64,000 nt of DNA, taken from Nocardiopsis listeri NBRC 13360. Its GTDB lineage: Bacteria > Actinomycetota > Actinomycetes > Streptosporangiales > Streptosporangiaceae. Positions 1 to 64,000 of this stretch are shown piece by piece. The stretch covers positions 1 through 64,000 of the forward strand of contig NZ_BCSH01000037.1 in assembly GCF_001570765.1 (NCBI RefSeq), in the 5' to 3' direction. A program made the position numbers and the translations under genes. Below the pieces are notes generated by a model, which did not search any database, had not been told where the DNA came from, and saw only the letters and a list, made by a program, of their open reading frames with translations. Numbering within the stretch: position 1 is the first letter of the stretch; every line of letters begins with the position of its first letter.

Positions 1-167
1 CATTCTCCCCCACCCCGCCCAACAACCAGCAGGATCACGACCCGAGGCGCCCCACCAACCACCCGCCACGCCCACCCAGGGCAGCACGAAACCGGCGAAA
101 CCAGCGGCTCCCCCAAGATCAATGGGATCACGCCCACCAACCCCACCACCACCCCGAACTCCACGTC

Positions 168-176
168 TGTGGATAA
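168..176 (-). promoter_or_regulatory. Isolated DnaA box
   Basis: TGTGGATAA reads TTATCCACA on the minus strand, a 9/9 match to the classical DnaA-box consensus. It stands alone in a non-coding stretch. A single 9-mer can occur by chance, but similar boxes recur at 8032-8064 and 41882-42051. Confidence 0.4.
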
Positions 177-514
177 GCCGGCAGTGACCGGGAGGTCGGG
201 ATGGGTAGGCGCATCAGGTCACCGGTATGACCTCGGCCAGCGGTGATACGAGGTGTTGCCTGTAGGGCCACTGAAGGGGGCTAGAGCCAGCGCCAAGGCA
301 TGACCGTACCCGGCGGTCTACCAGCCCCTGTCCAAGCCCCTGGGCAGGGGCTGGACAGAAGGCCCTGCCCAAGCCCCGCTTCGACTCCGTCTCAGCCCAG
401 GTCCAGAGCCGCGTGCGGGTGCTGTAGGGAGAGCCTTCTCCACCGTCGTCGCTACTGACGTCGTGGCTGCTGAGGTCCGTGAACACGCCCCTGCGTCCCT
501 GACCAAGGCCGCGA

Positions 515-586
515 CACGACAACGACCACAACGGCGCCACCAACCACGACAACGACCACAACGGCCACGACAACGATCACAACGGC
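515..586. repeat. 21-bp tandem repeats (His/Asp-type)
   Basis: A 21-bp unit beginning CACGACAACGACC occurs at 515-535, 545-565 and, with one C-to-T change, 566-586. In the plus frame it reads HDNDHNG three times. That frame has a stop at 500-502 and no start codon before the repeats, so it is not an intact gene. It could be the remnant of a His/Asp-rich metal-binding protein or a simple sequence expansion. Confidence 0.7.
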
Positions 587-735
587 GACAACGGCCGCGA
601 CATGACAACGTCGGCGACCGCTATCGACTACCACCGATAACACCAGGTGAGGCGCAGGGGTGGGGGGAACCGACCCGTGGTGGGCACGGGTCGTACTCGA
701 CGGGCCAGGTCAGGCCCGTGGCGGAGAAACAGCCC

Positions 736-831
736 CTAGTCTTCGTCGACCTCCGGGGCCTCGATGAGCTGCCGCAGCAGCGCAACGAAATCGTCTTCGC
801 TCATCGCCGACCAGTCCACGTGCTCGTTCAT
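736..831 (-). CDS. 31-residue acidic small protein
   Basis: This short reading frame begins MNEHVDWSAMSEDD and ends in an acidic EVDED tail. The start was chosen because GGGGAG lies about 9 bases upstream on the minus strand; the longer in-frame extension has poor coding character. It lies about 130 bp downstream of the 962-1270 gene in the same direction and may share its transcript. No family is recognised. One amphipathic helix (DDFVALLRQLIE) is likely. The short length keeps confidence modest. Confidence 0.4.
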   Translation of the reverse strand: MNEHVDWSAMSEDDFVALLRQLIEAPEVDED

Positions 832-961
832 GTCAGCGATCTCCCCAGAACCCACGGCTGATAAGCCTCGGAGAACCGTATTGCTTCGAGAAGTCTGGGT
901 TAACAACCCGTTGCCGCAGGTGGAGACGGGTGGCCGAAAGCGGACATCGGCCTTTAAGAGG

Positions 962-1270
962 TCAGATGCGCTGCTGGAGGGCGGCTCGGCATTCGGGGCA
1001 ACGGCAGCGCTTGTTGTAGCCGGTGACGGTGCCGTGCGGCAGCGAGGGGTCACGCTGCTCGGTGAGGGTGGCGTCCAGCTGGTCGCCGAAAGCGGTGAGG
1101 ACGCGGGCGGTCGAGAACACCTGTTTGGGGCCGATCCCGAGTTCCGCTGCCGCGTCGTCGATGTGCTTACCCATACGGAGTTTCGCGATGAGACGGGACC
1201 GGGTACTCGGTGGCATCTCCGCCTCCGCGTTCGCGATCAGCTGCTCTGCGTCGTCAAGCGGGTAGCTCAT
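962..1270 (-). CDS. Small HTH/Cys-motif protein, phage-like
   Basis: This is a 102-residue soluble protein. The first half is helical with an HTH-like stretch (HIDDAAAELGIGPKQV, about residues 36-51). The C-terminus carries HGTVTGYNKRCRCPECRAA, a Cys-x-Cys-x2-Cys arrangement common in short actinobacterial and actinophage proteins of unknown role; this family statement is from memory. The ATG start has AGAGGA 6 bases upstream. It is transcribed divergently from the XRE regulator at 1596, with a CTAG-rich direct repeat between them, so it may be that regulator's target. The biochemical function is unknown; DNA binding is inference. Confidence 0.65.
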   Translation of the reverse strand: MSYPLDDAEQLIANAEAEMPPSTRSRLIAKLRMGKHIDDAAAELGIGPKQVFSTARVLTAFGDQLDATLTEQRDPSLPHGTVTGYNKRCRCPECRAALQQRI

Positions 1271-1525
1271 GGGTTTCCTCTACATGTGCGGGTACGCCCG
1301 CCGTGGCGGACACCTCCTGCATCGTACGCGCCTCCTGGCGCGCCCCGGTTGGGTCCGACGCGTCATGGGAGGGCCACGACGAGTGAACGACCTCTTGTGG
1401 GTCATGTGACCACCCAACACCGAACTTTCGCTCACCCATCGTAACAAATACCTGGAATCGGCGAAGGAGAAGCGAGTCACGTCGCCCTTGTTGCATCGAA
1501 TCCGCAGCGGTTTTCTAGAAACTCA

Positions 1526-1540
1526 TTGCTAGATGCTAGG
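1526..1540. promoter_or_regulatory. Putative XRE operator, copy 1
   Basis: TTGCTAGATGCTAGG contains GCTAG twice, 7 bp apart. CTAG is rare in this GC-rich sequence. A near copy, TTGCTAGTCTGCTAGG, lies at 2502-2517 on the other side of the XRE gene. This copy sits in the divergent gap between 1270 and 1596, which suits an autoregulated operator. Binding is inferred. Confidence 0.5.
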
Positions 1541-1595
1541 CATCGTGTTTCGCTGGAGGGACACTTCCGACACTCTGCGTCATTGGATCAGTGTT

Positions 1596-2429
1596 ATGAC
1601 CAGTCCCACGGTCCGTCGACGGCGTCTGTCCGCCGAACTTCGCCATCACCGTGTGCGGTCGGGGATGACCCTCAACGACGTGGCCGAGGAGTTGGAGTGG
1701 TCGCCGGCCAAACTCGGCCACATCGAGACCGGGATCCGTAAGTGGCCCTCGGTCATGGAGATCTCCGCCCTGCTGAAGCTCTACGGGGTCACCGGCGGTC
1801 GACGAGAGGCCATCTTGACCCTCGTTCGAGAATCCCGACTTCGTCCCTGGTGGACGGAGTACGAGGACGTTCTCTCCTCCGCCTACGTGGGCAACGAGGC
1901 CGGAGCGGTCACCATCCGCACCTACGCCGGGATCCTCGTCCCCGACCTGCTCCAGGTCCCGGACTACACGGCCACGGTGGCGCGGTCCCTCGGCCATGGT
2001 GACCACGGTGCCGAACGCATGGTCGCAGCGCACCTCAAACGCCAGGAGATCCTCGAATCCGGTGCTCTGGGCCGCTACCACGCCGTGATCGAAGAGGACG
2101 CGCTCCAGCGTGTCTCCGCGGACCTCTCCCTGCTGCGGGCACAGGCGGGGCGCCTGGTCGAACTCGCCACCGGCTCTGACCACGTCACGGTGCAGCTCCT
2201 CCCCACCTCGGCCGGGCCCCACCCCGGGCTGGCCGGCCCGTTCTCGATCATGGGGTTCGAGGAGGACGAGGCCGACCTCGCCTACGTCGAAGCGACCCAG
2301 GGCGGGGCGATCGTCGAGTCGGAGGAGGCCGTCCGTTTCTGCCATGGGGTCTGGGACCGGCTCACCGGCATCGCCGTGGACCCTCAGGCCACCAAGGGGA
2401 TTCTGCGCCGTATGGCACTGCTCACCTGA
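1596..2429 (+). CDS. XRE-family regulator with DUF5753 domain
   Basis: This 277-residue transcription regulator has an N-terminal helix-turn-helix (about residues 12-65; LRHHRVRSGMTLNDVAEELE, then WSPAKLGHIETG) and a C-terminal DUF5753 effector domain that includes YAGILVPDLLQVPDYT and HVTVQLLPTSAG. The family is abundant in filamentous actinobacteria, usually beside a DUF397 microprotein. None is found here; the only DUF397 gene of the window is at 35633. The start at 1596 gives the family's usual short lead before the HTH; an upstream ATG at 1533 would add 21 residues. CTAG-type direct repeats flank the gene, suggesting autoregulation. Confidence 0.9.
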   Translation: MTSPTVRRRRLSAELRHHRVRSGMTLNDVAEELEWSPAKLGHIETGIRKWPSVMEISALLKLYGVTGGRREAILTLVRESRLRPWWTEYEDVLSSAYVGNEAGAVTIRTYAGILVPDLLQVPDYTATVARSLGHGDHGAERMVAAHLKRQEILESGALGRYHAVIEEDALQRVSADLSLLRAQAGRLVELATGSDHVTVQLLPTSAGPHPGLAGPFSIMGFEEDEADLAYVEATQGGAIVESEEAVRFCHGVWDRLTGIAVDPQATKGILRRMALLT

Positions 2430-2501
2430 GGGTCCGAAGTGGGCCGACTCGAGAAACCCGGTGTGAATCGGTCCACGATGGCAGGGACCGCCCGCAATAG
2501 C

Positions 2502-2517
2502 TTGCTAGTCTGCTAGG
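2502..2517. promoter_or_regulatory. Putative XRE operator, copy 2
   Basis: TTGCTAGTCTGCTAGG matches the site at 1526-1540 except for one extra base between the two GCTAG units. It lies between the XRE gene and the DLW-39 gene. If bound by the same regulator, it could place the DLW-39 gene under its control. Confidence 0.45.
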
Positions 2518-2609
2518 TGACAACCTCATAAAGTTGCCCTCGGTGCCCTCGCCCAATGGCGGGAGCCCGTGTGTACGACCGGTTTTCCAACTGAGAAAGG
2601 GTCCGGACA

Positions 2610-2732
2610 GTGAAGAAGATCATCGTTCTGGCGCTGGTGGCCCTCGGGGCTTTCGCCGTCTACCGCAAGATCCAGGCGGACCGCGCCGAGCTCGACCTGT
2701 GGACGGAAGCCACCGCGGCCAGCGAGAGCTGA
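2610..2732 (+). CDS. DLW-39 family microprotein
   Basis: This 40-residue protein starts with GTG (VKKIIVLALVALGAF) and carries the diagnostic Asp-Leu-Trp stretch (AELDLWTEAT) at about residues 27-36. Actinobacterial DLW-39 proteins have this size: one N-terminal membrane helix or signal-like segment followed by a short polar tail. GAGAAAGG lies about 9 bases upstream of the GTG. In many actinobacteria the gene lies between gyrA and tRNA-Ala, as tRNA-Ala does here. Its function is not known. The family call rests on the motif and the context. Confidence 0.8.
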   Translation: MKKIIVLALVALGAFAVYRKIQADRAELDLWTEATAASES

Positions 2733-2971
2733 TCGCGGACCCTCCTGGCCACCGACAGGGGGCCGGTGGGTTTCCCGTCGCGGGTTCGACGGTGCACACC
2801 ACGTGTGTCGCCCGGCGTCCGCTAGTGACACGAAGACGTGGGTGGGCCGACAACCCCGTGGTGCGACCCACGGCTTTGTGCTGTGTCCGGCCCTCTGTCA
2901 TGTGCGCCCGGAGCACCCTCCGATACGGGTATGCTCTGCAATGGTGAACGGGTCAGGCCCGGAACCGAAAC

Positions 2972-3044
2972 GGGGCCATAGCTCAGCTGGCAGAGCGCCG
3001 GTTTTGCATACCGGAGGTCAGGGGTTCGACTCCCCTTGGCTCCA
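2972..3044 (+). tRNA. tRNA-Ala (TGC)
   Basis: A 73-nt cloverleaf. The 7-bp acceptor stem pairs GGGGCCA with TGGCTCC (one G-T pair). The D-loop begins AGCTCAGCTGG, the anticodon loop TTTGCAT carries anticodon TGC, and the T-arm reads GGGGTTCGACTCCCC. The discriminator is A and CCA is not encoded. A terminator hairpin follows at once. Confidence 0.97.
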
Positions 3045-3056
3045 CTCCTCTTCGAG

Positions 3057-3095
3057 ACGACCCTGCTCGCGCGTACGACGCGCCGGCAGGGTCGT
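3057..3095 (+). terminator. Terminator after tRNA-Ala
   Basis: ACGACCCTGC and GCAGGGTCGT form a perfect 10-bp stem, followed by TTCGTCTTT. It starts 12 bases after the tRNA. Confidence 0.85.
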
Positions 3096-3315
3096 TTCGT
3101 CTTTCCGGGTGTGATCTGGGCCATCGGCGCGGGCCGGTGGTCGGTTCGAGCCGCCCGGCGGCCACTCCTCTCCCCCCTGACTCCAGGCGTCCCCTCGCGG
3201 CCGTCCATGCGTCCAGGCCACTGTCCACCGGACGCGACGACGAGGATCACCGCCGGGCCGAGGCGACGCTTGTGGACACGGAGGAGCTCCTCGCCACGTC
3301 GGTGTCACGCCGGTC

Positions 3316-3691
3316 GTGGTAGTCACCCTGGTCGAGATGGGCCTGGTGGACTACACCCGGATGGTTCTCGGGACGGCCGCCGGTGGTGCTGTAGAGGACC
3401 CGGGACGGGGTCATCGTGCCGGGGTGCGGCCTGGCCGCGGCCGACTTCCCCAACGTCGACCTGGTGATCGTCGTGGGAGCCGACGGCGTGGTCGACCCGG
3501 TGGCCGACCGGGCGATCGGAGCCCCGAGCGCCGGGGTGCCCATCTGGACGTGGAGAACGCCGACGGCTGACGGTGGTGAAACTGTTCGAGCCGGACCACC
3601 ACATGAGGCTGTTCGGCGACGCGAAGCAGGGCCCGGAGGACCTGACGTGGGAGTTCCGGGCCGTGCTTCCGGCCACTGAGCCCTGGGAATA
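3316..3691 (+). pseudogene. Frameshifted gene remnant
   Basis: Three consecutive stretches of protein-like, high-GC3 sequence lie in different plus frames. The first has VVVTLVEMGLVDYTRMVL (from about 3316). The second, in another frame from about 3410, has GCGLAAADFPNVDLVIVVGA and DGVVDPVADRAIGAPSAG. The third runs from about 3571 to the stop at 3691 and has VKLFEPDHHMRLFGDAKQG then EDLTWEFRAVLP. Read together they suggest one gene broken by two frameshifts. Upstream sequence (RRAEATLVDTEELLATS, ending 3322) may be its N-terminal continuation. I do not recognise the family. Sequencing error is a possible alternative to true decay. Confidence 0.5.
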
Positions 3692-3714
3692 ATTCGTCGG
3701 AAAAACCATTTTTC

Positions 3715-3745
3715 GGGACCTTCTTCCGGTTGGAAAGAAGGTCCC
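3715..3745. terminator. Hairpin after gene remnant
   Basis: GGGACCTTCTT and AAGAAGGTCCC form an 11-bp perfect stem with a 9-nt loop, 24 bp after the stop of the remnant at 3691. There is no clear U-tract on the plus side, so termination is inferred. Confidence 0.55.
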
Positions 3746-3944
3746 GGGTGTCGTGCCGGCGCATTTGTCTAGGTTACTGAATAGTAGTTCCTGGGCGCCC
3801 CATGCAGGTGGGGAAAGGGCGGGTGGTGGGATTGCGCAGTGTGGTCATCGGAAGGCGTTCTCTAGTCCGTTCGGGTGGGTTCGTGTCCTGCCCGCCCGGT
3901 TCGGTCAGGCCTGTCCGTGTGGGGCGTCCTGCTCACGAGATGGC

Positions 3945-4103
3945 ATGAAGTCGCAGGTCATTAAGGTTGTGGAAGAATGGTCCGAAGGGGAGGTTTCCCT
4001 CCTTTCCCCGGAGAGGGCTCCTATCACATGTAGTGACTCTCCGTGTGTGTATGATGACACTTCCAGTGGAGGCAATGGTCCTAGTGGGCCATATGAGAAA
4101 TAG
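3945..4103 (+). CDS. Candidate 52-residue peptide, low GC
   Basis: The open frame begins MKSQVIKVVEEWSEGE and ends in a C-terminal segment with two Cys and many Ser, Thr, Gly and Asp residues (ITCSDSPCVYDDTSSGG). It has roughly the leader/core look of a ribosomal peptide precursor, but no modifying enzyme lies nearby. Third-position GC is near half, far below neighbouring genes, so the DNA may be recently acquired or simply non-coding. There is no convincing Shine-Dalgarno before the ATG. No family is recognised. I list it as a candidate only. Confidence 0.25.
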   Translation: MKSQVIKVVEEWSEGEVSLLSPERAPITCSDSPCVYDDTSSGGNGPSGPYEK

Positions 4104-4295
4104 GCCTCTTGGGGTCTGTTGGTGAACTGGGACGATCCGTAGTTTCGACACCAACGACAACGAGGAACACAGCACGCCGAAACGAACGACCCCCGAAGGT
4201 GAGCCGAACGGCCCCCCGTCCGGCCTCTTGCAAAGTCCTCGGATCGGTCCGCTGAACCCCTCGCCCGCCGACAGCCGGTCGGCGGGTTTCGATCA

Positions 4296-4322
4296 CCACA
4301 CATGCTGATCTTGGGAGTGGGG
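4296..4322 (+). promoter_or_regulatory. Leader element shared with 4925-4947
   Basis: CCACACA, 8 bases, then TTGGGAGTGGGG precede the whiB ATG at 4327. The same two blocks precede the start at 4948 (CCACACA 4925-4931, TTGGGAGTGGGG 4936-4947). A looser copy (TGGGAAGTGGG) precedes the second whiB at 58367. The G-rich block can act as a Shine-Dalgarno; the full shared leader may be a common regulatory element. Confidence 0.5.
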
Positions 4323-4326
4323 CAAC

Positions 4327-4656
4327 ATGTGGAATGAGAAGACGGCGGCTCGTGCCAAGTGCCGCGAAATCGACCCCGACGCACTGTTCGTCCAGGGTGC
4401 CGCGCAGAACCGTGCCAAACTGATCTGCCGTGGCTGCCCGGTTCGGACCCAGTGCCTCGCCGAGGCGCTGGACAGCCGGATCGAGTTCGGAGTCTGGGGC
4501 GGTATGACCGAGCGCGAGCGCCGCGCTCTACTGCGTCGTCGCAAGGACGTCACCAGCTGGTATGACCTCCTCACCAGCGCCGAGAAGCGTTATGAGGAGG
4601 AGAGGACCCAGCAGGAGCCGGTGCACGGCGAACCGGCCGTCGCCGCCGGGCACTGA
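4327..4656 (+). CDS. WhiB-family iron-sulfur regulator (WhiB4/WblA-like)
   Basis: This 109-residue protein has the four WhiB cysteines at 12, 34, 37 and 43 (C, then CRGC, then TQC), which ligate a [4Fe-4S] cluster. The GVWGG turn (about 53-57) and the following basic helix (ERERRALLRRR) bind DNA or sigma factor in known members. It shares about 60% or more of its first 75 residues with the window's second WhiB at 58367, including identical cysteine spacing and an MW start. That second gene sits in the whiB4 context, so this copy is a paralogue. Its G-rich leader is shared with the gene at 4948. A redox-sensing developmental role is inferred from the family. Confidence 0.93.
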   Translation: MWNEKTAARAKCREIDPDALFVQGAAQNRAKLICRGCPVRTQCLAEALDSRIEFGVWGGMTERERRALLRRRKDVTSWYDLLTSAEKRYEEERTQQEPVHGEPAVAAGH

Positions 4657-4947
4657 CCCGAGGAGGGCGTTGGGGAGGGGAGCCCCGACGCCGATCGTGA
4701 CGAGGATGCTCGCGCGAGGCCGTGAGGGAGGCCGGGCGCGGAGCGAGGGGACCAACCCGATTCATCGACATGCCGACCCGGCTGGACGGGCCGATGGTCG
4801 GAAGCCGCCACCTCCTTTCGGAGGACCGGCGGATCAGGGGAGGATCAGGGACGACCCCCATATCCGCACCCGTCTCCATGCCGCATTATGGAGGAGGGCG
4901 CGATCATCCTCGTACGGTCGAGCCCCACACAGTCTTTGGGAGTGGGG

Positions 4948-5598
4948 ATGTCAGAGCAGAGCCGGCGGGACCCGCGGCCATGGGTCCCGAACGAGCCAAG
5001 GCCACAGGTACGTCTCACCCACCAGGACCGGGACGCCGTGGCGGAGGTCCTGCGCGAGGCATACGCCAAGGGGCAGCTGGAGGAGGACGAGTTCGACGAA
5101 CGGATCGACCAGGCGATGCGGGCCAAGGTCGCTTCGGAGCTCGTCCCGCTCACCACGGACCTGGGTGTTCAGGGATTCGACGGGAACACGCCTCCCGGGC
5201 AGGCCCGGGAGGAACGGTCCCGGGGTGGCAAGCGTGGTCCGAACGACCTACGGAACATGCGGACCGACAATCCGGTGGAGAAGGTCGGAGCCGGCCTGAG
5301 TCACGCCTCGGCGTTCTTCTTCCCGCTTCTGGGGCCGTTGCTGGTTCTGTTGGTCAGTCCGAACAGCACGAGTTTCATGCGCAGGCACGCGCTGGAGGCG
5401 CTGAACTTCCAGCTCTGGTGGCTCGTCGCCATCCTCAGCAGTGTGGTGCTGTCGGCCCTGGTCCTCCCGGTCTTGCTGCTGATCGCCGTGGCCATCGGCG
5501 GGTTGGTCCTGCCGGTCATGGCGGCGGCGACCAACATCATGGGCAACGGGTGGCGTTACCCGCTGACCTATCGCTTCATCAAGGACGACCAGGAGTGA
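4948..5598 (+). CDS. DUF1707 and DUF4870 membrane protein
   Basis: A 216-residue protein. The N-terminal half holds a DUF1707 domain (about residues 22-68; LTHQDRDAVAEVLREAYAKG, EDEFDERIDQAMRAK), typical of actinobacterial membrane proteins. The C-terminal half is DUF4870-like (about 110-214), with two or three membrane helices and HALEALNFQLWW, followed by GNGWRYPLTYRFIKD. The ATG at 4948 was chosen because TTGGGAGTGGGG immediately precedes it; an in-frame ATG at 4888 has no such site. The leader matches that of the upstream whiB. A bidirectional hairpin follows. No enzymatic function is known for this pairing; envelope localisation is clear. Confidence 0.85.
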   Translation: MSEQSRRDPRPWVPNEPRPQVRLTHQDRDAVAEVLREAYAKGQLEEDEFDERIDQAMRAKVASELVPLTTDLGVQGFDGNTPPGQAREERSRGGKRGPNDLRNMRTDNPVEKVGAGLSHASAFFFPLLGPLLVLLVSPNSTSFMRRHALEALNFQLWWLVAILSSVVLSALVLPVLLLIAVAIGGLVLPVMAAATNIMGNGWRYPLTYRFIKDDQE

Positions 5599-5605
5599 TG
5601 ACACA

Positions 5606-5640
5606 CCTCGGGCCCGGGGAGGAGATCCCCGGGCCCGAGG
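5606..5640. terminator. Bidirectional terminator
   Basis: CCTCGGGCCCGGGG and CCCCGGGCCCGAGG form a perfect 14-bp stem between the convergent genes ending at 5598 (plus) and 5648 (minus). Confidence 0.85.
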
Positions 5641-5647
5641 TACAGGA

Positions 5648-6238
5648 TCACTTGCCGGGCCGGCCGTTGTCCTTGGCGCGACCCTCACCGGTGGTGGCGC
5701 GCACCTTCTCCTTCGTCTTGGCGGAGGCGGTCTTGGCGTTCTCGGCCGCCTCGTCCGCCACCTCGGCGGCCTTCTCCCCCAGGTTCTCGCGGGTCTCACG
5801 GACCTGTTCGCGGGCCTGGTCCAGGTGCTCCTGCCATTCGGCGTCCTGGGAGGCCTGGCGCAGGCGGATCAGTGAGTACACGACCACGCCGCCGACCAGG
5901 GCGGCGCCGCCGATCACGACACCGCGGGGGATCCGACGGCCACCTCCGCGGAACAACCGCAGCCCACGACGTGCGGGCTTGGGGTCGATCCGCTGGGCGG
6001 CGGTGGTCAGCAGGCCGGCCACTCGCGGGGCCACGGTGTCCTCGACACGCAACGCGGCGCTCTCCAACCGAGGTGCGGTCCAGCCACGGGCCTGGATGAG
6101 CTTCAGGGCCGCCTGGTCCCTGGCCTGGTCTGCGTAGGGGCCGAATCGGTCGGCCTGGTCCCTGGCCAGGTCCTGCAGGCGGGCGAGGGCAACCTCCGCC
6201 TCCTTGCGTGCCTTGCGACGCTTGGCAGTGATAGGCAC
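5648..6238 (-). CDS. DUF5324 family protein
   Basis: A 196-residue protein. A basic, helical N-terminus (about 1-75, rich in Ala, Arg and Asp-Gln repeats) is followed by one membrane helix (about 106-122; VVIGGAALVGGVVVYSLI). A long Ala/Glu/Lys coiled-coil or disordered tail contains repeated AAE and KTK motifs. This matches the DUF5324 proteins of streptomycetes and relatives as I remember them. It diverges from the cyclophilin gene across a 240-bp gap. The function is unknown; the make-up suggests a membrane-anchored structural or apolipoprotein-like helical protein. Confidence 0.7.
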   Translation of the reverse strand: MPITAKRRKARKEAEVALARLQDLARDQADRFGPYADQARDQAALKLIQARGWTAPRLESAALRVEDTVAPRVAGLLTTAAQRIDPKPARRGLRLFRGGGRRIPRGVVIGGAALVGGVVVYSLIRLRQASQDAEWQEHLDQAREQVRETRENLGEKAAEVADEAAENAKTASAKTKEKVRATTGEGRAKDNGRPGK

Positions 6239-6478
6239 GTCGTCAGCTCCTTTGATCGTTTCGCCTGTTCGTACGGATTCTCCACCCGATGGTCGACGCG
6301 TCAGACCATGGATGGTGCTGCTCGTCGTCCTTCCCCGTTATCCGGGTGTTATCTCAACATACGTCCTCTGCGTCTGTGATCTACGTTTCGACACTGTGTG
6401 CGGCCCTTCGGGATCTGCCTGACCGCCGTGGAGGGAACGGTAACGTGAGCACGTAATCTCACTCGATCGAAAGGCACT

Positions 6479-7006
6479 GTGGTGTCGGACTCCACGGGTC
6501 AGCCCACCGCGCGGCTGAACACCTCCAAGGGAACCATCGTCGTCAAGCTGTTCGAGGAGCAGGCGCCGGAGACGGTCGCCAACTTCATCGGGCTGGCCGA
6601 CGGCTCCAAGCAGTGGATGGACCCCGCCACGGGCAAGCCGTCCAACAACAGCCTCTACGAGGGCACGATCTTCCACCGTGTCATCGACGGCTTCATGATC
6701 CAGGGTGGCGACCCGCTGGGCACCGGTCGCGGTGGCCCCGGCTACACCTTCAAGGACGAGATCCACCCGAGCCTCCGTTTCGACCGTCCGTTCCTGCTGG
6801 CGATGGCCAACGCCGGTCCGGGCACCAACGGCTCGCAGTTCTTCATCACCGTCACCGAGCCCAACTGGCTCGACGGTCGCCACACCATCTTCGGTGAGGT
6901 CGTCGAGGGCGCCGAGATCGTCAGCGGCATCAGCAAGGTCGACACCGACGCGCAGGACCGTCCCCGCGAGGACATCGTGATCAACAGCGTCGAGATCACC
7001 CGTTAA
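6479..7006 (+). CDS. ppiA: Cyclophilin-type peptidyl-prolyl isomerase
   Basis: This 175-residue single-domain cyclophilin catalyses cis-trans isomerisation of Xaa-Pro bonds during protein folding. The active-site signature is present: FHRVIDGFMIQGGDP (about 63-77), then FLLAMANAGPGTNGSQFFIT (about 101-120), with the catalytic Arg in FHRV and the substrate-binding Phe in QFFIT. There is no signal peptide, so it is cytoplasmic. Two adjacent GTG codons (6479 and 6482) compete; AAAGG lies 5 bases upstream of the first. In actinobacteria this gene commonly lies near gyrA and upstream of the pknB cluster, as here. It is followed 35 bp later by the rhomboid gene. Confidence 0.95.
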   Translation: MVSDSTGQPTARLNTSKGTIVVKLFEEQAPETVANFIGLADGSKQWMDPATGKPSNNSLYEGTIFHRVIDGFMIQGGDPLGTGRGGPGYTFKDEIHPSLRFDRPFLLAMANAGPGTNGSQFFITVTEPNWLDGRHTIFGEVVEGAEIVSGISKVDTDAQDRPREDIVINSVEITR

Positions 7007-7041
7007 AGACACGGTGAGAACCAAGGAGTGACCAGACGCCC

Positions 7042-7941
7042 ATGACCGCTTCTCCCCCTCCCTCCGGATCCACACCGGGCGCCGGAGCGCCGCGCACCTG
7101 TTACCGGCACACCGACCGGGAGACCGGGGTGAGCTGTACCCGGTGCGGGAAACCGATCTGTCCCGACTGCATGGTCGAGGCGTCCGTCGGGTTCCAGTGC
7201 CCCTCGTGCGTGGCGGAGGGGAACCGCAAGGTGCGGTCCACCCGGACCACCTTCGGGGGCAAGGTCGTCGCCAAGCCGTACGTGACCTGGACGATCCTGG
7301 TCATGATGGTGGTGGGCTTCGTACTCCAACTGGGGACCTCGAACCCCATCGGTCAGGCGACGATGTCGCCGTTGACCGGGTTGTTCAGCATGTGGGGATA
7401 CGGCGTCGTCGAGTACGGCGAGTGGTATCGACTCATCACCGCCGCGTTCCTGCACGCGGGCGTCTTCCACCTGCTGTTCAACGGGTACGCGATGTTCATC
7501 CTGGGCCCGCAGTTGGAGCGGTGGCTGGGCCACGGGCGGTTCCTCGCCCTGTGGATCCTGGGCGCTCTGGCGGGCTCGGTGCTCAGTCTGCTCGCCACAC
7601 CCGACTCGGGTTCCGTCGGTGCTTCGGGGGCGATCTTCGCGCTCTTCGGCGCGGTGTTCGTGATCGGTCGACGGCTGCGGCTGGACACGCGGATGATCAT
7701 GGTGCTGCTCGCCCTCAACCTCGGAATCACCTTTTTGGTCCCCAACATCTCCTGGACGGCCCACATCGGTGGTCTGGTCGGGGGGCTGCTGATCGGGGCG
7801 GTCTTCGCCTACCTGCCGGGCCGTGACGCCACGGCGGGGCGGCGCACCCTGGTGCACGCCCTGCTCCTGGCGGCCTTCGTGGTCCTGCTGGTGGTGCTGA
7901 CCCTGGTGGCTCCGAGCCTGTGGACGACGTTCCTGGTCTGA
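7042..7941 (+). CDS. Rhomboid-family intramembrane serine protease
   Basis: This 299-residue protein opens with a B-box-like zinc finger (about 20-55; CYRHTDRETGVSCTRCGKPI then CPDC and CPSC). Six or seven membrane helices of the rhomboid fold follow. The catalytic Ser lies in GASGAIFALFGA (about residue 193) and the catalytic His in TAHIGGLVGG (about 243). HAGVFHLLFNGYAMF is the conserved helix-2 region. The family cleaves membrane-spanning substrates. The zinc finger plus rhomboid layout is usual in actinobacteria. The gene lies just after ppiA and ends before a strong terminator. The substrate is unknown. Confidence 0.92.
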   Translation: MTASPPPSGSTPGAGAPRTCYRHTDRETGVSCTRCGKPICPDCMVEASVGFQCPSCVAEGNRKVRSTRTTFGGKVVAKPYVTWTILVMMVVGFVLQLGTSNPIGQATMSPLTGLFSMWGYGVVEYGEWYRLITAAFLHAGVFHLLFNGYAMFILGPQLERWLGHGRFLALWILGALAGSVLSLLATPDSGSVGASGAIFALFGAVFVIGRRLRLDTRMIMVLLALNLGITFLVPNISWTAHIGGLVGGLLIGAVFAYLPGRDATAGRRTLVHALLLAAFVVLLVVLTLVAPSLWTTFLV

Positions 7942-7950
7942 GCACTCATG

Positions 7951-7988
7951 TGACGGCCCCCGGAGAGCGCGCTCTCCGGGGGCCGTCA
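7951..7988. terminator. Terminator after rhomboid gene
   Basis: TGACGGCCCCCGGAGAGCG and its complementary arm form a near-perfect long stem immediately after the stop at 7941. Confidence 0.85.
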
Positions 7989-8031
7989 CGTATGTCCAGG
8001 TCGAACCGGCTTTCGAGTACGTCGAACAGAG

Positions 8032-8064
8032 CTATCCACGCCCTGTGGATAACTCTGTGGAAAA
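8032..8064. promoter_or_regulatory. DnaA-box trio in convergent gap
   Basis: CTATCCACG (8032-8040, 7/9), TGTGGATAA (8044-8052, 9/9 on the minus strand) and TGTGGAAAA (8056-8064, 8/9) lie within 33 bp. The gap separates the convergent rhomboid and crgA genes, so a promoter role is unlikely. Confidence 0.5.
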
Positions 8065-8115
8065 CCGGATCAAGGCGGGGCGAACGCCCCTGCCGTTGTC
8101 AGGGTGTGGCGGGGG

Positions 8116-8370
8116 TCAGTGCCAGCGGGTCGACAGAATGACCGCGACGATGATGCCGCTGAACCCGATCAGCAGGTTCCAGTTGTGCCAGTCCTGCATG
8201 TACGGGATCTGGGAACCCGCGATGTAGTACACGCCGATCCAGAGGATGCCCACGATGAAGAAGCCCAGCATCGTCGGCACGAGCCAACGGGGACTGACCT
8301 TGGGCTGCTCCTTGGAAGGAGGCGGCGTGTAAACGGCCTTCTTCTTGCGATCGTTGCGGGACTTGGGCAC
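8116..8370 (-). CDS. crgA: Cell division protein CrgA
   Basis: This 84-residue protein has a basic N-terminal tail (MPKSRNDRKKKAVYTPPP) and two membrane helices (about 29-51 and 62-81) joined by a short loop containing YMQDWHNWNLLIG. This is the classic size and layout of CrgA, a membrane scaffold that regulates Z-ring assembly and interacts with FtsZ, FtsI and FtsQ in mycobacteria and Streptomyces. It lies downstream of pknB on the same strand, beyond a terminator. The neighbourhood of CrgA and the pknB cluster is conserved in actinobacteria. Confidence 0.95.
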   Translation of the reverse strand: MPKSRNDRKKKAVYTPPPSKEQPKVSPRWLVPTMLGFFIVGILWIGVYYIAGSQIPYMQDWHNWNLLIGFSGIIVAVILSTRWH

Positions 8371-8483
8371 GGTCGCTGCTCCAGGACTGTGGGGCGGTTC
8401 GGAATAGGCCCACAGTCTACGCCCCGGCCGGTGCGGGCGTCACCGCCGGGGAGGTCCCGAAACCCCAACGGTCCCATGACCGC

Positions 8484-8519
8484 GAGAAGGGCCGCACCCC
8501 GCCGGGTACGGCCCTTCTC
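8484..8519 (-). terminator. Terminator after pknB operon
   Basis: GAGAAGGGCCG and CGGCCCTTCTC form an 11-bp perfect stem 19 bp downstream of the pknB stop (minus strand), separating the operon from crgA. Confidence 0.8.
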
Positions 8520-8537
8520 ATGTCTGTCCCGCGTCCT

Positions 8538-10343
8538 CTAGCCGCGGCGCGGGACCGCGAAACCGTCGTCCGGCGGGCCCGGGAGATCCGGCGGGCTCGG
8601 AATCTCCGGACCGTTCGTGGGCTCATCGGGATCGGTCGGCTCCTCGGGTTCCGACGGTTCGTCGTCCGCCGGAGCGATGGCGAGCGTCACGGTCACCGTG
8701 GTACCGGTGTTCACGTTCTGGCCGGCCGAGGGGGACTGGCTCATGACGGTGTCCACCGGGTGGTCCGGGTTCTCCTGCTCCTCGAACTGAGCCACCAGGT
8801 TCGCCTGGTCCAAGGCGTTCTGGGCCTGGTCACGGGACATGTTCTGCAAGTCCGGAACCCCGACCTGGTCGGGTCCTGAGGAGACGCGCAGGGTGATCTC
8901 GGTGTCTGGGGCGACCTCGTTGCCGGCGGACGGATCCGTACCGATCGCGTTGCCCTGAGCCACCGTCTCGTGGGCCTGCGGCTCGGTGGTGACGTTCTCG
9001 AAGCCCGCCTCGCTCAGGGCCGACTGCGCGTCGGCCTCCGTCTGCCCTTCCACGCTCGGGATCTCCAGGGCGCCGGGACCGGAGGAGACCATGATGACGA
9101 CGGACTCATCGAGCGGGGCCTCCGTACCGGCCGTCGGGTCGGTCTCGATGACCGTACCCTCCTCGACCTCGTCGTCGGCCTGTGTGTCCACGGTGAAGGT
9201 CTCGAAGCCTTCCGCCATCAGGGCCGACTCGGCCTCCTCCTGGGATTGGCCGGCCACGTCGGGAACGGTGCCCTGCTCGATCTCCTCGGTCCCGTCCCGG
9301 GTCATCAGGAAGACGACCAGACCGATCGAGGCGATGACACCCAGGACGAGCAGGACCCAAAGGGCCGTCTTGTTCCCGCCCTTCTTCTCATCCCGGTAGT
9401 CGTCGTAATCGTCGTCGTAGTCGTCGTACCGGTCGTCGTTCGTGGGCGGAAGCGCCGTGGTCGCGCCGGCGGCGGCCATGGCCATGGTGCCGGCCTGCGT
9501 GGGCATCCCGGCCATGCCGCGCTGGATGTCGGCGCGCATCTCCGCTGCGTTCTGGTACCGCTCCTCGCGGTCCTTGGTCATGGCGCGGAGGGTGACGTCC
9601 TCCAGCCACTCCGGGACCTGCGAGTCCACCTCGGACGGCGGGATCGGGTCTTCACGGACGTGCTGGTAGGCGATGGAGACAGGGGAGTCGCCGGTGAACG
9701 GCGGCCGGCTGGTGAGCAGCTCGTACAGCACACAACCGGTGGAGTAGATGTCACTGCGCGGGTCGACGCGCTCGCCACGGGCCTGCTCCGGAGACAGGTA
9801 CTGAGCGGTGCCGATGACCTGCGACGTCTGCGTCATCGTCGCCTGGTCGTCGCCCATGGACCGCGCGATGCCGAAGTCCATCACCTTGACGTCGGCGTTG
9901 CGGGTCAACATGACGTTCGCCGGCTTGATGTCACGGTGCACGATGCCGTTGTCATGGCTGTACTCGAGGGCCTTGAGGATGCCGTCGACCAGCTCCGCCG
10001 AACGCTCCGGCAGCAGCTTGCGCTCGTCGTCGAGCAGTTCCTTGAGAGTCCGACCGTCCACGTACTCCATGACGATGTACGGGATGGACACGCCATCGAT
10101 CATGTCCTCGCCGGTGTCATAGACGGCGATGATCGCGGGGTGGTTCAGGGACGCCGCGGATTGGGCCTCACGGCGGAACCGTGCCTGGAACACGTGGTCC
10201 CGGGCCATGTCGTGTCGGAGGGTCTTGATCGCGACGAGCCGGTCGAGCCTCAGGTCGCGAGCGCGGTATACCTCGGCCATGCCACCGCGCCCGACAACCG
10301 TGTCGAGTTCGTAGCGTCCGCCGAGGAGCCGGGGCTGGGACAT
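8538..10343 (-). CDS. pknB: PASTA-domain Ser/Thr protein kinase PknB
   Basis: A 601-residue membrane kinase. The kinase domain (about 10-270) has the glycine loop GRGGMAEVY, catalytic Lys in AIKTL, HRDIKPANV, DFGIAR and the GTAQYLSPEQA activation segment. A basic juxtamembrane region, rich in Asp and Tyr before KKGGNK, precedes one membrane helix (about 330-350; LWVLLVLGVIASIGLVVF). Three extracellular PASTA repeats (about 360-560; each with VPDV- or IPSV-like starts) sense muropeptide or lipid II in known PknB proteins. A Pro/Glu-rich tail ends the protein. The start MSQPRLLGGRYEL was chosen over one three residues earlier by alignment with relatives. It is the last gene of the fhaA-pknB operon. 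Confidence 0.96.
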   Translation of the reverse strand: MSQPRLLGGRYELDTVVGRGGMAEVYRARDLRLDRLVAIKTLRHDMARDHVFQARFRREAQSAASLNHPAIIAVYDTGEDMIDGVSIPYIVMEYVDGRTLKELLDDERKLLPERSAELVDGILKALEYSHDNGIVHRDIKPANVMLTRNADVKVMDFGIARSMGDDQATMTQTSQVIGTAQYLSPEQARGERVDPRSDIYSTGCVLYELLTSRPPFTGDSPVSIAYQHVREDPIPPSEVDSQVPEWLEDVTLRAMTKDREERYQNAAEMRADIQRGMAGMPTQAGTMAMAAAGATTALPPTNDDRYDDYDDDYDDYRDEKKGGNKTALWVLLVLGVIASIGLVVFLMTRDGTEEIEQGTVPDVAGQSQEEAESALMAEGFETFTVDTQADDEVEEGTVIETDPTAGTEAPLDESVVIMVSSGPGALEIPSVEGQTEADAQSALSEAGFENVTTEPQAHETVAQGNAIGTDPSAGNEVAPDTEITLRVSSGPDQVGVPDLQNMSRDQAQNALDQANLVAQFEEQENPDHPVDTVMSQSPSAGQNVNTGTTVTVTLAIAPADDEPSEPEEPTDPDEPTNGPEIPSPPDLPGPPDDGFAVPRRG

Positions 10344-10450
10344 GTCGTGCACTAATCCTCGTGTCTTCCGGTGGCCGCCCGCGGGCCGCCGCCTACCCTG
10401 AGCGTCTCTCGCTCATTGCATGGTCACAGGCTCTGGTCTTCGCAGTGGAA

Positions 10451-11947
10451 TCAGGATCCCTCCCCGTTGGCGCCGTCGCCGCCTCCGCTTCCGCCTCCGC
10501 CGCCACCTCCGCCGGGGTTCTCACCGCCGGGGTTCTCACCGCCGGGATCCTCGTTCTCGGGCGGATCGGGGACGTCTTCCTCGGGCGGATCGGTGGCATC
10601 CTCCTCTGGCGGGGGGGATTCCTCCTCACCCTCACCATGCCCCGGGGCCTCGGTCTGGTCCCAGTCCTGAGGGGGCGGAGTCCACTCAGGGGTGTCCGGG
10701 ACCGGATCGAGGGGCTCGGGCGGCTCGGTCTCCTCCGGTTCCTCGCTGGGGCTGGGAGCAGGGGACTCATCGGTGACGGCCGGCCGGTCGCTGTTGTTGA
10801 CCGGTTCGGTTCCGGTGTCAGCCATCATGAACCCGGCCACCGCCGCACCCACGATGAGGACGGTCGCGGCCACGGCCGCGAGCACGACCGGCATCCTGAC
10901 CCGCCGACCAGAGTCCGGGTTCTCCGTCAGCCTAGTGGAATCCATGCCCTGATCAGGGGGTATGGGAGATTGGCCGGTGGTTCGCCGTACCTGATCGGTG
11001 GCGCCGCTACGGGGGCCGAAATCGGGCACCGCGCCGACCACCCTGGTCTGGGCCATGCCGTTGAATCCGGTGGAGGGGGTGGGTGGCCCGGTACCGGCGT
11101 TGGAGCGGATCACCGCGGCCAGGTGTGCGACCTCCCCGGCTGAGGAGGGGCGATCCTGCGGGTCCTTCTCCAACATGGAGAAGACGAGGTCGTCGATGTC
11201 CGCGGGGACGTGTTCGGGCAGGGAGGGCGGATCGTCGCGCGTGTGCGCCAGGGCCAACGCCACCGGACTGTCCCCGGTGAACGGCGGCTGCCCGGCCAGG
11301 CACTCGTAGGCCACCACACCCAGCGCGTACAGGTCCGAGGCCGCGGTCGCGGGTCGTCCCGACGCCTGCTCCGGTGAGATGTACTGGGCCGTGCCCATCA
11401 CCATGCCGGTCTGGGTCAGGGTCACCGACATGTCCCCGCGTGCGATGCCGAAGTCGGTCAGCTTCAGCTGTCCGTCCTCGGCCACCAACAGGTTGCCCGG
11501 CTTGATGTCGCGGTGCACCACGCCACGGGCGTGCGCCGCGGCCAGCGCCTTGGCCGCCTGGCACACGAAGTCGAGGGTCTGGTCCGAGCTCAGCCCCCCC
11601 TGTTCCCGCAATACCTGCGACAGGGGTTCGCTGACCACGAGCTCCATGATGAGGAAGGCACGCCCGTGCTCCTCGCCGTAGTCGTAGACCTGCGCGATCC
11701 CCGGGTGGGACAGACCGGCGGTGATCCGGCCCTCCGTACGGAACCGTTCACGCGCGGTCGGTTCGGCCATCTGGGCCGGATGAAGCAGTTTGACCGCCAC
11801 CGAACGGTTGAGCAGGGTGTCGGTCGCCCGCCACACGGTGCCCATGCCGCCGGAGCCGATCTGCTCCTCGAGCCGATATCGGTCGCTCAGAACGGTCCCG
11901 GTGAGGTCACCGGGACCGTTCCGGGAAGACGGTTCGTAGGCGTTCAC
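10451..11947 (-). CDS. pknA: Ser/Thr protein kinase PknA
   Basis: A 498-residue kinase with a GTG start. The catalytic domain (about 20-285) has GSGGMGTVW, VAVKLL, HRDIKPGNL, DFGIARG and GTAQYISPEQA. One membrane helix follows (about 362-384; VLAAVAATVLIVGAAVAGF). The extracellular tail lacks PASTA repeats and is Pro/Glu-rich, ending in GGENPGGENPGGGGGGGG-type repeats. Together with PknB it phosphorylates division and wall-synthesis proteins. The stop of pbpA and this start overlap by one base (TAG/GTG), implying translational coupling. The glycine-rich repeat at the C-terminus is prone to length variation. Confidence 0.95.
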   Translation of the reverse strand: MNAYEPSSRNGPGDLTGTVLSDRYRLEEQIGSGGMGTVWRATDTLLNRSVAVKLLHPAQMAEPTARERFRTEGRITAGLSHPGIAQVYDYGEEHGRAFLIMELVVSEPLSQVLREQGGLSSDQTLDFVCQAAKALAAAHARGVVHRDIKPGNLLVAEDGQLKLTDFGIARGDMSVTLTQTGMVMGTAQYISPEQASGRPATAASDLYALGVVAYECLAGQPPFTGDSPVALALAHTRDDPPSLPEHVPADIDDLVFSMLEKDPQDRPSSAGEVAHLAAVIRSNAGTGPPTPSTGFNGMAQTRVVGAVPDFGPRSGATDQVRRTTGQSPIPPDQGMDSTRLTENPDSGRRVRMPVVLAAVAATVLIVGAAVAGFMMADTGTEPVNNSDRPAVTDESPAPSPSEEPEETEPPEPLDPVPDTPEWTPPPQDWDQTEAPGHGEGEEESPPPEEDATDPPEEDVPDPPENEDPGGENPGGENPGGGGGGGGSGGGDGANGEGS

Positions 11948-13407
11948 TACAGAACCACTGCCTCCATCATGTTTCGCGCGATCGGCGCGGCCAGCTCGCC
12001 ACCGCTGCCGCCACCGTGTTCGATGACGACCGCGACCGCGACCTGGGGGTCGTCGGCCGGGGCGAACCCGATGAACCAGTTGTGGGTGCCCTGTTCCCCA
12101 CCGGTCTCGGCGGTACCGGTCTTGCCGGCCACGTCCATGCCCTGGATGGCTCCGTTGGTTCCGGAGCCGTCCGGCCCGGTCACCCGGACCATCATGTCCG
12201 TCAGGTCGGACGCGGTGCTGGCGCTCATGGCCTGGCTGTAGACCTCGGGTGTGGTCTGGGTGACGACGGTGCGGTCGGAGTCGCGCACCGAGTCCACCAT
12301 GTACGGGTGCATGACCTCACCGGAGTTGGCCACGCCCCCGGCCACCATCGCCATTTGCAGCGGTGTCGCCTCCACGTTGGACTGACCGATGCCCGCGCGG
12401 CCCAGGATGTTGCGGTCCTCCTCCACGGGGGCGTAGCTCGGGATGACCGGCAGCGGAACCTGCATTTCGTCCTCGGTGACCTGCGGGTGGAAGCCGAACG
12501 CCTCCGCCTGGTCCGCCAGGGCCTGACCGCCCATCTCGATCGCCCAGTTGGCCATCGAGGTGTTGCAGGAGATCTGGATGGAGTGCGCCAGGGTGTCGGG
12601 ATCCCCGCCGTTGCACGTACCACCGGGTGTGGCGTTGGGCAGCGGGTGACCGAGTTCCAGGGTGTCCGGAGCGTCCATGGTGGAGTCCGGCCCGGCGTCC
12701 AAGTGCTCCATGGCCGCGGCGGCGGTCACGACCTTGAACGTGGAACCCGGAGGGTAACGCTCCCTCAGCGCCCGGTTGAGCAGCGGCTGGTCCTCGTCGG
12801 CCGCCAAGGTGTCGAAGTTCGCGACCGCGTCCGTGATCTCCTCGATGCTCACGACCTCGTTGGCGTCGAAGGAGGGGTAGGAGACAGAGCCGAGGATCGC
12901 CCCGCTGCTCGGGTCGATCGCGACCGCGGCACCGTTCATGCCCAGCTGCTCGAAGCCTTCGTAACCGGCCTGTTGCACGGCGGGGTCGATGGTGAGTTCG
13001 ACGCGTGCGCCCTCGGGCTCACGGCCGGTGATGACGTCGCGGAAGTTGCGCACCGCGAGCCGGTCGTCGGTGCCGTCCAGCAGCGCGTTCTCGCTCTTCT
13101 CGATGCCGTCCGCACCGTAGCTGCGGAAGGAACCGACCACCGGCGTGTACAGGGGGCCGCCCTCGTACACGCGTTGGTAGCGGGCCGGGTCGTCCTCGGC
13201 GGCGATGTTCTCGGAGTAGGCGACGTTCTCCCCACCGACGACGATGGGTCCCCGCATCTCGGTGAGTCGCTCGCTGTACTGGCGGGTGTTGAGCGAGTGG
13301 TCTCGGATGGCTTCGGCCTGGAAGCCCTGGATCCAGGTGAGCTGGGCCATCAGGGCACCGAACAGGATCATCGAGAAGACGCTGAGGCGTCGGATGGGTG
13401 TGTTCAT
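11947..13407 (-). CDS. pbpA: Penicillin-binding protein, transpeptidase (PbpA)
   Basis: A 486-residue class B penicillin-binding protein. The N-terminus (MNTPIRRLSVFSMILFGALM) is a membrane anchor. A dimerisation-type region follows, then the transpeptidase domain (about 150-480). Active-site motifs are SxxK in YPPGSTFKVV (about 222), SxN in SCNTSMANWA, and KTGTAET near residue 435. It cross-links peptidoglycan during division or elongation, partnered by the RodA upstream. The ATG was chosen because it overlaps the rodA stop (ATGA), which marks coupled translation. PASTA domains are absent, as usual for PbpA. Confidence 0.96.
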   Translation of the reverse strand: MNTPIRRLSVFSMILFGALMAQLTWIQGFQAEAIRDHSLNTRQYSERLTEMRGPIVVGGENVAYSENIAAEDDPARYQRVYEGGPLYTPVVGSFRSYGADGIEKSENALLDGTDDRLAVRNFRDVITGREPEGARVELTIDPAVQQAGYEGFEQLGMNGAAVAIDPSSGAILGSVSYPSFDANEVVSIEEITDAVANFDTLAADEDQPLLNRALRERYPPGSTFKVVTAAAAMEHLDAGPDSTMDAPDTLELGHPLPNATPGGTCNGGDPDTLAHSIQISCNTSMANWAIEMGGQALADQAEAFGFHPQVTEDEMQVPLPVIPSYAPVEEDRNILGRAGIGQSNVEATPLQMAMVAGGVANSGEVMHPYMVDSVRDSDRTVVTQTTPEVYSQAMSASTASDLTDMMVRVTGPDGSGTNGAIQGMDVAGKTGTAETGGEQGTHNWFIGFAPADDPQVAVAVVIEHGGGSGGELAAPIARNMMEAVVL

Positions 13408-14810
13408 CGTCGGATCACCTGTGTGGCCCCCTCGTCCTGGATGGCCTGTGGCGCGGGCCTGCGCGCGTTGTCGCTCATTCGGAGTAGTAGACCGACCATC
13501 AACCAGCTGGCCATCAACGCGGAGCCACCCGCGGCCAGGAACGGTGTGGTCATACCGGTCAGCGGAATGATCCTGGTCAGGCCGCCCAGTACCACGAACA
13601 CCTGGAAGCACATGACGAAGGCGATGCCGCTCGCCAACATCTTGACGAAGAGCTCACGGGAGGCCAGCGCGATGCGCATACCGCGCTGGACCAACAGGAA
13701 GATCACGATCAGGATGGTCATGAGTCCGGTCAGGCCCAGGTCCTCCGCCAGTGAGGCGAAGATGAAGTCGCTGTCCGAGGCGAAGATCTTGTGCGCCTGG
13801 CCGCCACCGAACCCGGTACCGAACAGGCCGCCGTAGGCCATGCCCACGATGCCCTGGACCAGCTGCATGCTGCCGCCCAGCCGGTCGTAGACCTCCTGGT
13901 CGAAGGCGTGGAACCAGATGTCCACGCGCTGGCGGAAGTGCCAGAAGATGTACATCGCCGCGGTGGCCGCACCGATGAACACCGTGAGGCCGATGAACAC
14001 CCAGGAGGATCGCTGGGTGGCCACGTACAGCATCGCCAGGAAGGTGCCGAAGAGCAGCAGCGAGGAACCGAGGTCCTTGGTGATGACCAGCAGACCGATC
14101 GCCGCCACCCAGCCGACGACCATCGGCATGAAGTCACGGGCGCGCGGCAGGTCCAGGATCTTGAACCGGCCGACCTTGATCGACTTGGCCGCCAGCGACA
14201 GCACCTGGCGTTTGGTGACCAGATAGGAGGACAGGAAGATCACCAGTGCGATCTTCGCGAACTCGGACGGTTGCATGGTGAACGGACCGATGCCGATCCA
14301 CCGTCGGGCACCGAACTCACTGATGCCCAGGCCCGGGATCATCGGCAGCGCGATGAGGACGATCGCGGCCAGGGCGCTCAGGTAGGTGTACCGCTGTAGG
14401 ATCCGCGGTTCCTTCAGGAAGAACAGCAGCGCGATGCACAGGACCATGCCGACCGCGGTCCACACCAGCTGCATGCCGATGCCGGCGTGCTCGATGTCGC
14501 CGGACTTCGCCGCGTCCAGGCGCCAGATCATCGCCACACCGATCCCGTTGAGGAACAGTGCACAGGGCAGGATCAGGGGGTCGGCGTACGGGGCGATGAA
14601 CCGCAGCGCCACGTGCGTGGCGAGGGCGAGCGCGCCGAAGATGAGGCCATAGCCCCACATCGCGCCCGGGACCTGGTTGTTGAGGTTCAGCCCCGCGGTC
14701 GCTACCGCGCTCATCATGATGAAGATGGTGATGAGGACCAGGACCAGCTCGGCGTTGCGCCGTTTGACCGGCGGAAGCGCCGTTGGTGCCTCGGGTTTCG
14801 TGGTGCTCAA
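13404..14810 (-). CDS. rodA: SEDS peptidoglycan glycosyltransferase RodA
   Basis: A 468-residue integral membrane protein with about ten to twelve helices. It carries SEDS hallmarks: GARRWIGIGPFTMQPSEFAK (about 180-199), the catalytic-Asp loop region VITKDLGSSLLLFG, and the C-terminal GLTRIIPLTGMTTPFLAAGG. It polymerises lipid II into glycan strands, with PbpA supplying transpeptidation. The start appears to be TTG (LSTTKPEAP) 4 nt after the pstP stop, with GGGGTGA just upstream; no in-frame ATG or GTG lies close by. The stop overlaps the pbpA ATG. Confidence 0.94.
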   Translation of the reverse strand: MSTTKPEAPTALPPVKRRNAELVLVLITIFIMMSAVATAGLNLNNQVPGAMWGYGLIFGALALATHVALRFIAPYADPLILPCALFLNGIGVAMIWRLDAAKSGDIEHAGIGMQLVWTAVGMVLCIALLFFLKEPRILQRYTYLSALAAIVLIALPMIPGLGISEFGARRWIGIGPFTMQPSEFAKIALVIFLSSYLVTKRQVLSLAAKSIKVGRFKILDLPRARDFMPMVVGWVAAIGLLVITKDLGSSLLLFGTFLAMLYVATQRSSWVFIGLTVFIGAATAAMYIFWHFRQRVDIWFHAFDQEVYDRLGGSMQLVQGIVGMAYGGLFGTGFGGGQAHKIFASDSDFIFASLAEDLGLTGLMTILIVIFLLVQRGMRIALASRELFVKMLASGIAFVMCFQVFVVLGGLTRIIPLTGMTTPFLAAGGSALMASWLMVGLLLRMSDNARRPAPQAIQDEGATQVIRR

Positions 14811-14814
14811 TGGG

Positions 14815-16191
14815 TCACCCCGATTCCTCGGTCTCGGTCTCCTGGCCACCCGAGTCGGTCCGGGTCCGCTCGGAGTCCTCGACCTCGCCTTGCAGGTCCT
14901 CGACCTTCGCCTCGGCGTCCGCGAGGTCTGTCGCATCGATGTTGTTCTGGAGGGCTTCCTGGTCGGTGGGGGCGAGCGAGTCCACTCGGAGATCGGTCCT
15001 CTCCACCTCCTCGGACAGGTCGACTCCGGCGATGTTGGTGTCGATACCGCGGTAGATGCTGACGTTCTCCCCGTCGGCGGAGACGCCCACGTAGTACTGA
15101 TCATCGATGTACCGGCTACCGAAGTAGTAGCCGCCACCGGCGATCGCGCCGACCACGATGACGAAGACGAGGATGATCGGCCACCAGCTACGGGTCCGGT
15201 ACTCGGGCTCCGGGTCCCGGTCGCCAGGGGGCGAGGCCTCGTAGTCGTCGTAGGCGCGCTCCTCGAAGGGAGACGCGCCGTACGTACCGGGTGGAGGCGG
15301 TGCCTGTTCGTCGATGGGGTCCATCTCGGCGGTGTCGCCGCCGCTGCCGCGAAGTTCCTGCGCCCGTCTGGCGGGGCTGGTCTCGTTCGGGCCCGTCGCC
15401 ACGTCACGCTGGTCCGCGGCGCCCACGACCTGGGAGCCGACGGTCGGGCCCTCGTGGTCGCCGTCCGTCTCGATGACGTCCGCGACCACGGTGGTGATGT
15501 TGTCCGGACCGCCGCCGCGGATCGCCAGCTCGATGAGCTTCTTGGCGGCCGCGCGCGGGTCGCTCTCGGTGGCCAGGGTCTCGTGGATGGTCTTCTTGCT
15601 GACCACGCCCGACAACCCGTCGGAGCACAGCATGTAGCGGTCGCCGGGCTTGGCGCGGCTGATGGAGATGTCCGGGTCGACCGGGGTCTTGCCGTCCAGG
15701 GCGCGCAGGATCAGGGACCGCTGCGGGTGGGTGGCGACCTCCTCCTCGGTGATCTTGCCCTCGTCCACGAGGGTCTGGACCAAGGTGTGGTCGTGGGTGA
15801 TCTGCTCGAACCGCGAACCTCGCATGAGGTAGGCGCGCGAGTCACCGATGTGGATCAGGGCGACCTGTGAACCCGACCACAGCATGGCGGTCAGGGTGGT
15901 GCCCATGTTCTCGAGCTGGGGTTCCTGCCGGATCCGGAGGGCCAGGGACTCGTTGGCCTTCTCGACGGCCTGTTGCAGGACCTCGGCCATCTCTTCGGCC
16001 CGCGGATCGTCGGAGGTGTCCAGGCTGCGGATCGACGAGATCGCGATCGAGCTGGCCACCTCTCCGCCCGCGTACCCGCCCATGCCGTCGGCCACCGCGA
16101 GGAGGTGCTGACCGGCGTAACCGGAGTCTTCGTTGCCTTCGCGGAGGCATCCTACGTCGGAGTACGCCGCGTATCGGAGAGCGATTGTCAT
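14815..16191 (-). CDS. pstP: PP2C-family Ser/Thr phosphatase PstP
   Basis: A 458-residue phosphatase that reverses PknA/PknB phosphorylation. The PP2C domain (about 5-240) shows the metal-binding motifs: SDVGCLREGNEDS, VADGMGGYAGGE, LIHIGDSRAYL, LCSDGLSGV and GGGPDNITTVV. A linker rich in charged residues is followed by one membrane helix (about 325-345; IILVFVIVVGAIAGGGYYF) and an extracellular domain of about 110 residues that ends in a Glu/Thr-rich tail. Its ATG overlaps the fhaB stop (ATGA). Membrane anchoring beside PknB fits the opposing activities. Confidence 0.96.
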   Translation of the reverse strand: MTIALRYAAYSDVGCLREGNEDSGYAGQHLLAVADGMGGYAGGEVASSIAISSIRSLDTSDDPRAEEMAEVLQQAVEKANESLALRIRQEPQLENMGTTLTAMLWSGSQVALIHIGDSRAYLMRGSRFEQITHDHTLVQTLVDEGKITEEEVATHPQRSLILRALDGKTPVDPDISISRAKPGDRYMLCSDGLSGVVSKKTIHETLATESDPRAAAKKLIELAIRGGGPDNITTVVADVIETDGDHEGPTVGSQVVGAADQRDVATGPNETSPARRAQELRGSGGDTAEMDPIDEQAPPPPGTYGASPFEERAYDDYEASPPGDRDPEPEYRTRSWWPIILVFVIVVGAIAGGGYYFGSRYIDDQYYVGVSADGENVSIYRGIDTNIAGVDLSEEVERTDLRVDSLAPTDQEALQNNIDATDLADAEAKVEDLQGEVEDSERTRTDSGGQETETEESG

Positions 16192-16691
16192 TTGCGCAGT
16201 TCCAGGACGGTTTTGCCGATACGGATGGGCTGACCCACCGTGATGGGCTGGGGGCGGTTCAGCTTCTGCTGGCCGAGGTAGGTGCCGTTGGTGGAGTTGA
16301 GGTCCTCGACGAACCAGCGGCCGCTTTCGGTGTAAACGCGCGCGTGCCGCCCCGACGCGTAGTCATCGGTGATGACCAACGTCGAATCGGGAGCGCGGCC
16401 GATGAGGATGGGTTGGGAGGACAGATTGACCGTCGTCCCCGTCAACGGGCCCTGGGTCACGGCCAGCACCGTGGGCTCGTTGCGCGATGCCCGTGAACGT
16501 CCCTGAGAGGAGGCAGAGGAAGGGGAACGACGCGGCGCGGGGCGCGGAGCCGATCGCGGCTTCTTCTTGCGGGACTTCCTCTTCGACTGTCCGAAGAGGT
16601 CCGTACTGATAACGCCGACCGCCATGAGGACGAACAGCCAAAGCACCGCGAGATACGCGATCTTGATCAATATGAGGGTCAAGTTGGACAT
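16188..16691 (-). CDS. fhaB: FHA-domain protein FhaB (FipA)
   Basis: A 167-residue protein with an N-terminal membrane helix (about 5-28; LILIKIAYLAVLWLFVLMAV), a basic Ser/Pro linker and a C-terminal FHA domain (about 85-165). Phosphothreonine-binding residues are visible: GRAPDSTLVITDDYASGRHA and LNSTNGTYLG. It recognises phosphorylated partners of PknA/PknB and, in mycobacteria, links to FtsZ and FtsQ. The start MSNLTLILIK was selected by family alignment. The stop overlaps the pstP start, so the two are coupled. Confidence 0.94.
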   Translation of the reverse strand: MSNLTLILIKIAYLAVLWLFVLMAVGVISTDLFGQSKRKSRKKKPRSAPRPAPRRSPSSASSQGRSRASRNEPTVLAVTQGPLTGTTVNLSSQPILIGRAPDSTLVITDDYASGRHARVYTESGRWFVEDLNSTNGTYLGQQKLNRPQPITVGQPIRIGKTVLELRK

Positions 16692-16984
16692 CGAACTGCT
16701 CTTCAGCCCCTGTCGTGCTTCGGCCGGGGTGGCGGTCATCGGCGCCGCCACCGTGTCTGCCCCACCTTCGGGTCGGTGAGTCCAGGTCGCTGTCCGCGAC
16801 CCAGAGCCGGCCGCGGCCATTTTGCCCGATCGGTCAGGTCTTCGCGGAGACTACCCTCCCGGCCGGATCCTCCGACAGTGGTTCCTTGTCGGCCCACCGC
16901 CGGACCCGAACCTTCAGATGCCGAAGCGAAGTGGTTGGTTGCGGTCCGGGAGGGACCGGAATCGGTGACCTGTCGGGGGAGCGG

Positions 16985-17749
16985 TCAGTCGCGGCGGAAG
17001 GTCATGGTGGTGCGCCCCAGACTGATCCGGGTACCGTCCACCAGCCGTGCCTGCCTGACCTGCTGCCCGTTGACGAAGGTTCCGTTCGTGGAACCCCTGT
17101 CCTCCAGGATGACCTCGTCGCCGTCCACGCGGATCTCCACGTGGTGACGGGAGACACCGTTGTCCACCAGGCGCAGGTCGCAGTCCGTGCCGCGCCCCAG
17201 CAGGGTCACCGGCGTGGTCAGTTCGAACGACTGCTGCATGCCCTGGCTGGCGATGTTGCCCTCGGCCGTCGCCCCACCGGGGGAGATCAGCAGACGAGGA
17301 CGACCCGTCTGGGGCTGCGCCGAGCCCGGAGCCGGATCGCCCACCGGCTGGCGGAGCTCACCGCCCTCCACCAGGCTCCCGCGAACGACACCGGAACGGA
17401 TCCGGAACCGCCCGGTCTTCAAACCCTCGTCCGAGCGGAACTGCACCCGTACCGGACCGACGAACGAGTAACCCTGTTCGGTGGCGTAGTCACGGGCCAG
17501 CTTCGACAGTTCCTGACCCAGGCTGTCGGCGTACACCTCCAGGCGTTCCTTGTCACTGGCCGACAACTCGACGATGAAGTCGTTCGGGACCAGTGTCCGA
17601 CCCTGGGCGACGATGGCGGCCCGTTCGTCCATCTCTCGTTGAACGGCGCTCGCGACCTCGACCGGCTGGAGCTCCGACTTGAAGGCCATCGCGAAGGTGC
17701 CTTCGATCATGCCCTCAAGCCTGCGCTCGAAGCGTTGGAGCACTCCCAC
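16985..17749 (-). CDS. fhaA: FHA and DUF3662 protein FhaA
   Basis: A 254-residue protein. The N-terminal DUF3662 domain (about 1-120) begins VGVLQRFERRLEGMIEG, as in other FhaA proteins. A shorter-than-mycobacterial linker follows, then an FHA domain (about 175-250; LLGRGTDCDLRLVDNGVSRH, STNGTFVNG). In mycobacteria FhaA binds phosphorylated MviN/MurJ and modulates peptidoglycan synthesis at poles. The GTG at 17749 was chosen because AAAGGGAGG lies 6 bases upstream and it matches the usual N-terminus; an ATG 24 bases earlier overlaps that site. It is the first gene of the kinase/wall operon, separated from fhaB by about 290 bp. It is divergent from tRNA-Leu. Confidence 0.94.
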   Translation of the reverse strand: MGVLQRFERRLEGMIEGTFAMAFKSELQPVEVASAVQREMDERAAIVAQGRTLVPNDFIVELSASDKERLEVYADSLGQELSKLARDYATEQGYSFVGPVRVQFRSDEGLKTGRFRIRSGVVRGSLVEGGELRQPVGDPAPGSAQPQTGRPRLLISPGGATAEGNIASQGMQQSFELTTPVTLLGRGTDCDLRLVDNGVSRHHVEIRVDGDEVILEDRGSTNGTFVNGQQVRQARLVDGTRISLGRTTMTFRRD

Positions 17750-17955
17750 GAGGTACCTCCCTTTGTACTCCACTCCGTATGTGTAGACGATCGTAACCGG
17801 GCCGAGGCGCCCCTGGTCTCAGGTGCACCCCCGTCAGTGGCGTTGGACGGCCAGGATCGGGGCCGTCCACAAACGATGTGCGAGCCGCCTCCAGCCCGTG
17901 CTAGTCTTTTTCTTGTCGCCAGGACGAACCGGAAGAACGTCGGATCACCTGGCAC

Positions 17956-17961
17956 TATAAT
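17956..17961 (+). promoter_or_regulatory. -10 element for tRNA-Leu
   Basis: A perfect TATAAT lies 14 bp before the tRNA 5' end, an unusually canonical -10 in this GC-rich DNA. I see no good -35. Confidence 0.5.
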
Positions 17962-17975
17962 TGGATAAGTCACTC

Positions 17976-18058
17976 GGGCGGGTGGCGGAACGGTAGACGC
18001 GCACGGTTCAGGTCCGTGTGTCCGAAAGGATGTGAGGGTTCAAATCCCTCCTCGCCCA
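17976..18058 (+). tRNA. tRNA-Leu (CAG)
   Basis: An 83-nt class II tRNA. The acceptor stem pairs GGGCGGG with CTCGCCC (one G-T). The anticodon stem CACGG/CCGTG encloses TTCAGGT, giving anticodon CAG. A variable arm follows, then T-arm GAGGGTTCAAATCCCTC. The discriminator is A and CCA is not encoded. Confidence 0.96.
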
Positions 18059-18068
18059 CTTGAATATA

Positions 18069-18109
18069 GACGACCCTGGAAGCAAGCTCGGCTTGCGACC
18101 GGGGTCGTC
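18069..18109 (+). terminator. Terminator after tRNA-Leu
   Basis: GACGACCCTGG pairs with CCGGGGTCGTC, followed by TTCGTCGT, 10 bases after the tRNA. Confidence 0.8.
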
Positions 18110-18698
18110 TTCGTCGTGTCCTCTGCGGTACGAGCTCCTGAACCTCCCGGTACGCCGCTCGGTCGCGGCCCTTGGCCGTCACCTCCTGTCGCGCTACACC
18201 CGATGGTGTCGATGGTGCTCATGGGGGCTCTTTTCGGGTGGGCCGTAATCGGGGGCAAGCGGTATCAACGATCTTGGATCGTTAGGTTCGGGGCAACCCG
18301 CCCTCCGGGGCCGGAACCGGTCACGGGGTGTGGATCAAGGTGGCACCGTCGAGGTCCCAGGTCTGAAGACCACCGCATATGACCGTTCTGAAATCCTTTG
18401 TTGTGGTGAGCGGGGTGGCGTCCGATAAGTGTCCTCCATCACTCTGAGAAAGTGCGTTCAAACGCCTCCGAGCGCTCCTGGTCCATTGAACGACGCCCGC
18501 TGAACGTGGTGATGCCGCACCCCACGGCCCTGTCGGCCCTGTCGCGGACCGGCTCGACCGTGGAGGACGACGTAACCCTCGGACGAGGCGGCGCGCGGGT
18601 GGGGGGAACCCCGGACCCCCGCTGGGTGAGCCGGTCGTAGGCCCACAGGTGCGAGGCGGTGGTTCCCCCCGGGAACGGGCCCAGGCGGGCTCCCCTCC
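18110..18698. other. Intergenic stretch, no gene seen
   Basis: I see no coding region with a plausible start and ribosome binding site between the tRNA-Leu terminator and the GH3 stop. Part of it is relatively AT-rich (around 18380-18470). No repeat or RNA fold is recognised. Confidence 0.5.
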
Positions 18699-21125
18699 TC
18701 AGGTACGTGGCGTCCGACCGAGGAGCGGTTCCACACGGGTGTCGCAGACGAGTCGACGCCGGTGGTCGACGACCCGGGTGGGGCCGGTCAGACGTACACG
18801 TACGGTGTGCCGAACGTCGGCGCTGGAAGCGGCCAGACCGAGGACGAGTTCCCCGGGGTCGACGACGCGTCGCAGGTCACGGCCGGTGTAGGCGGTCAGG
18901 TCGGCGGGAACGGTGAAGCGCACCGTCGATCCCTGTCCGGGTTCGAGGTCGACTCGGGCATAGCCGATCATGCGGCGCACCGGCTGCGTCACCTGGGCGA
19001 CCGGGTCGGACAGGTACAGCTGCACGACCTCGGAACCGGTCCGGGAGCCGGTGTTGTGGACGGTGCAGCCGACGGTCACCTCGCCGTCGGTGGCGACTTC
19101 GACCGCGGTCTCCGTGGCCGGAGCGCCCTCGACCTCGGGGGCGGTCCACTCGAAGTCCGTGTACGACAGGCCGTGCCCGAAGGGGTGGCGCGGGGTGGGA
19201 TCGACCGAACTCACCTGGCTCTTCCCGGCCAGCGGTGCCCCCAGGTAGGTGGCGGGCTGACCGCCGGGGTCCCGGGGGATCGACACGGGCAGGCGCCCAC
19301 CGGGCTCGACCCGACCGGAGAGCACCCCGGCGAGCGCGGGACCGCCCTCCTCCCCGGGAAGGAACGTCTGGACGACGGCGGCCAGACGGTCGGCCACCGG
19401 CCCCAGCACGTACGGGCGCCCGCTCGAGACCACCGCCACCACCGGGGTTCCGGTGTCGACGAGTGCTTCCAGGAGGTCCTGCTGGACCCCGGGCAGACGC
19501 AGGTCGGTGGCGTCGCATCCCTCCCCGGAGGTGCCGCGGCCGAACAGGTCGGAGCGATCTCCGAGGGCGACCACGCACACGCGCGCGGAGCGGGCCGCCT
19601 CCGTCGCCGCGTCGAATCCGTCCACCGAGTCGCCGTCCACCGAGCAACCCTCGGCGTGGGTGATCCGGTGCCCGGGCAGTTCGTCACGAAGCGCCGACGC
19701 CAGGGTGGGGATGGCGACCCCGGTCTCCGTGCCGGGGTGGCGGCGCCCCACGTGGGCGGGGAAGGAGTAGCAGCCCAGCATGGCGTCCTCGGTGTCCGCG
19801 AGCGGGCCGATCAGCGCCACGTCCGCGGCGCCGTGGTCTCCGGCCTCCGGCAACGGCAGGGCGGCGCCTGAGTTGTCGAGCAGCACCACGGACCGCTCCG
19901 CGAGCCGGCGGGCCAGCGCGCGGTGTTCGGTCGGGTCCAGATCGATGACCTCGTCCCCGTCCCCCTCCGGGGACCAATCCGGATCGAGCATGCCCAGCTC
20001 GCACTTTTGGCGCAGGACCCTTCGGGCGGCCCGGTCCACGGTCGCCTCGGGGACGCGGCCGGCGCGGATCTCCTCGACCAACAGGTCCCCGTAGCAGTGG
20101 ACGGTGGGCAGTTCGACGTCCACGCCCGCCGACAGGGCCAAGGAGCCCGCGTGCGCCGGGGACCCGGCGATCCCGTGCAGCTTGTGCAGGAAGTCGATCC
20201 CGAAGTAGTCGGCGACCACGGTCCCCTCGAAACCCCAGGTGTCCCGAAGGAGCCCGGTGAGCAGGCCTTCGTCCGCGGCGGCCGGCAGCCCGTCGTTGTC
20301 GTTGTAGGCGTGCATCACCGATCGGGCCCCACCGTCGCGGACCGCCATCTCGAACGGGGGCAGGATGACGTCGGCGAACTCGCGGGGGCCGATGGAGACC
20401 GGTGCCAGGTTGCGGCCCGAACGGGACGCCGAGTAGCCGGCGAAGTGCTTGAGGGTGGCCACGATCCCGCTGGACTGGAGTCCGCGGACGTAGGCGGTGG
20501 CGACCGTGCCGACCAGGTGGGGGTCCTCACCGATGGTCTCCTCGGTACGGCCCCAACGGGCGTCGCGCACCACGTCCAACACGGGCGCCAGTCCCTGGTG
20601 GGCGCCCACCGTGCGCATGCTCCGGCCGATCTGCGCGGCCATACGTTCGACCAGTGGTGGGTCGAAGGAGGCGCCCCAGGCCAGGGGCACGGGGTAGATC
20701 GTCGCGGTCCAGGCGGCGAATCCGGCCAGACACTCCTCGTGGGCCACGGCCGGGATGCCGAAGCGGTTGGCGGCCATGATCTCGCGTTGGCTGCGGGCCA
20801 GGGAGGCGCGACCCTCGACGGGGTCGACCGGTACGGTGCCGAACGGCCGGGTGAGCTGGCCGAGCCCGTCCTTGACGACCTCGTCCCAGGCGGGGGGTTC
20901 CTGGGACAGGTCGTGTTGGTGCGGGGCGACGGGCCCGCCGCCGGAGCTCGCCTGGACCCATACTCCGTACAGCTGGGAGACCTTCTCCTCGATGGTCATC
21001 GCGGACAAGAGTGACTCGACGCGCTCGTCGGTCGTCGCGGTGGGGTCCTGCCAGTGCTGGCCGGCCGGCACCGGCGGTGTGTCGGTGGGGCGGGCGGATG
21101 ACCTGGTCAAGGAGTGCCTTTCCAT
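18699..21125 (-). CDS. Glycoside hydrolase family 3 (beta-glucosidase/xylosidase)
   Basis: An 808-residue intracellular GH3 enzyme with no signal peptide. The N-terminal TIM-barrel domain shows GLAPVLDVVRDARWGRTEET, the KHFAGYSASRSGRNLAP segment and the nucleophile Asp in GTVVADYFGIDF (about residue 300). The alpha/beta-sandwich domain follows (VALIGPLADTEDAMLGCYSF, then a Glu/Asp-rich loop with GDRSDLFGRGTSGEG). A C-terminal fibronectin-III-like domain lies at about 690-795. It releases terminal glucose or xylose from oligosaccharides; GH3 sequence alone does not settle which. The start MERHSLTR is uncertain because no Shine-Dalgarno is evident. Two CGAAACTTTCG-type palindromes lie upstream, so sugar-responsive repression by a LacI-type regulator is likely. 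Confidence 0.9.
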   Translation of the reverse strand: MERHSLTRSSARPTDTPPVPAGQHWQDPTATTDERVESLLSAMTIEEKVSQLYGVWVQASSGGGPVAPHQHDLSQEPPAWDEVVKDGLGQLTRPFGTVPVDPVEGRASLARSQREIMAANRFGIPAVAHEECLAGFAAWTATIYPVPLAWGASFDPPLVERMAAQIGRSMRTVGAHQGLAPVLDVVRDARWGRTEETIGEDPHLVGTVATAYVRGLQSSGIVATLKHFAGYSASRSGRNLAPVSIGPREFADVILPPFEMAVRDGGARSVMHAYNDNDGLPAAADEGLLTGLLRDTWGFEGTVVADYFGIDFLHKLHGIAGSPAHAGSLALSAGVDVELPTVHCYGDLLVEEIRAGRVPEATVDRAARRVLRQKCELGMLDPDWSPEGDGDEVIDLDPTEHRALARRLAERSVVLLDNSGAALPLPEAGDHGAADVALIGPLADTEDAMLGCYSFPAHVGRRHPGTETGVAIPTLASALRDELPGHRITHAEGCSVDGDSVDGFDAATEAARSARVCVVALGDRSDLFGRGTSGEGCDATDLRLPGVQQDLLEALVDTGTPVVAVVSSGRPYVLGPVADRLAAVVQTFLPGEEGGPALAGVLSGRVEPGGRLPVSIPRDPGGQPATYLGAPLAGKSQVSSVDPTPRHPFGHGLSYTDFEWTAPEVEGAPATETAVEVATDGEVTVGCTVHNTGSRTGSEVVQLYLSDPVAQVTQPVRRMIGYARVDLEPGQGSTVRFTVPADLTAYTGRDLRRVVDPGELVLGLAASSADVRHTVRVRLTGPTRVVDHRRRLVCDTRVEPLLGRTPRT

Positions 21126-21163
21126 GGTGGGGACACGGGGCACGTCGGGGGGCCGGCATGCTC

Positions 21164-21174
21164 CGAAAGTTTCG
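21164..21174. promoter_or_regulatory. Palindromic operator 1 of GH3 gene
   Basis: CGAAAGTTTCG is an 11-bp palindrome 39 bp upstream of the GH3 start. It is extended by TTCGCGAAACTT, so AAGTTTCG (21167-21174) also pairs with CGAAACTT (21185-21192). The sites resemble LacI-type operators of actinobacterial xylan/beta-glucan genes as I remember them. Confidence 0.6.
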
Positions 21175-21335
21175 TAAATTTTCGCGAAACTTGTTGCCGG
21201 TGAATGTACGTTCACGTCCCCGCAGGGTCAACCCCCTTCGGAGGAGGGGCCACACTTTTCCGAGAAGCCCCGGCCGTCAAGCATCATCGGAGGTGGATGA
21301 GGCGAGGTCGGGGGAACCCGCGACCGACGGATTTC

Positions 21336-21346
21336 CGAAACTTTCG
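21336..21346. promoter_or_regulatory. Palindromic operator 2 of GH3 gene
   Basis: CGAAACTTTCG, within CCGAAACTTTCGG (21335-21347), is the exact reverse complement of the site at 21164-21174. Both lie in the 316-bp gap upstream of the GH3 gene, 172 bp apart, which would allow looping. Confidence 0.6.
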
Positions 21347-21371
21347 GTCAGACGGAACCACGCATGGAAAA

Positions 21372-21398
21372 GGGGCGGACCGGTGTTCGGTCCGCCCC
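21372..21398 (-). terminator. Terminator after SSI-like gene
   Basis: GGGGCGGACC and GGTCCGCCCC form a 10-bp stem downstream (minus strand) of the gene ending at 21443. Confidence 0.75.
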
Positions 21399-21431
21399 TT
21401 CGGAGCCTTCGGAGCCTTCGGAGCCTTCGGG
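21399..21431. repeat. 9-bp tandem repeat
   Basis: TTCGGAGCC is repeated three times, plus a partial fourth copy, directly beside the terminator and 12 bp from the stop of the SSI-like gene. It lies outside coding sequence. Confidence 0.8.
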
Positions 21432-21442
21432 TCAGTGGGGGA

Positions 21443-21976
21443 TCAGTGAGCGATCACGGTCTCGACGTCGCCGAAGCGTGCGATCTCACATCCGTTGCGC
21501 TTGTTGAACTCGGTGTCGATCTCGGTGTCCTCGATGTGACCGGTCACATGGGCCTCTTCGGGGCCACCGATCTGCATCGTGCACGCCATGTCGGAGGTGT
21601 CCATGGTGAACGGTTCGGTCCCGATCTCGTCGATCGTGGCGCAGGCGGCCTCGGGGTCGGGGTGGTCACCCCCGGCGGGCGAGCAGGTCAGTGTCCACGT
21701 GCCCTCCTCGAAGCCCTCCTGGACGGGCAGGTCGTCCTCACCGGACACCGAGGTCTCGATCACGAGCTCCACGGCGGCATCGCCACCGTCGGTGTCCTCG
21801 GCGTCCTCATCGTCTTCGTCGGTGGCGTCGGTCTCGGTCTCTTCGGGGGCTCCCGCGCCGGGGGTGGGTGCGTCCACCTCGGCGGGCTCGTTGCCGCAGG
21901 CCGTGATAAGCAGGCCAAGGGCTGCGAGAGCGGCGAGGCGGGTCGGCAGGGCCGTTGCGAAGGTGTGCGTACGCAT
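21443..21976 (-). CDS. Lipoprotein with subtilisin-inhibitor-like domain
   Basis: A 177-residue protein. A lipoprotein signal peptide ends in the lipobox LLITAC (Cys 27). A very acidic linker (about 40-68; ETETDATDEDDEDAEDTD) follows. The C-terminal 100 residues align with the Streptomyces subtilisin inhibitor family: TWTLTCSPAGGDHPDPEAAC is the SSI signature, and the second disulfide pair is the Cys of ACTMQ and the Cys of NGCEIARF. The reactive site reads Cys-Thr-Met-Gln, where SSI has Cys-Pro-Met-Val, so P1 is Met. SSI proteins are normally free secreted inhibitors. A lipid-anchored form would protect the cell surface from subtilisin-like proteases; that role is inference. Confidence 0.8.
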   Translation of the reverse strand: MRTHTFATALPTRLAALAALGLLITACGNEPAEVDAPTPGAGAPEETETDATDEDDEDAEDTDGGDAAVELVIETSVSGEDDLPVQEGFEEGTWTLTCSPAGGDHPDPEAACATIDEIGTEPFTMDTSDMACTMQIGGPEEAHVTGHIEDTEIDTEFNKRNGCEIARFGDVETVIAH

Positions 21977-22054
21977 ACCGATTCGACGGAGAGCCGGATC
22001 ACTCGGTTCCTCCGGTTCTCACATTCTTTGTACATACCTGACACAGGGGGTCAC

Positions 22055-22387
22055 ATGTTCGGTCGACAGGTCGCAGAGGTGCTGGTCGGCGAGGTACCCG
22101 AGGGCGGCTACCTCCTCGACGTCCGCGAGGACGACGAGTGGAACGCGGGGCACGCGCCGGACGCGGTGCACATCCCTCTCGGCGCACTGGGCGATCGTGT
22201 CGCCGAGGTGCCCAAGGACAAGAAGGTCTACGTCGTCTGCCGCGCGGGCGGGCGCTCGGCCCAGGCCACCATGGCGCTCAACCAGGCCGGCTGGGACGCG
22301 GTGAACGTGGCCGGCGGCATGCAGGCCTGGGAGCAGGCCGGACGGGACATGGAGACCGATTCGGACAGCGAGCCCCGGGTGATCTGA
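22055..22387 (+). CDS. Rhodanese-domain sulfurtransferase
   Basis: A 110-residue single-domain rhodanese. LLDVREDDEWNAGHAPDAVH (about 22-41) is the conserved N-terminal signature. The catalytic Cys lies in VYVVCRAGGRSAQA (about residue 63), and the domain ends in VNVAGGMQAWEQAG. The family transfers sulfane sulfur from a persulfide on that Cys, with no defined acceptor here. The ATG at 22055 was chosen because CAGGGGG lies about 5 bases upstream; longer in-frame starts run over the SSI-like gene on the opposite strand. A histidine kinase gene follows 67 bp later. Confidence 0.93.
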   Translation: MFGRQVAEVLVGEVPEGGYLLDVREDDEWNAGHAPDAVHIPLGALGDRVAEVPKDKKVYVVCRAGGRSAQATMALNQAGWDAVNVAGGMQAWEQAGRDMETDSDSEPRVI

Positions 22388-22454
22388 GCGCCGAATCCGG
22401 ACGGATTGCGCAAAGGTCTGCCACTCGGAGGCTCCTGAGTGGCACTATGACGAC

Positions 22455-24380
22455 GTGAGTTCCGAGCGCGCGCCCCTCAGCGCCGAAGCCATGCTCGCCT
22501 CTTCGGCGGACGCGGTCATCGGTATCGACGGCGAGCGCAGAGTCACCTTCTGGAATCCGGCGGCCGAACGGATGCTCGGCTGGTCCGCGGACGAGGTGAT
22601 CGGTGGTGAACTACCGATCGTCCCGCCGGAGTTGAGGCCCGAGCACGGCGCGGTGCTCGAACAGGTGCGCGCCGGAACCCCGTTGACCATCTTCAGCCGC
22701 AGGATGCGCCGGGACGGGACCGCCTTGGACGTGCGGGTCAGCACCGGGTGCGTGTACGACGATCAGGGCCGGCACACCGGGTGGGTGCTGGTCCTCTACC
22801 CCCGAGAGAAGGAATCCCAGGCGCAGACCTCGGCGATGGAACGCGCCCGCCTGGTCCGCCGGCTCACCGACGTCGTCGCCGACATCAACGCCGAGCTCAG
22901 TCTCAAGTCGGTCCTGGACCGGATCACCAGCAGCCTCACCGAGCTCACCGGCGCCGACGCCGGCGGGTTCGTGCTGTTGGAGGAGGACAAGGTGCGGCTG
23001 GTCAGCCTCACCCACCTGTCCGGCGAGTTGTACGGGTTCAGCGCCTCGCTGGAGACCAGCCTGTTCGGTGAGCTGTTGCGCAGCGGCAAGTCCGTGCTGT
23101 TGGCCAACAGCGACACCCGCAGCCTGGAGGACCTCATCTGGGCCGACCTGCCCGGACTCCACACCATCGCCCTGTGCGTGTCCAACGCCCAGGGGCGTCC
23201 CTATGGCGCGCTGTACGCCTTGTACAGCCGGCGCAAGGTCGGGCACGTGGAGCTGGAGTTGCTGGAACTCCTGGCGTCGCACGCCGGGGTGGCGATCGGC
23301 AACGCGATGGCCTATGAGGAACTCAAGTTGCAGCGGGCGCGGGAACAGGCGGTCGCGGACTCCAGCGCGGACGGAATCGCGGTGCTGGACATCAACGGCA
23401 AGGTCCGTAAGTGGAACCGTTCCGCGACAGAGCTCACCGGCTACACCTTCGAGGAGATGGAGGGCAAACACCCGCCCTTCCCGATCCCGGTGGCCCACGG
23501 TGACCCGGTCAAGCACAAGAACGAGGGCGGTCGCTGGCTGGAGATCCTCATGGCGAGGATCCCCAGCACCGACGAATGGGTGGTGGACTTCCGCGACATC
23601 ACGGCGCAGAAGGCCCTGGAGGAGGAACGCGAGTTCTTCCTGGCCAGCACAGGACACGAACTGCGGACCCCGGTCACGGTCATCCAGGGGTACGCGGCGA
23701 TGCTGTCCCGCAAGGGCGAACGGCTGGGACCGGCCGGGCGCCAAGAGGCCAGCGAGATCATCCTCGACCGGGCACGGGCACTGGCCAAGCTGGTGGAGCG
23801 GCTTCGGCTGGGCTCGGACGTGGCCAGCGGCGAGATGACCCTGGACCGGGTCCCGTTCGACCTGGTGGAACTGCTCGGCCAGTCGGTGGCGGCGTTCCGG
23901 CCGTTGGCCCAGGGCCAGGAACTGGTGCTGGACTCGGAGGGCCCGCTGTGCACCGTGGGCGATCCACTGGTCACCGGCATGGTCATGGACCAGCTGTTGG
24001 AGAACGCGCTGAAGTTCTCGCCCGATGGCGGCCTGGTGCGGGTCCACGTGGACGTGGACGAGGACACGCTCACGATCCACGTGGACGACGAGGGCGTCGG
24101 CATCGACCCCGGTGACGAGGAACAGATCTTCGAGCGGTTCTTCCAGAGCGGGGAGCGGGGCGACCGCCGAGGATACGGAGGGCTCGGTATCGGTCTGTAC
24201 ATCGTGCGCCAGCTGGTCCGGGAGCAGGGTGGTGAGGTGACCGCGCAGCGGTTGACCAAGGGCACCCGGATGCGGGTCACCGTTCCCAGGCATCGAGGCG
24301 AGGATCCCGGCCCGGACGTGGTCCTGTCCGAATCCCACGTCCCGGGGGAGGGCGAAGGGGTGTCCTCTGCCCGTGCCTAG
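22455..24380 (+). CDS. PAS-GAF-PAS sensor histidine kinase
   Basis: A 641-residue cytoplasmic kinase with no membrane helix. It has PAS (about 10-110; AVIGIDGERRVTFWNPAAERML), GAF (about 130-290; TGADAGGFVLLEEDKVRLVS), a second PAS (about 295-390; DGIAVLDINGKVRKWNRSA), then HisKA with the phospho-accepting His in STGHELRTPVTVI (about residue 401) and HATPase (N box LLENALKF, DDEGVGIDP, GYGGLGIGLYIV). It should autophosphorylate in response to a small molecule or redox signal bound by PAS or GAF. No response regulator is adjacent, so it is an orphan kinase. The GTG start sits 67 bp after the rhodanese stop. Confidence 0.93.
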   Translation: MSSERAPLSAEAMLASSADAVIGIDGERRVTFWNPAAERMLGWSADEVIGGELPIVPPELRPEHGAVLEQVRAGTPLTIFSRRMRRDGTALDVRVSTGCVYDDQGRHTGWVLVLYPREKESQAQTSAMERARLVRRLTDVVADINAELSLKSVLDRITSSLTELTGADAGGFVLLEEDKVRLVSLTHLSGELYGFSASLETSLFGELLRSGKSVLLANSDTRSLEDLIWADLPGLHTIALCVSNAQGRPYGALYALYSRRKVGHVELELLELLASHAGVAIGNAMAYEELKLQRAREQAVADSSADGIAVLDINGKVRKWNRSATELTGYTFEEMEGKHPPFPIPVAHGDPVKHKNEGGRWLEILMARIPSTDEWVVDFRDITAQKALEEEREFFLASTGHELRTPVTVIQGYAAMLSRKGERLGPAGRQEASEIILDRARALAKLVERLRLGSDVASGEMTLDRVPFDLVELLGQSVAAFRPLAQGQELVLDSEGPLCTVGDPLVTGMVMDQLLENALKFSPDGGLVRVHVDVDEDTLTIHVDDEGVGIDPGDEEQIFERFFQSGERGDRRGYGGLGIGLYIVRQLVREQGGEVTAQRLTKGTRMRVTVPRHRGEDPGPDVVLSESHVPGEGEGVSSARA

Positions 24381-24720
24381 GCAGTGTTCTTGAGAGCCTC
24401 CGCTAGCGCTTCGTCCCACCCGTCGCCCGCCACCACCCTCGACGGACGGCCTGACGGCGCCCGAACGGGTGACCCCCGTGGTTGACGAACAGAACCTAGA
24501 ACCCATGGGCACCAGTGCTCTCAGGAAACCCGAGAAACCCTGGAATTCAGATGATGAGGGGGCCGCACGCATCGTCGAGGGGCACGTGTCCGTAGTTTCA
24601 CCTCGGGATTGGTTTCCTCCCCGGGTGTTCGGGGCATTTCCACCCCTGGTGGAATTCGCCGGCATACAATGGGCGGGTTCCGGGCCGGCTGATAAGCACG
24701 AACGCGCAGGGACGAAAGCC
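24381..24720. other. Intergenic stretch before anti-sigma kinase
   Basis: There is no gene I can support. An in-frame upstream extension (from 24469) is open, but its codon use is weak and no ribosome binding site supports it. The sequence is comparatively AT-rich around 24530-24690, which suits a promoter. No defined motif is recognised. Confidence 0.45.
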
Positions 24721-25326
24721 GTGACAGGAGACCACACCCCACTCGACGCCGAGGACCCCCAGAATCCTCGAGAAGTCGAGCGAAGCGTCACCCTTCCCTA
24801 CGTTCCCGCAAGTGTCACCGACGCCAGACACGACCTTTGCGCGGATCTGCGGTCCCTACGGATCCGTGATTCCCTGGTCGACGACGCCGCCTTGATCCTC
24901 AGCGAGCTGGTCGGCAACGCGCTCCGTCACGCCGGTCCCCTGCCCGACGACACGGTGGGTGTCTCCTGGCGGTTGGCGGCGGACAAGGAGGCCTCCGGCG
25001 CCCGGTTGGAGATCGCGGTCCGCGACGGTGGGTCGACCACCACGCCGAGGGTGTTCCGTCCCTCGATCTCCGGGTTGGGCGGCCGTGGCCTGGGCATCGT
25101 CCAGACCCTGGCCGGACGTTGGGGCACCGAGAGGGACGAGACCACGACCACGGTCTGGGCGGTCCTGGACATCACCACCGACGACCTGCCCGGCGATGAC
25201 GACGACGCCGTGACCGATTCACCCGTCTCCCTCCTGGAGCGGGCGCGTCGTGACCAGGACCGAGGCGTCGCCGAACCCGATCTGGACGTCCACCATGACG
25301 AACCGGCTTGGGGAGCCCTGCTCTGA
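24721..25326 (+). CDS. RsbW-like anti-sigma factor kinase
   Basis: A 201-residue protein with a GHKL (HATPase_c_2) fold: the N box is ALILSELVGNALRHAG (about 56-71), the G1 region is VRDGGSTTTPRVF, and the G2 box is GGRGLGIVQTLAGRWGT (about 119-135). The C-terminal 50 residues are acidic and variable. Proteins of this type bind and inhibit a sigma factor and phosphorylate a STAS antagonist; the STAS gene follows immediately at 25447, so the two probably act as a partner-switching pair. No sigma factor gene is adjacent. The GTG start was chosen for the AGGGACGA about 7 bases upstream. Confidence 0.85.
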   Translation: MTGDHTPLDAEDPQNPREVERSVTLPYVPASVTDARHDLCADLRSLRIRDSLVDDAALILSELVGNALRHAGPLPDDTVGVSWRLAADKEASGARLEIAVRDGGSTTTPRVFRPSISGLGGRGLGIVQTLAGRWGTERDETTTTVWAVLDITTDDLPGDDDDAVTDSPVSLLERARRDQDRGVAEPDLDVHHDEPAWGALL

Positions 25327-25446
25327 CCGGCCTCACTCTCGCTTCCGTCCCTGGTCATGGGCCCAGGAGTGGATGAACCTGACTGATGGCGCGAAACGCC
25401 GTCGGCGAGGTGGCCCGGCTCTTTCATGGGCGCTACAGTCACGACT

Positions 25447-25803
25447 GTGGAGTTGAAGATATCGAGCCGATCTCAAGATGACGTCGTGGTGGTAACCGTT
25501 GGCGGTGAGGTCGACCTGTACACGGCACCCCAGTTGCGCGACGAGCTCGTCGGTTCCCTCGAGGAGGGGACACGACGGCTGCTCGTGGACATGTCCCGGA
25601 CGGAGTTCTGCGACTCGACCGGGATCAGTGTCCTGCTCGCGGCGATGAAGCGCGCCCGCGAGAAGGGCGGTGACCTGGAGATCGTGGCGCCCCGGCCCGC
25701 GGTCATGAAGGTCCTCGAAGTCACCGGGCTGCATGAGGTCTTCGCCATTCACTCCGACCTCGACGTGTTGCCGGTGGCCGCGGGAACCGGCACGGCACAG
25801 TAG
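25447..25803 (+). CDS. STAS-domain anti-sigma factor antagonist
   Basis: A 118-residue single STAS domain. GGEVDLYTAPQLRDEL (about 20-35) and the phosphorylation-site segment FCDSTGISVLLAAMKRA (Ser about residue 58) match the RsbV/BldG group. When unphosphorylated it should bind the RsbW-like kinase encoded just upstream and release its sigma factor. The GTG at 25447 gives the usual N-terminal length; an in-frame ATG at 25426 would add seven residues, and no Shine-Dalgarno decides between them. The glycosyltransferase gene begins 6 bases after the stop. Confidence 0.9.
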   Translation: MELKISSRSQDDVVVVTVGGEVDLYTAPQLRDELVGSLEEGTRRLLVDMSRTEFCDSTGISVLLAAMKRAREKGGDLEIVAPRPAVMKVLEVTGLHEVFAIHSDLDVLPVAAGTGTAQ

Positions 25804-25808
25804 CGGCC

Positions 25809-26657
25809 ATGCCCCAGGAGCCGTACCGGCCCGGAGAAGCGGCCGGTGCGGCCGTCGCGGTGGTGATCCCCGCGAAGAACGAGGCCGAACGCATCGGAGC
25901 GACCGTCGGCGCCGCGCGCGGACTTCCCGGAGTGGACCTGGTCGTCGTGGTCGACGACGGGTCGATGGACGACACCGTGGCCCTGGCCCTGGCCGCCGGG
26001 GCCCGCGTGTTCCGACACAGCCGCAACCGCGGCAAGGGCGCCGCCATGGAGACCGGGGCCGAGGGGATCCGCCTGGTGGAGGAACACGAGGCGGCGTCGG
26101 GAACCGTGCACCCACCGCGCCACCTGTTGTTCCTCGACGCCGACCTCGCCGGTAGCGCTCAAGGCGCCGCCCCGTTGGTGACACCGGTGCTGGAGGGCAC
26201 CGCGGACATGACCGTCGCCCTCTTCCCCTCCACTCGTCTACGCCTCGGCGGCCACGGGTTCGTGGTCAGCCTGGCCCGGAGCGGGGTCCACAAGGCCACC
26301 GGTTGGGAGCCGGAGCAGCCGTTGAACGGACAGCGCTGTTTGACCCGCTCGGCATTCGAGGCGGCGCGACCACTGGCCCCGGGGTTCGGCGTGGAGACCG
26401 GGCTGAGCATCGACGTCCTGCGCGCCGGTTTCCGTGTGGTGGAGGTCGAGGTGCCACTGGAGCACCGGGCGACCGGTACGGACCTGCGGGCCCAGATACA
26501 CCGAGCGCACCAGTTCGTGGATGTGGCCAGGGCGTTGACCTCCCGGGAGCTGCGTCCGGCCCTGCATCGGACGTGGGGACGCACGGTCGGTGGTGTGCAG
26601 GACACTGGTCGGGAAATACCCGGGAAAATCGGGCAGATTACTCGCAAAAAACGCTAA
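25809..26657 (+). CDS. Glycosyltransferase family 2 protein
   Basis: A 282-residue GT2 enzyme. The nucleotide-binding region is AVVIPAKNEAERIGATVGAA (about 17-36), with the VVVVDDGSMDDT acidic motif and the metal-binding LFLDADL (about 114). The form is close to dolichyl-phosphate-mannose or glucosyl-3-phosphoglycerate synthase-like enzymes; the GSM-like DDGS and RNRGKGAAM motifs support the fold but not one substrate. A basic C-terminus (QITRKKR) could bind membranes. There are no membrane helices. It starts 6 bases after the STAS stop and may be cotranscribed. Confidence 0.85.
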   Translation: MPQEPYRPGEAAGAAVAVVIPAKNEAERIGATVGAARGLPGVDLVVVVDDGSMDDTVALALAAGARVFRHSRNRGKGAAMETGAEGIRLVEEHEAASGTVHPPRHLLFLDADLAGSAQGAAPLVTPVLEGTADMTVALFPSTRLRLGGHGFVVSLARSGVHKATGWEPEQPLNGQRCLTRSAFEAARPLAPGFGVETGLSIDVLRAGFRVVEVEVPLEHRATGTDLRAQIHRAHQFVDVARALTSRELRPALHRTWGRTVGGVQDTGREIPGKIGQITRKKR

Positions 26658-26699
26658 GAGTAACCTCCTCGGTGCTATGCGTGGCGATACGCTCACGCT

Positions 26700-27311
26700 G
26701 TGTTCACTACCATTTTGGCTCTCATCGGACTGCTCATCGGACTGGGCGGCCTCGCCGTCGGCGGCTACGCGTTGCTTCGGGCCCGCGAGGCCCAAGACGA
26801 GTACCGGACCCTGGCCAAACGCGCGCTCGCCGTCAACGCCACCGGTTCGGACCCGCGTACCGTCCGCGACGTCGCGGTGCTGCACTACGACGCCCTGGAG
26901 GAGATGACCGGCGCACGCTCCTTCTCCTTGGCCCTGCTCAACAGCCACGGTGACGGCGTGGTGGTCACCTCCATAAACGGGCGTACCGAGACCCGTACCT
27001 ACGCCAAGGTCGTCACCCGGGGCGAGCCCGAGGACCAGCTCAGCCCCGAGGAGTGCAGGGTGGTCCGGTCCGCGCGACTCGGCGACGGGATCGGCGCGAC
27101 ATCACCCGAGCCGGCGCGGGAAGAAGACGACACCGTACTCGCGGAAACGGAGAAGGACCTGGTCACCGTGGTGCCTGAACCCGAGAAGGGGACCGAGGCG
27201 GAGGAGACGATCGAGTCGGGTCTCGACGGCGCCGACGAGGCGCGCGCCCCGGAACCCAGGACCCCGGACTCCGAGATGACGGAATCCATGACTCCCGACT
27301 TCCGGAACTGA
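26700..27311 (+). CDS. DUF4446 family protein
   Basis: A 203-residue protein. An N-terminal membrane helix (about 5-27; ILALIGLLIGLGGLAVGGY) is followed by a conserved soluble domain with VRDVAVLHYDALEEMTGARS, FSLALLNSHGDGVVVTSING and the RTYAKVV stretch, characteristic of DUF4446. The last 80 residues are an acidic Glu/Asp/Pro-rich tail that is probably disordered. The domain function is unknown. Proximity to pheA and serS follows a common actinobacterial order as I remember it. The start codon is GTG (MFTTI in the family; 43 bp after the glycosyltransferase stop). Confidence 0.85.
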   Translation: MFTTILALIGLLIGLGGLAVGGYALLRAREAQDEYRTLAKRALAVNATGSDPRTVRDVAVLHYDALEEMTGARSFSLALLNSHGDGVVVTSINGRTETRTYAKVVTRGEPEDQLSPEECRVVRSARLGDGIGATSPEPAREEDDTVLAETEKDLVTVVPEPEKGTEAEETIESGLDGADEARAPEPRTPDSEMTESMTPDFRN

Positions 27312-27349
27312 TCCCATCTGCTCCACACGTCCCGTATAGCCTGAACAGC

Positions 27350-28297
27350 ATGCCCAACCGTTACGCCTACCTCGGCCCCGAGGGCACCTTCACCGAGGCC
27401 GCCCTACGCGCGCTGCGCCCCGACGCTCCCGCGCAAGCCCGCGTTCCCTGCGATGGAGTGGCGGCGGTCTTCGACGCGGTTCGCGCCGGCACCGTGGACG
27501 GCGGGGTCGTACCTTTGGAGAACTCGGTCGAGGGCGGGGTCACCACCACCATCGCCGAACTCATCAACGGCGAACCCCTGCTCATCACCGGTGAGACCGC
27601 GGTTCCGGTCGAATTCGCGCTCTTCGCCCGGTCCGGAACCGTGTTGGAGGACGTCAAGCGGGTGGCCACGCACCCGCACGCCCTGGCCCAGTGCCGTGGC
27701 TGGCTGTCCCGGAACCTCCCGGACGCCGACACCCACACCGTGTCCTCCACCGCGGCCGCCGCCCGCGCGGTCTCCGAACCCGGATCGCCCTACGAGGCCG
27801 CGATCTGCGCCGTCATCGCCGGTGAACGCTACGGGCTGCACGCGCTGGCCACCGGGGTCGGTGACCGCTCCGACGCAGCCACCCGGTTCATCTACCTGTC
27901 GCGGGCCGGGGCCCTGCCCGAACCCACCGGGTCGGACCTGACCTCCCTGGTCGCCTTCATCGCCGACGACCACCCCGGCGCGCTCATCGAGGTGCTGAAC
28001 CAGTTCGCCGTCCGCGGCGTCAACCTCACCCGCCTGGAGTCGCGCCCCACCGGCGACGGCCTCGGCAACTACTGCTTCAGCATCGACGCCGAAGGACACG
28101 TCGCCGACGCCCGTGTGGGCGAAGCGCTCATGGGTATCCGTCGGGTCTGCCGTGACGTCCGGTTCCTCGGCAGCTATCCGCGCCGCAGCAAGGGCACCGA
28201 ACTCGACCCGCCGATGCGGCCGCGCGCGGCCACCGACGCCGACTTCGCCGAGGCGGAGCGCTGGCTCGCCCGTGTCCGCTCCGGCGTGATCGACTGA
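27350..28297 (+). CDS. pheA: Prephenate dehydratase
   Basis: A 315-residue monofunctional enzyme of phenylalanine biosynthesis that converts prephenate to phenylpyruvate. The catalytic domain (about 3-185) shows YLGPEGTFTEAAL, DGGVVPLENSVEGGVTTTIA and the conserved CAVIAGERYGLHAL. The ACT regulatory domain (about 200-280; TSLVAFIADDHPGALIEVLN, then RGVNLTRLESRP) binds phenylalanine for feedback inhibition, and the ESRP motif is intact. There is no chorismate mutase domain. A short charged tail ends the protein. The gene lies between DUF4446 and, across a convergent small gene, serS. Confidence 0.96.
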   Translation: MPNRYAYLGPEGTFTEAALRALRPDAPAQARVPCDGVAAVFDAVRAGTVDGGVVPLENSVEGGVTTTIAELINGEPLLITGETAVPVEFALFARSGTVLEDVKRVATHPHALAQCRGWLSRNLPDADTHTVSSTAAAARAVSEPGSPYEAAICAVIAGERYGLHALATGVGDRSDAATRFIYLSRAGALPEPTGSDLTSLVAFIADDHPGALIEVLNQFAVRGVNLTRLESRPTGDGLGNYCFSIDAEGHVADARVGEALMGIRRVCRDVRFLGSYPRRSKGTELDPPMRPRAATDADFAEAERWLARVRSGVID

Positions 28298-28333
28298 GGC
28301 GACCACCTCACCGGCGGTCGCCCGACCGCGCGC

Positions 28334-28504
28334 TCAACCGGTCTCGGAGAGGTCCTCCTCGTCGAACACCCACTCCTCGGTCGCGGCCCGACGCAGCTCC
28401 AGGTACAGCGCCAACCTCAGCGCGGTGTCCTGCGAACCCGCGTCGTCCAGCGCTTCCAGGGCTTCGGTGAGTTCCCCGGTCGTCATCTCACCCAGCGGTT
28501 TCAC
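28334..28504 (-). CDS. Small acidic protein, 56 residues
   Basis: The GTG frame reads [20 protein letters not shown], then [22 protein letters not shown] and an acidic end ([14 protein letters not shown]). GGGGGACT lies just upstream of the GTG on the minus strand; an in-frame ATG 18 bases later is an alternative start. Codon use is strongly G/C-biased at third positions and the frame ends cleanly, so I take it as real though it is too short for routine gene finding. It appears all-helical and unrelated to any family I recognise. It sits convergent to pheA and divergent from serS. Confidence 0.6.
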
Positions 28505-28650
28505 GACAGTCCCCCAAGCTCCGAACGCGCCGCCGGTGTCTCTCCCCGGCGGCCCTTCCTAGGAGGAAGACGGGGGAACGAGCCGTTCATGACGTGACCG
28601 CGGGGATAAAGATGTGGGGCCGGACCTGGGCGGGCGGTAACCTGCAAGGC

Positions 28651-29934
28651 GTGATCGACCTTCGCGCTCTTCGAGAAGACCCCGACCGACTCCGTGCATC
28701 GCAGCGGGCCCGCGGGGAGGACCCCTCCGTCGCCGACCGACTGCTCGAACTGGACACCAGTCGCCGTTCCGCGCTGACCCGGTTCGAAACCCTGCGCGCC
28801 GAACAGAAGAGCGTGGGCAAGTCCGTCTCCAAGGCGTCCCCGGAGGAGCGCGAGGAGCTCCTGACCAAGGCCAAGTCCCTGGCCGCCGAGGTCAAGGAGG
28901 CCGAGGCGGAGGCCGGGCGACTGGGCGAGGAGCTCGACACCGTCCTGGCCCGCGTGCCCAACCTCGTGGAGGAAGGCGCCCCGGAGGGCGGCGTCGACGA
29001 CTTCGTGGTCCTGGAGACCTCGGGTGAGCCCCGCGAGTTCGACTTCACCCCGCGCGACCACCTGGAACTGGGCGAGATGCTCGGCGCCATCGACATGGAG
29101 CGCGGGGCCAAGGTCTCCGGCGCCCGGTTCTACTTCCTCACCGGCGTGGGCGCCCAGCTGGAGCTGGCGCTGCTCAACATGGCGATGAACCAGGCCATCG
29201 AGGCGGGCTTCACCCCGATGATCCCCCCGGTCCTGGTCAAGCCCGAGACCATGGAGGGCACCGGGTTCCTCGGTGAGCACTCCGACGAGATCTACCACCT
29301 GCCCGAGGACGACCTGTACCTGGTCGGCACCTCGGAGGTGGCCCTGGCCGGGTACCACGGTGGGGAGATCCTGCCGGCGGACGCCCTGCCCAACCGGTAC
29401 ATCGGCTGGTCGTCGTGCTTCCGTCGGGAGGCCGGCTCCTATGGCAAGGACACCCGGGGCATCATCCGCGTCCACCAGTTCAACAAGGTGGAGATGTTCG
29501 TCTACACCCACCCGGACCAGGCCCACGAGGAGCACGAGCGGCTCCTGGCCTGGGAGCGGCGGATGCTCGACAAGCTCGACCTGCCCTACCGCGTGGTGGA
29601 CATCGCCGGTGGCGACCTGGGCACCAGCGCCGCCCGCAAGTACGACTGCGAGGCGTGGGTCCCCACCCAGGAGACCTACCGTGAACTGACCTCCACCTCG
29701 AACTGCACCGACTTCCAGGCTCGACGTCTCAACGTCCGCTACCGCGACGAGGACGGTAAGCCGCGCTTCGCCGCGACCCTCAACGGCACGTTGGCCACCA
29801 CCCGGTGGATCGTCGCCATCCTGGAGAACCACCAGCGCGAGGACGGCTCCGTGGTCGTCCCCGAGGCGCTGCGCCCGTACCTGGGCAAGGACGTCCTGGA
29901 GCCGATCCAGACTCCCAAGGGCAAGAAGAGGTAG
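28651..29934 (+). CDS. serS: Seryl-tRNA synthetase
   Basis: This 427-residue class II synthetase charges tRNA-Ser. The N-terminal coiled-coil arm (about 1-110; the Glu/Lys-rich stretch around residues 40-100) grips the tRNA variable arm. The catalytic domain carries motif 1 ([20 protein letters not shown]), motif 2 ([20 protein letters not shown]) and motif 3 ([20 protein letters not shown]). The GTG at 28651 gives [20 protein letters not shown], the standard N-terminus and length. A tRNA-Ser gene is in the same window at 39885. No T-box or other riboswitch is seen ahead of it. Confidence 0.97.
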
Positions 29935-29960
29935 CGCGCCCACGCTCGCACACGAACACG

Positions 29961-30002
29961 CGGGAGCCCGGAGGACCTCGGTCGAGGTCCTCCGGGCTCC
30001 CG
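29961..30002. terminator. Strong bidirectional terminator
   Basis: A perfect 20-bp stem (arms 29961-29980 and 29983-30002) with a 2-base loop, between convergent serS and bpa. Confidence 0.9.
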
Positions 30003-30032
30003 TTCGTTCGGGCGGAGCTCGGGGCGCGACGC

Positions 30033-30584
30033 CTACAGGTAGGGGCCCGACCCCATGCTCGAACGGTCCTGCTCCTCACCCGGGCCACCGGGGCCCTGCG
30101 TCTGGAGACCGGCCACGCCGGGCGGCAGCGCCTTGCGCATGTTCTCCAGCTGGGCACGGGCGGCCATCTGCTGGGCGACCAGGGTGGTCTGGATGCCGTG
30201 GAACAGGCCCTCCAGCCAACCCACCAGCTGTGCCTGGGCGATCCGGAGCTCGGCGTCGCTGGGCGCGGCTCCGTCCGCGAAGGGCAGGGTGAGCCGTTCG
30301 AGTTCCTCGATCAGCTCCGGCGCGAGACCGTCCTCCAGCTCCTTGATCGAGGAGGTGTGGATCTCCTTCAACCGGGAGCGGCTGGCCTCGTCCAGCGGAG
30401 CCGCCTTCACCTCTTCAAGGAGTTGACGGATCATGCTGCCGATCCGCATGACCTTGGCGGGTTGCTCCACCATGTCCGCGAGTGAGCGCGTCTCCTCCGC
30501 GCCCTCGCCCCCGTCGTCCTCGTGATCGGCGTCCGCGCCCACCACCAGGACCCGAGGCTCCTTCTGTTCGTCTGCGTTGCTCAT
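30033..30584 (-). CDS. bpa: Bacterial proteasome activator Bpa
   Basis: A 183-residue all-helical protein of the DUF2587 family. The core helices are visible (TRSLADMVEQPAKVMRIGSM, IRQLLEEVKAAPLDEASRSR, EIHTSSIKELEDGLAPELIE, LVGWLEGLFHGIQTTLVAQQ). The C-terminus is GPYL, equivalent to the GQYL tail by which mycobacterial Bpa docks into the 20S proteasome and opens its gate without ATP. The N-terminal 30 residues are acidic and variable. Its presence implies that the organism carries a 20S proteasome, which is not in this window. The gene is divergent or separate from neighbours and is followed by a strong terminator. Confidence 0.92.
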   Translation of the reverse strand: MSNADEQKEPRVLVVGADADHEDDGGEGAEETRSLADMVEQPAKVMRIGSMIRQLLEEVKAAPLDEASRSRLKEIHTSSIKELEDGLAPELIEELERLTLPFADGAAPSDAELRIAQAQLVGWLEGLFHGIQTTLVAQQMAARAQLENMRKALPPGVAGLQTQGPGGPGEEQDRSSMGSGPYL

Positions 30585-30617
30585 CGATCCCCTAGTTCGG
30601 CTGTGTTCGGCACGCGT

Positions 30618-31586
30618 TCAACGGGCGAGAAGGATCTTGCCGGTGTGCGCGCTCGATTCCATGACACGATGCGCCTCCGTCGCGTCCCGCAGGGGCACCG
30701 TACGGTCGATGACGGGGCGGATGGTTCCATTTTCTACCAACGGCCAAACCTGCTCCAGTACTCCCGAGACGATCTCCGCCTTCTCCGCGGCCGGGCGGGA
30801 ACGGAGCGTGGTCGCCTGTACCGAGAGCCGTTTGACCAGCATGCGGCCCAGGTCGATCTCCGAACGGCGCCCGCCCATCAGGCCGATGATCACCAGCCGG
30901 CCGTTGGTGGCCAACGAACGCAGGTTGGCGTCCAGGTACGACCCGCCCATGATGTCGAGGACGACGTCAGCTCCGCCCTCGGCGCGCAGCCGTTCGGTGA
31001 AGTCCTCGGTCCTGTAGTTGATGGTGATCTCGGCGCCCAGTTCCCGGCAGCGCGCGAGTTTCTCGTCGCTGCCCGCGGTGACCGCCACACGGGCGCCCAT
31101 GGCGCGCGCGAACTGGATCGCGAACGTGCCGATGCCGCTGCCGCCGCCGTGCACCAGGACGGTCTCGCCGGCCTTCAACCGGCCCGCCATCACCAGGTTC
31201 GACCACACGGTGCAGGCCACCTCGGGCAGCGCCGCCGCCTCCACCAGGTCCAGGCCGGGCGGGATCGGCAGGAGTTGGCCGGCCGGTACCGCCACCCGTT
31301 CCGCGTAGCCGCCACCGGACAACAGGGCGCACACCCGGTCGCCCACGGACCTGCCCTCGACACCGGGACCGACCTCGACGATGGTTCCCGAGCACTCCAG
31401 CCCGGGGTACTCGGAGGCACCGGGCGGGGGCGCGTAGTCGCCCTGGCGTTGGGCGACGTCGGCGCGGTTGACCGCCGTGGCCGCCACGTCCACCAGGACC
31501 TCACCTTCCTTGAGGACGGGGTCTGGTACCTCTGACCAGGACAGGACCTCGGGGCCGCCGGGTTCGATGATTCGGATCGCGTGCAT
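30618..31586 (-). CDS. NAD(P)H-quinone oxidoreductase, zinc-free MDR
   Basis: A 322-residue medium-chain reductase of the PIG3/QOR type. The GroES-like domain (about 1-120) shows VDVAATAVNRADVAQRQGDY and PGLECSGTIVEVGPGV. The Rossmann domain has the cofactor loop LVHGGGSGIGTFAIQFAR (about 144-161). Catalytic-zinc cysteines of alcohol dehydrogenases are absent. It likely reduces quinones or reactive carbonyls using NADPH; the exact substrate is unclear. The ATG at 31586 was chosen because MHAIRIIEPGGPEVL is the family N-terminus. It is transcribed away from the EspI-like gene. Confidence 0.92.
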   Translation of the reverse strand: MHAIRIIEPGGPEVLSWSEVPDPVLKEGEVLVDVAATAVNRADVAQRQGDYAPPPGASEYPGLECSGTIVEVGPGVEGRSVGDRVCALLSGGGYAERVAVPAGQLLPIPPGLDLVEAAALPEVACTVWSNLVMAGRLKAGETVLVHGGGSGIGTFAIQFARAMGARVAVTAGSDEKLARCRELGAEITINYRTEDFTERLRAEGGADVVLDIMGGSYLDANLRSLATNGRLVIIGLMGGRRSEIDLGRMLVKRLSVQATTLRSRPAAEKAEIVSGVLEQVWPLVENGTIRPVIDRTVPLRDATEAHRVMESSAHTGKILLAR

Positions 31587-31769
31587 GGGGCGACAGTACC
31601 CATGACCGACCCGTGGAGTACATCGGAAGGATCGAAGACTGTTCAGGTGACCGGGAAGGATGCTTGGGTGGGCTCGCAGGGGTATGAGACCCCTCGAGGG
31701 CTCGATCCCGACATCTCCCACGGGAGGGCCCACCTCCACAGCAAGCCCCTTGACGCAGGAGAAACCCCG

Positions 31770-33479
31770 GTGGCACAGCACGAACACAACGGGTCAGGCG
31801 CCGAGTCGGAGTCGCCGGACCGATCCGAGCCGATCCGGCGTCCCCTGGGCGCTGCGGAGGAACTCGACGAACCGGCCACCGAGTCCACACCGGGCCCCTC
31901 CACCCCCAGCCCCCGCGAGCAGTGGTTCGGCGGGTTCGAGGGTGAGGCTCCCCCGCCCCCGCCCTACGCCCGGTTGCCCGAGGACACCCCACCGCCGGTG
32001 CCCGGGACCGCCTACGCCGCACCGGATCCAGAAGCGGAGTCGGTGGCCGGGGTCGAGGACGACAACGACGAGGACACCGGCGACGAGCCGGCGGAGACGG
32101 GTGGCGGCACGGTCCGGCTCATGCCCGGCGTCCGCCGGAGCGGGTCGGGGGACACCCCGTGGCGGGAGGAGGAGCCCCGGATTCCGCCACGGCCCTCACG
32201 ACCCGGCCGGGTCGGTCGCGAGGACCAGGACCCGCTCGGCCCCCGCCGGATACGAGGTGACTCGGACGTCCCCGAACCCGAACAACTCCCGCCCCTGGAG
32301 GCGGAGCGGACCGAACGGTCGGACGTGGCCTCGCCGGAGCCGGTGGAACGGGCCGAACCCCTTCGGGACCGTTCCGGTCAGGTTTCCAGTGGCCGGAACG
32401 GTCCGTCCGCAACCACTGGGTCCACCGGGTCCACCGGGACGATCGAGCCCACCGGGCCGACGGAGGGCACCGAGAAGCGGGAACGCGGCGGTGACCTTGT
32501 CTCCCGGGGTACTTCTTCGTCCTTTCGACCATCCGAGTACGAACCCGGGGTGACCTCCGACGCGCTCAACGCCGCCACCCTGGTCCGCAACCGGCGCCAA
32601 GGGCCCACCGGGGGGTGGCGCCGCGCCGTGCACACGGCCAGCCTCGGCCTGATCAACCCGGGGGAGTCCCCCAAGGTCCTGCGCGAACGCGAACTCGTCG
32701 CCCGGGCCAGCACCCCCGTCGCCACCGGACATCACCGGGTCGCGGTGCTCAGCCTCAAGGGCGGTGTCGGCAAGACCACCACCACCGTCGCCCTCGGCGC
32801 GACACTCGGTTCCCTGCGCGGTGACCGGGTCCTGGCCGTCGACGCCAACCCCGACCGAGGCACCCTCTCGGACAAGGTGCGGTTGGAGACCGCCGCCACC
32901 ATCCGCGACCTGCTCAACGAGCGCCACCTGGTGTCGCGGTACGCCGACATCCGTGGCTTCACCTCCCAGGCGCCCAGCCGGTTGGAGATCCTCGCCTCCG
33001 ACCGGGACCCCGCGGTCTCCGAGGCGTTCAGCGACGAGGACTACCGCGAGGTGGCCCGCATCGTCGAGCACTTCTACTCGATCTGCATCACCGACTGCGG
33101 CACCGGTCTGTTGCACTCGGCCATGAGCGGTGTCCTCGGCCTCGCCGACCAGGTGGTGCTGGTCAGCTCCGCATCCGTGGACGGTGCGCGCAGCGCCAGC
33201 GCCACCCTGGACTGGCTCGAAGCGCACGGCCACGGCGCTCTCGTGGCCGGTGCCGTCGTGGTGCTGTCCATGGTGCGTTCCAACAGCAAGAGCAGCGTCG
33301 ACCTCGACCGTTTGGAGGACCACTTCGCCGGACGATGCCGCTCGGTCGTGCGGGTTCCCTGGGACGGTCACCTGGAGGAGGGCGCGGAGGTCGACCTCGA
33401 CCGCCTGGCCCCCGCCACCAAGGACGCCTACCTGCAACTGGCCGCGAACGTCGGGGAGGCCTTCGCCCACCACCGCTGA
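31770..33479 (+). CDS. EspI/MinD-like ATPase with long disordered N-terminus
   Basis: A 569-residue protein. Residues 1 to about 290 are Pro/Glu/Ser/Thr-rich and lack regular structure (APDPEAESVAGVEDDNDEDT; GSTGSTGTIEPTGPTEGTEK). From about 320 it is a MinD/ParA-type P-loop ATPase: AVLSLKGGVGKTTTTVALG (deviant Walker A, Lys 10 residues in), LAVDANPDRGTL (A' motif), and DCGTGLL-type switch II at about 440. The shape matches mycobacterial EspI (ESX-1) and the SCO5717-type growth-regulating ATPases, as remembered. No ESX genes are near it. CAGGAGA 7 bases upstream fixes the GTG start. A type VII secretion regulator or cell-pole role is inferred. Confidence 0.8.
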   Translation: MAQHEHNGSGAESESPDRSEPIRRPLGAAEELDEPATESTPGPSTPSPREQWFGGFEGEAPPPPPYARLPEDTPPPVPGTAYAAPDPEAESVAGVEDDNDEDTGDEPAETGGGTVRLMPGVRRSGSGDTPWREEEPRIPPRPSRPGRVGREDQDPLGPRRIRGDSDVPEPEQLPPLEAERTERSDVASPEPVERAEPLRDRSGQVSSGRNGPSATTGSTGSTGTIEPTGPTEGTEKRERGGDLVSRGTSSSFRPSEYEPGVTSDALNAATLVRNRRQGPTGGWRRAVHTASLGLINPGESPKVLRERELVARASTPVATGHHRVAVLSLKGGVGKTTTTVALGATLGSLRGDRVLAVDANPDRGTLSDKVRLETAATIRDLLNERHLVSRYADIRGFTSQAPSRLEILASDRDPAVSEAFSDEDYREVARIVEHFYSICITDCGTGLLHSAMSGVLGLADQVVLVSSASVDGARSASATLDWLEAHGHGALVAGAVVVLSMVRSNSKSSVDLDRLEDHFAGRCRSVVRVPWDGHLEEGAEVDLDRLAPATKDAYLQLAANVGEAFAHHR

Positions 33480-33580
33480 CCCGGGGGAGGCCCAGGGGAG
33501 GGGGAGGCGACGCTTGGCCCCTACCCCTCTGGTTTATGGGTGGGCGGGCACGACAATGCAAGGGAGGGGAAGGGGTGGAC

Positions 33581-34504
33581 ATGAACGCTCAGGAACGCCC
33601 ACCGGCGATCATCGTGGGGGTGGACGGCTCACCGGCCGCGCACGCGGCGCTGGTGTGGGCCACGGAGGTGGCCGCCAGGCGAGGTGAACAGCTACGGATC
33701 GTGCACGGCCTGGGCATGCCCATGGTGATGGGCGTCTTCACCTCAGGCGAGTCCGAGAGGTACGAGGCCGACGACCGGACTCGTGAGGCAGGCCACCGGC
33801 TGCTCACCGAAAGCGCCGAGTACGCGCGTGGGGCACGCCCCGACCTGGACGTCGCCATCGTCCTCGCGCCCGAGGACGCGCCGGCGGTCCTGTTGAACGA
33901 GGCCGCGCGTGGTGACGTCATCGTCGTCGGCTCGCGGGGATTGGGGGCGGTCCGGGCCATCATGCTCGGTTCCGTCAGCTCCCGCACGGCCTCGCACGCC
34001 CCTTGTCCGGTGGTGGTCGTGCCCGAGGACGGGGACGGGAACGAACGACATCACGGCAAGGTCGTCGTCGGTGTCGACGGCTCGGAGTCCTCGCGACGGG
34101 CTCTGCGGTTCGCCCTGCGGCACGCCCTGCTCACCGGTTCCTCCGTCGAGGTGGTCAACAGCTGGGAGGTGCCCCTGCCACAGGACGCCGAGTCCCTGGC
34201 GGTGGACGCCGAGGCGATGCACGAGGAGGTGTTCGACCGCCAGTCCGAGGAGATCGTCGCGGGAGTGCTCGCCGAGGTCGTCGACGACCAGACCGAGGAC
34301 CTGGACATCTCCGCCGTTCGGATGCAGGACGACCCGGTCGAGGCGCTGATCCGTGCTTCACGGGACGCCGACCTCCTCGTCGTGGGGTCCCGAGGAAGAG
34401 GAGGGGTGCGGGGGCTCATCATGGGCTCCACGAGCCAGGGGGTCCTGCACCACGCGAAGGTTCCGGTGGCGGTCCTGCCACCACATTCGGACGAAACAGA
34501 CTAA
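33581..34504 (+). CDS. Universal stress protein, two USP domains
   Basis: A 307-residue tandem USP. Domain 1 (about 7-148) has AIIVGVDGSPAAHAALVWAT and the ATP-binding VVGSRGLGAVRAIMLGSVS; domain 2 (about 158-300) has VVVGVDGSESSRRALRFAL and LVVGSRGRGGVRGLIMGSTS. Both keep the G-2x-G-9x-G(S/T) ATP-binding motif. Two-domain USPs of this kind are commonly induced by hypoxia in actinobacteria. An in-frame GTG six bases earlier is an alternative start. A second, related USP gene follows 90 bp later, so the pair may be cotranscribed. Confidence 0.92.
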   Translation: MNAQERPPAIIVGVDGSPAAHAALVWATEVAARRGEQLRIVHGLGMPMVMGVFTSGESERYEADDRTREAGHRLLTESAEYARGARPDLDVAIVLAPEDAPAVLLNEAARGDVIVVGSRGLGAVRAIMLGSVSSRTASHAPCPVVVVPEDGDGNERHHGKVVVGVDGSESSRRALRFALRHALLTGSSVEVVNSWEVPLPQDAESLAVDAEAMHEEVFDRQSEEIVAGVLAEVVDDQTEDLDISAVRMQDDPVEALIRASRDADLLVVGSRGRGGVRGLIMGSTSQGVLHHAKVPVAVLPPHSDETD

Positions 34505-34594
34505 TGGGCACGCTTCGGTGACCTTCGGCCTGTGCCGTTCACGCATGAATTTGCTCTACTCGGTGATGATGGGCAGCAGCGCAAAGGGGGATTC

Positions 34595-35515
34595 ATGGCA
34601 GACAACAAGGTGGTCGTCGGTGTCGACGGTTCCCACCAGTCTCAGGCCGCGCTCGAATGGGCCTCGGCCGAAGCCGTTCGACGCGGCGTCTCACTTCACA
34701 TCGTCCACGCCCTGGGGATGCCGCTGATCGTCTCGGCCTACGGGGGGCCGCAGCGTTTCCAGCCGACCAACGAGATGTCCGGTCAGGCGGACGCCGTCGT
34801 CACCGCGGCCAAGGAGAAGGCCGAGAAGCTACAGCCTTCGCTGACGATCGAGACCGTCACCGCGCTGGAGGAGGCTCCGCTGGCGTTGATCCGGCAGAGC
34901 CACCCGCACGACCTCATCGTTCTGGGCAGTAGGGGACTCGGTTCCGTGGCCGCCCTCTTCGTGGGTTCGGTCAGCGTCCGTGTCTCCGCTCAGGCGCCCT
35001 GCCCCGTCGTGGTGGTGCCGTCCGAGAACGGCAAGCCCACCAGGACCAGGCTGGACCGCGTCGTCGTCGGAGTGGACGACTCCAAGAACGCCCGCCGTGC
35101 CCTGGGACTGGCGGTGGAACTCACCGCCGAGACCGAGGGTGAACTGGTCGTCGTCAACAGCTGGGAGGTGCCCTTCCCGTATGACCCGGTCGCCATGACC
35201 TCGGCGGGGTACCAGCCCCAGGACGACGTCTTCGAGAAGCAGTCCGAGGCGCTCGTCGCCGAGCTGCTGGCCAACGTCATGGACGATCAGCGCGAGGACG
35301 TCAACGTCCAGGTCTCCGTGGTCCGGACCCAGTCCAACCCGGTGAACGCTCTGCTGGAGGCTTCCGCGGACACCAACGCCGACGCCATCGTCGTCGGTTC
35401 GCGGGGCCGGGGGAGCGTTCGAGGCCTGCTGTTGGGTTCGGTCAGCCAGGGGATCCTGCACCGGTCGAAGGTCCCGGTCGTGGTCCTGCCCAAGCACGCC
35501 GACGAAGACGATTAG
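34595..35515 (+). CDS. Universal stress protein, two USP domains
   Basis: A 306-residue tandem USP, with VVVGVDGSHQSQAALEWASA in domain 1 and VVVGVDDSKNARRALGLAVE in domain 2. ATP-binding loops are VLGSRGLGSVAALFVGSVS and VVGSRGRGSVRGLLLGSVS. It is clearly paralogous to the gene at 33581 (same domain pair, same VPLP/VPFP region, both ending near the VLP segment), probably an old tandem duplication. AAAGGGGG about 5 bases before the ATG supports the start. A terminator hairpin follows. Confidence 0.92.
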   Translation: MADNKVVVGVDGSHQSQAALEWASAEAVRRGVSLHIVHALGMPLIVSAYGGPQRFQPTNEMSGQADAVVTAAKEKAEKLQPSLTIETVTALEEAPLALIRQSHPHDLIVLGSRGLGSVAALFVGSVSVRVSAQAPCPVVVVPSENGKPTRTRLDRVVVGVDDSKNARRALGLAVELTAETEGELVVVNSWEVPFPYDPVAMTSAGYQPQDDVFEKQSEALVAELLANVMDDQREDVNVQVSVVRTQSNPVNALLEASADTNADAIVVGSRGRGSVRGLLLGSVSQGILHRSKVPVVVLPKHADEDD

Positions 35516-35569
35516 TCGACAAGGGCGCCTGTCCCACGCCGCCGGAGCGGGATAGAGTGTCCTCGGGAA

Positions 35570-35587
35570 ATGCATTGGGTAATGCAT
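35570..35587. promoter_or_regulatory. Inverted repeat ATGCATT-N4-AATGCAT
   Basis: Two perfect 7-bp arms separated by GGGT lie just after the USP stop and directly before the terminator, in notably AT-rich sequence for this DNA. It could be an operator or part of a larger fold. No promoter role is obvious at this position. Confidence 0.35.
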
Positions 35588-35624
35588 GCGGAAGGCCCCG
35601 ATCGTTCTGGTCGGGGCCTTCCGC
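35588..35624. terminator. Bidirectional terminator
   Basis: CGGAAGGCCCCGA and TCGGGGCCTTCCG form a 13-bp perfect stem between the USP gene (plus) and the DUF397 gene (minus). Confidence 0.85.
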
Positions 35625-35632
35625 CTTCTCGA

Positions 35633-35827
35633 CTACTCGCGGACGGTACGGAGCAGCGCCGACCACTCAGCGGACACGAACACCAGGTTCCCGGCCTCGC
35701 GATTCTGTGTGTCGCGTACCGCTGCTGCGGACGGCAGGTCGGCGACCTCCACGCAGTTCTGGTCGCGGGCGCCGCTATAGGAGGACTTTCTCCAGGTTGT
35801 CGGTGTGAGGTGGGAAAAGCTGCTCAT
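35633..35827 (-). CDS. DUF397 microprotein
   Basis: A 64-residue protein with the DUF397 signature WRKSSYSGARDQNCVEVADL (about 12-31), then VRDTQNREAGNLVFVSAEWS. DUF397 proteins are partners, often antagonists, of adjacent XRE/DUF5753 regulators in streptomycetes and relatives. Here it directly follows such a regulator (stop at 35843, 15 bp gap) on the same strand, which is the standard arrangement. It should act by binding that regulator; no enzymatic role is known. Confidence 0.93.
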   Translation of the reverse strand: MSSFSHLTPTTWRKSSYSGARDQNCVEVADLPSAAAVRDTQNREAGNLVFVSAEWSALLRTVRE

Positions 35828-35842
35828 GGGAGTGCCGCTTCC

Positions 35843-36667
35843 TTACGTCGGGGAGTCGAGCAGAGATCTGATCAGCGCCAGGGAATCCTCTACCGAGAGC
35901 GCGGTGGCCTGGACGTGCCTCCACAGAGTCTCGTATGCCTCGATCTGATGAGGTTCTTCCAGATAGAGCTCATCCGACCAGGTGGATACGTACACCGTGG
36001 ACGGGTCGGTTCCTGGAAAGTCCAAGATGACGAACGGCGCTGTGAGCGCGGCATGTGGTCCGACCCTGTCGGGGATCACCTGGAGCCCGAGCCGGGGAGT
36101 CTGTACGTCCAAAAGGTGCTGGAGTTGTTCTGAGTCGCTCTTGCGCAGGGCCGCTTCATCGATGATGGCCCAGTACAGCGGGGCGCCCGGGGTGGCCAAG
36201 ACCTGTTTGCGAAGCATGCGCGCCTGCACCCGCCGGTCAAGCTCGTCTTCGTCGGTGACCCCACCAGAGCGAACGACGGCCCGGGCGTACTCTTCCGTTT
36301 GGAGCAGACCGGGGATGGCCAGTGCCTCGAACGTCCTGATCGAGCGGGTCTCGGCCTCCAAACCGACGAACGTTCCGCTGCCGAGCACATCCGAGTAGGA
36401 CACCCACCATCCTGGTTTCCTGGCCTGCTTCACCAGGGCCAGGAACTCCGAACGTTGATCGTCATCGGTCACTTCATAGACGTCGAGAAGATCTTCGATA
36501 TCTCGGGCACTCGGCCTTTTCCACTGGTTCTGCTCGATGTGGGTGAGCTTGCCCCGCGACCACCCGAGCTGTTTCGTGACCGCTTGGGCAGTGACCCCGG
36601 CTTCTTCGCGAAGCCCACGAAGTAGGTAGCTCAGTCGACGCCTGCGGACGGTGGGGCTTCCAGACAC
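35843..36667 (-). CDS. XRE-family regulator with DUF5753 domain
   Basis: A 274-residue regulator paralogous to that at 1596. The HTH (about 8-60; YLLRGLREEAGVTAQAVTKQ, LGWSRGKLTHIEQNQ) precedes a DUF5753 domain with ALAIPGLLQTEEYARAVVRS and the ITPDRVGP-type VQTPRLGLQVIPDRVGPHA. It forms an operon with the DUF397 gene. The start was set at a GTG with AAGGAG 5 bases upstream, giving VSGSPTVRRRRL, nearly identical to MTSPTVRRRRL of the paralogue. Longer in-frame starts exist but lack that ribosome binding site. Divergent hypothetical genes at 36885 and 37113 are possible targets. Confidence 0.93.
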   Translation of the reverse strand: MSGSPTVRRRRLSYLLRGLREEAGVTAQAVTKQLGWSRGKLTHIEQNQWKRPSARDIEDLLDVYEVTDDDQRSEFLALVKQARKPGWWVSYSDVLGSGTFVGLEAETRSIRTFEALAIPGLLQTEEYARAVVRSGGVTDEDELDRRVQARMLRKQVLATPGAPLYWAIIDEAALRKSDSEQLQHLLDVQTPRLGLQVIPDRVGPHAALTAPFVILDFPGTDPSTVYVSTWSDELYLEEPHQIEAYETLWRHVQATALSVEDSLALIRSLLDSPT

Positions 36668-36884
36668 ATCGCTCCTTCGGGGTCGGTGCTGGGCCGATCC
36701 TACGTCGAACCTCGCACTCTGGGTCATTTGCGCATCCACCAACATTTTTCGTGGCTGCCACGGAAAGTATATTCGACCAAATAAAACTTTGGCATTGCGA
36801 TTTTGGCGACCAGAGTAGAAGATGGCTTTACCCAATGCAGCGCCGGCCCTCCCAGCCGGCACCCGAACCAGGAGGTGTGCGTCC

Positions 36885-37112
36885 ATGGCGCCCCGATACC
36901 TGAACCAGTCCGGACCGGCTTCCGTGCCCCGGTGCACGGAAGAGGTGCTCCGTCAGCGCCGCCCCCGCCGTGCCTCCCGGGTGCGTGCCTACGCCCACTT
37001 GTGGCCGGCCACTCGCACGCCCCACATTCCGCAGCCCCGTCCGCCCATGGACGACCTCCCCCTGCTCCTTCGGGTTCTCGACGGTCTCCACCGCATCCCG
37101 GTGGCGGCCTAG
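36885..37112 (+). CDS. Hypothetical protein, basic N-terminus
   Basis: A 75-residue protein, rich in Arg and Pro in the first 55 residues (CTEEVLRQRRPRRASRVRAY), with a hydrophobic helix near the end (DDLPLLLRVLDGLHRIPVAA). AGGAGG 8 bases upstream fixes the ATG. The stop abuts the next ATG (TAG-ATG), so the two genes are probably coupled. It is divergent from the XRE regulator, as are many short unknown genes in this family's loci. No domain is recognised. Confidence 0.6.
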   Translation: MAPRYLNQSGPASVPRCTEEVLRQRRPRRASRVRAYAHLWPATRTPHIPQPRPPMDDLPLLLRVLDGLHRIPVAA

Positions 37113-37577
37113 ATGAGCGACCCGACCAACCCGCGCCCCACACCAAGGCCGCGGCAGGAACTCCCCGACGCTCCGGTCCCGCTGTGCACCGAGACGCACC
37201 TCAACGCATGCGGTTCCCCCCGCCGCTGCTGCCTGCTCACCGGCCACGGGGGTGACCACATGGAGGCCGGCGGCGACACCTGGGAACCGCCCTCCGTCGT
37301 GTTGGCGCGCTTGTACGAACGTTGGGGGCGCACCCACCGCTTCGCTTGGACGGGCCGGTTCTGGATGGCCACCCATCACAACCCCCGCAGCCACTGGCGC
37401 AGCGAGATCGAACCCACCCCGGAACTCCTGGAAGCGAGCCTGCGCCGCCATCACGGTGCTCCCTCTGGTCCCGACCCCGAGAACGCACCCCTCACCCCCG
37501 AAGAGGAACGTGCCTGGCAACGACAAGGCGAGCGGTTCAAGCGCGAATGGGGCTTAACGGAGCCGGGCAGCGGTTAG
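37113..37577 (+). CDS. Hypothetical protein beside XRE module
   Basis: A 154-residue protein. The first half is Cys/His-rich (PLCTETHLNACGSPRRCCLL, then TGHGGDHMEAG), suggesting possible metal binding. The middle contains RFAWTGRFWMATHHNPRSHW, and the C-terminus is charged and helical. It begins directly at the stop of the 36885 gene. Similar short Cys/His proteins occur beside XRE/DUF397 modules in actinobacteria as I recall, but I know no function. A strong hairpin terminator follows. Confidence 0.7.
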   Translation: MSDPTNPRPTPRPRQELPDAPVPLCTETHLNACGSPRRCCLLTGHGGDHMEAGGDTWEPPSVVLARLYERWGRTHRFAWTGRFWMATHHNPRSHWRSEIEPTPELLEASLRRHHGAPSGPDPENAPLTPEEERAWQRQGERFKREWGLTEPGSG

Positions 37578-37622
37578 AGATCTCCGCGCCCCTCTGCGCG
37601 GGGCTCCGCTGGGACACACGCT

Positions 37623-37666
37623 GGGCCCGTCCCTCTTCCTTCCCCGTCTGGAAGAGGGACGGGCCC
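37623..37666. terminator. Strong terminator
   Basis: A perfect 17-bp stem (37623-37639 with 37650-37666) with a 10-nt loop, between the convergent hypothetical (plus) and hydrolase (minus) genes. Confidence 0.9.
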
Positions 37667-37763
37667 GGTGTCCGGCACAGCCGGTCGACATCCAAGGTTC
37701 AAGATTTGCGTTCTGAGGCCGGGATCGATGCCTGCCTCAACGCCTGGCCGAACGACTTCGTGA

Positions 37764-39359
37764 CTAGGGGGCGTCCTCGCCCGGTCGGGGACGGTCATGA
37801 CAGTCGATGTCCTGCGGCTCCTGACCGTCGATGAGGTAGGCCTCCACCGCATCGGCGACACACGGGTACATCTGGTCCCCTTCGTCGTCCGTGAGGGAGG
37901 AGCCGTAGTAGACGTGGCCACCGTTGTCGACGACGCTCACCAGCGGGCTGTCGAGCCGATCGGCCATGTTGGCCGCGCCCTGGTACGGGGTCCTGGAGTC
38001 GAACTCGCCGGCGATGACGAGTGCCGGGGTCTCCCACTCGCGGGTCAGGTCGACGGTGGGCTCGGTCGGCTGGTTCTCGGAGAACAGGCACACCGGTGGT
38101 CCGGCCTGCGACGCCGCCTGACCGAAGTCGTGTGACTCCCGGAGCTCGCGCACGTCGGCCCGGTACTGATCGGGATCCGTGGGCCATTCGGCCTCGCAGA
38201 GGAGCGACCAGACCAGGTGCGGGGGACCCTCCAGCCGTCCCAGCTGTTCCTCGGCCTCCTCCGGGTCCTCCGGCGGCATCGGCATGTCGGGCTCCCCCGG
38301 GGGCTCGGGGGCCTCCGGAAGGGGGGTCTCCTCGACCAGGGCCTTGAACAACAAGGCCGACTCGTCCCAGGCCCCTTGGTCGTCGGCCGAGATGCTCACC
38401 AGGCTGCGGAAGTAGTCCTCGTCGTAGATCATCCCGCTCTCGGCTTCCCGGGGTTCCTCCCGGAGCCGCTCGGAGGTCTGTTCGAACGAGCGCAAGACTT
38501 CTTCTCGCGTGGCCCCGAAGTCGAACTCGTCGTCACGCTCGGCCAGCCAGTCCGTGTAGCGCTCGACGTTGTCGGTCGCGGCCTGGGACTGGGACAGGAA
38601 GTTCTCGCGCCAGACCCCGTCGGGGTCGACGGCCGAGTCGAGCACGGCCCGGTCGAGTCGCTCGGGGAAGAGGGTTCCGTAGACCGCGCCCAGGTAGGTG
38701 CCGTAGGAGGCGCCGAGGTAGTCGATCTGTTCCTCCCCCAACACCGCGCGGACGACGTCCATGTCGCGGGCGGTGTTGGCGGTGGTGAAGTGGGGGCGCA
38801 GGTCGCCATCGGCCTCGTCGCAAGCCTTGGCGTACTCGCGCTGGTCGTCGAAGTGCTGTTCGAGCTCCTCGTCGGTGGGGTGCGTGTCAAGGAGGGGAGG
38901 GTCGATCTCACAGTCGAGCCAGGTCGAGGCGCCCAGGCCTCGCGGGTCCATGCCGATGACGTCGTAGACCTCTCCGAGCGGGGTGGAGCCGATCTCGTCC
39001 GCGGTCAAACGCCCGGTCGCACCGGGTCCGCCCGGGTTGGTGAACAGGACGCCCTGTCGTTCCCCCTCGTCGACCTGGGCGGGCCGGCGGCTCACCCCCA
39101 CGTGGATCCGTTCGCCCTCGGGGGCGTCGTAGTCGAGTGGCACCTCCACCGTCGCGCAGTCGAGACCGGTGAGGAAGAAGTCCTCGCACTCTTCCCAGTC
39201 CACGTTCTGGTCGTGGAAGGCGGCCAACGCCCGGTCCTCGGCGGGCTCTTGTCGGTCGTCGGCGAAGGAATCCGACGGTAGCGCGCCGGTCAGGGAGAGC
39301 GCGAGGCCGGTCGTGACCACGGCGGCTCCCGCTCCCGTCAATATGTTCGCTCTTCCCAC
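37764..39359 (-). CDS. Secreted TAP-type alpha/beta hydrolase (peptidase)
   Basis: A 531-residue exported hydrolase. The GTG start (VGRANILTGAGAAVVTTGLA) gives a signal peptide of about 32 residues, with AGGA 7 bases upstream. The alpha/beta fold carries the oxyanion region LFTNPGGPGATG, the nucleophile Ser in YLGASYGTYLG (about residue 220), Asp in IAGEFDSRTPYQGA and His in VDNGGHVYYG (about 480). The C-terminal part matches the TAP-like domain of Streptomyces tripeptidyl aminopeptidases, and the Cys pairs (ECEDFFLTGLDCATVE, CLFSEN) fit. It probably removes tripeptides from N-termini of secreted proteins. A Pro/Glu-rich insert (about 335-375) is unusual. Confidence 0.88.
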   Translation of the reverse strand: MGRANILTGAGAAVVTTGLALSLTGALPSDSFADDRQEPAEDRALAAFHDQNVDWEECEDFFLTGLDCATVEVPLDYDAPEGERIHVGVSRRPAQVDEGERQGVLFTNPGGPGATGRLTADEIGSTPLGEVYDVIGMDPRGLGASTWLDCEIDPPLLDTHPTDEELEQHFDDQREYAKACDEADGDLRPHFTTANTARDMDVVRAVLGEEQIDYLGASYGTYLGAVYGTLFPERLDRAVLDSAVDPDGVWRENFLSQSQAATDNVERYTDWLAERDDEFDFGATREEVLRSFEQTSERLREEPREAESGMIYDEDYFRSLVSISADDQGAWDESALLFKALVEETPLPEAPEPPGEPDMPMPPEDPEEAEEQLGRLEGPPHLVWSLLCEAEWPTDPDQYRADVRELRESHDFGQAASQAGPPVCLFSENQPTEPTVDLTREWETPALVIAGEFDSRTPYQGAANMADRLDSPLVSVVDNGGHVYYGSSLTDDEGDQMYPCVADAVEAYLIDGQEPQDIDCHDRPRPGEDAP

Positions 39360-39884
39360 TGCGCATTCCTCGCTCGTTCGGCCACCGGTCTCGTACTCCA
39401 CGGCCGGAAGCGCTTATCGGCTGGCGTTCGAGTGGCAATCTAGTGAGGGGAGCACCGCGGGCGGATCCACCTGGCTGACGAAACCGGGGGTGGCGATAGT
39501 AGGGCTCTCGGGCACCCGGGAACGGCTCGTCACCGACGAAAGTCGATGGACCACGAGCACAGGCCATCGAGGCCTTCCGCGCGGCAGTCCTCTGGCGGTG
39601 CACCCGCCGACCTGTACCGCTCGTCCTCTCCGAGTCCGCAGGTATCAACGAGCCGGATACCGCACGTGCCGCACAACGCGGCGCTGACCTGCACGAAGCG
39701 GCCCGACGATCGCCTGTTCCCGGTCCGGTGGGACGAGCTCGTGGGCGTGATGGAGGACGTCTGGCGGAAGGCGCTGGCCACCGACCTCGGGAACGACGAA
39801 GGCCGATGCGCCGGTCCATGTGCGATGGACCCGGCTCACCGGCCTTTTCTTCTTCCCCAGTGGGCCTCTGACCTGGGGACTCTG
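39360..39884. other. Intergenic stretch with possible degraded coding
   Basis: No intact gene is supported. A plus-strand stretch around 39655-39800 reads with high-GC3 codons (LFPVRWDELVGVMEDVWRKA), but no good start lies upstream and the frame runs on into the tRNA. A different frame around 39550-39660 also reads protein-like. This could be a decayed gene next to a tRNA. The tRNA-Ser terminator occupies 39799-39846. Confidence 0.3.
39799..39846 (-). terminator. Terminator after tRNA-Ser
   Basis: AAGGCCG (39799-) pairs with CGGCCTT (ending 39846) in a long imperfect stem, with the minus side followed by CGTCGTT. The same tail (TTCGTCGT) follows the tRNA-Leu and tRNA-Pro hairpins. On the plus side TTTTCTTCTT follows, so it may work both ways. 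Confidence 0.65.
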
Positions 39885-39973
39885 CGGAGGGTGTGGGATT
39901 TGAACCCACGAAGCCCCGTCAAGGACTTGGTGCTTTTCAAGAGCACTGCACTCGGCCGCTATGCGAACCCTCC
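39885..39973 (-). tRNA. tRNA-Ser (TGA)
   Basis: An 89-nt class II tRNA on the minus strand. The acceptor stem pairs GGAGGGT with ACCCTCC. The anticodon stem GTGCT/AGCAC encloses CTTGAAA, giving anticodon TGA. A long variable arm follows (GTCCTTGACGGGGCTT region), then T-arm GTGGGTTCAAATCCCAC. The discriminator is G and CCA is not encoded. Confidence 0.96.
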
Positions 39974-40086
39974 AGGCGAGAGCCGTGGCTCTCTCCGCCA
40001 GACATGGTAGCTCACAGCGGGAGCTTCGGCGCAGGGGTACCGGGAGGTATGGCGCATCTGGGTTACTCGGGAGTAACCTACCTGCC

Positions 40087-40554
40087 ATGGAGAAAATGGA
40101 CGCCGGTACGGCGGAGTTCGTGAAGTCCGGGTTCCTCGCGGCCGTGCCCTTCGCGCGGCACCTCGGGATCGGCTTCGTCGAGGTGGAGCACGGCCGCGTG
40201 GTCATGCGCCTGCCCGAGAACGCGAACCACCACAACCACATCGGCGGACCCCACACGGGAGCCATGTTCACCCTGGCCGAGTCCGCGTCCGGCGCCATCA
40301 TCATCGGTGACTTCGGGGACCAACTGGACCGCGCGGTGCCCTTCCCCAGCCGGGTCGAGGTCGACTTCCTCCAGATCGCCCTGGGCGACGTCATCGCGGA
40401 GGCCACACTCACCCACCCGCGCGAGCAGGTCGTGGCCGAACTGGACGCCGGCGAGCGCCCCGAGTTCCCCATCGAGGTGGAGCTGCGCACCGAGGACGGC
40501 ACCGTCACCGGAAAGATGACCGTCACCTGGACGCTCAAGCCCAACAGGGGCTGA
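40087..40554 (+). CDS. Hotdog-fold thioesterase (DUF4442/PaaI-like)
   Basis: A 155-residue hotdog-fold protein. HLGIGFVEVEHGRVVMRLPE, the NHIGGPHTGAMFTLAESASG helix (about 52-72) and DFLQIALGDVIAEATLTHP follow the PaaI/DUF4442 pattern. Such proteins hydrolyse acyl-CoA thioesters as dimers or tetramers. The substrate is unknown, and the family includes proteins without known activity. It lies on the plus strand, following a minus-strand tRNA-Ser, and ends before a terminator that separates it from the second sliding-clamp gene. Confidence 0.85.
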   Translation: MEKMDAGTAEFVKSGFLAAVPFARHLGIGFVEVEHGRVVMRLPENANHHNHIGGPHTGAMFTLAESASGAIIIGDFGDQLDRAVPFPSRVEVDFLQIALGDVIAEATLTHPREQVVAELDAGERPEFPIEVELRTEDGTVTGKMTVTWTLKPNRG

Positions 40555-40569
40555 CCCACCCCGCAAGCC

Positions 40570-40610
40570 GGCCCCGGTCCGCCACCCCTTCCGCCGGCCC
40601 GACCGGGGCC
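40570..40610 (+). terminator. Terminator after hotdog gene
   Basis: GGCCCCGGTC and GACCGGGGCC form a 10-bp stem followed by TTCCCC. Confidence 0.7.
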
Positions 40611-40699
40611 TTCCCCATCCCGCTCGGGGCTGCCGATTGTCGGTACCGCTGGGTACGTTGACCTGGAAAGGGAACCTGGCTGAAAGAGGAGGCCGTGCG

Positions 40700-41854
40700 G
40701 TGAGACTACGAGTGGATCGCGACGCGTTCGCGGAGGCGGTCTCCTGGACCGCGCGGGCGCTGCCCACCAGGCCGGCCGTACCGGTATTGGCCGGGATGCG
40801 CATGGAGGTCTCCGAGGACGGAACCACCCTTCATCTCTCCGGTTTCGACTACGAGGTCTCGACCAGGGCATCGGTGGAGGTCCTGTCGGAGGAACCCGGC
40901 GCGGTACTGGTACCGGGGCGTCTGCTGGCCGAGATCGTCAACAACCTGCCGTCCGGTTCCGTGCACATCGACACCGACGGCCCGAAGGTGAACGTGCGCG
41001 GAGGCGCCGCCCGCTTCACCCTCATCACCATGCCGCTGGAGGACTACCCCGGGCTTCCCGGAATGCCGGGAAGGATCGGCTCGGTGCCGGCCGACGCCTT
41101 CACCGCCGCGGTGCGTCAGGTGACCCCGGCGGCCGGCAAGGACGACACCCTGCCGATGCTGACCGGCGCCTACCTGGACTTCACGGGTGAGGCGCTGAAG
41201 ATCGTGGCCACCGACCGCTACCGGATCGCGGTCCGCGAACTGTGGTGGCGGCCGGAGGACCCCGGGGTGGACGTGTCCGCCCTGGTCCCCGCTCGTACCC
41301 TCGCCAACACCGTGCGTGGGCTGATCGGCCACTCCAACGTGGACATCGCCCTGTCCACGTACGCCGTGGCGGAGGGTGTCGACCTGTCACCGGGCGAGGG
41401 CATGATCGGCTTCGCCAACGGCGAGCGACACACCACCACTCGGCTGATCGACAGCGACTTCGTCAAGTACGCGTCCTGGTTCCCCACCGACTTCTCCGGG
41501 CGGGCCGAGGTCGCCGTGGGGCCGTTGCTGGAAGCGATCAAGCGGGTCGCTTTGGTGGCGGACCGAAACACGCCTCTGCGGCTGGCGTTCACGGAGGGTG
41601 AGGTCGTTCTGGAGGCCGGTTCGGGTGAGGACGCCCAGGCGGTGGAGGCCATCGGCGTGGGGTACGAGGGCGATCCCCTGAGGGTGGCCTTCAAGCCCGA
41701 CTACCTGGTCGACGGGCTCTCCGGGGTGGGCACCACCACCGCCTACCTCAACTTCACGGAACCGACGAAACCCGCGGTGTTCACCGACGTTCCGGCGAAG
41801 GAGGGCGAAGAGCCCTCGTTCCACTACTTGGTCCAGCCATTGCGTAGTACTTGA
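40700..41854 (+). CDS. DNA polymerase III beta clamp paralogue (second DnaN)
   Basis: This 384-residue protein has three tandem clamp domains: domain 1 VDRDAFAEAVSWTARALPTR with PAVPVLAGM; domain 2 LPMLTGAYLDFTGEALKIVA, ATDRYRIAVREL; domain 3 FVKYASWFPTDFSGRAEVAV, DRNTPLRLAF. It should form a dimeric sliding clamp. It lies away from dnaA-recF-gyrB, and the gyrase/tRNA-Ala neighbourhood suggests that the housekeeping dnaN sits upstream of this window. The C-terminus ends HYLVQPLRST rather than the usual YLLMPVR-type end, so the binding pocket may differ. The GTG start has AGAGGAGG 7 bases upstream. Role (accessory clamp, repair) is inference. Confidence 0.9.
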   Translation: MRLRVDRDAFAEAVSWTARALPTRPAVPVLAGMRMEVSEDGTTLHLSGFDYEVSTRASVEVLSEEPGAVLVPGRLLAEIVNNLPSGSVHIDTDGPKVNVRGGAARFTLITMPLEDYPGLPGMPGRIGSVPADAFTAAVRQVTPAAGKDDTLPMLTGAYLDFTGEALKIVATDRYRIAVRELWWRPEDPGVDVSALVPARTLANTVRGLIGHSNVDIALSTYAVAEGVDLSPGEGMIGFANGERHTTTRLIDSDFVKYASWFPTDFSGRAEVAVGPLLEAIKRVALVADRNTPLRLAFTEGEVVLEAGSGEDAQAVEAIGVGYEGDPLRVAFKPDYLVDGLSGVGTTTAYLNFTEPTKPAVFTDVPAKEGEEPSFHYLVQPLRST

Positions 41855-41881
41855 CCAGCGGATTCCCTGTTCTTGGGGAAA

Positions 41882-42051
41882 CCGTCCACAGGGCCGTCCA
41901 CAAGTTATCCACAGGCTGTCTCCCCAGCCTGTGGATAACCCGGGGTGATCGGTCGCGCAGAAGGGTCGAAGAGCCCTTTGAAACGGCCTGTTCTCCGCTG
42001 TGACAAGGGAAAACGGTGTTCCTGTGGAAACTGTGCACAGCCTGTGGACAA
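41882..42051. promoter_or_regulatory. Cluster of DnaA boxes in convergent gap
   Basis: The 211-bp gap between convergent dnaN-like and DUF2786 genes holds CCGTCCACA (41882-41890 and 41894-41902), TTATCCACA (41905-41913, 9/9), TGTGGATAA (41930-41938, 9/9 minus strand), TGTGGAAAC (42023-42031, 7/9) and TGTGGACAA (42043-42051, 9/9 to the actinobacterial TTGTCCACA form). The two perfect TTATCCACA boxes form the arms TTATCCACAGGCT/AGCCTGTGGATAA (41905-41917, 41926-41938), a 13-bp inverted repeat. It has no promoter to serve here, so it may titrate DnaA or act as a replication-related locus. Confidence 0.7.
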
Positions 42052-42065
42052 CTCCGCGTGAGTGG

Positions 42066-42902
42066 CTATTCGCCTTCGGCCAGAGTGGACGTTCCGCCAC
42101 TGGTCACCGGGGTGTCCAGGCCCAGTTCGGCCTGGCGTCCGCGGCGGTATCCGGCCCGGTACCCGGCGGCGCTGTGGGTGCGCTCGGGGCGGTGTTTACG
42201 CAACTGTGGGAACTGCTTTTGGAACTCTTCGTTCACCCGATGCACATCTTCGCGCAGGACCAGTGCCGCCCCACGGGCGGAACCGCTTTCGTCACCGTCG
42301 GTAACGCCATCGGAGTCGGTTTCGGACGCGGCCATTCTCTGCAATCGGGCGCGGAACTCTCGAATGCGTTCGGCCACCGCCTGCCCGTAGGCACGGACGA
42401 AGGAACGGTAGTAGCGTTTACGCTCCGTCTCCAAGGCCGACCGTGTGTAGTTGCGCAGTTCTCGAATGTCGGTGATGTGCGCCGAACTCATGAACCGGGC
42501 GGAGGCCTCCATCTGCATGGAGATCGAAGGCAACAACATCCGCAGCGCGTCCAGCGCGCTGGCGGTACCCACCAGGATGATGACGCGCTCGGTGTTCTCC
42601 GAGTTGTTCCCCCGGACCGCGGACTGGCACCCGTAGGCGGCGGCGATGTCGGCGAGAGCGCGCACCCGGGACTTGCCGTGACCGCCCGCCCCCGAAACGG
42701 CGTAGTCCATGCGGCTGATCGTGTCCGGTTCCTCGCCCCGCTCGGCGCGGGCCTCGGCCTCGGCGATCGCGTGGCGGGTCATCAGCTCGGCGGCCTTGGC
42801 GGTGAACGCCTGGCTCTCGGCATCGGTGACCGCGGGGTCCTCCGCCATGCGAAGGAGCCCGCGGACCCGCTCGACCATCTTCTGACGGGCAGCTTCAGTC
42901 AT
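42066..42902 (-). CDS. DUF2786 family protein
   Basis: A 278-residue protein with the N-terminal DUF2786 domain (about 1-45; RVRGLLRMAEDPAVTDAESQ, AFTAKAAELMTRHAIAEAEA). A middle domain (about 70-200) includes ADIAAAYGCQSAVRGNNSEN and ALRMLLPSISMQMEASARFM. A basic C-terminal region contains RSALETERKRYYRSFVRAYG and ends in a Ser/Thr-rich tail. DUF2786 proteins are widespread in actinobacteria and phages and have no firmly known function. It is convergent with the second dnaN across the DnaA-box cluster, which may or may not matter. There is no signal peptide or membrane helix. Confidence 0.85.
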   Translation of the reverse strand: MTEAARQKMVERVRGLLRMAEDPAVTDAESQAFTAKAAELMTRHAIAEAEARAERGEEPDTISRMDYAVSGAGGHGKSRVRALADIAAAYGCQSAVRGNNSENTERVIILVGTASALDALRMLLPSISMQMEASARFMSSAHITDIRELRNYTRSALETERKRYYRSFVRAYGQAVAERIREFRARLQRMAASETDSDGVTDGDESGSARGAALVLREDVHRVNEEFQKQFPQLRKHRPERTHSAAGYRAGYRRGRQAELGLDTPVTSGGTSTLAEGE

Positions 42903-43082
42903 CGGCGCCGGTTGTCTCCCCTAGGTGAGTGTCTTGTTCCGCCCCGGGCGGAAACAACGAGCCTAAGCCCTCTTGTTCCCCGCCACCGTCAGGGCGGCCT
43001 GGAAGACCGCTCACACACCTGTCCGAATCATGCCCGTCCCGTGCGGGGTGGCCGAGGTGATCGACCACCCGTCGGAGACCGC

Positions 43083-43520
43083 TCAGTTCTTGTTGCCCGC
43101 GACCGCGGCGACGACGCCGATGATCAGCCACAGGACCAGGCCCACACCCAGACCGGCGAAGAGACCACCGAACAGTCCGCTGAAGATGGCGAAGCTGCCG
43201 ATGACGGACCCGATGTAGCTGATGATGGCGGTGGCGCCACCGGCGAACACGGCCGGCGCGGCCGCGTAGCGGAACGGGTAGTTGGCGGCCCAACGGCGAC
43301 CCCGACGGTCGCTCTTCTTGCTGATCACACCGCCGATTCCGCCGATCAGCGCGAAGAAGAAGATGCCGGTCGTGACCGCGCCGGGGATCCCGGCCAGGCC
43401 GAAGTTCATCAGGAAGGAGAGGGCGCCGGCCACGGAGCCGCCCACGACCGAGGCCCCCCACGGCCAGATCATCGTCGCCGAGGCGACGGGAGTGAATGCG
43501 TTACCGCGCTCCAGCGTCAT
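43083..43520 (-). CDS. Glycine-rich membrane protein, unknown
   Basis: A 145-residue protein with four predicted membrane helices (GASVVGGSVAGALSFLMNFG, GAVTTGIFFFALIGGIGGVI, a helix around ATAIISYIGSVIGSFAIF, and GLGVGLVLWLIIGVVAAVAG) separated by short basic loops (SKKSDRRGRRWAAN). It is rich in Gly and Ala. A GTG two codons before the ATG is an alternative start. I recognise no family. It lies between DUF2786 and a Nudix hydrolase, both on the same strand, without overlap, so no operon is evident. Confidence 0.6.
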   Translation of the reverse strand: MTLERGNAFTPVASATMIWPWGASVVGGSVAGALSFLMNFGLAGIPGAVTTGIFFFALIGGIGGVISKKSDRRGRRWAANYPFRYAAAPAVFAGGATAIISYIGSVIGSFAIFSGLFGGLFAGLGVGLVLWLIIGVVAAVAGNKN

Positions 43521-43719
43521 GTTCACAGCTCCAGTCGAGTTCGCGTGGCCTCCGCTCGCCGCGGGACCCTCCACCACCAGGATGGTGGGTCGGGGCGTCC
43601 CACGCATCAGGGCTCGTCCCTGACTTACCCCGGAGGTGGGGCCCCGGCACCTGGCGCGCCGGGAAAAGACGGCTCGAAGCCCCGAACCAGTGCACGGGGC
43701 GCCTCTCCTCCAAGAACGA

Positions 43720-44244
43720 TCAAACGTCCACGGAAGTGCCCGAAGCACCCGGATTCGGTGGATGATCGTCGTAGGCGCCCTCCATGTCGGCCCGCAGACC
43801 TGGCCAGGCCGTGCGGAACGCCGGGAGCAGGGGGAGTGACTCCGTGGAGGTCACCGGAACCCACCGGATCTCCTCACTCTCCGAATTGCCGGGGCGGAAC
43901 GGAGCCAGGGCGGGGACCCGCAGCAGGAAGGTGTCGTAGCGCCACACCGACAGGTCGTGTTCGTGTCGGGCCAGTACCGTGTAGTCGGCGAGATCGCCCG
44001 CGACCTCCTCTCGGAACTCGCGTACGGCCGCCTCCAGCGGAGTCTCGTCCCGATTACGCGCACCTCCCGGGATGCCCCAGGTTCCGCCCATGTGTGTCCA
44101 CCCCGCACGGTGCTGGAGCAGCACGTGGCCGGAACCGGCCGCGTCGGTGGCGTACAACAACAGCCCGGCGGCGCCGTACAGTCCCCACCTTCGGGAGCCG
44201 TCGGGCAGTTTCACCCAGCCGTTTCCGTCGCCCTCCTGCATCAA
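43720..44244 (-). CDS. Nudix hydrolase
   Basis: A 174-residue Nudix protein. The Nudix box GGARNRDETPLEAAVREFRE, EVAGD (about 60-84; pattern G-x5-E-x7-REUxEExGU) is intact. GLYGAAGLLLYATDAAGSGH and VLLQHRAGWTHMGGTWGIPG are the preceding strands. It hydrolyses nucleoside diphosphates linked to another moiety; the substrate cannot be read from sequence. The start MMQEGDGNGW is one of two adjacent Met codons. It is divergent from the membrane protein at 44345. Confidence 0.92.
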   Translation of the reverse strand: MMQEGDGNGWVKLPDGSRRWGLYGAAGLLLYATDAAGSGHVLLQHRAGWTHMGGTWGIPGGARNRDETPLEAAVREFREEVAGDLADYTVLARHEHDLSVWRYDTFLLRVPALAPFRPGNSESEEIRWVPVTSTESLPLLPAFRTAWPGLRADMEGAYDDHPPNPGASGTSVDV

Positions 44245-44344
44245 GCCCTCCGATCAGCCCGGTCGCTTCAGGTGCGTGGTCGCCCATCGCACCCTGTGGA
44301 CAGCGGGAGCCCGATTCGGCGGATCCCGCTAACCTCTTGAACCT

Positions 44345-45631
44345 ATGGCCCCCTCGACGTCTTCCGCAGCCCTCCTGCCGGTTTACGCTCTCGACCTGGT
44401 GCGCCGCCACTGGGCTCCTCTGCTGTGCGTCTACACCGGCGGAATGCTGCTGCACAGCTGGCTCATGCGCGGATTGGTGGGTCTCACCGACGCGAACCCC
44501 ACCCTCTCCCTGACCGGCCTCGGACTCACCCTGCTGATCACCCTGGTGACCTTCGTGGTGATGTTCCAGCTCCTACGCCCGGGGCTCCCCATGGTGGACA
44601 GGGAGCTGCACTCCGAGGTCGTCCGACGTGGGAAACGCACCGGCTTCGCCGAACGGGAACGTCGGGTCGTGGACGGGGTCGCCCTCGCGATCATGCCGTT
44701 CCTGGTCTTCTACGGGGCCTGGGGATTGATCAAGGAGGAGTACGACACCTACAGCATCGGTCTGCTCAACACCGGCGGCGTCGAGGCCTTCGCGACCCCG
44801 ACCGAATTGGGCTGGTTCGGTCCGCCCTTGGTGGTGGCGGTCGTGGCCTGGCTGCTGCGGCGCGTGTGCGGATACTTCTACGAGTCGGGGCGCAATCCGG
44901 TCCTGGGCGTCCTCACGGCGCTGTTCGAGGGCGTCTGGATGTTCCTGGCCCTGTTCTCCGTCGGGGTCTTCATCGGTTTTTCCCATGAGTGGGTCGGCAA
45001 CCGGGCCGCCTGGGTCGGGGTGGAGACCACGCTCAAGGACGCCATCGACGGTTTCGGGATCAAGCTGAACGTGCCCGAGCTCTCCGCCGGGATCGTCGCG
45101 GCGATCACCGCCGTGTGGACATCGGTCAAGGAGGGCTTCCTCGGCCCGATGCTGTGGCTGACCATCACAGCGGTGGTCTATCGGGCCCAGATCGACGACC
45201 ACGACTCCCTCTTCGAGGAGCGCCGCGGCGGTGGCCGGGTCGGAGTGGCCGTCAACCTCGCCGCGAGGCTGGGCAAGGTGTTCGGACGGCAGGCGGACTC
45301 GGACTTCCGGGACAAGTTCACGCCCCTGCTCAACGCCGGGCGCTTCGTGCTCGGCGCGGGTCCGGTGTTCTACCTGACCTTCTGCCTGTACTTCGTCTTC
45401 CTGGACATGGCGTTCAGCCAACTGAACCGGGGACTCTTCGTCCTGCTCGGCCCGGGCGAGTTCCAGGGTGAGCTCTGGCCGTGGTTGCGGCCCATCGACT
45501 TCACCGTGGACGCCCTGCACATGTTGTTCCGCCTGTGCCTGCTGGCCGCGGCCTTCGAGATCGCGTTGCGCAAGGCGGAGGAGAACAGTGTGGGCCGGCA
45601 CCTGTGGCACCCGGCCCGACACGCCTCCTAG
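44345..45631 (+). CDS. Large membrane protein, unknown
   Basis: A 428-residue protein with about six to eight membrane helices. Clear hydrophobic segments include GLGLTLLITLVTFVVMFQL, VALAIMPFLVFYGAWGLI, PPLVVAVVAWLLRRVCGYFY, GVWMFLALFSVGVFIGFS, VFYLTFCLYFVFLDMAF and LHMLFRLCLLAAAFEIAL. A conserved-looking cytoplasmic loop (RAQIDDHDSLFEERRGGGRVG) precedes the last helices. I recognise no family. It converges on the operon of three surface-type proteins at 45654-47847 with only 22 bp between stops, and together they look like a functional group with unknown role. It is not an obvious transporter. Confidence 0.7.
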   Translation: MAPSTSSAALLPVYALDLVRRHWAPLLCVYTGGMLLHSWLMRGLVGLTDANPTLSLTGLGLTLLITLVTFVVMFQLLRPGLPMVDRELHSEVVRRGKRTGFAERERRVVDGVALAIMPFLVFYGAWGLIKEEYDTYSIGLLNTGGVEAFATPTELGWFGPPLVVAVVAWLLRRVCGYFYESGRNPVLGVLTALFEGVWMFLALFSVGVFIGFSHEWVGNRAAWVGVETTLKDAIDGFGIKLNVPELSAGIVAAITAVWTSVKEGFLGPMLWLTITAVVYRAQIDDHDSLFEERRGGGRVGVAVNLAARLGKVFGRQADSDFRDKFTPLLNAGRFVLGAGPVFYLTFCLYFVFLDMAFSQLNRGLFVLLGPGEFQGELWPWLRPIDFTVDALHMLFRLCLLAAAFEIALRKAEENSVGRHLWHPARHAS

Positions 45632-45653
45632 GAAGCCCCCTCACCGGTCGGGA

Positions 45654-46646
45654 TCACTCCAGGGGGTCGGCCTCGAAGAGCAGGGCCTGGGGCCTGGGAC
45701 GGTCGAGGTCGCCCGTGGTCGTCACGGTGACCTCGTACCCGAGTTCCTCGGCCACGTCCTCGGGAACCAGGAAGGACAGCACCAGTGTCTGCTCCTTGCC
45801 CGCCGGGATCGGGGCCGCGTCGGCGTCGGAGCAACCGCTCATGGTCACGCCCTGGTCCTCGGAGAGGTCGCGCATGGCGTACTCCGTGGTGGGTTCCCAG
45901 GTACGTCCGTCCTCGTCCATGGCGCGGAAGCGGCAGTACGCGTTCAGCAGCTCGCCCGCGTCGTCGTCCTCGGGTGTGACCTTGAAGCCGACGTCGACCA
46001 GTTCCACGCCCTTCGGTGGTGGCGTCTGCCCCTCCACGTAACCGACCAGGTAACCGAGGACCTCCCACTCGCTGCCGGCCATGGTCGCGGTCGAACCCTC
46101 GACGACCCGAGGCTCGGGGCGGACGAGACCGCGCTCGCTCACTTCCCTGGTCTCCGTCAGGTACGGCCACCCGACCATGATCGGGAACAGCACGACCAAG
46201 GCGGCCACGTAGGGCAGGTGCAGGCGCTTCCACAGGGGGAGGGCGCGGCGTGGTCGACCGGAGTAGGGCGAGGGACGGGCGTGGTGTGTCGAGCGAGAGC
46301 CCGGTGCGGTCCGGGGCGAACGTGGGTCCCGGGCCTCCGGGTTCCACGGGTGGTTCCGGGGTGGCCGTCCCCAGTGCGGTCCGGGGTGTCCTGGAGGGAC
46401 CTGGGCGCCGGTGGCCTGCCCACCCTGACCGGGATGCCCTCCGGGGCCTGGAGGCATCGGAGGGGGAGGGCTCGTGGGCGGCCCTCCGGCGGGCCGCCCC
46501 TCCCGGGGAGGTCGGCCCTGAGGCGGCCCCTGGGGCGGCCATGGGTGTCCCCCCGGTCCGACCGGGCCGTACGAGGGGTTAGGGCGCCCATACGGGGGCT
46601 GAGTGCCCGGCTGAGGACCTTGTCTGCGGGGATCATTCGGATGCAT
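45654..46646 (-). CDS. Pro-rich, single-pass surface protein
   Basis: A 330-residue protein. Residues 1 to about 140 are a Pro/Gly/Arg-rich cytoplasmic tail (PPQGRPPREGRPAGGPPTSP). One membrane helix follows (about 148-165; YVAALVVLFPIMVGWPYL). The outside domain (about 170-330) is beta-rich, with VEGSTATMAGSEWEVLGYLV and Cys residues at AYCRFRA and SGCSDAD that could pair. It resembles an Ig-like or DUF4352-type domain, but I cannot assign a family. It overlaps the upstream gene by 14 bp, so translation is coupled. The ATG is near the start of the Pro-rich tail. Confidence 0.7.
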   Translation of the reverse strand: MHPNDPRRQGPQPGTQPPYGRPNPSYGPVGPGGHPWPPQGPPQGRPPREGRPAGGPPTSPPPPMPPGPGGHPGQGGQATGAQVPPGHPGPHWGRPPRNHPWNPEARDPRSPRTAPGSRSTHHARPSPYSGRPRRALPLWKRLHLPYVAALVVLFPIMVGWPYLTETREVSERGLVRPEPRVVEGSTATMAGSEWEVLGYLVGYVEGQTPPPKGVELVDVGFKVTPEDDDAGELLNAYCRFRAMDEDGRTWEPTTEYAMRDLSEDQGVTMSGCSDADAAPIPAGKEQTLVLSFLVPEDVAEELGYEVTVTTTGDLDRPRPQALLFEADPLE

Positions 46647-47229
46647 CGATGTTCTCCCCGGCCTGGATCTGCGGCGGAAGCAGTTCCGCGGGTTCGTCGG
46701 AGGGCGAGGTGTCCGTCAGCTTCAGGTCCACTACGGCCTGGGCGCCGAGGCGGCCCTCGAACCCGGGGGCGTTCGTGACGACCAGGGAGGGCTCGTCGAT
46801 CTCCTCCTCGGGCGTCTCGAACACGAACGCGCCGTACAGGGGCAGACCGGGCGACAGGGTGGCACGGTCCATCGCGTCGGGGAACCAGCTCGGTTCGAAG
46901 TAGGTGGTGCCGTCCTTCATCCGCAGCTCGGCGGGGAAATGGACCATCGTGGTGTGCTCGGCGGTCATGCGGGCCCAGACCAGCACCCAGACGCCGTTGG
47001 CCTCGGCCGGCTCCGTGCTCTCACCGAAGTTGTCGGTGGCGCTCAGGGACGTGCTCAGCTCGACCCGGTCGATCTCCAGGGTGAAGTCGTCGGTGACGAC
47101 GGGTTCCTCGGCGGACCCGGACGTGCCGATGGGTTCGACCATCTTGTCCTTGGCCACCACGAAGTGCTGGCAGAGGGTGATGCCGGCGGCCAGGAGCAGG
47201 CAGACGACGACGGTGAGGGGCCGGTTCAT
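46633..47229 (-). CDS. Exported or membrane-anchored beta-rich protein
   Basis: A 198-residue protein with an N-terminal signal/anchor (MNRPLTVVVCLLLAAGITLC). The rest is a beta-rich, extracellular-looking domain (TDDFTLEIDRVELSTSLSAT, NGVWVLVWARMTAEHTTMVH, SLVVTNAPGFEGRLGAQAVV). The pattern suggests a DUF4352-like immunoglobulin fold, as in the neighbours, but identity is low. The stop overlaps the downstream gene and the start lies 6 bases after the 47236 stop, so the three genes form an operon. The function is unknown. Confidence 0.7.
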   Translation of the reverse strand: MNRPLTVVVCLLLAAGITLCQHFVVAKDKMVEPIGTSGSAEEPVVTDDFTLEIDRVELSTSLSATDNFGESTEPAEANGVWVLVWARMTAEHTTMVHFPAELRMKDGTTYFEPSWFPDAMDRATLSPGLPLYGAFVFETPEEEIDEPSLVVTNAPGFEGRLGAQAVVDLKLTDTSPSDEPAELLPPQIQAGENIDASE

Positions 47230-47235
47230 CTTCGT

Positions 47236-47847
47236 TCAGCCCCCGCCCAGGGGGAGCGAGACCGCGCCCGCCACATCGTTGGTGCCGACCCACAGGGTCC
47301 CCGTGCCACCGGTGGTCTGGAGCTCCTCGATCTCGTGCAGCGCCAAACCCAGGCTCTCCACGTCGTCGACGTCGAGGTTCCGGGGGAGTTCCCAGGACAG
47401 GATGGCCGACTCCTCCACCGAGTGCGGCTGTAGGTGCGACACGTAACCCGTCGGCTGACGCTCGTAGTCGATCTCCGGCCCCTTCACGCTCTGCCCGCCG
47501 GGTTCCGCGTGCACCACCAGGGCGCCGCCGACGTTGCCCATCGGAACGGGTCGTTCGGAGCCGCGCAGCTCGATGTCGGCCTTGACCTGGAGGTAGGTAC
47601 CGAGGTCGTCGGTGTGGACACGCGCCTCGTGCGGGGTCACGGTGATGAGGTCGTTCTTCAGCTCGGTACCCGGCTCGGCCGGGTCGGCCATCGGGTCGTG
47701 GGTGTCGAGCCCACCGAACGCGGCCACACCGAGGAGACCGACCGCGCAGGCCGCGCCGGTCAGGGAGAACAGGGCGAACCTCGCGAAGGGGTTCGCGGGT
47801 AGGGGGGAGCGCCGTGGTTCCTCCGCGGCGCTGAGATGGTGCACCAC
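47236..47847 (-). CDS. Exported or membrane-anchored beta-rich protein
   Basis: A 203-residue protein, first in a three-gene operon. A cytoplasmic lead of about 25 residues precedes one membrane helix (about 26-46; FALFSLTGAACAVGLLGVAA). The extracellular part is beta-rich (DLITVTPHEARVHTDDLGTY, LQVKADIELRGSERPVPMGN, ESAILSWELPRNLDVDDVES). It follows the same layout as the other two proteins of the operon, so an ancient duplication of a secreted beta-sandwich is plausible. No family is recognised. The upstream gap to 48413 is long and holds hairpins. Confidence 0.7.
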   Translation of the reverse strand: MVHHLSAAEEPRRSPLPANPFARFALFSLTGAACAVGLLGVAAFGGLDTHDPMADPAEPGTELKNDLITVTPHEARVHTDDLGTYLQVKADIELRGSERPVPMGNVGGALVVHAEPGGQSVKGPEIDYERQPTGYVSHLQPHSVEESAILSWELPRNLDVDDVESLGLALHEIEELQTTGGTGTLWVGTNDVAGAVSLPLGGG

Positions 47848-48412
47848 GAGGCGAAAGTCTAGAGGTAATGGGTCGTGGGCACCTCAAAACGTCCGGAACC
47901 GGTCGAACAAGGTCGCGAATTCTCGCAGGTCCTGGCGATTTTCGGTGTCGTTCGAGGGTGAAGGTCCGGTCGGGCGGTTCGAGGGGCGCTCGGGTCGGGA
48001 AACGGGGCGGGTTATCGAGGGTGAAACCATAATTACCCGGAGTGAATAAATGGCTACGCATGGTGTGGATTCGGTTCGGGGGTTGAACCCGTTAATGCCA
48101 GAGGTCAACAATGGGTGTCCGCGGAACGACCTTGGGTTTTTTCCTCCGAACTGAAAGCGGTTTGTAAGCGTCTCGGAAGAGGATCTCCCTAGTGTGAAAA
48201 TCGATCGCTGAGACCGGTGCCCGCGAGAGGACGGCTCGTGGGAGGCCCGCTGGTCCAGCGACGAATCGGACACGAGCCATCCGTGGTAGCCCCCAGGCGG
48301 AGGGCACCACGGATGGCGTTTCCGCCGGAGGGCGGTGAGTCCCATCATGCTTCGAAGACGACGTAGGGCCACATTGCGGCTCTACACGAGTGCGGTCAGA
48401 AGAGGAGTTCGA
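47848..48412. other. Long leader region with hairpin
   Basis: A 565-bp region between divergently oriented genes. It is comparatively AT-rich around 48010-48190 and holds the 12-bp stem at 48276-48317. I see no gene of its own; an in-frame ATG at 48347 would extend the 48413 peptide. Confidence 0.5.
48276..48317 (+). promoter_or_regulatory. Hairpin upstream of peptide gene
   Basis: GCCATCCGTGGT and ACCACGGATGGC form a 12-bp perfect stem with an 18-nt loop, followed by GTTTCCGCC rather than a clean U-tract. It could be an attenuator, an RNA switch arm or a terminator of a leader transcript. Confidence 0.5.
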
Positions 48413-48565
48413 GTGCCGAAGATGCTGACGCTGGACGAGCGGTTCGAGGCGATCGTGGCGGGTGTGGCGCCCGAGGCCAAGATGCGTCCCATGGAGGAGC
48501 CCATCCCGAAGGAAGCGACTCCCAACGAAGCCGAAGAGGAGAAGGAGGAGAAGGAGGACAAGTAG
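48413..48565 (+). CDS. 50-residue charged peptide before SARP gene
   Basis: The GTG start has GAGGAG 7 bases upstream. The peptide reads VPKMLTLDERFEAIVAGVAP, then EAKMRPMEEPIPKEA and a long Glu/Lys tail (EAEEEKEEKEDK). The first 25 residues form an amphipathic helix and the rest is disordered. There is no signal peptide or Cys. Codon use is G/C-biased and consistent with coding. It lies 112 bp upstream of the SARP-NB-ARC-TPR gene on the same strand, with a 9-bp hairpin between them. A peptide sensed by the TPR domain, or a precursor peptide, is conceivable, but there is no direct support for that. Confidence 0.5.
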   Translation: MPKMLTLDERFEAIVAGVAPEAKMRPMEEPIPKEATPNEAEEEKEEKEDK

Positions 48566-48589
48566 TCCTCCCCTCCGGGGCCGTACGTT

Positions 48590-48618
48590 CCGAGTACCGA
48601 CTGGAGGGGGGTACTCGG
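48590..48618 (+). terminator. Hairpin between peptide gene and SARP gene
   Basis: CCGAGTACC and GGTACTCGG form a 9-bp perfect stem with an 11-nt loop, 25 bp after the peptide stop. There is no U-tract after it, so it may be an attenuator, a partial terminator or a protein-binding palindrome. Confidence 0.5.
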
Positions 48619-48677
48619 AGCGAACGGTCTCCCCATATTCCTATTCCACGAGTGGCGGCTTGCTAGGGTTGCTACTT

Positions 48678-51600
48678 GTGGATTTCGGCGTGCTTGGCCC
48701 CATTGCCGCGTGGTCGGACGGAAGATCCCTTCCGGTAGGTGGACCACGACAACGTTGTGTCCTGGGCGTGCTCTTGGTATACGCCGGTCGAGAGGTCACT
48801 TTCGACCAATTGATCAGCTATCTGTGGAACGACGATCCACCTCGGACCGCACGCTCGGTGATCCAGGTACAGATCTCTCACCTGCGCCGTTCCTTTCCAG
48901 GGATGATCAAAACCACCTCCGGCGGCTACCTGGCCGACATCGACCCGGACCGTGTCGACCTGTACAGGTTCCGGCGACTTCGGGAGTCGGCGGAGGGCGT
49001 CGCCTCCCCGGAGACCATGACGCGGCTGGCCAAGGCCCTCGAATCCTGGCGTGGGGTCCCCTTCTCGGGGGTCGGGTCGGAACACCTCCTCTACTCGATC
49101 GTGTCCCCGCTGCTCGAAGAGCGCTGGGCGGCCGTGGCCGAGTGGGCCGACTGCGCGCTCGAACTGGGCCGGGTCAAAGAGGTGGTCGCCTACCTGACCC
49201 CCATCGCCCGGCAGGAGGAACTGCGGGAACGGATCCACCACCTCCTCATCACCGCCCTTTGGCGGAGTGGCGAACGGGCCGCCGCGCTGTCCGCCTACGA
49301 GGCGATCCGTTCCCGGCTCGCGGAGGAACTGGGGGTCGATCCGGACCCCGAACTGATGGCCCTGCACACACAGATCCTGCGTGCGCACAGCGTCGAGAAG
49401 ACACCGGCGAAGGGGTCCGGTGCGCTGGTGTTGAGCAGGGAGGACGGCTTCGTCGTCCGTAACGATCTGCCGCGGGACATCCCCGACTTCGCCGGTCGGG
49501 AGAGCTCCCTCACCCACATCCTGGACCTGGCCGCTCACGACGAGAAGCGGGCCAAGGTCTGCGTCATCACCGGGACCGGTGGGGTCGGCAAGACCACCGT
49601 GGCTGTTCGGGCGGGCCACGAACTGGCCGAGGAGTACACGGACGGGCAGCTGTTCATCGACCTCTACGGCTACACCCTGGACAAGGAGCCTCTGGACTCC
49701 CACACCGCCCTGGGAGCCTTGCTGCGCGCGGTGGGGGTGGACCCGAACGAGGTCCCCGAGTCCCTGGACGAGCGTTCCGCGCTGTGGCGGGCCACCCTCA
49801 TGGGGCGACGGGTCCTGACGGTTCTCGACAACGCCGTCACCTACTCCCAGGTCGCCCCGCTCCTGGCCGCCTCCCCCGGATCACTGACACTGATCACCTC
49901 GCGCAACGACCTGTCGGGCCTCAGCGGAGCCCGGTACATCTCCCTGAACGTCCTGGAGAAGAAGTCCTCCCTGGAACTCTTCGCCCGTGTGCTGGGCGAG
50001 GACAAGGTCGCCCAGGAACCCGAACAGGCCCAAGAGGTCGCCAGGCTGTGCGGAGGTCTGCCCCTGGCCTTGAGGGTGGTGGCCGGACGGATGATGAGCC
50101 GGCCCCGGTGGACCTTCGCGCACGTGGTGCGGCGACTGAGCGAGCAGAACCGCCAGTTCCAGGAGCTTCAGGTGGACGGGCAGAGCGTCGAGTCGGCCAT
50201 CGACCTCTCCTACCGCAGCCTCAACCCGGAGCTGCACCGGGCCTTCCTCCTGCTCGGCGCCGCCTTCGGCCGCAACATCGACCTTCACGGGGCCGCCACC
50301 ATCCTCGCCCTCTCGCCGGTGGAGACCGACGAGGTGCTTCAGGACCTGGTGAGTGTCTGCCTGCTGGACGAACCCCACGCCGACGTCTATCGGTTCCACG
50401 ACCTGATCCACGTCTTCGCCTCACAGAGAGGGAGGACGGACCTCGGGGTCATGGAGTTCGAACGCGCCCGACGAGCCCACGCCGACTACTTCACCGCGAC
50501 CACCGATCGGGCGGCGGAACTTCTCGGCGGGCCACGTCACAGCGGTGAGAACCTCGTCAAGCCGTCTCGGTACAGCCCGGAACTGAACGACCGGGCCGAG
50601 GCCGAGGAATGGTTCGAGCTCCACCAGGACCACATCGCGGAGGTCGTCGAGTACTTCGCCGCACAGGAACGCGCGGAGGAGGCTTGGCGACTCGCCGATG
50701 CGACCTGGAAGTTCTACACGATACGTGGCAGATCCGGGATGATCCTGTCCCTCCACGAACGTGTCCTCGCCGCCAACGACGGAAGCGGACACGAACGTGG
50801 ACGCGCGGTCACCCTGATCGGGATGGGCATCGCCTACTACATCGCGGGTTCCTTCGATCGTTCCCTGGAGATGTTGACCGAGGCCAAGGACATCCTGGAG
50901 GTGGTCGAGGACGAGTGGGGCATGGTCCGGGCGCTCTCCAATCTCGCCATGGTCTACGAACGCGTGGGGAGGTTCCGGGAATCGGCCGAGGCGATCCAGG
51001 GGGTGTTGGCTCACGCGACGGCCACCGAGGATCCGAGGGTCGAATCCCTGCAGTGGGGGAACCTCGCGGTCCTGCGCCAGACCCTGGGCGAGCACGAAGA
51101 GGCGTTGCGTTGTGCCGAAAGAGCGCTCAAGACCCCCATGGGTGACTCCGACGAGGAGGGCCGGGCCTACGTGAAGCGGGTCATGGGCGAGGCGTGTGTG
51201 GGACTCCAACAGTACGATCGCGCGTTCGCGGACCTGGAGGAGGCACTGGAGCTGTCCACACGGCTTCAGCTGGTCGGGAACCTGATCTTCGTGCACAACT
51301 CGTTCGGAGCCGCGCACCGCGCCGTGGGAAGGTTCGAATCGGCCGTCGCCGCCCATGTGAAGGCCCTCGAACTGGCGGAGGAAAGCGGCGACCGAAGTGG
51401 CGACGCGGAGATCCTCACCGATTACGGGACGACCCTCAGCGTGACCGGCCGTTTCGACGAGGCCACGGAGGTCTTGGAGAAGGCTCTGGCCACCGCCGTC
51501 GAGCGGGACGAGCGCTACATCGCCGCTCGGGCCTCGCTCGCCCTGGGCCGGATCCCCGAACCACTGGTGGCCCCGGGCCGGGCACGGGAACTGCTCACCG

Positions 51601-51680
51601 ACGCCCTGCGGACCTTCGAGGAACTCGACCTGTCCGAGGCGGAGCAGGCGCGCGAGGCGCTCCGAGAGCTGGGCGGTTAG
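48678..51680 (+). CDS. SARP-family regulator with NB-ARC and TPR (AfsR-like)
   Basis: A 1,000-residue regulator. It comprises an N-terminal winged-helix DNA-binding domain (about 1-90; FGVLGPIAAWSDGRSLPVGG, DPPRTARSVIQVQISHLRRS), a bacterial transcriptional activator domain (about 95-240), an NB-ARC ATPase with P-loop VITGTGGVGKTTVAVRAG (about 295-312), and C-terminal TPR repeats (about 660-980). AfsR-type proteins activate antibiotic and developmental genes when their ATPase/TPR part receives a signal. No biosynthetic cluster is visible beside it. The GTG at 48678 matches the family N-terminus; its Shine-Dalgarno is weak. The stop overlaps that of the convergent DUF2236 gene by 3 bp. Confidence 0.92.
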   Translation: MDFGVLGPIAAWSDGRSLPVGGPRQRCVLGVLLVYAGREVTFDQLISYLWNDDPPRTARSVIQVQISHLRRSFPGMIKTTSGGYLADIDPDRVDLYRFRRLRESAEGVASPETMTRLAKALESWRGVPFSGVGSEHLLYSIVSPLLEERWAAVAEWADCALELGRVKEVVAYLTPIARQEELRERIHHLLITALWRSGERAAALSAYEAIRSRLAEELGVDPDPELMALHTQILRAHSVEKTPAKGSGALVLSREDGFVVRNDLPRDIPDFAGRESSLTHILDLAAHDEKRAKVCVITGTGGVGKTTVAVRAGHELAEEYTDGQLFIDLYGYTLDKEPLDSHTALGALLRAVGVDPNEVPESLDERSALWRATLMGRRVLTVLDNAVTYSQVAPLLAASPGSLTLITSRNDLSGLSGARYISLNVLEKKSSLELFARVLGEDKVAQEPEQAQEVARLCGGLPLALRVVAGRMMSRPRWTFAHVVRRLSEQNRQFQELQVDGQSVESAIDLSYRSLNPELHRAFLLLGAAFGRNIDLHGAATILALSPVETDEVLQDLVSVCLLDEPHADVYRFHDLIHVFASQRGRTDLGVMEFERARRAHADYFTATTDRAAELLGGPRHSGENLVKPSRYSPELNDRAEAEEWFELHQDHIAEVVEYFAAQERAEEAWRLADATWKFYTIRGRSGMILSLHERVLAANDGSGHERGRAVTLIGMGIAYYIAGSFDRSLEMLTEAKDILEVVEDEWGMVRALSNLAMVYERVGRFRESAEAIQGVLAHATATEDPRVESLQWGNLAVLRQTLGEHEEALRCAERALKTPMGDSDEEGRAYVKRVMGEACVGLQQYDRAFADLEEALELSTRLQLVGNLIFVHNSFGAAHRAVGRFESAVAAHVKALELAEESGDRSGDAEILTDYGTTLSVTGRFDEATEVLEKALATAVERDERYIAARASLALGRIPEPLVAPGRARELLTDALRTFEELDLSEAEQAREALRELGG

Positions 51681-52504
51681 ACGAGTCGGCGGCCGTTCCG
51701 CCTTCGCTTCGTCCCCTTCGTCCCCGGGGCCTTCCAGCCCCCATGACGACGCATCGACCGTAGGTACAGCTTCGATGGCAGGGTCCGTACCGGACGCGGG
51801 ATCCTCGGATACACCGCCCTGGTCACCCGCATCAACCGGTCGAACCGGCGTTGCCTGGTGGCCGACCACGGAATGCCGAAGTCCCGACGTAGCCCCTCCG
51901 GCAGCAACCCACCGGTGAGGAAGCGCTGGGCGAAGGTGAGCGGCCACAGCAATCGGTTCCGTGGCCGGAAGACCCCGTTGGCCAACTCGCGGGCGACCGG
52001 TCCGACATCGAGGCACGCGAGGCTCCGCTCCCAGTACGCCTCGAACTCCTCCGGGGTCGAGGGCCACGCCTCCTCCGGCAGGCCCAGCGCGGTGGCGTAC
52101 ACCGCGGCCTCCCCCAGGAACGCCTCCCGCTCGCCCGGCGTGAACTCGCCGATGACGAGCTCGTGCAGCCGTTCCCCCGATCGATAGAGGGTCGCGCCGA
52201 CCCACAACAGCAGGTCGGGGTCGAGCGCGTCGTAGCCGGGCCCGCGCACCTTGCGGTGCATGGCCCGCACGATCGCTTGGACCCGCGCGCGCTCCTCGTC
52301 CGTTCCCAGCGCCGTTCCGTACAGGTAGAACAGGGTGCCGCGCAGACGGTCGAGTGGACGGGACGTGAAGTCGCTGTGGTCGGACACGCCCTGGGCGACG
52401 GACGGGTGGGCGATCTGGAGCAGGATCGCGTAGCCGGCCCCGGCCAGGAGTCCGGACTCGGCCTGGACCCGGCGCAGCATCGATTGGTCGGACGATCGGT
52501 CCAT
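51677..52504 (-). CDS. DUF2236 oxygenase (MpaB/latex-clearing-type)
   Basis: A 275-residue protein. LLAGAGYAILLQIAHPSVAQ (with the conserved His-Pro), RLRGTLFYLYGTALGTDEER, VRAMHRKVRGPGYDALDPDL and the H-x-E-type LHELVIGEFTPGEREAF fit the DUF2236 family, which includes b-type-haem oxygenases such as the rubber-cleaving Lcp and mycophenolate MpaB'. A basic Lys/Arg tail ends the protein (GTKGTKRRRNGRRLV). Natural substrates for the many actinobacterial members are mostly unknown. It is tail-to-tail with the SARP gene, overlapping by 4 bp. The ATG choice is moderate; an upstream in-frame start would add 35 residues with poor coding character. Confidence 0.82.
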   Translation of the reverse strand: MDRSSDQSMLRRVQAESGLLAGAGYAILLQIAHPSVAQGVSDHSDFTSRPLDRLRGTLFYLYGTALGTDEERARVQAIVRAMHRKVRGPGYDALDPDLLLWVGATLYRSGERLHELVIGEFTPGEREAFLGEAAVYATALGLPEEAWPSTPEEFEAYWERSLACLDVGPVARELANGVFRPRNRLLWPLTFAQRFLTGGLLPEGLRRDFGIPWSATRQRRFDRLMRVTRAVYPRIPRPVRTLPSKLYLRSMRRHGGWKAPGTKGTKRRRNGRRLV

Positions 52505-53024
52505 GTCTGGATGGTAGGTCAAGGTCCGGATCCGTAGGTGATGACGCGCGCGTCCCGAGGAGCGCCGGAGGCGACGGTTCCGAAGCGCGTCGTGACGAGG
52601 GTGAGGCAACTGTCACCTGAAGGTGAGGTCCACCCGAAATTCCGCATGACCGGGCGCCTGATCGGCTCCTCCTTGCTCCATACCGGCACCTGATCTGGAA
52701 GGTGTCTTTCCAGTTGGGACGTTCATGTCGTCCGGAACCCACCAGTACCAGCGGCCGGAACCGGTTCCTCCGTTTCGGTCCCGCCGAACGGCCCCGGAGC
52801 CGGCTCGGGCCAACAGGGGTCTTGACGGGCCGTGACGCTCTCTTTACCGTCTTCGACAACCGGGTGGAGGACTTTCCCGACCACCACGGGGCCGTTCTCG
52901 GCCGAGCCCGGAACCCACGGACTAACCGGCCGTGGGACCTCCGCCCGATCCCCTGGACCGGTGCCGGTCCGGGTCATCCCGCTACGACCCTCCGGGGTCG
53001 TGACCCCCAGGAAGGGCACGATTC
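52505..53024. other. Intergenic stretch before LPMO gene
   Basis: I see no gene. A TTGACGG (52821-52827 region) and TTTACC about 20 bp later could be a promoter for the LPMO gene. AGGAAGGG lies 8 bases before its ATG. I did not find a chitin-type DasR site by eye. Confidence 0.4.
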
Positions 53025-53549
53025 ATGACCGTGCGCAGCAAGATCCGATCGACCGCCGCCGTCGCCGCCGGAACCGCCCTGGTCTTCGGCCTCATGCCCG
53101 CGGGCACCGCCAGCGCCCACGGCTACATCTCCAACCCGCCCAGCCGGCAGGCCCAGTGCAACGCCGGGGTGGTCGAGTGCGGTCCCATCCAGTGGGAGCC
53201 GCAGAGCGTCGAGGGCCCCAAGGGCCTGATGGACTGTGCCGGAGGCAACGAGATCTACGCCGAGCTCCGCGACGACGACTATGGCTGGGACGTCACCCCG
53301 GTCGGCACCACCGCCACCTTCGACTGGATCATCACGGCCAACCACTCCACCGCCACGTGGGAGTACTTCATCGACGGGGAGCTGGTCGCGAGCTTCGACG
53401 ACGGTGGCGCCCAGCCGCCGGACTACTTCTCCCACGACGTCGACCTGTCCGGGTACAGCGGTGAACAGACCATCCTGGCCCGTTGGAACGTCGCCGACAC
53501 CTCCAACGCGTTCTACAACTGCATCGACGTCAACGTCGGCGCCCTGTAA
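53025..53549 (+). CDS. AA10 lytic polysaccharide monooxygenase
   Basis: A 174-residue secreted copper enzyme. A 31-residue signal peptide ends in ASA, exposing His 32 (HGYISNPPSRQAQCN) as the N-terminal copper ligand. The second His-brace residue is His 107 in TANHSTATWEYF, and a Cys pair (CNAGVVEC, LMDCAGG, NCIDVNV) stabilises the fold. The mature chain of about 143 residues is a bare catalytic domain with no carbohydrate-binding module. It oxidatively cleaves crystalline chitin or cellulose; the small, module-free type is more often chitin-active, but the sequence does not decide it. No other chitinase is beside it. Confidence 0.93.
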   Translation: MTVRSKIRSTAAVAAGTALVFGLMPAGTASAHGYISNPPSRQAQCNAGVVECGPIQWEPQSVEGPKGLMDCAGGNEIYAELRDDDYGWDVTPVGTTATFDWIITANHSTATWEYFIDGELVASFDDGGAQPPDYFSHDVDLSGYSGEQTILARWNVADTSNAFYNCIDVNVGAL

Positions 53550-53791
53550 CCTTCCGAGCCCGCCACCGAACCCCTGACCCCCGCGTTCCGATCCGGTCCG
53601 GCCCGCCACGGCCGGACCGGCACGCGTTCCCCCACCCTTTGACGGGAGGCGGGGCCCGTGCTCACCCGAAGCGACGTGGGATCATGTGTCGGGTAAGTAC
53701 TCGACCACGCCGGACGGACCCTCGGATCGGGCGGGGATCGCTCCGGCGGCTGATCACCCAGAGCCGGTGGTGAAGGATCCCGGAGACGACG

Positions 53792-53819
53792 AAAGCCGGT
53801 CCCGTGGGACCGGCCTTCG
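53792..53819 (-). terminator. Terminator after tRNA-Pro
   Basis: AAAGCCGGTCCC and GGGACCGGCCTT form a 12-bp stem, followed on the minus strand by TCGTCGTC. It lies 6 bases beyond the tRNA 3' end. Confidence 0.8.
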
Positions 53820-53825
53820 TGCTCG

Positions 53826-53899
53826 TCGGGGTGGCGGGATTTGAACCCACGACCTCTTCGTCCCGAACGAAGCGCGCTGCCAAGCTGCGCTACACCCCG
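53826..53899 (-). tRNA. tRNA-Pro (CGG)
   Basis: A 74-nt tRNA on the minus strand. The acceptor stem pairs CGGGGTG with CACCCCG. The anticodon stem TTCGT/ACGAA encloses TCGGG, giving anticodon CGG. The T-arm reads GTGGGTTCAAATCCCGC. The discriminator is A and CCA is not encoded. Confidence 0.95.
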
Positions 53900-53973
53900 A
53901 AGCAACATCCCCAAGTCTAGCGGACTCGGGGAGTGCTCGCGACGCGGTTCACGCCACACTGTTCCGGTGCGGG

Positions 53974-54894
53974 TCAGGGCCCCGGGACCAGGTCCAGCAG
54001 GGATGCCTCGGGGCGGCAGCAGAACCGCACCGGAGCGTACGGGGACGTGCCCATGCCGCCGGAGACGTGCAGCCACGCCTTCCCGTACTCGTTCAGCCCC
54101 CAGGCCCGCTTGCGGTCGATCCCGCAGTTGGTCACCAGGGTCCCGTAGAACGGCAGGCACAACTGGCCGCCGTGGGTGTGTCCGGCCAACAGGAGCTGGT
54201 AGCCGTCGGCCTCGAACCGGTCCAGGTTGGCGGGTTCGGGTGAGTGCAGCACCCCCAGACGCAGGTCGGCGCTCGGGTCGGCCCGGCCGGCGATGGCGTC
54301 GTACCGGTCCAGCTTGATGTGCGAGTCGTGTACGCCACCCAAGGCCACGTCCAGCTCGCCGACCTTCAACGAACCCTTGTGGTTGTTCAGGTCCAGCCAA
54401 CCCGACGCCGACATCGAAGCGCCCAACTCACGCCAGGGCAGGTCCGGCACCCGACGCTTCCTGTAGTCGTTCTTACTGGTCCGCCACAGGTACCGCGCCG
54501 GGTTCTTCAGCTGTGGTGAGAACAGGTCGTTCGACCCGTACACGAACGCGCCGGGGCGGTCCAGGAGCGGCCCGAGCGCGTCGATGAACGGCTCCACGGC
54601 CTCCGGGTGCGCCAGGGAGTCGCCCGTGTTGATCACCAGGTCCGGCTCGTACCGTTCGAGTCCGCGGATCCAGTCGATCAGCATCTTCCGCCCGGGCGTC
54701 AGGTGCGCGTCCGACAGGTGCAGGATCCGCATCCGGGGGCTGCCGGCCGGCAACAGGGGAAGTTCGTACCTGCGCAGCCGGAACCAGTTGCGTTCGATGA
54801 CCGAGGCGTACCCCAGTCCGGCCACACCGACCGCGCCCGTGATCGCGGCCGTACGCCCGATCCCGCGCAGAAGTCGTCTACCGTCCACGCTCAT
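53974..54894 (-). CDS. Metallophosphoesterase, membrane-anchored
   Basis: A 306-residue calcineurin-like phosphoesterase. An N-terminal anchor helix (about 12-32; GRTAAITGAVGVAGLGYASV) precedes the metal-binding motifs LHLSDAHLTPG (D-x-H), LVINTGDSLAH (GDxxH-like), YGSNDLFSP (GNH/D variant, with Asp in place of the usual His), LGVLHSPEP and LLAGHTHGGQLCLP (GHTH). The GND variant is common in the YkuE-type subgroup. It may act on lipid or nucleotide phosphates at the membrane. It is divergent from the YqeY gene. Confidence 0.92.
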   Translation of the reverse strand: MSVDGRRLLRGIGRTAAITGAVGVAGLGYASVIERNWFRLRRYELPLLPAGSPRMRILHLSDAHLTPGRKMLIDWIRGLERYEPDLVINTGDSLAHPEAVEPFIDALGPLLDRPGAFVYGSNDLFSPQLKNPARYLWRTSKNDYRKRRVPDLPWRELGASMSASGWLDLNNHKGSLKVGELDVALGGVHDSHIKLDRYDAIAGRADPSADLRLGVLHSPEPANLDRFEADGYQLLLAGHTHGGQLCLPFYGTLVTNCGIDRKRAWGLNEYGKAWLHVSGGMGTSPYAPVRFCCRPEASLLDLVPGP

Positions 54895-54992
54895 CCGGCC
54901 CTCCTCTTTCGTCGATCGATCGTCTCAGATCCGGAACCGTCCCGTGCGCAAAGCGTTGGTCCGCGCGGGAGTCACGGCAATAGGATCAGGTC

Positions 54993-55445
54993 ATGTCCGA
55001 ACTCAAAGATCGCCTCAGGTCCGACCTCACCGCCTCGATGAAGGCGCGTGAGAAGGTGCGCACCGCGACCCTTCGCATGGTGCTCGCCGCCATCTCCACC
55101 GAGGAGGCGGCCGGTTCCACCCAACGTTCCCTGAGCGACGATGAGGTCACCAAGCTCCTGGTCCGTGAGACCAAGAAGCGCCGCGAGGCCGCCGAGGCCT
55201 TCGACAAGGGTGGTCGCGTCGACGACGCCGCCAACGAGCGCGCCGAGAGCGAGATCCTTTCGGACTACCTGCCCAAGCCTCTCACCGACGAGGAGCTGTC
55301 CCAGCTGGTCGCCGCCGCGATCGCCGAGACCGGAGCCTCTGGGATGAAGGAGATGGGCAAGGTCATGAAGGTGGTCAACTCGCAGGTCGCGGGCCGCGCC
55401 GACGGTGCTCGTGTGGCCGCGGAGGTCAAGAGCCGACTGGCCTGA
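54993..55445 (+). CDS. GatB/YqeY domain protein
   Basis: A 150-residue YqeY-family protein. LKDRLRSDLTASMKAREKVR and ATLRMVLAAISTEEAAGSTQ form the first helical module; the second (SDYLPKPLTDEELSQLVAAA, ASGMKEMGKVMKVVNSQVAG) matches the tRNA-binding tail of GatB. YqeY proteins stand alone and are thought to bind tRNA or assist amidation, but a biochemical role is not established. It lies between the metallophosphoesterase and ponA, in the order often seen in actinobacteria. A terminator follows. Confidence 0.93.
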   Translation: MSELKDRLRSDLTASMKAREKVRTATLRMVLAAISTEEAAGSTQRSLSDDEVTKLLVRETKKRREAAEAFDKGGRVDDAANERAESEILSDYLPKPLTDEELSQLVAAAIAETGASGMKEMGKVMKVVNSQVAGRADGARVAAEVKSRLA

Positions 55446-55464
55446 CGGACGGGCTCGAAGAACG

Positions 55465-55503
55465 AAAGGGGGTGGGGTGACCAGGTCACCCCACCCCCTT
55501 TCC
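55465..55503. terminator. Terminator between YqeY and ponA
   Basis: AAAGGGGGTGGGGTGACC and GGTCACCCCACCCCCTTT form an 18-bp perfect stem between convergent genes. Confidence 0.92.
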
Positions 55504-55521
55504 CGTGTGTTCGGACCCGCG

Positions 55522-57942
55522 TCAGTCCTGTTCGCTCCGGCCGTTGTTCACCGGGCCGGCCGGCAGGACCGGGTGCCAGTCGGTGTCCCCGGAGGGACCT
55601 CCGGCGCTTTCCTGGCCGGTGCCGTCACTGAGGAAGACGTTGACCGTGGCCCCCTCCGGCAGGCGGCTGCCGGGGTCGGGGTTCACCGCGGCCACCGAAC
55701 CCTCCGGCTCGGAGGAGCGCAGCGCGGTCCCCGACACGTTCGCGGAGTAGCCGGCCTCCTCCAGCGCGGACACCGCCGCAGACTCCGGCATGCCGACCAC
55801 GTCGGGCACACCGCCGTCGTCACTGGCCGGGCTGGCCTCTTCGTCGGCGTCATCGTCGTCATCGTCGTTGGAGGAACGCGGCTCGGAGGTGGAGCCGAAT
55901 CGGCCGGGCGCGGACGCCAGCTGTTCGACCTCCAGGCCCTCGTGGGCGCCACGCATGGTCTCCTGCCAGATGGGCCCGGGGATCGTGGCCCCGTAGACGA
56001 CCCCGAAGTGTCGGTCGCCGATGGTGACGTTGCGCAGCGGGTACTGCTGCGGGCCGCGCGGGTCGCCGACGAACACGGAGCTGGCCATCTGCGGGGTGAA
56101 CCCGGCGAACCAGGCAGCCGCCGAACCGTCGGTGGTACCGGTCTTGCCCGCGGCGGGTCGATTGATGCCGAGGCTGGCCGCGGTACCGCCGTTGAAGGGC
56201 TGCGTCAGCAGGTAGCTGGTGCCGTCCGCGACGTCCTCATCGATGACCTGGTCGCACTCGGGCTCGATGTCGATCGTGGTGTTGGACTGGTTGTCCTCGA
56301 TCTTTGTGATGGCCTGCGGCTCGCAGTACCGGCCGCCGGCGGCGAAGGTGGCGTAGGCGTTGGCCACCCGCAGCGGGGAGACCTCTTCGCTGCCCAGGGT
56401 GAAGCTGCTGTTGGCGAGCGAGTTGGCGTTCTCCGTGAACAGGGTGCCGTCGGCGCGTCGCAGCCCCAGCTTCTCGGCCATCTCCATGGTGTTGCACAGC
56501 CCGGCCCGCGCCTGAAGCTGCGCGAAGAAGGTGTTGGAAGAGGCCTTGGTGCCGGAGATCATGTTGTGGTTGCCGGCGTTGCTGTCGCCCGCGTTGCTCA
56601 GCGACCAGCTCTCCAGACGTCCGCCGTTGCAGGCGGTCTGCCCGCTCACCGTGGTGGAACTCGGTGAGTTGAACGAGGTGCTGAACGGCAGGCCCTGTTC
56701 GAGGGCCGCGGCCAGGGTGAACGCCTTGAAGGTCGAACCGGCCTGGAAGCCGCTGCTGCCGCCTCGGTCGGAGTCGGTGGCGAAGTTGATGGACGTCTCG
56801 CCGAGTTGACTCTCGTCCGGCCCGTAGTTGCGGCTCTGCATCATGCCGAGGATGTGGCCGGTTCCGGGCTCGACCACGGCCTGGGCCGCCACCTTGCGGG
56901 ACTCGTTCTCACGAGGCACCCACTTGTCCACGGCGGCCTGACCGGCCTCCTGGGTCTGCGGGTCCAGGGTCGTGTGGATCTCCAGGCCCGCGGTGCGCAA
57001 CCAGCGGGCGCGTTCGGTCTCGTTGGGGCCGAACCGCTCGTCCTGCTCGATCTCCTGCACCACGTAGTCGCAGAAGAAGGGCTGGTCACTGGGCACGCAC
57101 CCGTTGGGCGGGGTGTCCAGTTCCAGTTCGAGCTTCTCTTCCTTGGCCTCGTCGGCCTCCGCCTCGGTGATGGAACCCGTGGCGACCATGCGGTCGAGGA
57201 CGACGTTGCGTCTCTCCTCGGTCTGCTCGGGGAAGAAGCGGGGGTTGTACAGGTAGGGGTAGCGGACCAGACCGGCGATGGTCGCCGCCTGGTGCAGTTC
57301 GAGATCGGCCGCGGACACCTGGAAGAAGTGCTGGGCGGCGGACTCGACCCCGTAGGCGCCGTCGCTGAAGTAGGCGATGTTGAGGTAGCCCTCGAGGATC
57401 TCGTCCTTGGTCATCCGCTGTTCCAGGGCGACCGCGTAGCGCAGCTCCCGGATCTTGCGGGCGATCGTCTCCTCGCGGGCGTGGTCCAGTTCCTCCTGGG
57501 AGGTGGCCGCCTCGATCTGCACGTTCTTGACGTACTGTTGTGTGATCGAGGAAGCACCCTCGGTGTTTCCGCCCATCGTGCGGATGGCCGCGCGCAGGGT
57601 GCCCGACACGTCCAGGCCACCGTGCTCGTAGAAGCGGGAGTCCTCGATCGCCATGATCGCGTTGGTCATGTTCGGGGAGATGTCCTCGATGTCGACCAGT
57701 TCACGGTTCTGGTCGAAGATCTCCGCTATGACGCCACCATCGGCGTCATAGATCGTCGAGCGTTGTGGAGGCGGAGGGGTCTCCAGTTGGCTGGGCATGT
57801 CGAGAAAGCCGCTGGCTACGTTCCTGGCCGTGATCCCCAGGCCCCCGACCGCCGGCATGGCCAAGGCGGCGACGAGCAGACCGGCGATCACGCCGACGAC
57901 CATCAGTTGGCTGATTCTTTGAAGCAATGTCCCCTGACCCAC
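55522..57942 (-). CDS. ponA: Class A penicillin-binding protein (PonA-like)
   Basis: An 806-residue bifunctional wall synthase. An N-terminal membrane helix (about 13-36) is followed by a GT51 glycosyltransferase domain (about 75-250; MAIEDSRFYEHGGLDVSGTL, GASSITQQYVKN, RKIRELRYAVALEQ). The transpeptidase domain (about 355-640) has SxxK in FQAGSTFKAFTLA, SxN in ASSNTFFAQ and KTGT in AAGKTGTTDG. After an acidic linker (NDDDDDDADEEA), a single PASTA domain (about 725-790) and a short tail close the protein. It is homologous to mycobacterial PonA2 by context: whiB4 is divergent upstream. It polymerises and cross-links peptidoglycan. Confidence 0.96.
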   Translation of the reverse strand: MGQGTLLQRISQLMVVGVIAGLLVAALAMPAVGGLGITARNVASGFLDMPSQLETPPPPQRSTIYDADGGVIAEIFDQNRELVDIEDISPNMTNAIMAIEDSRFYEHGGLDVSGTLRAAIRTMGGNTEGASSITQQYVKNVQIEAATSQEELDHAREETIARKIRELRYAVALEQRMTKDEILEGYLNIAYFSDGAYGVESAAQHFFQVSAADLELHQAATIAGLVRYPYLYNPRFFPEQTEERRNVVLDRMVATGSITEAEADEAKEEKLELELDTPPNGCVPSDQPFFCDYVVQEIEQDERFGPNETERARWLRTAGLEIHTTLDPQTQEAGQAAVDKWVPRENESRKVAAQAVVEPGTGHILGMMQSRNYGPDESQLGETSINFATDSDRGGSSGFQAGSTFKAFTLAAALEQGLPFSTSFNSPSSTTVSGQTACNGGRLESWSLSNAGDSNAGNHNMISGTKASSNTFFAQLQARAGLCNTMEMAEKLGLRRADGTLFTENANSLANSSFTLGSEEVSPLRVANAYATFAAGGRYCEPQAITKIEDNQSNTTIDIEPECDQVIDEDVADGTSYLLTQPFNGGTAASLGINRPAAGKTGTTDGSAAAWFAGFTPQMASSVFVGDPRGPQQYPLRNVTIGDRHFGVVYGATIPGPIWQETMRGAHEGLEVEQLASAPGRFGSTSEPRSSNDDDDDDADEEASPASDDGGVPDVVGMPESAAVSALEEAGYSANVSGTALRSSEPEGSVAAVNPDPGSRLPEGATVNVFLSDGTGQESAGGPSGDTDWHPVLPAGPVNNGRSEQD

Positions 57943-58366
57943 CCCATCAGACTAAGTGACCGCGAACGCGATAAAGCGGTGCAATCGGTGTCGGACGCCG
58001 CTTGTTCATGCGGAATCGACCCTGCCGTCGCACGAGCCGTGCCCCACGACCATCTTTTCACGGTTATCGCTGAACGATCCCGGTACGGTTCGGCCGACGA
58101 GTCCCTCCGCCGTGGTCGCGGGAGAGTGGTCGACCGGTTACGCAATGGCCCGCTCGGGCCATATCCATGAGATGGAATGTGGGTCGACCGGGTTCTGTTG
58201 GCGCGGCGATCCGAACCGTACTTTCGAGATGTGGGGGTGCGGTGCCATCGAGGATGTCACCCACCCCGTCCGGTGACGGGAGGCCACCGTGCTCCCCTCC
58301 ACTCAACCAGAGCACATCGACCACCCGTGACCACGAGACCCATCACACGTCTGGGAAGTGGGCCAC
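57943..58366. other. Divergent promoter region ponA/whiB4
   Basis: There is no gene in this 424-bp gap between the divergent ponA and whiB genes. The whiB side ends in TGGGAAGTGGG just before the ATG, a loose match to the leader at 4311-4322. Confidence 0.5.
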
Positions 58367-58678
58367 ATGTGGACCGATCAATGGACGACACGGGCTCTGT
58401 GCCGACGAATCGATCCTGACACGTTGTTCGTGCCGGGAGCGGCGCAGAACCAGGTGAAGACCATTTGCCAGGGCTGTCCCGTGCGCACCGAGTGCTTGGC
58501 GGACGCCCTCGACAACCGGATCGAGTTCGGGGTCTGGGGCGGGATGACCGAACGAGAACGTCGTTCCCTACTTCGAAAGCATCCCGGTGTCAGTGACTGG
58601 GGGCCGTTGTTGGAGGGCGCCCGCCGCGATGGCTCCGGCGACCTGGCCCACTACGCGAGGACACGACAGAGCGCCTGA
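58367..58678 (+). CDS. whiB4: WhiB-family iron-sulfur regulator (WhiB4/WblA)
   Basis: A 103-residue protein with the four WhiB cysteines at 12, 34, 37 and 43 (identical to those at 4327), then GVWGG (about 53-57) and the basic ERERRSLLRK helix. The context, divergent from ponA and beside paired ArsA-like ATPases, RidA, MBL and Crp genes, is that of mycobacterial whiB4 (streptomycete wblA). The [4Fe-4S] cluster lets WhiB4 respond to oxygen and nitric oxide. The ATG follows TGGGAAGTGGG; an in-frame GTG nine bases earlier is possible. It is a close paralogue of the window's other WhiB. Confidence 0.95.
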   Translation: MWTDQWTTRALCRRIDPDTLFVPGAAQNQVKTICQGCPVRTECLADALDNRIEFGVWGGMTERERRSLLRKHPGVSDWGPLLEGARRDGSGDLAHYARTRQSA

Positions 58679-58683
58679 GGCAC

Positions 58684-59901
58684 CTACCGTTCGTCCCCCG
58701 CCAGAGCCGATCCGATCTCCCGCAGCCCCACCAGGTCGTGCACGTCCTCCGGACGGGCGGCCACCTCCGTCACCCGTGTATCGGGATGCGTGGACGTCAT
58801 CCGTTCGAGCAGCCATAGTTCCCGCTCGCGCCTGCGTACACGTTCGGCGTGCGACCGCAACGCCGCCACGGCCAACGGATGGGTGTCCGCCAGGGTGTCG
58901 GCCGCCGTCGAGGCCCACTCCGCGCTCAGATCGGCTCCGGGGCCCGTGGGCAGTGGATGGGTGCGGTTCACGACCAATCCCGCCAAGGGCATCGCGTCCT
59001 CGGCGAGTCGCTTCACGAAGAAGGAGGCCTCGCGCATGGCGTCGGAGTCGGGCACGGCGACCACCACGAACGCGGTCCCCGGGGCGCGCAGCAACCGGTA
59101 GGTGCGTTCGGCGCGCTCCTGGAACCCGCCGAACACCGTGTCGAAGGCGGCGACGAAGGATCTCAGGTCGTTCAGGAACCGGGTGCCCACGATCTTGCCC
59201 ACCACCGAGCCCACCATGTTCATCCCCGCGCCCAACAACCGGAAGGTGCCCGAACCGGCCGGGCCGAGGAAGCGGATGAGCCTGCCGTCCAGGAACCGGC
59301 CGAGACGCTTGGGCGCGTCCAGGAAGTCCAGGGCCGAGCGGCTCGGCGGGGTGTCCACGACGATCAGGTCCCACTCGCCGGACTGGCGCAGTTGGCCCAG
59401 CTTCTCCATCGCCATGTACTCCTGCGTGCCGGAGAAACTCGTGGAGAGGGTCTGGTAGAAGGGGTTCGCCAGGATCTGGCGGGCCCGTTCCGGGTCGGCG
59501 TGCTCCCGCACGACCTCGTCGAAGGTCCGCTTCATGTCGAGCATCATCGCGTGCAGACTGCCCTGCCCGTCCTGCCCGTCCTGCCCGTCGCCGGAGACCC
59601 GTGCTGCCTGGCCGTCCCGGGAACCGCCGCCGGCCGTGACGGGCCGCGGCAACGGAACCGGACGCGGGGTGTTGTCCAGCTCCTCCAGCCCCATGGACTG
59701 GGCCAGGCGCCGGGCCGGGTCCACGGTGATCACCACCGTGCGCCGACCCCGTTCGGCCGCGCGCAGAGCCAGTGCCGCGGCCGTGGTGGTCTTGCCCACG
59801 CCACCGGCGCCGCAGCACACCACGATCTTCGTTCCGGGATCGTCGATCAGCGCGTCCACGTCCATCGGCTTCGGGTCGGCCCTGCGCGCTCCACCGGTCA
59901 C
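58684..59901 (-). CDS. ArsA-like ATPase, second of pair
   Basis: A 405-residue P-loop ATPase of the ArsA/Get3 family. KIVVCCGAGGVGKTTTAAAL (about 24-43) is the deviant Walker A, VITVDPARRLAQSMGL follows, and LIVVDTPPSRSALDFLD (about 175) is switch II. A repeated DGQ stretch (about 105-115) lies in a variable insert. The pair corresponds to the Rv3679-Rv3680 ATPases of M. tuberculosis, which form a complex of unclear role. Its GTG start overlaps the stop of the upstream partner (GTGA), so translation is coupled. No arsenic genes are nearby. Confidence 0.9.
   Translation of the reverse strand: MTGGARRADPKPMDVDALIDDPGTKIVVCCGAGGVGKTTTAAALALRAAERGRRTVVITVDPARRLAQSMGLEELDNTPRPVPLPRPVTAGGGSRDGQAARVSGDGQDGQDGQGSLHAMMLDMKRTFDEVVREHADPERARQILANPFYQTLSTSFSGTQEYMAMEKLGQLRQSGEWDLIVVDTPPSRSALDFLDAPKRLGRFLDGRLIRFLGPAGSGTFRLLGAGMNMVGSVVGKIVGTRFLNDLRSFVAAFDTVFGGFQERAERTYRLLRAPGTAFVVVAVPDSDAMREASFFVKRLAEDAMPLAGLVVNRTHPLPTGPGADLSAEWASTAADTLADTHPLAVAALRSHAERVRRRERELWLLERMTSTHPDTRVTEVAARPEDVHDLVGLREIGSALAGDER
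59562..59588. repeat. 9-bp coding tandem repeat
   Basis: Three copies of CCTGCCCGT encode the DGQDGQDGQ stretch (minus strand) inside the ArsA-like ATPase. The repeat keeps the frame and lies in a variable loop. Confidence 0.8.
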
Positions 59902-60935
59902 TTGCGCACCCCCTGCTCGCTCAGCCGCCGAGCCAACCCGGTCAGTGCCGCCCGGTCCATCCCACCCTCCAGCCGGGGCAGTTCCACCAAGGGGCGCCCA
60001 ACGTCCTCCAACTCACCCCGTACCCGCAGTTCCAGCAGGTGCCGAAGCGCGTAGGACCGAACCTCCCCGGCGAGGTCGGCGGCCAGCCCCGTCGGGTCGG
60101 TCGCCCCCACGACCCTCAGCCCGTCGATGAGAGCCACCTCGTCCAGCTCGCCGATGGCCGCGGCGGTCAGTTCGACCCCCTCCAGCAACCTCGGGCCGAC
60201 CATGTTCACCAGGACGGCGCCCGGCCGCAGGCCCAGGGCCTCGACCTCGGCGATCCCGTCCCGGGTCTCCTGGGCGGGCATCTCCTCCAACAGGGTCACG
60301 AAGTGCACCCTGGCCTGATCCGAACGGATCACCGACATGGCGCGTTCGGCGTGTTCGTGGATCGGTCCCATCCGGGCGAGCCCCGCCACCTCGGAGTTCA
60401 CGTTCAGGAACCGGCCGATGCGACCCGTGGGCGGTGCGTCCATGACCACCGCGTCGTACTGGTGCGGGCCGCCGGGGGAACGACGTCCGCCCTCGCGGCG
60501 CCGGACCGCCTCGGTGGCCTTCCCGGTCAGCAACACGTCCCGCAGCCCGGGGGCGATGGTGGTCGCGAAGTCCACCGCGCCCAGTTTCGTGAGGGCCTGG
60601 CCCGCCCGGCGCATCCCGTAGAACATCTCCAGGTATTCCAGCAGCGCCGCCTCCGCGTCCGCCGCCAACACCGAGACCGAACCACCGCCGGGCGCGGACA
60701 GCATCACGCGTTCCTCGTAGGGGAGGGGCGCGCTCCCGAGCAGGGAGGCCACCCCCTGCCGGCCCTCCACCTCCATCAGCAGCACCCGACCACCGCCGGT
60801 CGCCAGGGCCAACGCCAACGCGGTCGCCGCCGTCGTCTTACCGGTGCCGCCCTTACCCGTCACGATGTGCAACCGAGCGCCGGCGAACGCTTCTCCTGGG
60901 CCACCGCCACGCGGTCCGTGTTCACGTTCGTTCAC
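59898..60935 (-). CDS. ArsA-like ATPase, first of pair
   Basis: A 345-residue P-loop ATPase. LHIVTGKGGTGKTTAATALA (about 23-42) is the Walker A region, and the RVLLMEVEGRQGVASLL and VVMDAPPTGRIGRFLN segments follow. It lacks the Cys metal site of true ArsA. It partners the ATPase immediately downstream (4-bp overlap). The GTG at 60935 was chosen because N-terminal alignment begins at VNEREHGP; longer in-frame starts would add a Pro/Arg-rich stretch with poor coding character. It is divergent from the DUF4177 gene. Confidence 0.88.
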   Translation of the reverse strand: MNEREHGPRGGGPGEAFAGARLHIVTGKGGTGKTTAATALALALATGGGRVLLMEVEGRQGVASLLGSAPLPYEERVMLSAPGGGSVSVLAADAEAALLEYLEMFYGMRRAGQALTKLGAVDFATTIAPGLRDVLLTGKATEAVRRREGGRRSPGGPHQYDAVVMDAPPTGRIGRFLNVNSEVAGLARMGPIHEHAERAMSVIRSDQARVHFVTLLEEMPAQETRDGIAEVEALGLRPGAVLVNMVGPRLLEGVELTAAAIGELDEVALIDGLRVVGATDPTGLAADLAGEVRSYALRHLLELRVRGELEDVGRPLVELPRLEGGMDRAALTGLARRLSEQGVRK

Positions 60936-61082
60936 CCCACGGAGTCTATGTGGGCCCCCTCTTCGAGGATGGGTGGTGGGTGGGCGGTTCACCTGGTCCG
61001 CCGGACGGGCCGGGGTGAGTAAGGTGGCGGCGTTGAGGTGCGGTCCTTCGGGCCGCCGGTCACCGAGAGGGGTAGAGACCAG

Positions 61083-61256
61083 ATGACCAAGTGGGAGTAC
61101 CAGAGCGTCGCGCTGCTGTCGCACGCCACCAAGCAGATCCTCGACGGCTGGGGCGATGACGGCTGGGAACTCGTCAGCGTCGTCCCCGCGCCGCTGCCCG
61201 AGGGCGCCGACCCGCGCAACCAGCAGTACGTCGCTTACATGAAGCGGGCGAAGTAA
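61083..61256 (+). CDS. DUF4177 small protein
   Basis: A 57-residue protein beginning MTKWEYQSVALLSHATKQIL, with DGWGDDGWELVSVVPAPLP, the Trp-rich DUF4177 signature. The start was set at the ATG with GAGAGGGG upstream; a longer in-frame ATG at 61038 would add 15 residues. It is followed after 2 bases by the RidA gene. The family is common near rid and crp genes in actinobacteria, and its function is unknown. Confidence 0.85.
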   Translation: MTKWEYQSVALLSHATKQILDGWGDDGWELVSVVPAPLPEGADPRNQQYVAYMKRAK

Positions 61257-61258
61257 CG

Positions 61259-61720
61259 ATGGCCACCCCCGAAGAGCGGATCGCCGAGCTGGGGCTCACC
61301 TTGCCCGAGGTGGTGCCTCCGGTCGCCTCGTACGTGCCCACCGTCCTCAGCGGTGACCACGTGTACGTCTCCGGTCAGCTCCCCTTCGTGGACGGGAAGC
61401 TGCCCGCCACCGGCAAGGTCGGCGCCGAGGTCGACGCTCGGACCGCGCAGGAGCTGGCCGCCGTGTGCGTGCTCAACGGCATCGCCGCGGTGCGCGCGGA
61501 GATCGGTGACCTGTCCAAGGTCGTGCGGGTCGTGAAGGTCGGCGGTTTCGTCGCCAGTGCTCCCGACTTCACCGGTCACCCCGGCGTGATCAACGGGGCC
61601 AGCGATCTGCTCGGCCAGATCTTCGGCGAGGCCGGTGTGCACGCTCGCGCGGCCGTCGGAGTGGCGGCCCTGCCGCTGGACTCCCCGGTCGAGGTCGACA
61701 TGATCGTCGAGGTCCGTTGA
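61259..61720 (+). CDS. RidA-family protein
   Basis: A 153-residue protein of the YjgF/YER057c/RidA family. SYVPTVLSGDHVYVSGQLPF (about 22-41) and VVRVVKVGGFVASAPDFTGH (about 84-103) match the family core, and HARAAVGVAALPLDSPVEVD closes it. The canonical Arg that binds imines in RidA proper is at HARAAVGV. Family members hydrolyse reactive enamines and imines, though this larger subgroup (Rv3678c-type) is less well defined. It forms an operon with the DUF4177 gene upstream. Confidence 0.9.
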   Translation: MATPEERIAELGLTLPEVVPPVASYVPTVLSGDHVYVSGQLPFVDGKLPATGKVGAEVDARTAQELAAVCVLNGIAAVRAEIGDLSKVVRVVKVGGFVASAPDFTGHPGVINGASDLLGQIFGEAGVHARAAVGVAALPLDSPVEVDMIVEVR

Positions 61721-61799
61721 CCGACCCGAGGACGCCCCGACGGCTCCCGGTGGGTAGCGCGGGCACGGTGTGGCTTTTGCGAACGACAGGAGTGCTCCG

Positions 61800-62639
61800 A
61801 TGACCGAGAACGAGGGTGTGGTCCGGCCTCGTCCCGCCGCCACCGTGATGCTGTTGCGTCCGGTGACGGATGCCGCGGGCGCCTCGGGAGGGCGGCCCAT
61901 GGAGGTCCTGCTGATGCGCAGGGTTCCCTCCATGGGCTTCGCCCCGGGTGCCTACGTGTTCCCGGGAGGAAGGGTCGACGAGCGTGACGCCGACGGTGAC
62001 CTGCCGTGGACCGGTCCGGCACCCGAGGAGTGGTCCAGGATCCTCGGCGTCGACGTGCCCATGGCCCGGGCCCTCGTTTGTGCCGCGGTCCGCGAGACCT
62101 TCGAGGAGACCGGCGTGCTGTTGGCCAGTGAACCGGAGCACGCGAGTGACACGGCCATCACCCTGGACACCGACACCGACGAATGGGAACGGGACCGGCT
62201 CGGCCTCATCGACCGCTCGCGTTCGTTCACCGAGGTGCTGTCCCGGCGCGGCCTGGTGCTGCGTTCGGAGTGGTTGCGCGCCTGGTCGAGGTGGATCACG
62301 CCCGCACGGGAACCGCGCCGCTACGACACCTGGTTCTTCACCGCCGAACTACCCCCGGGGCAGCGACCCCGTGACGTGGGCGGGGAGGCCGACCACACCC
62401 AGTGGGTCGACCCCGCGGTGGTGGCCCCGGAATGGGACGCGGGGCGGATGCCGATGCTGCCGCCCACCGTCATCGCTTGCGCGGAGCTGGCGGGCCATCG
62501 GACCCTCGAAGGCGTACGAGACGCCCAACGGGATATCGTTCCCCTCGAACCGGAGGTTCGGGAGATGGACGGACATCTCCGTGTGGTCGCTCCGGACGGC
62601 ACGGACTTCCCGTTGCCGAAACCGAACACGAGGACCTGA
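61800..62639 (+). CDS. Nudix hydrolase, NUDT19-like
   Basis: A 279-residue Nudix protein. AATVMLLRPVTDAAGASGGR precedes the extended Nudix box: PGAYVFPGGRVDERD, then a long insertion, and the catalytic AVRETFEETGVLL (about 100-112). The split, with about 35 residues between GG and the REU-EE part, is typical of the larger NUDT19/CoA-diphosphatase-like group. SEWLRAWSRWITPAREPRRY DTWFF-type region follows. The substrate is unknown; acyl-CoA diphosphates are the usual inference. AGGAG lies 6 bases before the ATG. It is 79 bp after ridA and may be cotranscribed. Confidence 0.88.
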   Translation: MTENEGVVRPRPAATVMLLRPVTDAAGASGGRPMEVLLMRRVPSMGFAPGAYVFPGGRVDERDADGDLPWTGPAPEEWSRILGVDVPMARALVCAAVRETFEETGVLLASEPEHASDTAITLDTDTDEWERDRLGLIDRSRSFTEVLSRRGLVLRSEWLRAWSRWITPAREPRRYDTWFFTAELPPGQRPRDVGGEADHTQWVDPAVVAPEWDAGRMPMLPPTVIACAELAGHRTLEGVRDAQRDIVPLEPEVREMDGHLRVVAPDGTDFPLPKPNTRT

Positions 62640-62746
62640 GGGCACGGCGCCCTGAGGCCGACACCGTGGGGCCCTCCGGCGGTGTGCCGGACACGGTGGA
62701 GCCGTTCGACGGTAGGGGACGCCCGGTCGCGGACAGGTATCCCACC

Positions 62747-63610
62747 ATGGTTCCTTGGCCGTCCTTCAGACCGGTCCGGTTCCTGCGAGCGAAGCGAGGT
62801 GCGATGAGGATCGACGGTTCCGGGACGCTGCGCGCCGGTTGCGTGCTGTGCCCCAACCCTGGCCCGATGACCCTGGAGGGGACCAACACCTGGATCCTGC
62901 GTGAACCGGGAGCGCGGGGGGTCGTGGTCGTCGACCCCGGCCCGCACGACGAGCGGCACCTGGAACGGGTGGCCCGGACGGTGCAGGAACAGGGTGCCCA
63001 GGTACAGATGACCCTGCTGACCCACCGGCACTTCGACCACACCGAGGGTTCGCGGTACTTCGCCGAGCTGACCGGTGCCCCCGTGCACGCGGTCGACCCG
63101 AAGATGCGCTTGGGCGGGTCCGGGTTCGAGGACGGTCAGGTGCTCAGCGCCGACGGTCTGGAACTCCGGGTCATCGCCACCCCCGGGCACACCGACGACT
63201 CGGTCTGCTTCCTGCTGGAGTCGGACGGCGCGATGCTCACCGGCGACACCATCCTGGGACACGGGACCCCCGTGATCGACGGGGACGACGGCCTGGCTCC
63301 CTACATGGAATCGATGTACCGCCTGCGCGACCTGGTCAGGGAATACCAGGTCCGGACGCTGTTGCCGGGACACGGGCCGATCCTGACCTCCCCGCTGGCG
63401 GTCATCGACTCCTACATCGATCACCGTGAGTCGCGCCTGGAACAGATCCGTGGCGCGGTACGGGCCGGGTCCACCAAGGTGGAGGAGATCATCGACAGGG
63501 TCTACCCGGACGTCGTGGAGAGCATCCGTCCGGCCGCGGCCTCCTCTGTGCGGGCGCAACTGCGCTACCTGGCGGTCAAGGGCGAACTCCCCGAGGAGAT
63601 CGAGGACTGA
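62747..63610 (+). CDS. Metallo-beta-lactamase-fold hydrolase (LACTB2-like)
   Basis: A 287-residue MBL hydrolase. The metal-binding motif is LLTHRHFDHTEG (HxHxDH, about 85-96), with PGHTDDSVCF, MLTGDTILG and LLPGHGPIL supplying the remaining ligands. A winged-helix C-terminus (VEEIIDRVYPDVVESIRPAA, SSVRAQLRYLAVKGELPEEI) marks the LACTB2/Rv3677c subgroup, thought to act on RNA or thioesters. The start MVPWPSF is chosen over other in-frame Met codons with moderate confidence. It is convergent with crp across a terminator. Confidence 0.9.
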   Translation: MVPWPSFRPVRFLRAKRGAMRIDGSGTLRAGCVLCPNPGPMTLEGTNTWILREPGARGVVVVDPGPHDERHLERVARTVQEQGAQVQMTLLTHRHFDHTEGSRYFAELTGAPVHAVDPKMRLGGSGFEDGQVLSADGLELRVIATPGHTDDSVCFLLESDGAMLTGDTILGHGTPVIDGDDGLAPYMESMYRLRDLVREYQVRTLLPGHGPILTSPLAVIDSYIDHRESRLEQIRGAVRAGSTKVEEIIDRVYPDVVESIRPAAASSVRAQLRYLAVKGELPEEIED

Positions 63611-63696
63611 TCCGGGTCCGCGAACCGGGCACCCTCACGCCACGGTGTCCGGTGACCACCGGACACCCCCTGAACACCGCCACCCCCGAAAAGCGC

Positions 63697-63728
63697 TGCG
63701 GCCGTCACCCCGAAGGGCGACGGCCGCA
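63697..63728. terminator. Bidirectional terminator
   Basis: TGCGGCCGTC and GACGGCCGCA form a 10-bp stem between the convergent MBL and crp genes. Confidence 0.85.
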
Positions 63729-63753
63729 CAGCGTCATCGGGTGCTCGATCCCG

Positions 63754-64000
63754 CTAGCGGGCGCGGCGGCGCATCCGCTCGACGTCGAGCAGCACCACGG
63801 CCTTGGCCTCGATTCGCAGCCAACCGCGCAGGGCGAACTCGGCGAGCGCCTTGTTGACCGTCTCACGGGAGGCGCCGACCAGCTGGGCGAGCTCCTCCTG
63901 GGTGAGGTCGTGGTGGACGTGCAGGCCGTCGTCGCCCTCCTTGCCGAACTTGTCGGCGAGTTCGAGCAGGGCCTTGGCCACACGGCCGGGCACGTCGGTG
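63754..64000 (-). CDS. crp: Crp/Fnr-family regulator, C-terminal part (window edge)
   Basis: Only the last 82 residues are in the window; the gene continues past position 64000. The visible part is the HTH_CRP domain: the segment ending [20 protein letters not shown], then [20 protein letters not shown] (the recognition helix with SRETV) and [20 protein letters not shown]. It matches actinobacterial Crp (Rv3676) in position, beside the MBL/RidA/ArsA/WhiB4/PonA block. It should bind cAMP through the missing N-terminal domain. Confidence 0.93.

Follow-up and report, generated by a model that had tools for sequence, protein, structure and literature searches.

The closest described relatives of the locus reported here are chromosomal clusters of DnaA boxes outside oriC. 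In Escherichia coli, the datA locus is described as having essential boxes and an IHF site, with a spacing that matters (PMC4585315). The reactivating sites DARS1 and DARS2 are described as sharing a core of three boxes, one of them head to head, at 14 and 12 bp (PMC5742627), and the head-to-head pair is reported to be functionally essential (PMC10380432); the DARS1 core reads I(+)-14-II(-)-12-III(-). Clusters close to oriC of Bacillus subtilis are described as restraining untimely initiation (PMC4585315, citing Okumura et al. 2012), and clusters near oriC of Streptomyces coelicolor as repressing it (PMC4585315 and PMC5742627, citing Smulczyk-Krawczyszyn et al. 2006).

The element analysed here is a cluster of DnaA boxes in the gap between two convergent genes of Nocardiopsis listeri. 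The window is the whole stretch of 64,000 nucleotides that was analysed (C37:1-64000), from a draft genome of 5.69 Mb. Judged by the DUF2786 protein next to the gap, the nearest named relative found is a Nocardiopsis listeri MAG (96%). Its relevant features (those of the window) are the following.

40700..41854, plus strand: dnaN2, a second sliding-clamp gene with a GTG start, its stop codon adjoining the gap
41855..42065, no strand: convergent gap with the element, GC 0.59 (whole window 0.68)
41882..41890, plus strand: degenerate box CCGTCCACA, two mismatches
41894..41902, plus strand: box A, degenerate in this genome, CCGTCCACA, two mismatches
41904..41939, no strand: palindrome of boxes B and C with their flanks, 15-bp arms and a 6-nt loop
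41905..41913, plus strand: box B, TTATCCACA, perfect
41930..41938, minus strand: box C, TTATCCACA, perfect
42001..42014, plus strand: block M, TGACAAGGGAAAAC, genus consensus TGACrTGcGAaAAC
42031..42040, no strand: small palindrome CTGTGCACAG ahead of box D, most of its columns well conserved
42043..42051, minus strand: box D, TTGTCCACA, perfect
42066..42902, minus strand: DUF2786 gene (PF10979), convergent with dnaN2, synteny kept in all 37 genus genomes

The original prediction placed the boxes in a convergent gap adjoined by a second sliding-clamp gene, and both statements hold. The stop codons of dnaN2 and the DUF2786 gene lie at 41854 (+) and 42066 (-). A family search found three Pfam clamp domains and NCBIfam dnaN in DnaN2, which is 57% identical to the canonical DnaN of the same genome (C6:105487-106611, beside oriC). 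From family, PDB and alignment matches only, a function of DnaN2 as a RIDA partner is speculative.

Perfect TTRTCCACA boxes occur in the gap at 41905(+), 41930(-) and 42043(-), two of them as the arms of a palindrome and one on the minus strand, just as had been predicted. Five further 9-mers have two mismatches, two of which are a single palindrome, CTGTGCACA, scored on either strand. The earlier count of six or more boxes stands if two mismatches are allowed and fails otherwise, because there is no 9-mer with one mismatch. The predicted inverted repeat of 13 bp is present but longer, with arms of 15 bp (41904-41918 and 41925-41939) that are 100% complementary around a loop of 6. Neither the three perfect boxes in 211 bp nor the eight matches at up to two mismatches were equalled in any of 2000 Markov shuffles of the gap. 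Across the entire window, the gap among it, a 211-bp stretch averages 0.016 perfect boxes. With clusters left out of the genome rate, a Poisson calculation corrected for all windows of the genome gives about 2e-4, and the genome contains 98 perfect boxes compared to 37 matches to a backward-read control pattern. The cluster is far beyond chance.

We then compared the gap in 37 genomes of the genus, namely this one and 36 others; the G022 locus L068, a canonical-clamp fragment, was excluded. The order dnaN2-gap-DUF2786 is kept in all 37. At least three perfect boxes are found in 34 of the gaps, two in 2 gaps and one in 1. Box B is perfect in 33 genomes and TTTTCCACA in 4; box C is TTATCCACA in 32 and TTGTCCACA in 5; box D is perfect in 25 and TTTTCCACA in 12. 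Box A is perfect in 19 genomes, has one mismatch in 12 and is worse in 6, this genome among them. The spacing is 11-12 bp from A to B, either 24 or 25 bp from B to C (16 and 21 genomes, respectively), and 112-114 bp from C to D. Mean pairwise identity is 0.98 for box B, 0.97 for C, 0.93 for D and 0.51 for A, and outside the boxes it is 0.88 for the stretch ahead of D, 0.82 for block M and, over the other 151 columns, 0.49. Together the boxes B, C and D average 0.96, compared to 0.49 in the unannotated columns; random triplets of 9-mers, which may overlap the boxes themselves, equalled this value in 7 of 20000 draws. Loss of the boxes in relatives that keep the genes had been named as evidence against the prediction. 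It was not seen, because the boxes are retained in 37 of 37 genus genomes. The element is thus a real DnaA-box locus under selection.

Some loci deserve mention for other reasons. At L069 (G022:C60), DnaN2 is just 61-65% identical, while the gene beside it (85%) is normal, as are the boxes; this dnaN2 may have been replaced or be diverging fast. Loci L118 and L124, titled Glycomyces fuscus and Streptomonospora nanhaiensis, are of the Nocardiopsis type with dnaN2 at 81-83%, and their labels may be wrong or outdated.

The locus is close to the origin. In the eight genus genomes with both genes on one contig, dnaN2 lies 98-173 kb from the dnaN of oriC (two of the eight values assume circularity), and in ten of ten sister genomes with a close orthologue (63-68%) the distance is 79-256 kb. 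In the N. listeri draft the two are on different contigs, so the nearness to oriC rests on the relatives. Clusters of at least three perfect boxes within 300 bp number four in this genome, the gap at 41855-42065 and three others.

G000:C6:67818-68022 (L071:5819-6023), no strand: cluster upstream of dnaB, its run of three or more perfect boxes at C6:67888-68022, the gene identified by family search
G000:C6:101776-102081, no strand: cluster of seven perfect boxes upstream of dnaA, listed as C6:101789-102081 in the count of clusters within 300 bp, the gene identified by family search
C6:104531-105207, no strand: cluster of the dnaA-dnaN region (oriC), 10 perfect boxes

The seven-box cluster likely serves autoregulation of dnaA. 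The same picture is seen in G031, where oriC and dnaN2 are on one contig of 6.9 Mb. Among its 72 perfect boxes (a complete list), clusters of at least three within 300 bp are four only, at 3,413,396-3,581,682; this span of 168 kb contains 22 of the 72. Two of these clusters are oriC and dnaN2, and the other two were assigned to the regions upstream of dnaB and dnaA by spacing and place, not by gene search. We compared the dnaB-upstream cluster in 23 genus and 7 outgroup loci. Boxes are present in 23 of 23 genus loci; a perfect box at about (+)272 occurs in all 23, and one at about (-)169 in 22, with one mismatch in the remaining locus. A head-to-head pair at 14 bp with at most one mismatch is found in 21 of the 23, and the cluster has another (+)/(-) pair at 23 bp. 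A cluster of this type is absent from the 7 outgroup loci. Elsewhere in the window, positions 14-182 belong to a dispersed, imperfect repeat of about 170 bp that also occupies several other contig starts of this genome. The genome contains 31 matches to it, full or partial, and a DnaA box forms the end of several copies at contig starts; assembly breaks seem to fall at this repeat.

Between boxes C and D lies a 14-bp block, TGACnTGCGAAAAC, which we call block M. Its TGAC is kept in 36 of 37 genus gaps. A matrix was built from its 14 columns (42001-42014) in the 37 dnaN2 gaps alone, which hold 13 distinct sequences, and the oriC segments of 23 of the 37 genomes were scanned with it. In all 23, the top match is a TGACCTG-type site (scores 10.4-20.4), and 22 of them exceed 14.3, the top score in the window apart from the element; pieces of 1200 bp from the window have a mean maximum of 7.7 (sd 3.1). 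The oriC site is about 19 bp ahead of paired boxes that lead into CTACTAC, which we take to be the DnaA-trio. In the dnaB-upstream cluster, block M is found by pattern at about 206 in 20 of 23 genus loci, less uniformly than in oriC; the copy at that place is a near-match in L181 and L183 and degenerate in L177. Upstream of dnaA of this genome the best score is 9.1, within background, and in 30 segments scanned for the sister-genus clusters the best scores are 2.5-13.5, with no shared position seen and no convincing copy.

The trio pattern occurs in 5 of 11 further oriC segments, with an M-like block ahead in each. By eye, a TGACC-type block stands ahead of a box in 7 of 20 segments at class or order level. 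The pattern TGASCTG-N9-14-box is matched in 33 of 197 genomes across the class and its reversed control in 2 of 197; the matches are not all in oriC, and most of the 197 genomes are without a match to this strict pattern. One combination of TGACCTGGGACAAC and a box lies outside oriC in the N. listeri genome (G000:C8:17324-17350). As to its identity, block M does not fit TTWTNCACA by eye on either strand and was rejected as a DnaA box. Compared by eye to the AdpA consensus as given in PMC4285127, it does not fit either. An MtrA site was likewise considered and tentatively set aside.

Because block M recurs in oriC and in the dnaB-upstream cluster, we propose a common accessory factor that, judging from the sequences, probably binds it at all three places. 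A wider proposal is tentative: block M (the TGACCTGCGAAAAC type) may be the site of an unrecognised actinobacterial origin factor, analogous in role to IHF or Fis, placed ahead of the unwinding boxes of oriC and at two satellite sites. Under this tentative proposal, a single DnaA control circuit could link oriC with the helicase gene and with the locus of the clamp paralogue, and the dnaN2 site would have a DARS-like core stretched by one helical turn.

We also examined sister-genus loci, defined as the 25 from other genera among the best 30 DUF2786 matches (DUF2786 67-74% identical). In 21 of the 25, at least two boxes (TTNTCCACA, where N is A, G or T) are found no more than 600 bp from the end of DUF2786. 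In the other four the boxes are farther off, still between dnaN2 and DUF2786, and one of these four (G112) has merely a pair, 21 bp apart. The arrangement is unlike that of the genus, consisting of direct boxes mostly 52-64 bp apart. Around dnaN2 homologues in eight more distant genomes no box cluster was found, and a single lone box in one of the eight. A search of family genomes found the exact palindrome TTATCCACAGG...CCTGTGGATAA in both of the 2 genus members and in none of the other 59; its sole occurrence in the N. listeri genome is the gap. At one sister-genus locus, L204, a PPOX-family gene starts about 170 bp downstream of the cluster. A transposase-like reading frame, recognised by eye, is present there (L204:2356-3348, in G080) between dnaN2 and the PPOX-family gene, outside the box cluster.

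On balance, we consider it probable that the element is an origin-proximal, non-coding DnaA-assembly site of the datA-like or titration type, with titration or datA-like restraint as its likeliest role. The element has a fixed box spacing and a conserved non-box block, which IHF or an analogue may bind. The function suggested by the original prediction, titration, would fit the place near the origin, the conservation and a gap that in this genus is bounded by gene ends only. DnaA would occupy B, C and D, which are the strong boxes, as well as A in genomes with an intact copy. Two DnaA molecules on B and C would stand in head-to-head orientation at a distance of about 2.3 helical turns, and a protein that also binds oriC might sit on block M and draw the two ends of the element together. 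Lying about 100-170 kb from oriC, the element would be duplicated soon after initiation, and the duplicated element could absorb DnaA or alter its nucleotide state so that oriC does not refire immediately. The binding of DnaA, the accessory protein, the effect on initiation and the sign of that effect are all things we infer. Titration by 3-4 boxes against the 98 perfect boxes of the genome could have a small effect.

The original prediction also named a DARS-like role. Boxes A, B and C would then form a DARS core where ADP-DnaA pairs up as a head-to-head dimer and sheds its ADP, raising active DnaA. The orientations agree: the opposite strand reads C(+)-24/25-B(-)-11/12-A(-), as in E. coli DARS1, and wherever box A has at most one mismatch (31 of 37 genomes), C is opposed to both B and A. 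The II-III spacing is about equal, the head-to-head gap is longer by about one helical turn, and the 14-bp pair upstream of dnaB shows that the genus has such a spacing elsewhere. However, the key 14-bp step between boxes I and II is seen in 0 of 37 gaps, all of which have 24 or 25 bp, and 6 of the 37 genomes, N. listeri included, carry a box A with more than one mismatch. Moreover, oriC of the same genome contains a box module with the 25- and 12-bp steps; the geometry is therefore not specific to reactivation. Membership of the DARS class is ruled out on spacing (24-25 bp versus 14), and because of this missing step and the shared geometry we do not file the element as a DARS. A DARS-like reactivating role is unlikely in our estimate.

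The element might instead serve chiefly to terminate transcription arriving from either convergent gene, and the DnaA boxes in its palindrome would then be incidental. The convergent gap and the perfect 15-bp stem would suit this function, as would a folding z-score of -4.0 for 41840-42000 and the covariation of inner pair 3, which is Watson-Crick in 72% of cases compared to 40% with partners swapped between genomes. Inner pairs 4-6, however, are hardly above the swapped controls, and no intrinsic terminator with a G+C-rich stem followed by a T-tract was found in 41600-42400. A terminator would also not account for block M or for box D, which lie as far as 114 bp away, and the same 25-bp box pair lies inside oriC. 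We regard a mainly terminating role as improbable and rank it after the DARS-like one; it is possible that the element is both a terminator and a DnaA site. Less probable again is an anchor for organisation or segregation of the origin region, in which a complex of DnaA and the accessory factor would bridge the element to oriC. The sharing of block M among oriC, the dnaB cluster and the element is consistent with such a bridge, as is the 168-kb span that contains the corresponding box clusters of G031.

Regulation of neighbouring genes by DnaA is very unlikely. The earlier claim that the boxes cannot regulate a nearby promoter stands within the genus, where gene ends alone face the gap in 37 of 37 genomes, and no sigma-70-like promoter was found in 41600-42400. 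It does not extend to the one sister-genus locus read, L204, where the cluster precedes the PPOX-family gene. A secondary replication origin, also raised by the original prediction, can be dismissed almost entirely: the box module and block M do resemble oriC, but the element is not a spare origin because it has no DnaA-trio (CTACTA/TAGTAG in 0 of 37 gaps versus CTACTAC in 23 of 23 oriC segments), most gaps hold 3-4 perfect boxes versus 10 in oriC of this genome, and the gap is less AT-rich, its lowest 20-bp GC being 0.45 versus 0.30 in the oriC segment.

To our knowledge, restraint of the initiator between rounds is poorly known outside the relatives of E. coli and Bacillus. The element is a compact locus of about 170 bp, found genus-wide and cleanly deletable without touching a known promoter, and block M ties it to oriC and the dnaB region. 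Two questions therefore become testable, namely whether actinobacteria use chromosomal sites for DnaA control, and which protein acts as IHF at their origins. Our search of titles and the starts of abstracts, which covered few subscription papers, turned up no description that we recognised of the dnaN2-gap locus.

Set beside the known systems, the element shares its module of boxes at 25 and 12 bp and block M with oriC of its own genome, which differs in having 10 perfect boxes and a DnaA-trio. With DARS1 and DARS2 it has in common a three-box core with one box opposite and 12 bp (11-12 bp in the element) between boxes of the same orientation; their head-to-head spacing is 14 bp and that of the element 24-25 bp, and the gene context differs. 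As far as descriptions allow, it resembles the B. subtilis clusters in lying near oriC. The S. coelicolor clusters, again compared by description only, are likewise actinobacterial, outside oriC and close to it. The clamp paralogue alongside and block M belong to the element and go unmentioned in the descriptions of the S. coelicolor clusters we compared. The earlier statement that no actinobacterial counterpart had been described thus needs to be divided: the kind is already known from datA and from the Bacillus and Streptomyces clusters as described, while the place, the architecture and the shared block appear to be new. Finally, datA has an IHF site and the element has block M, not identified as an IHF site; as datA is described in PMC4585315, both are non-coding box clusters with a set spacing plus an extra block.
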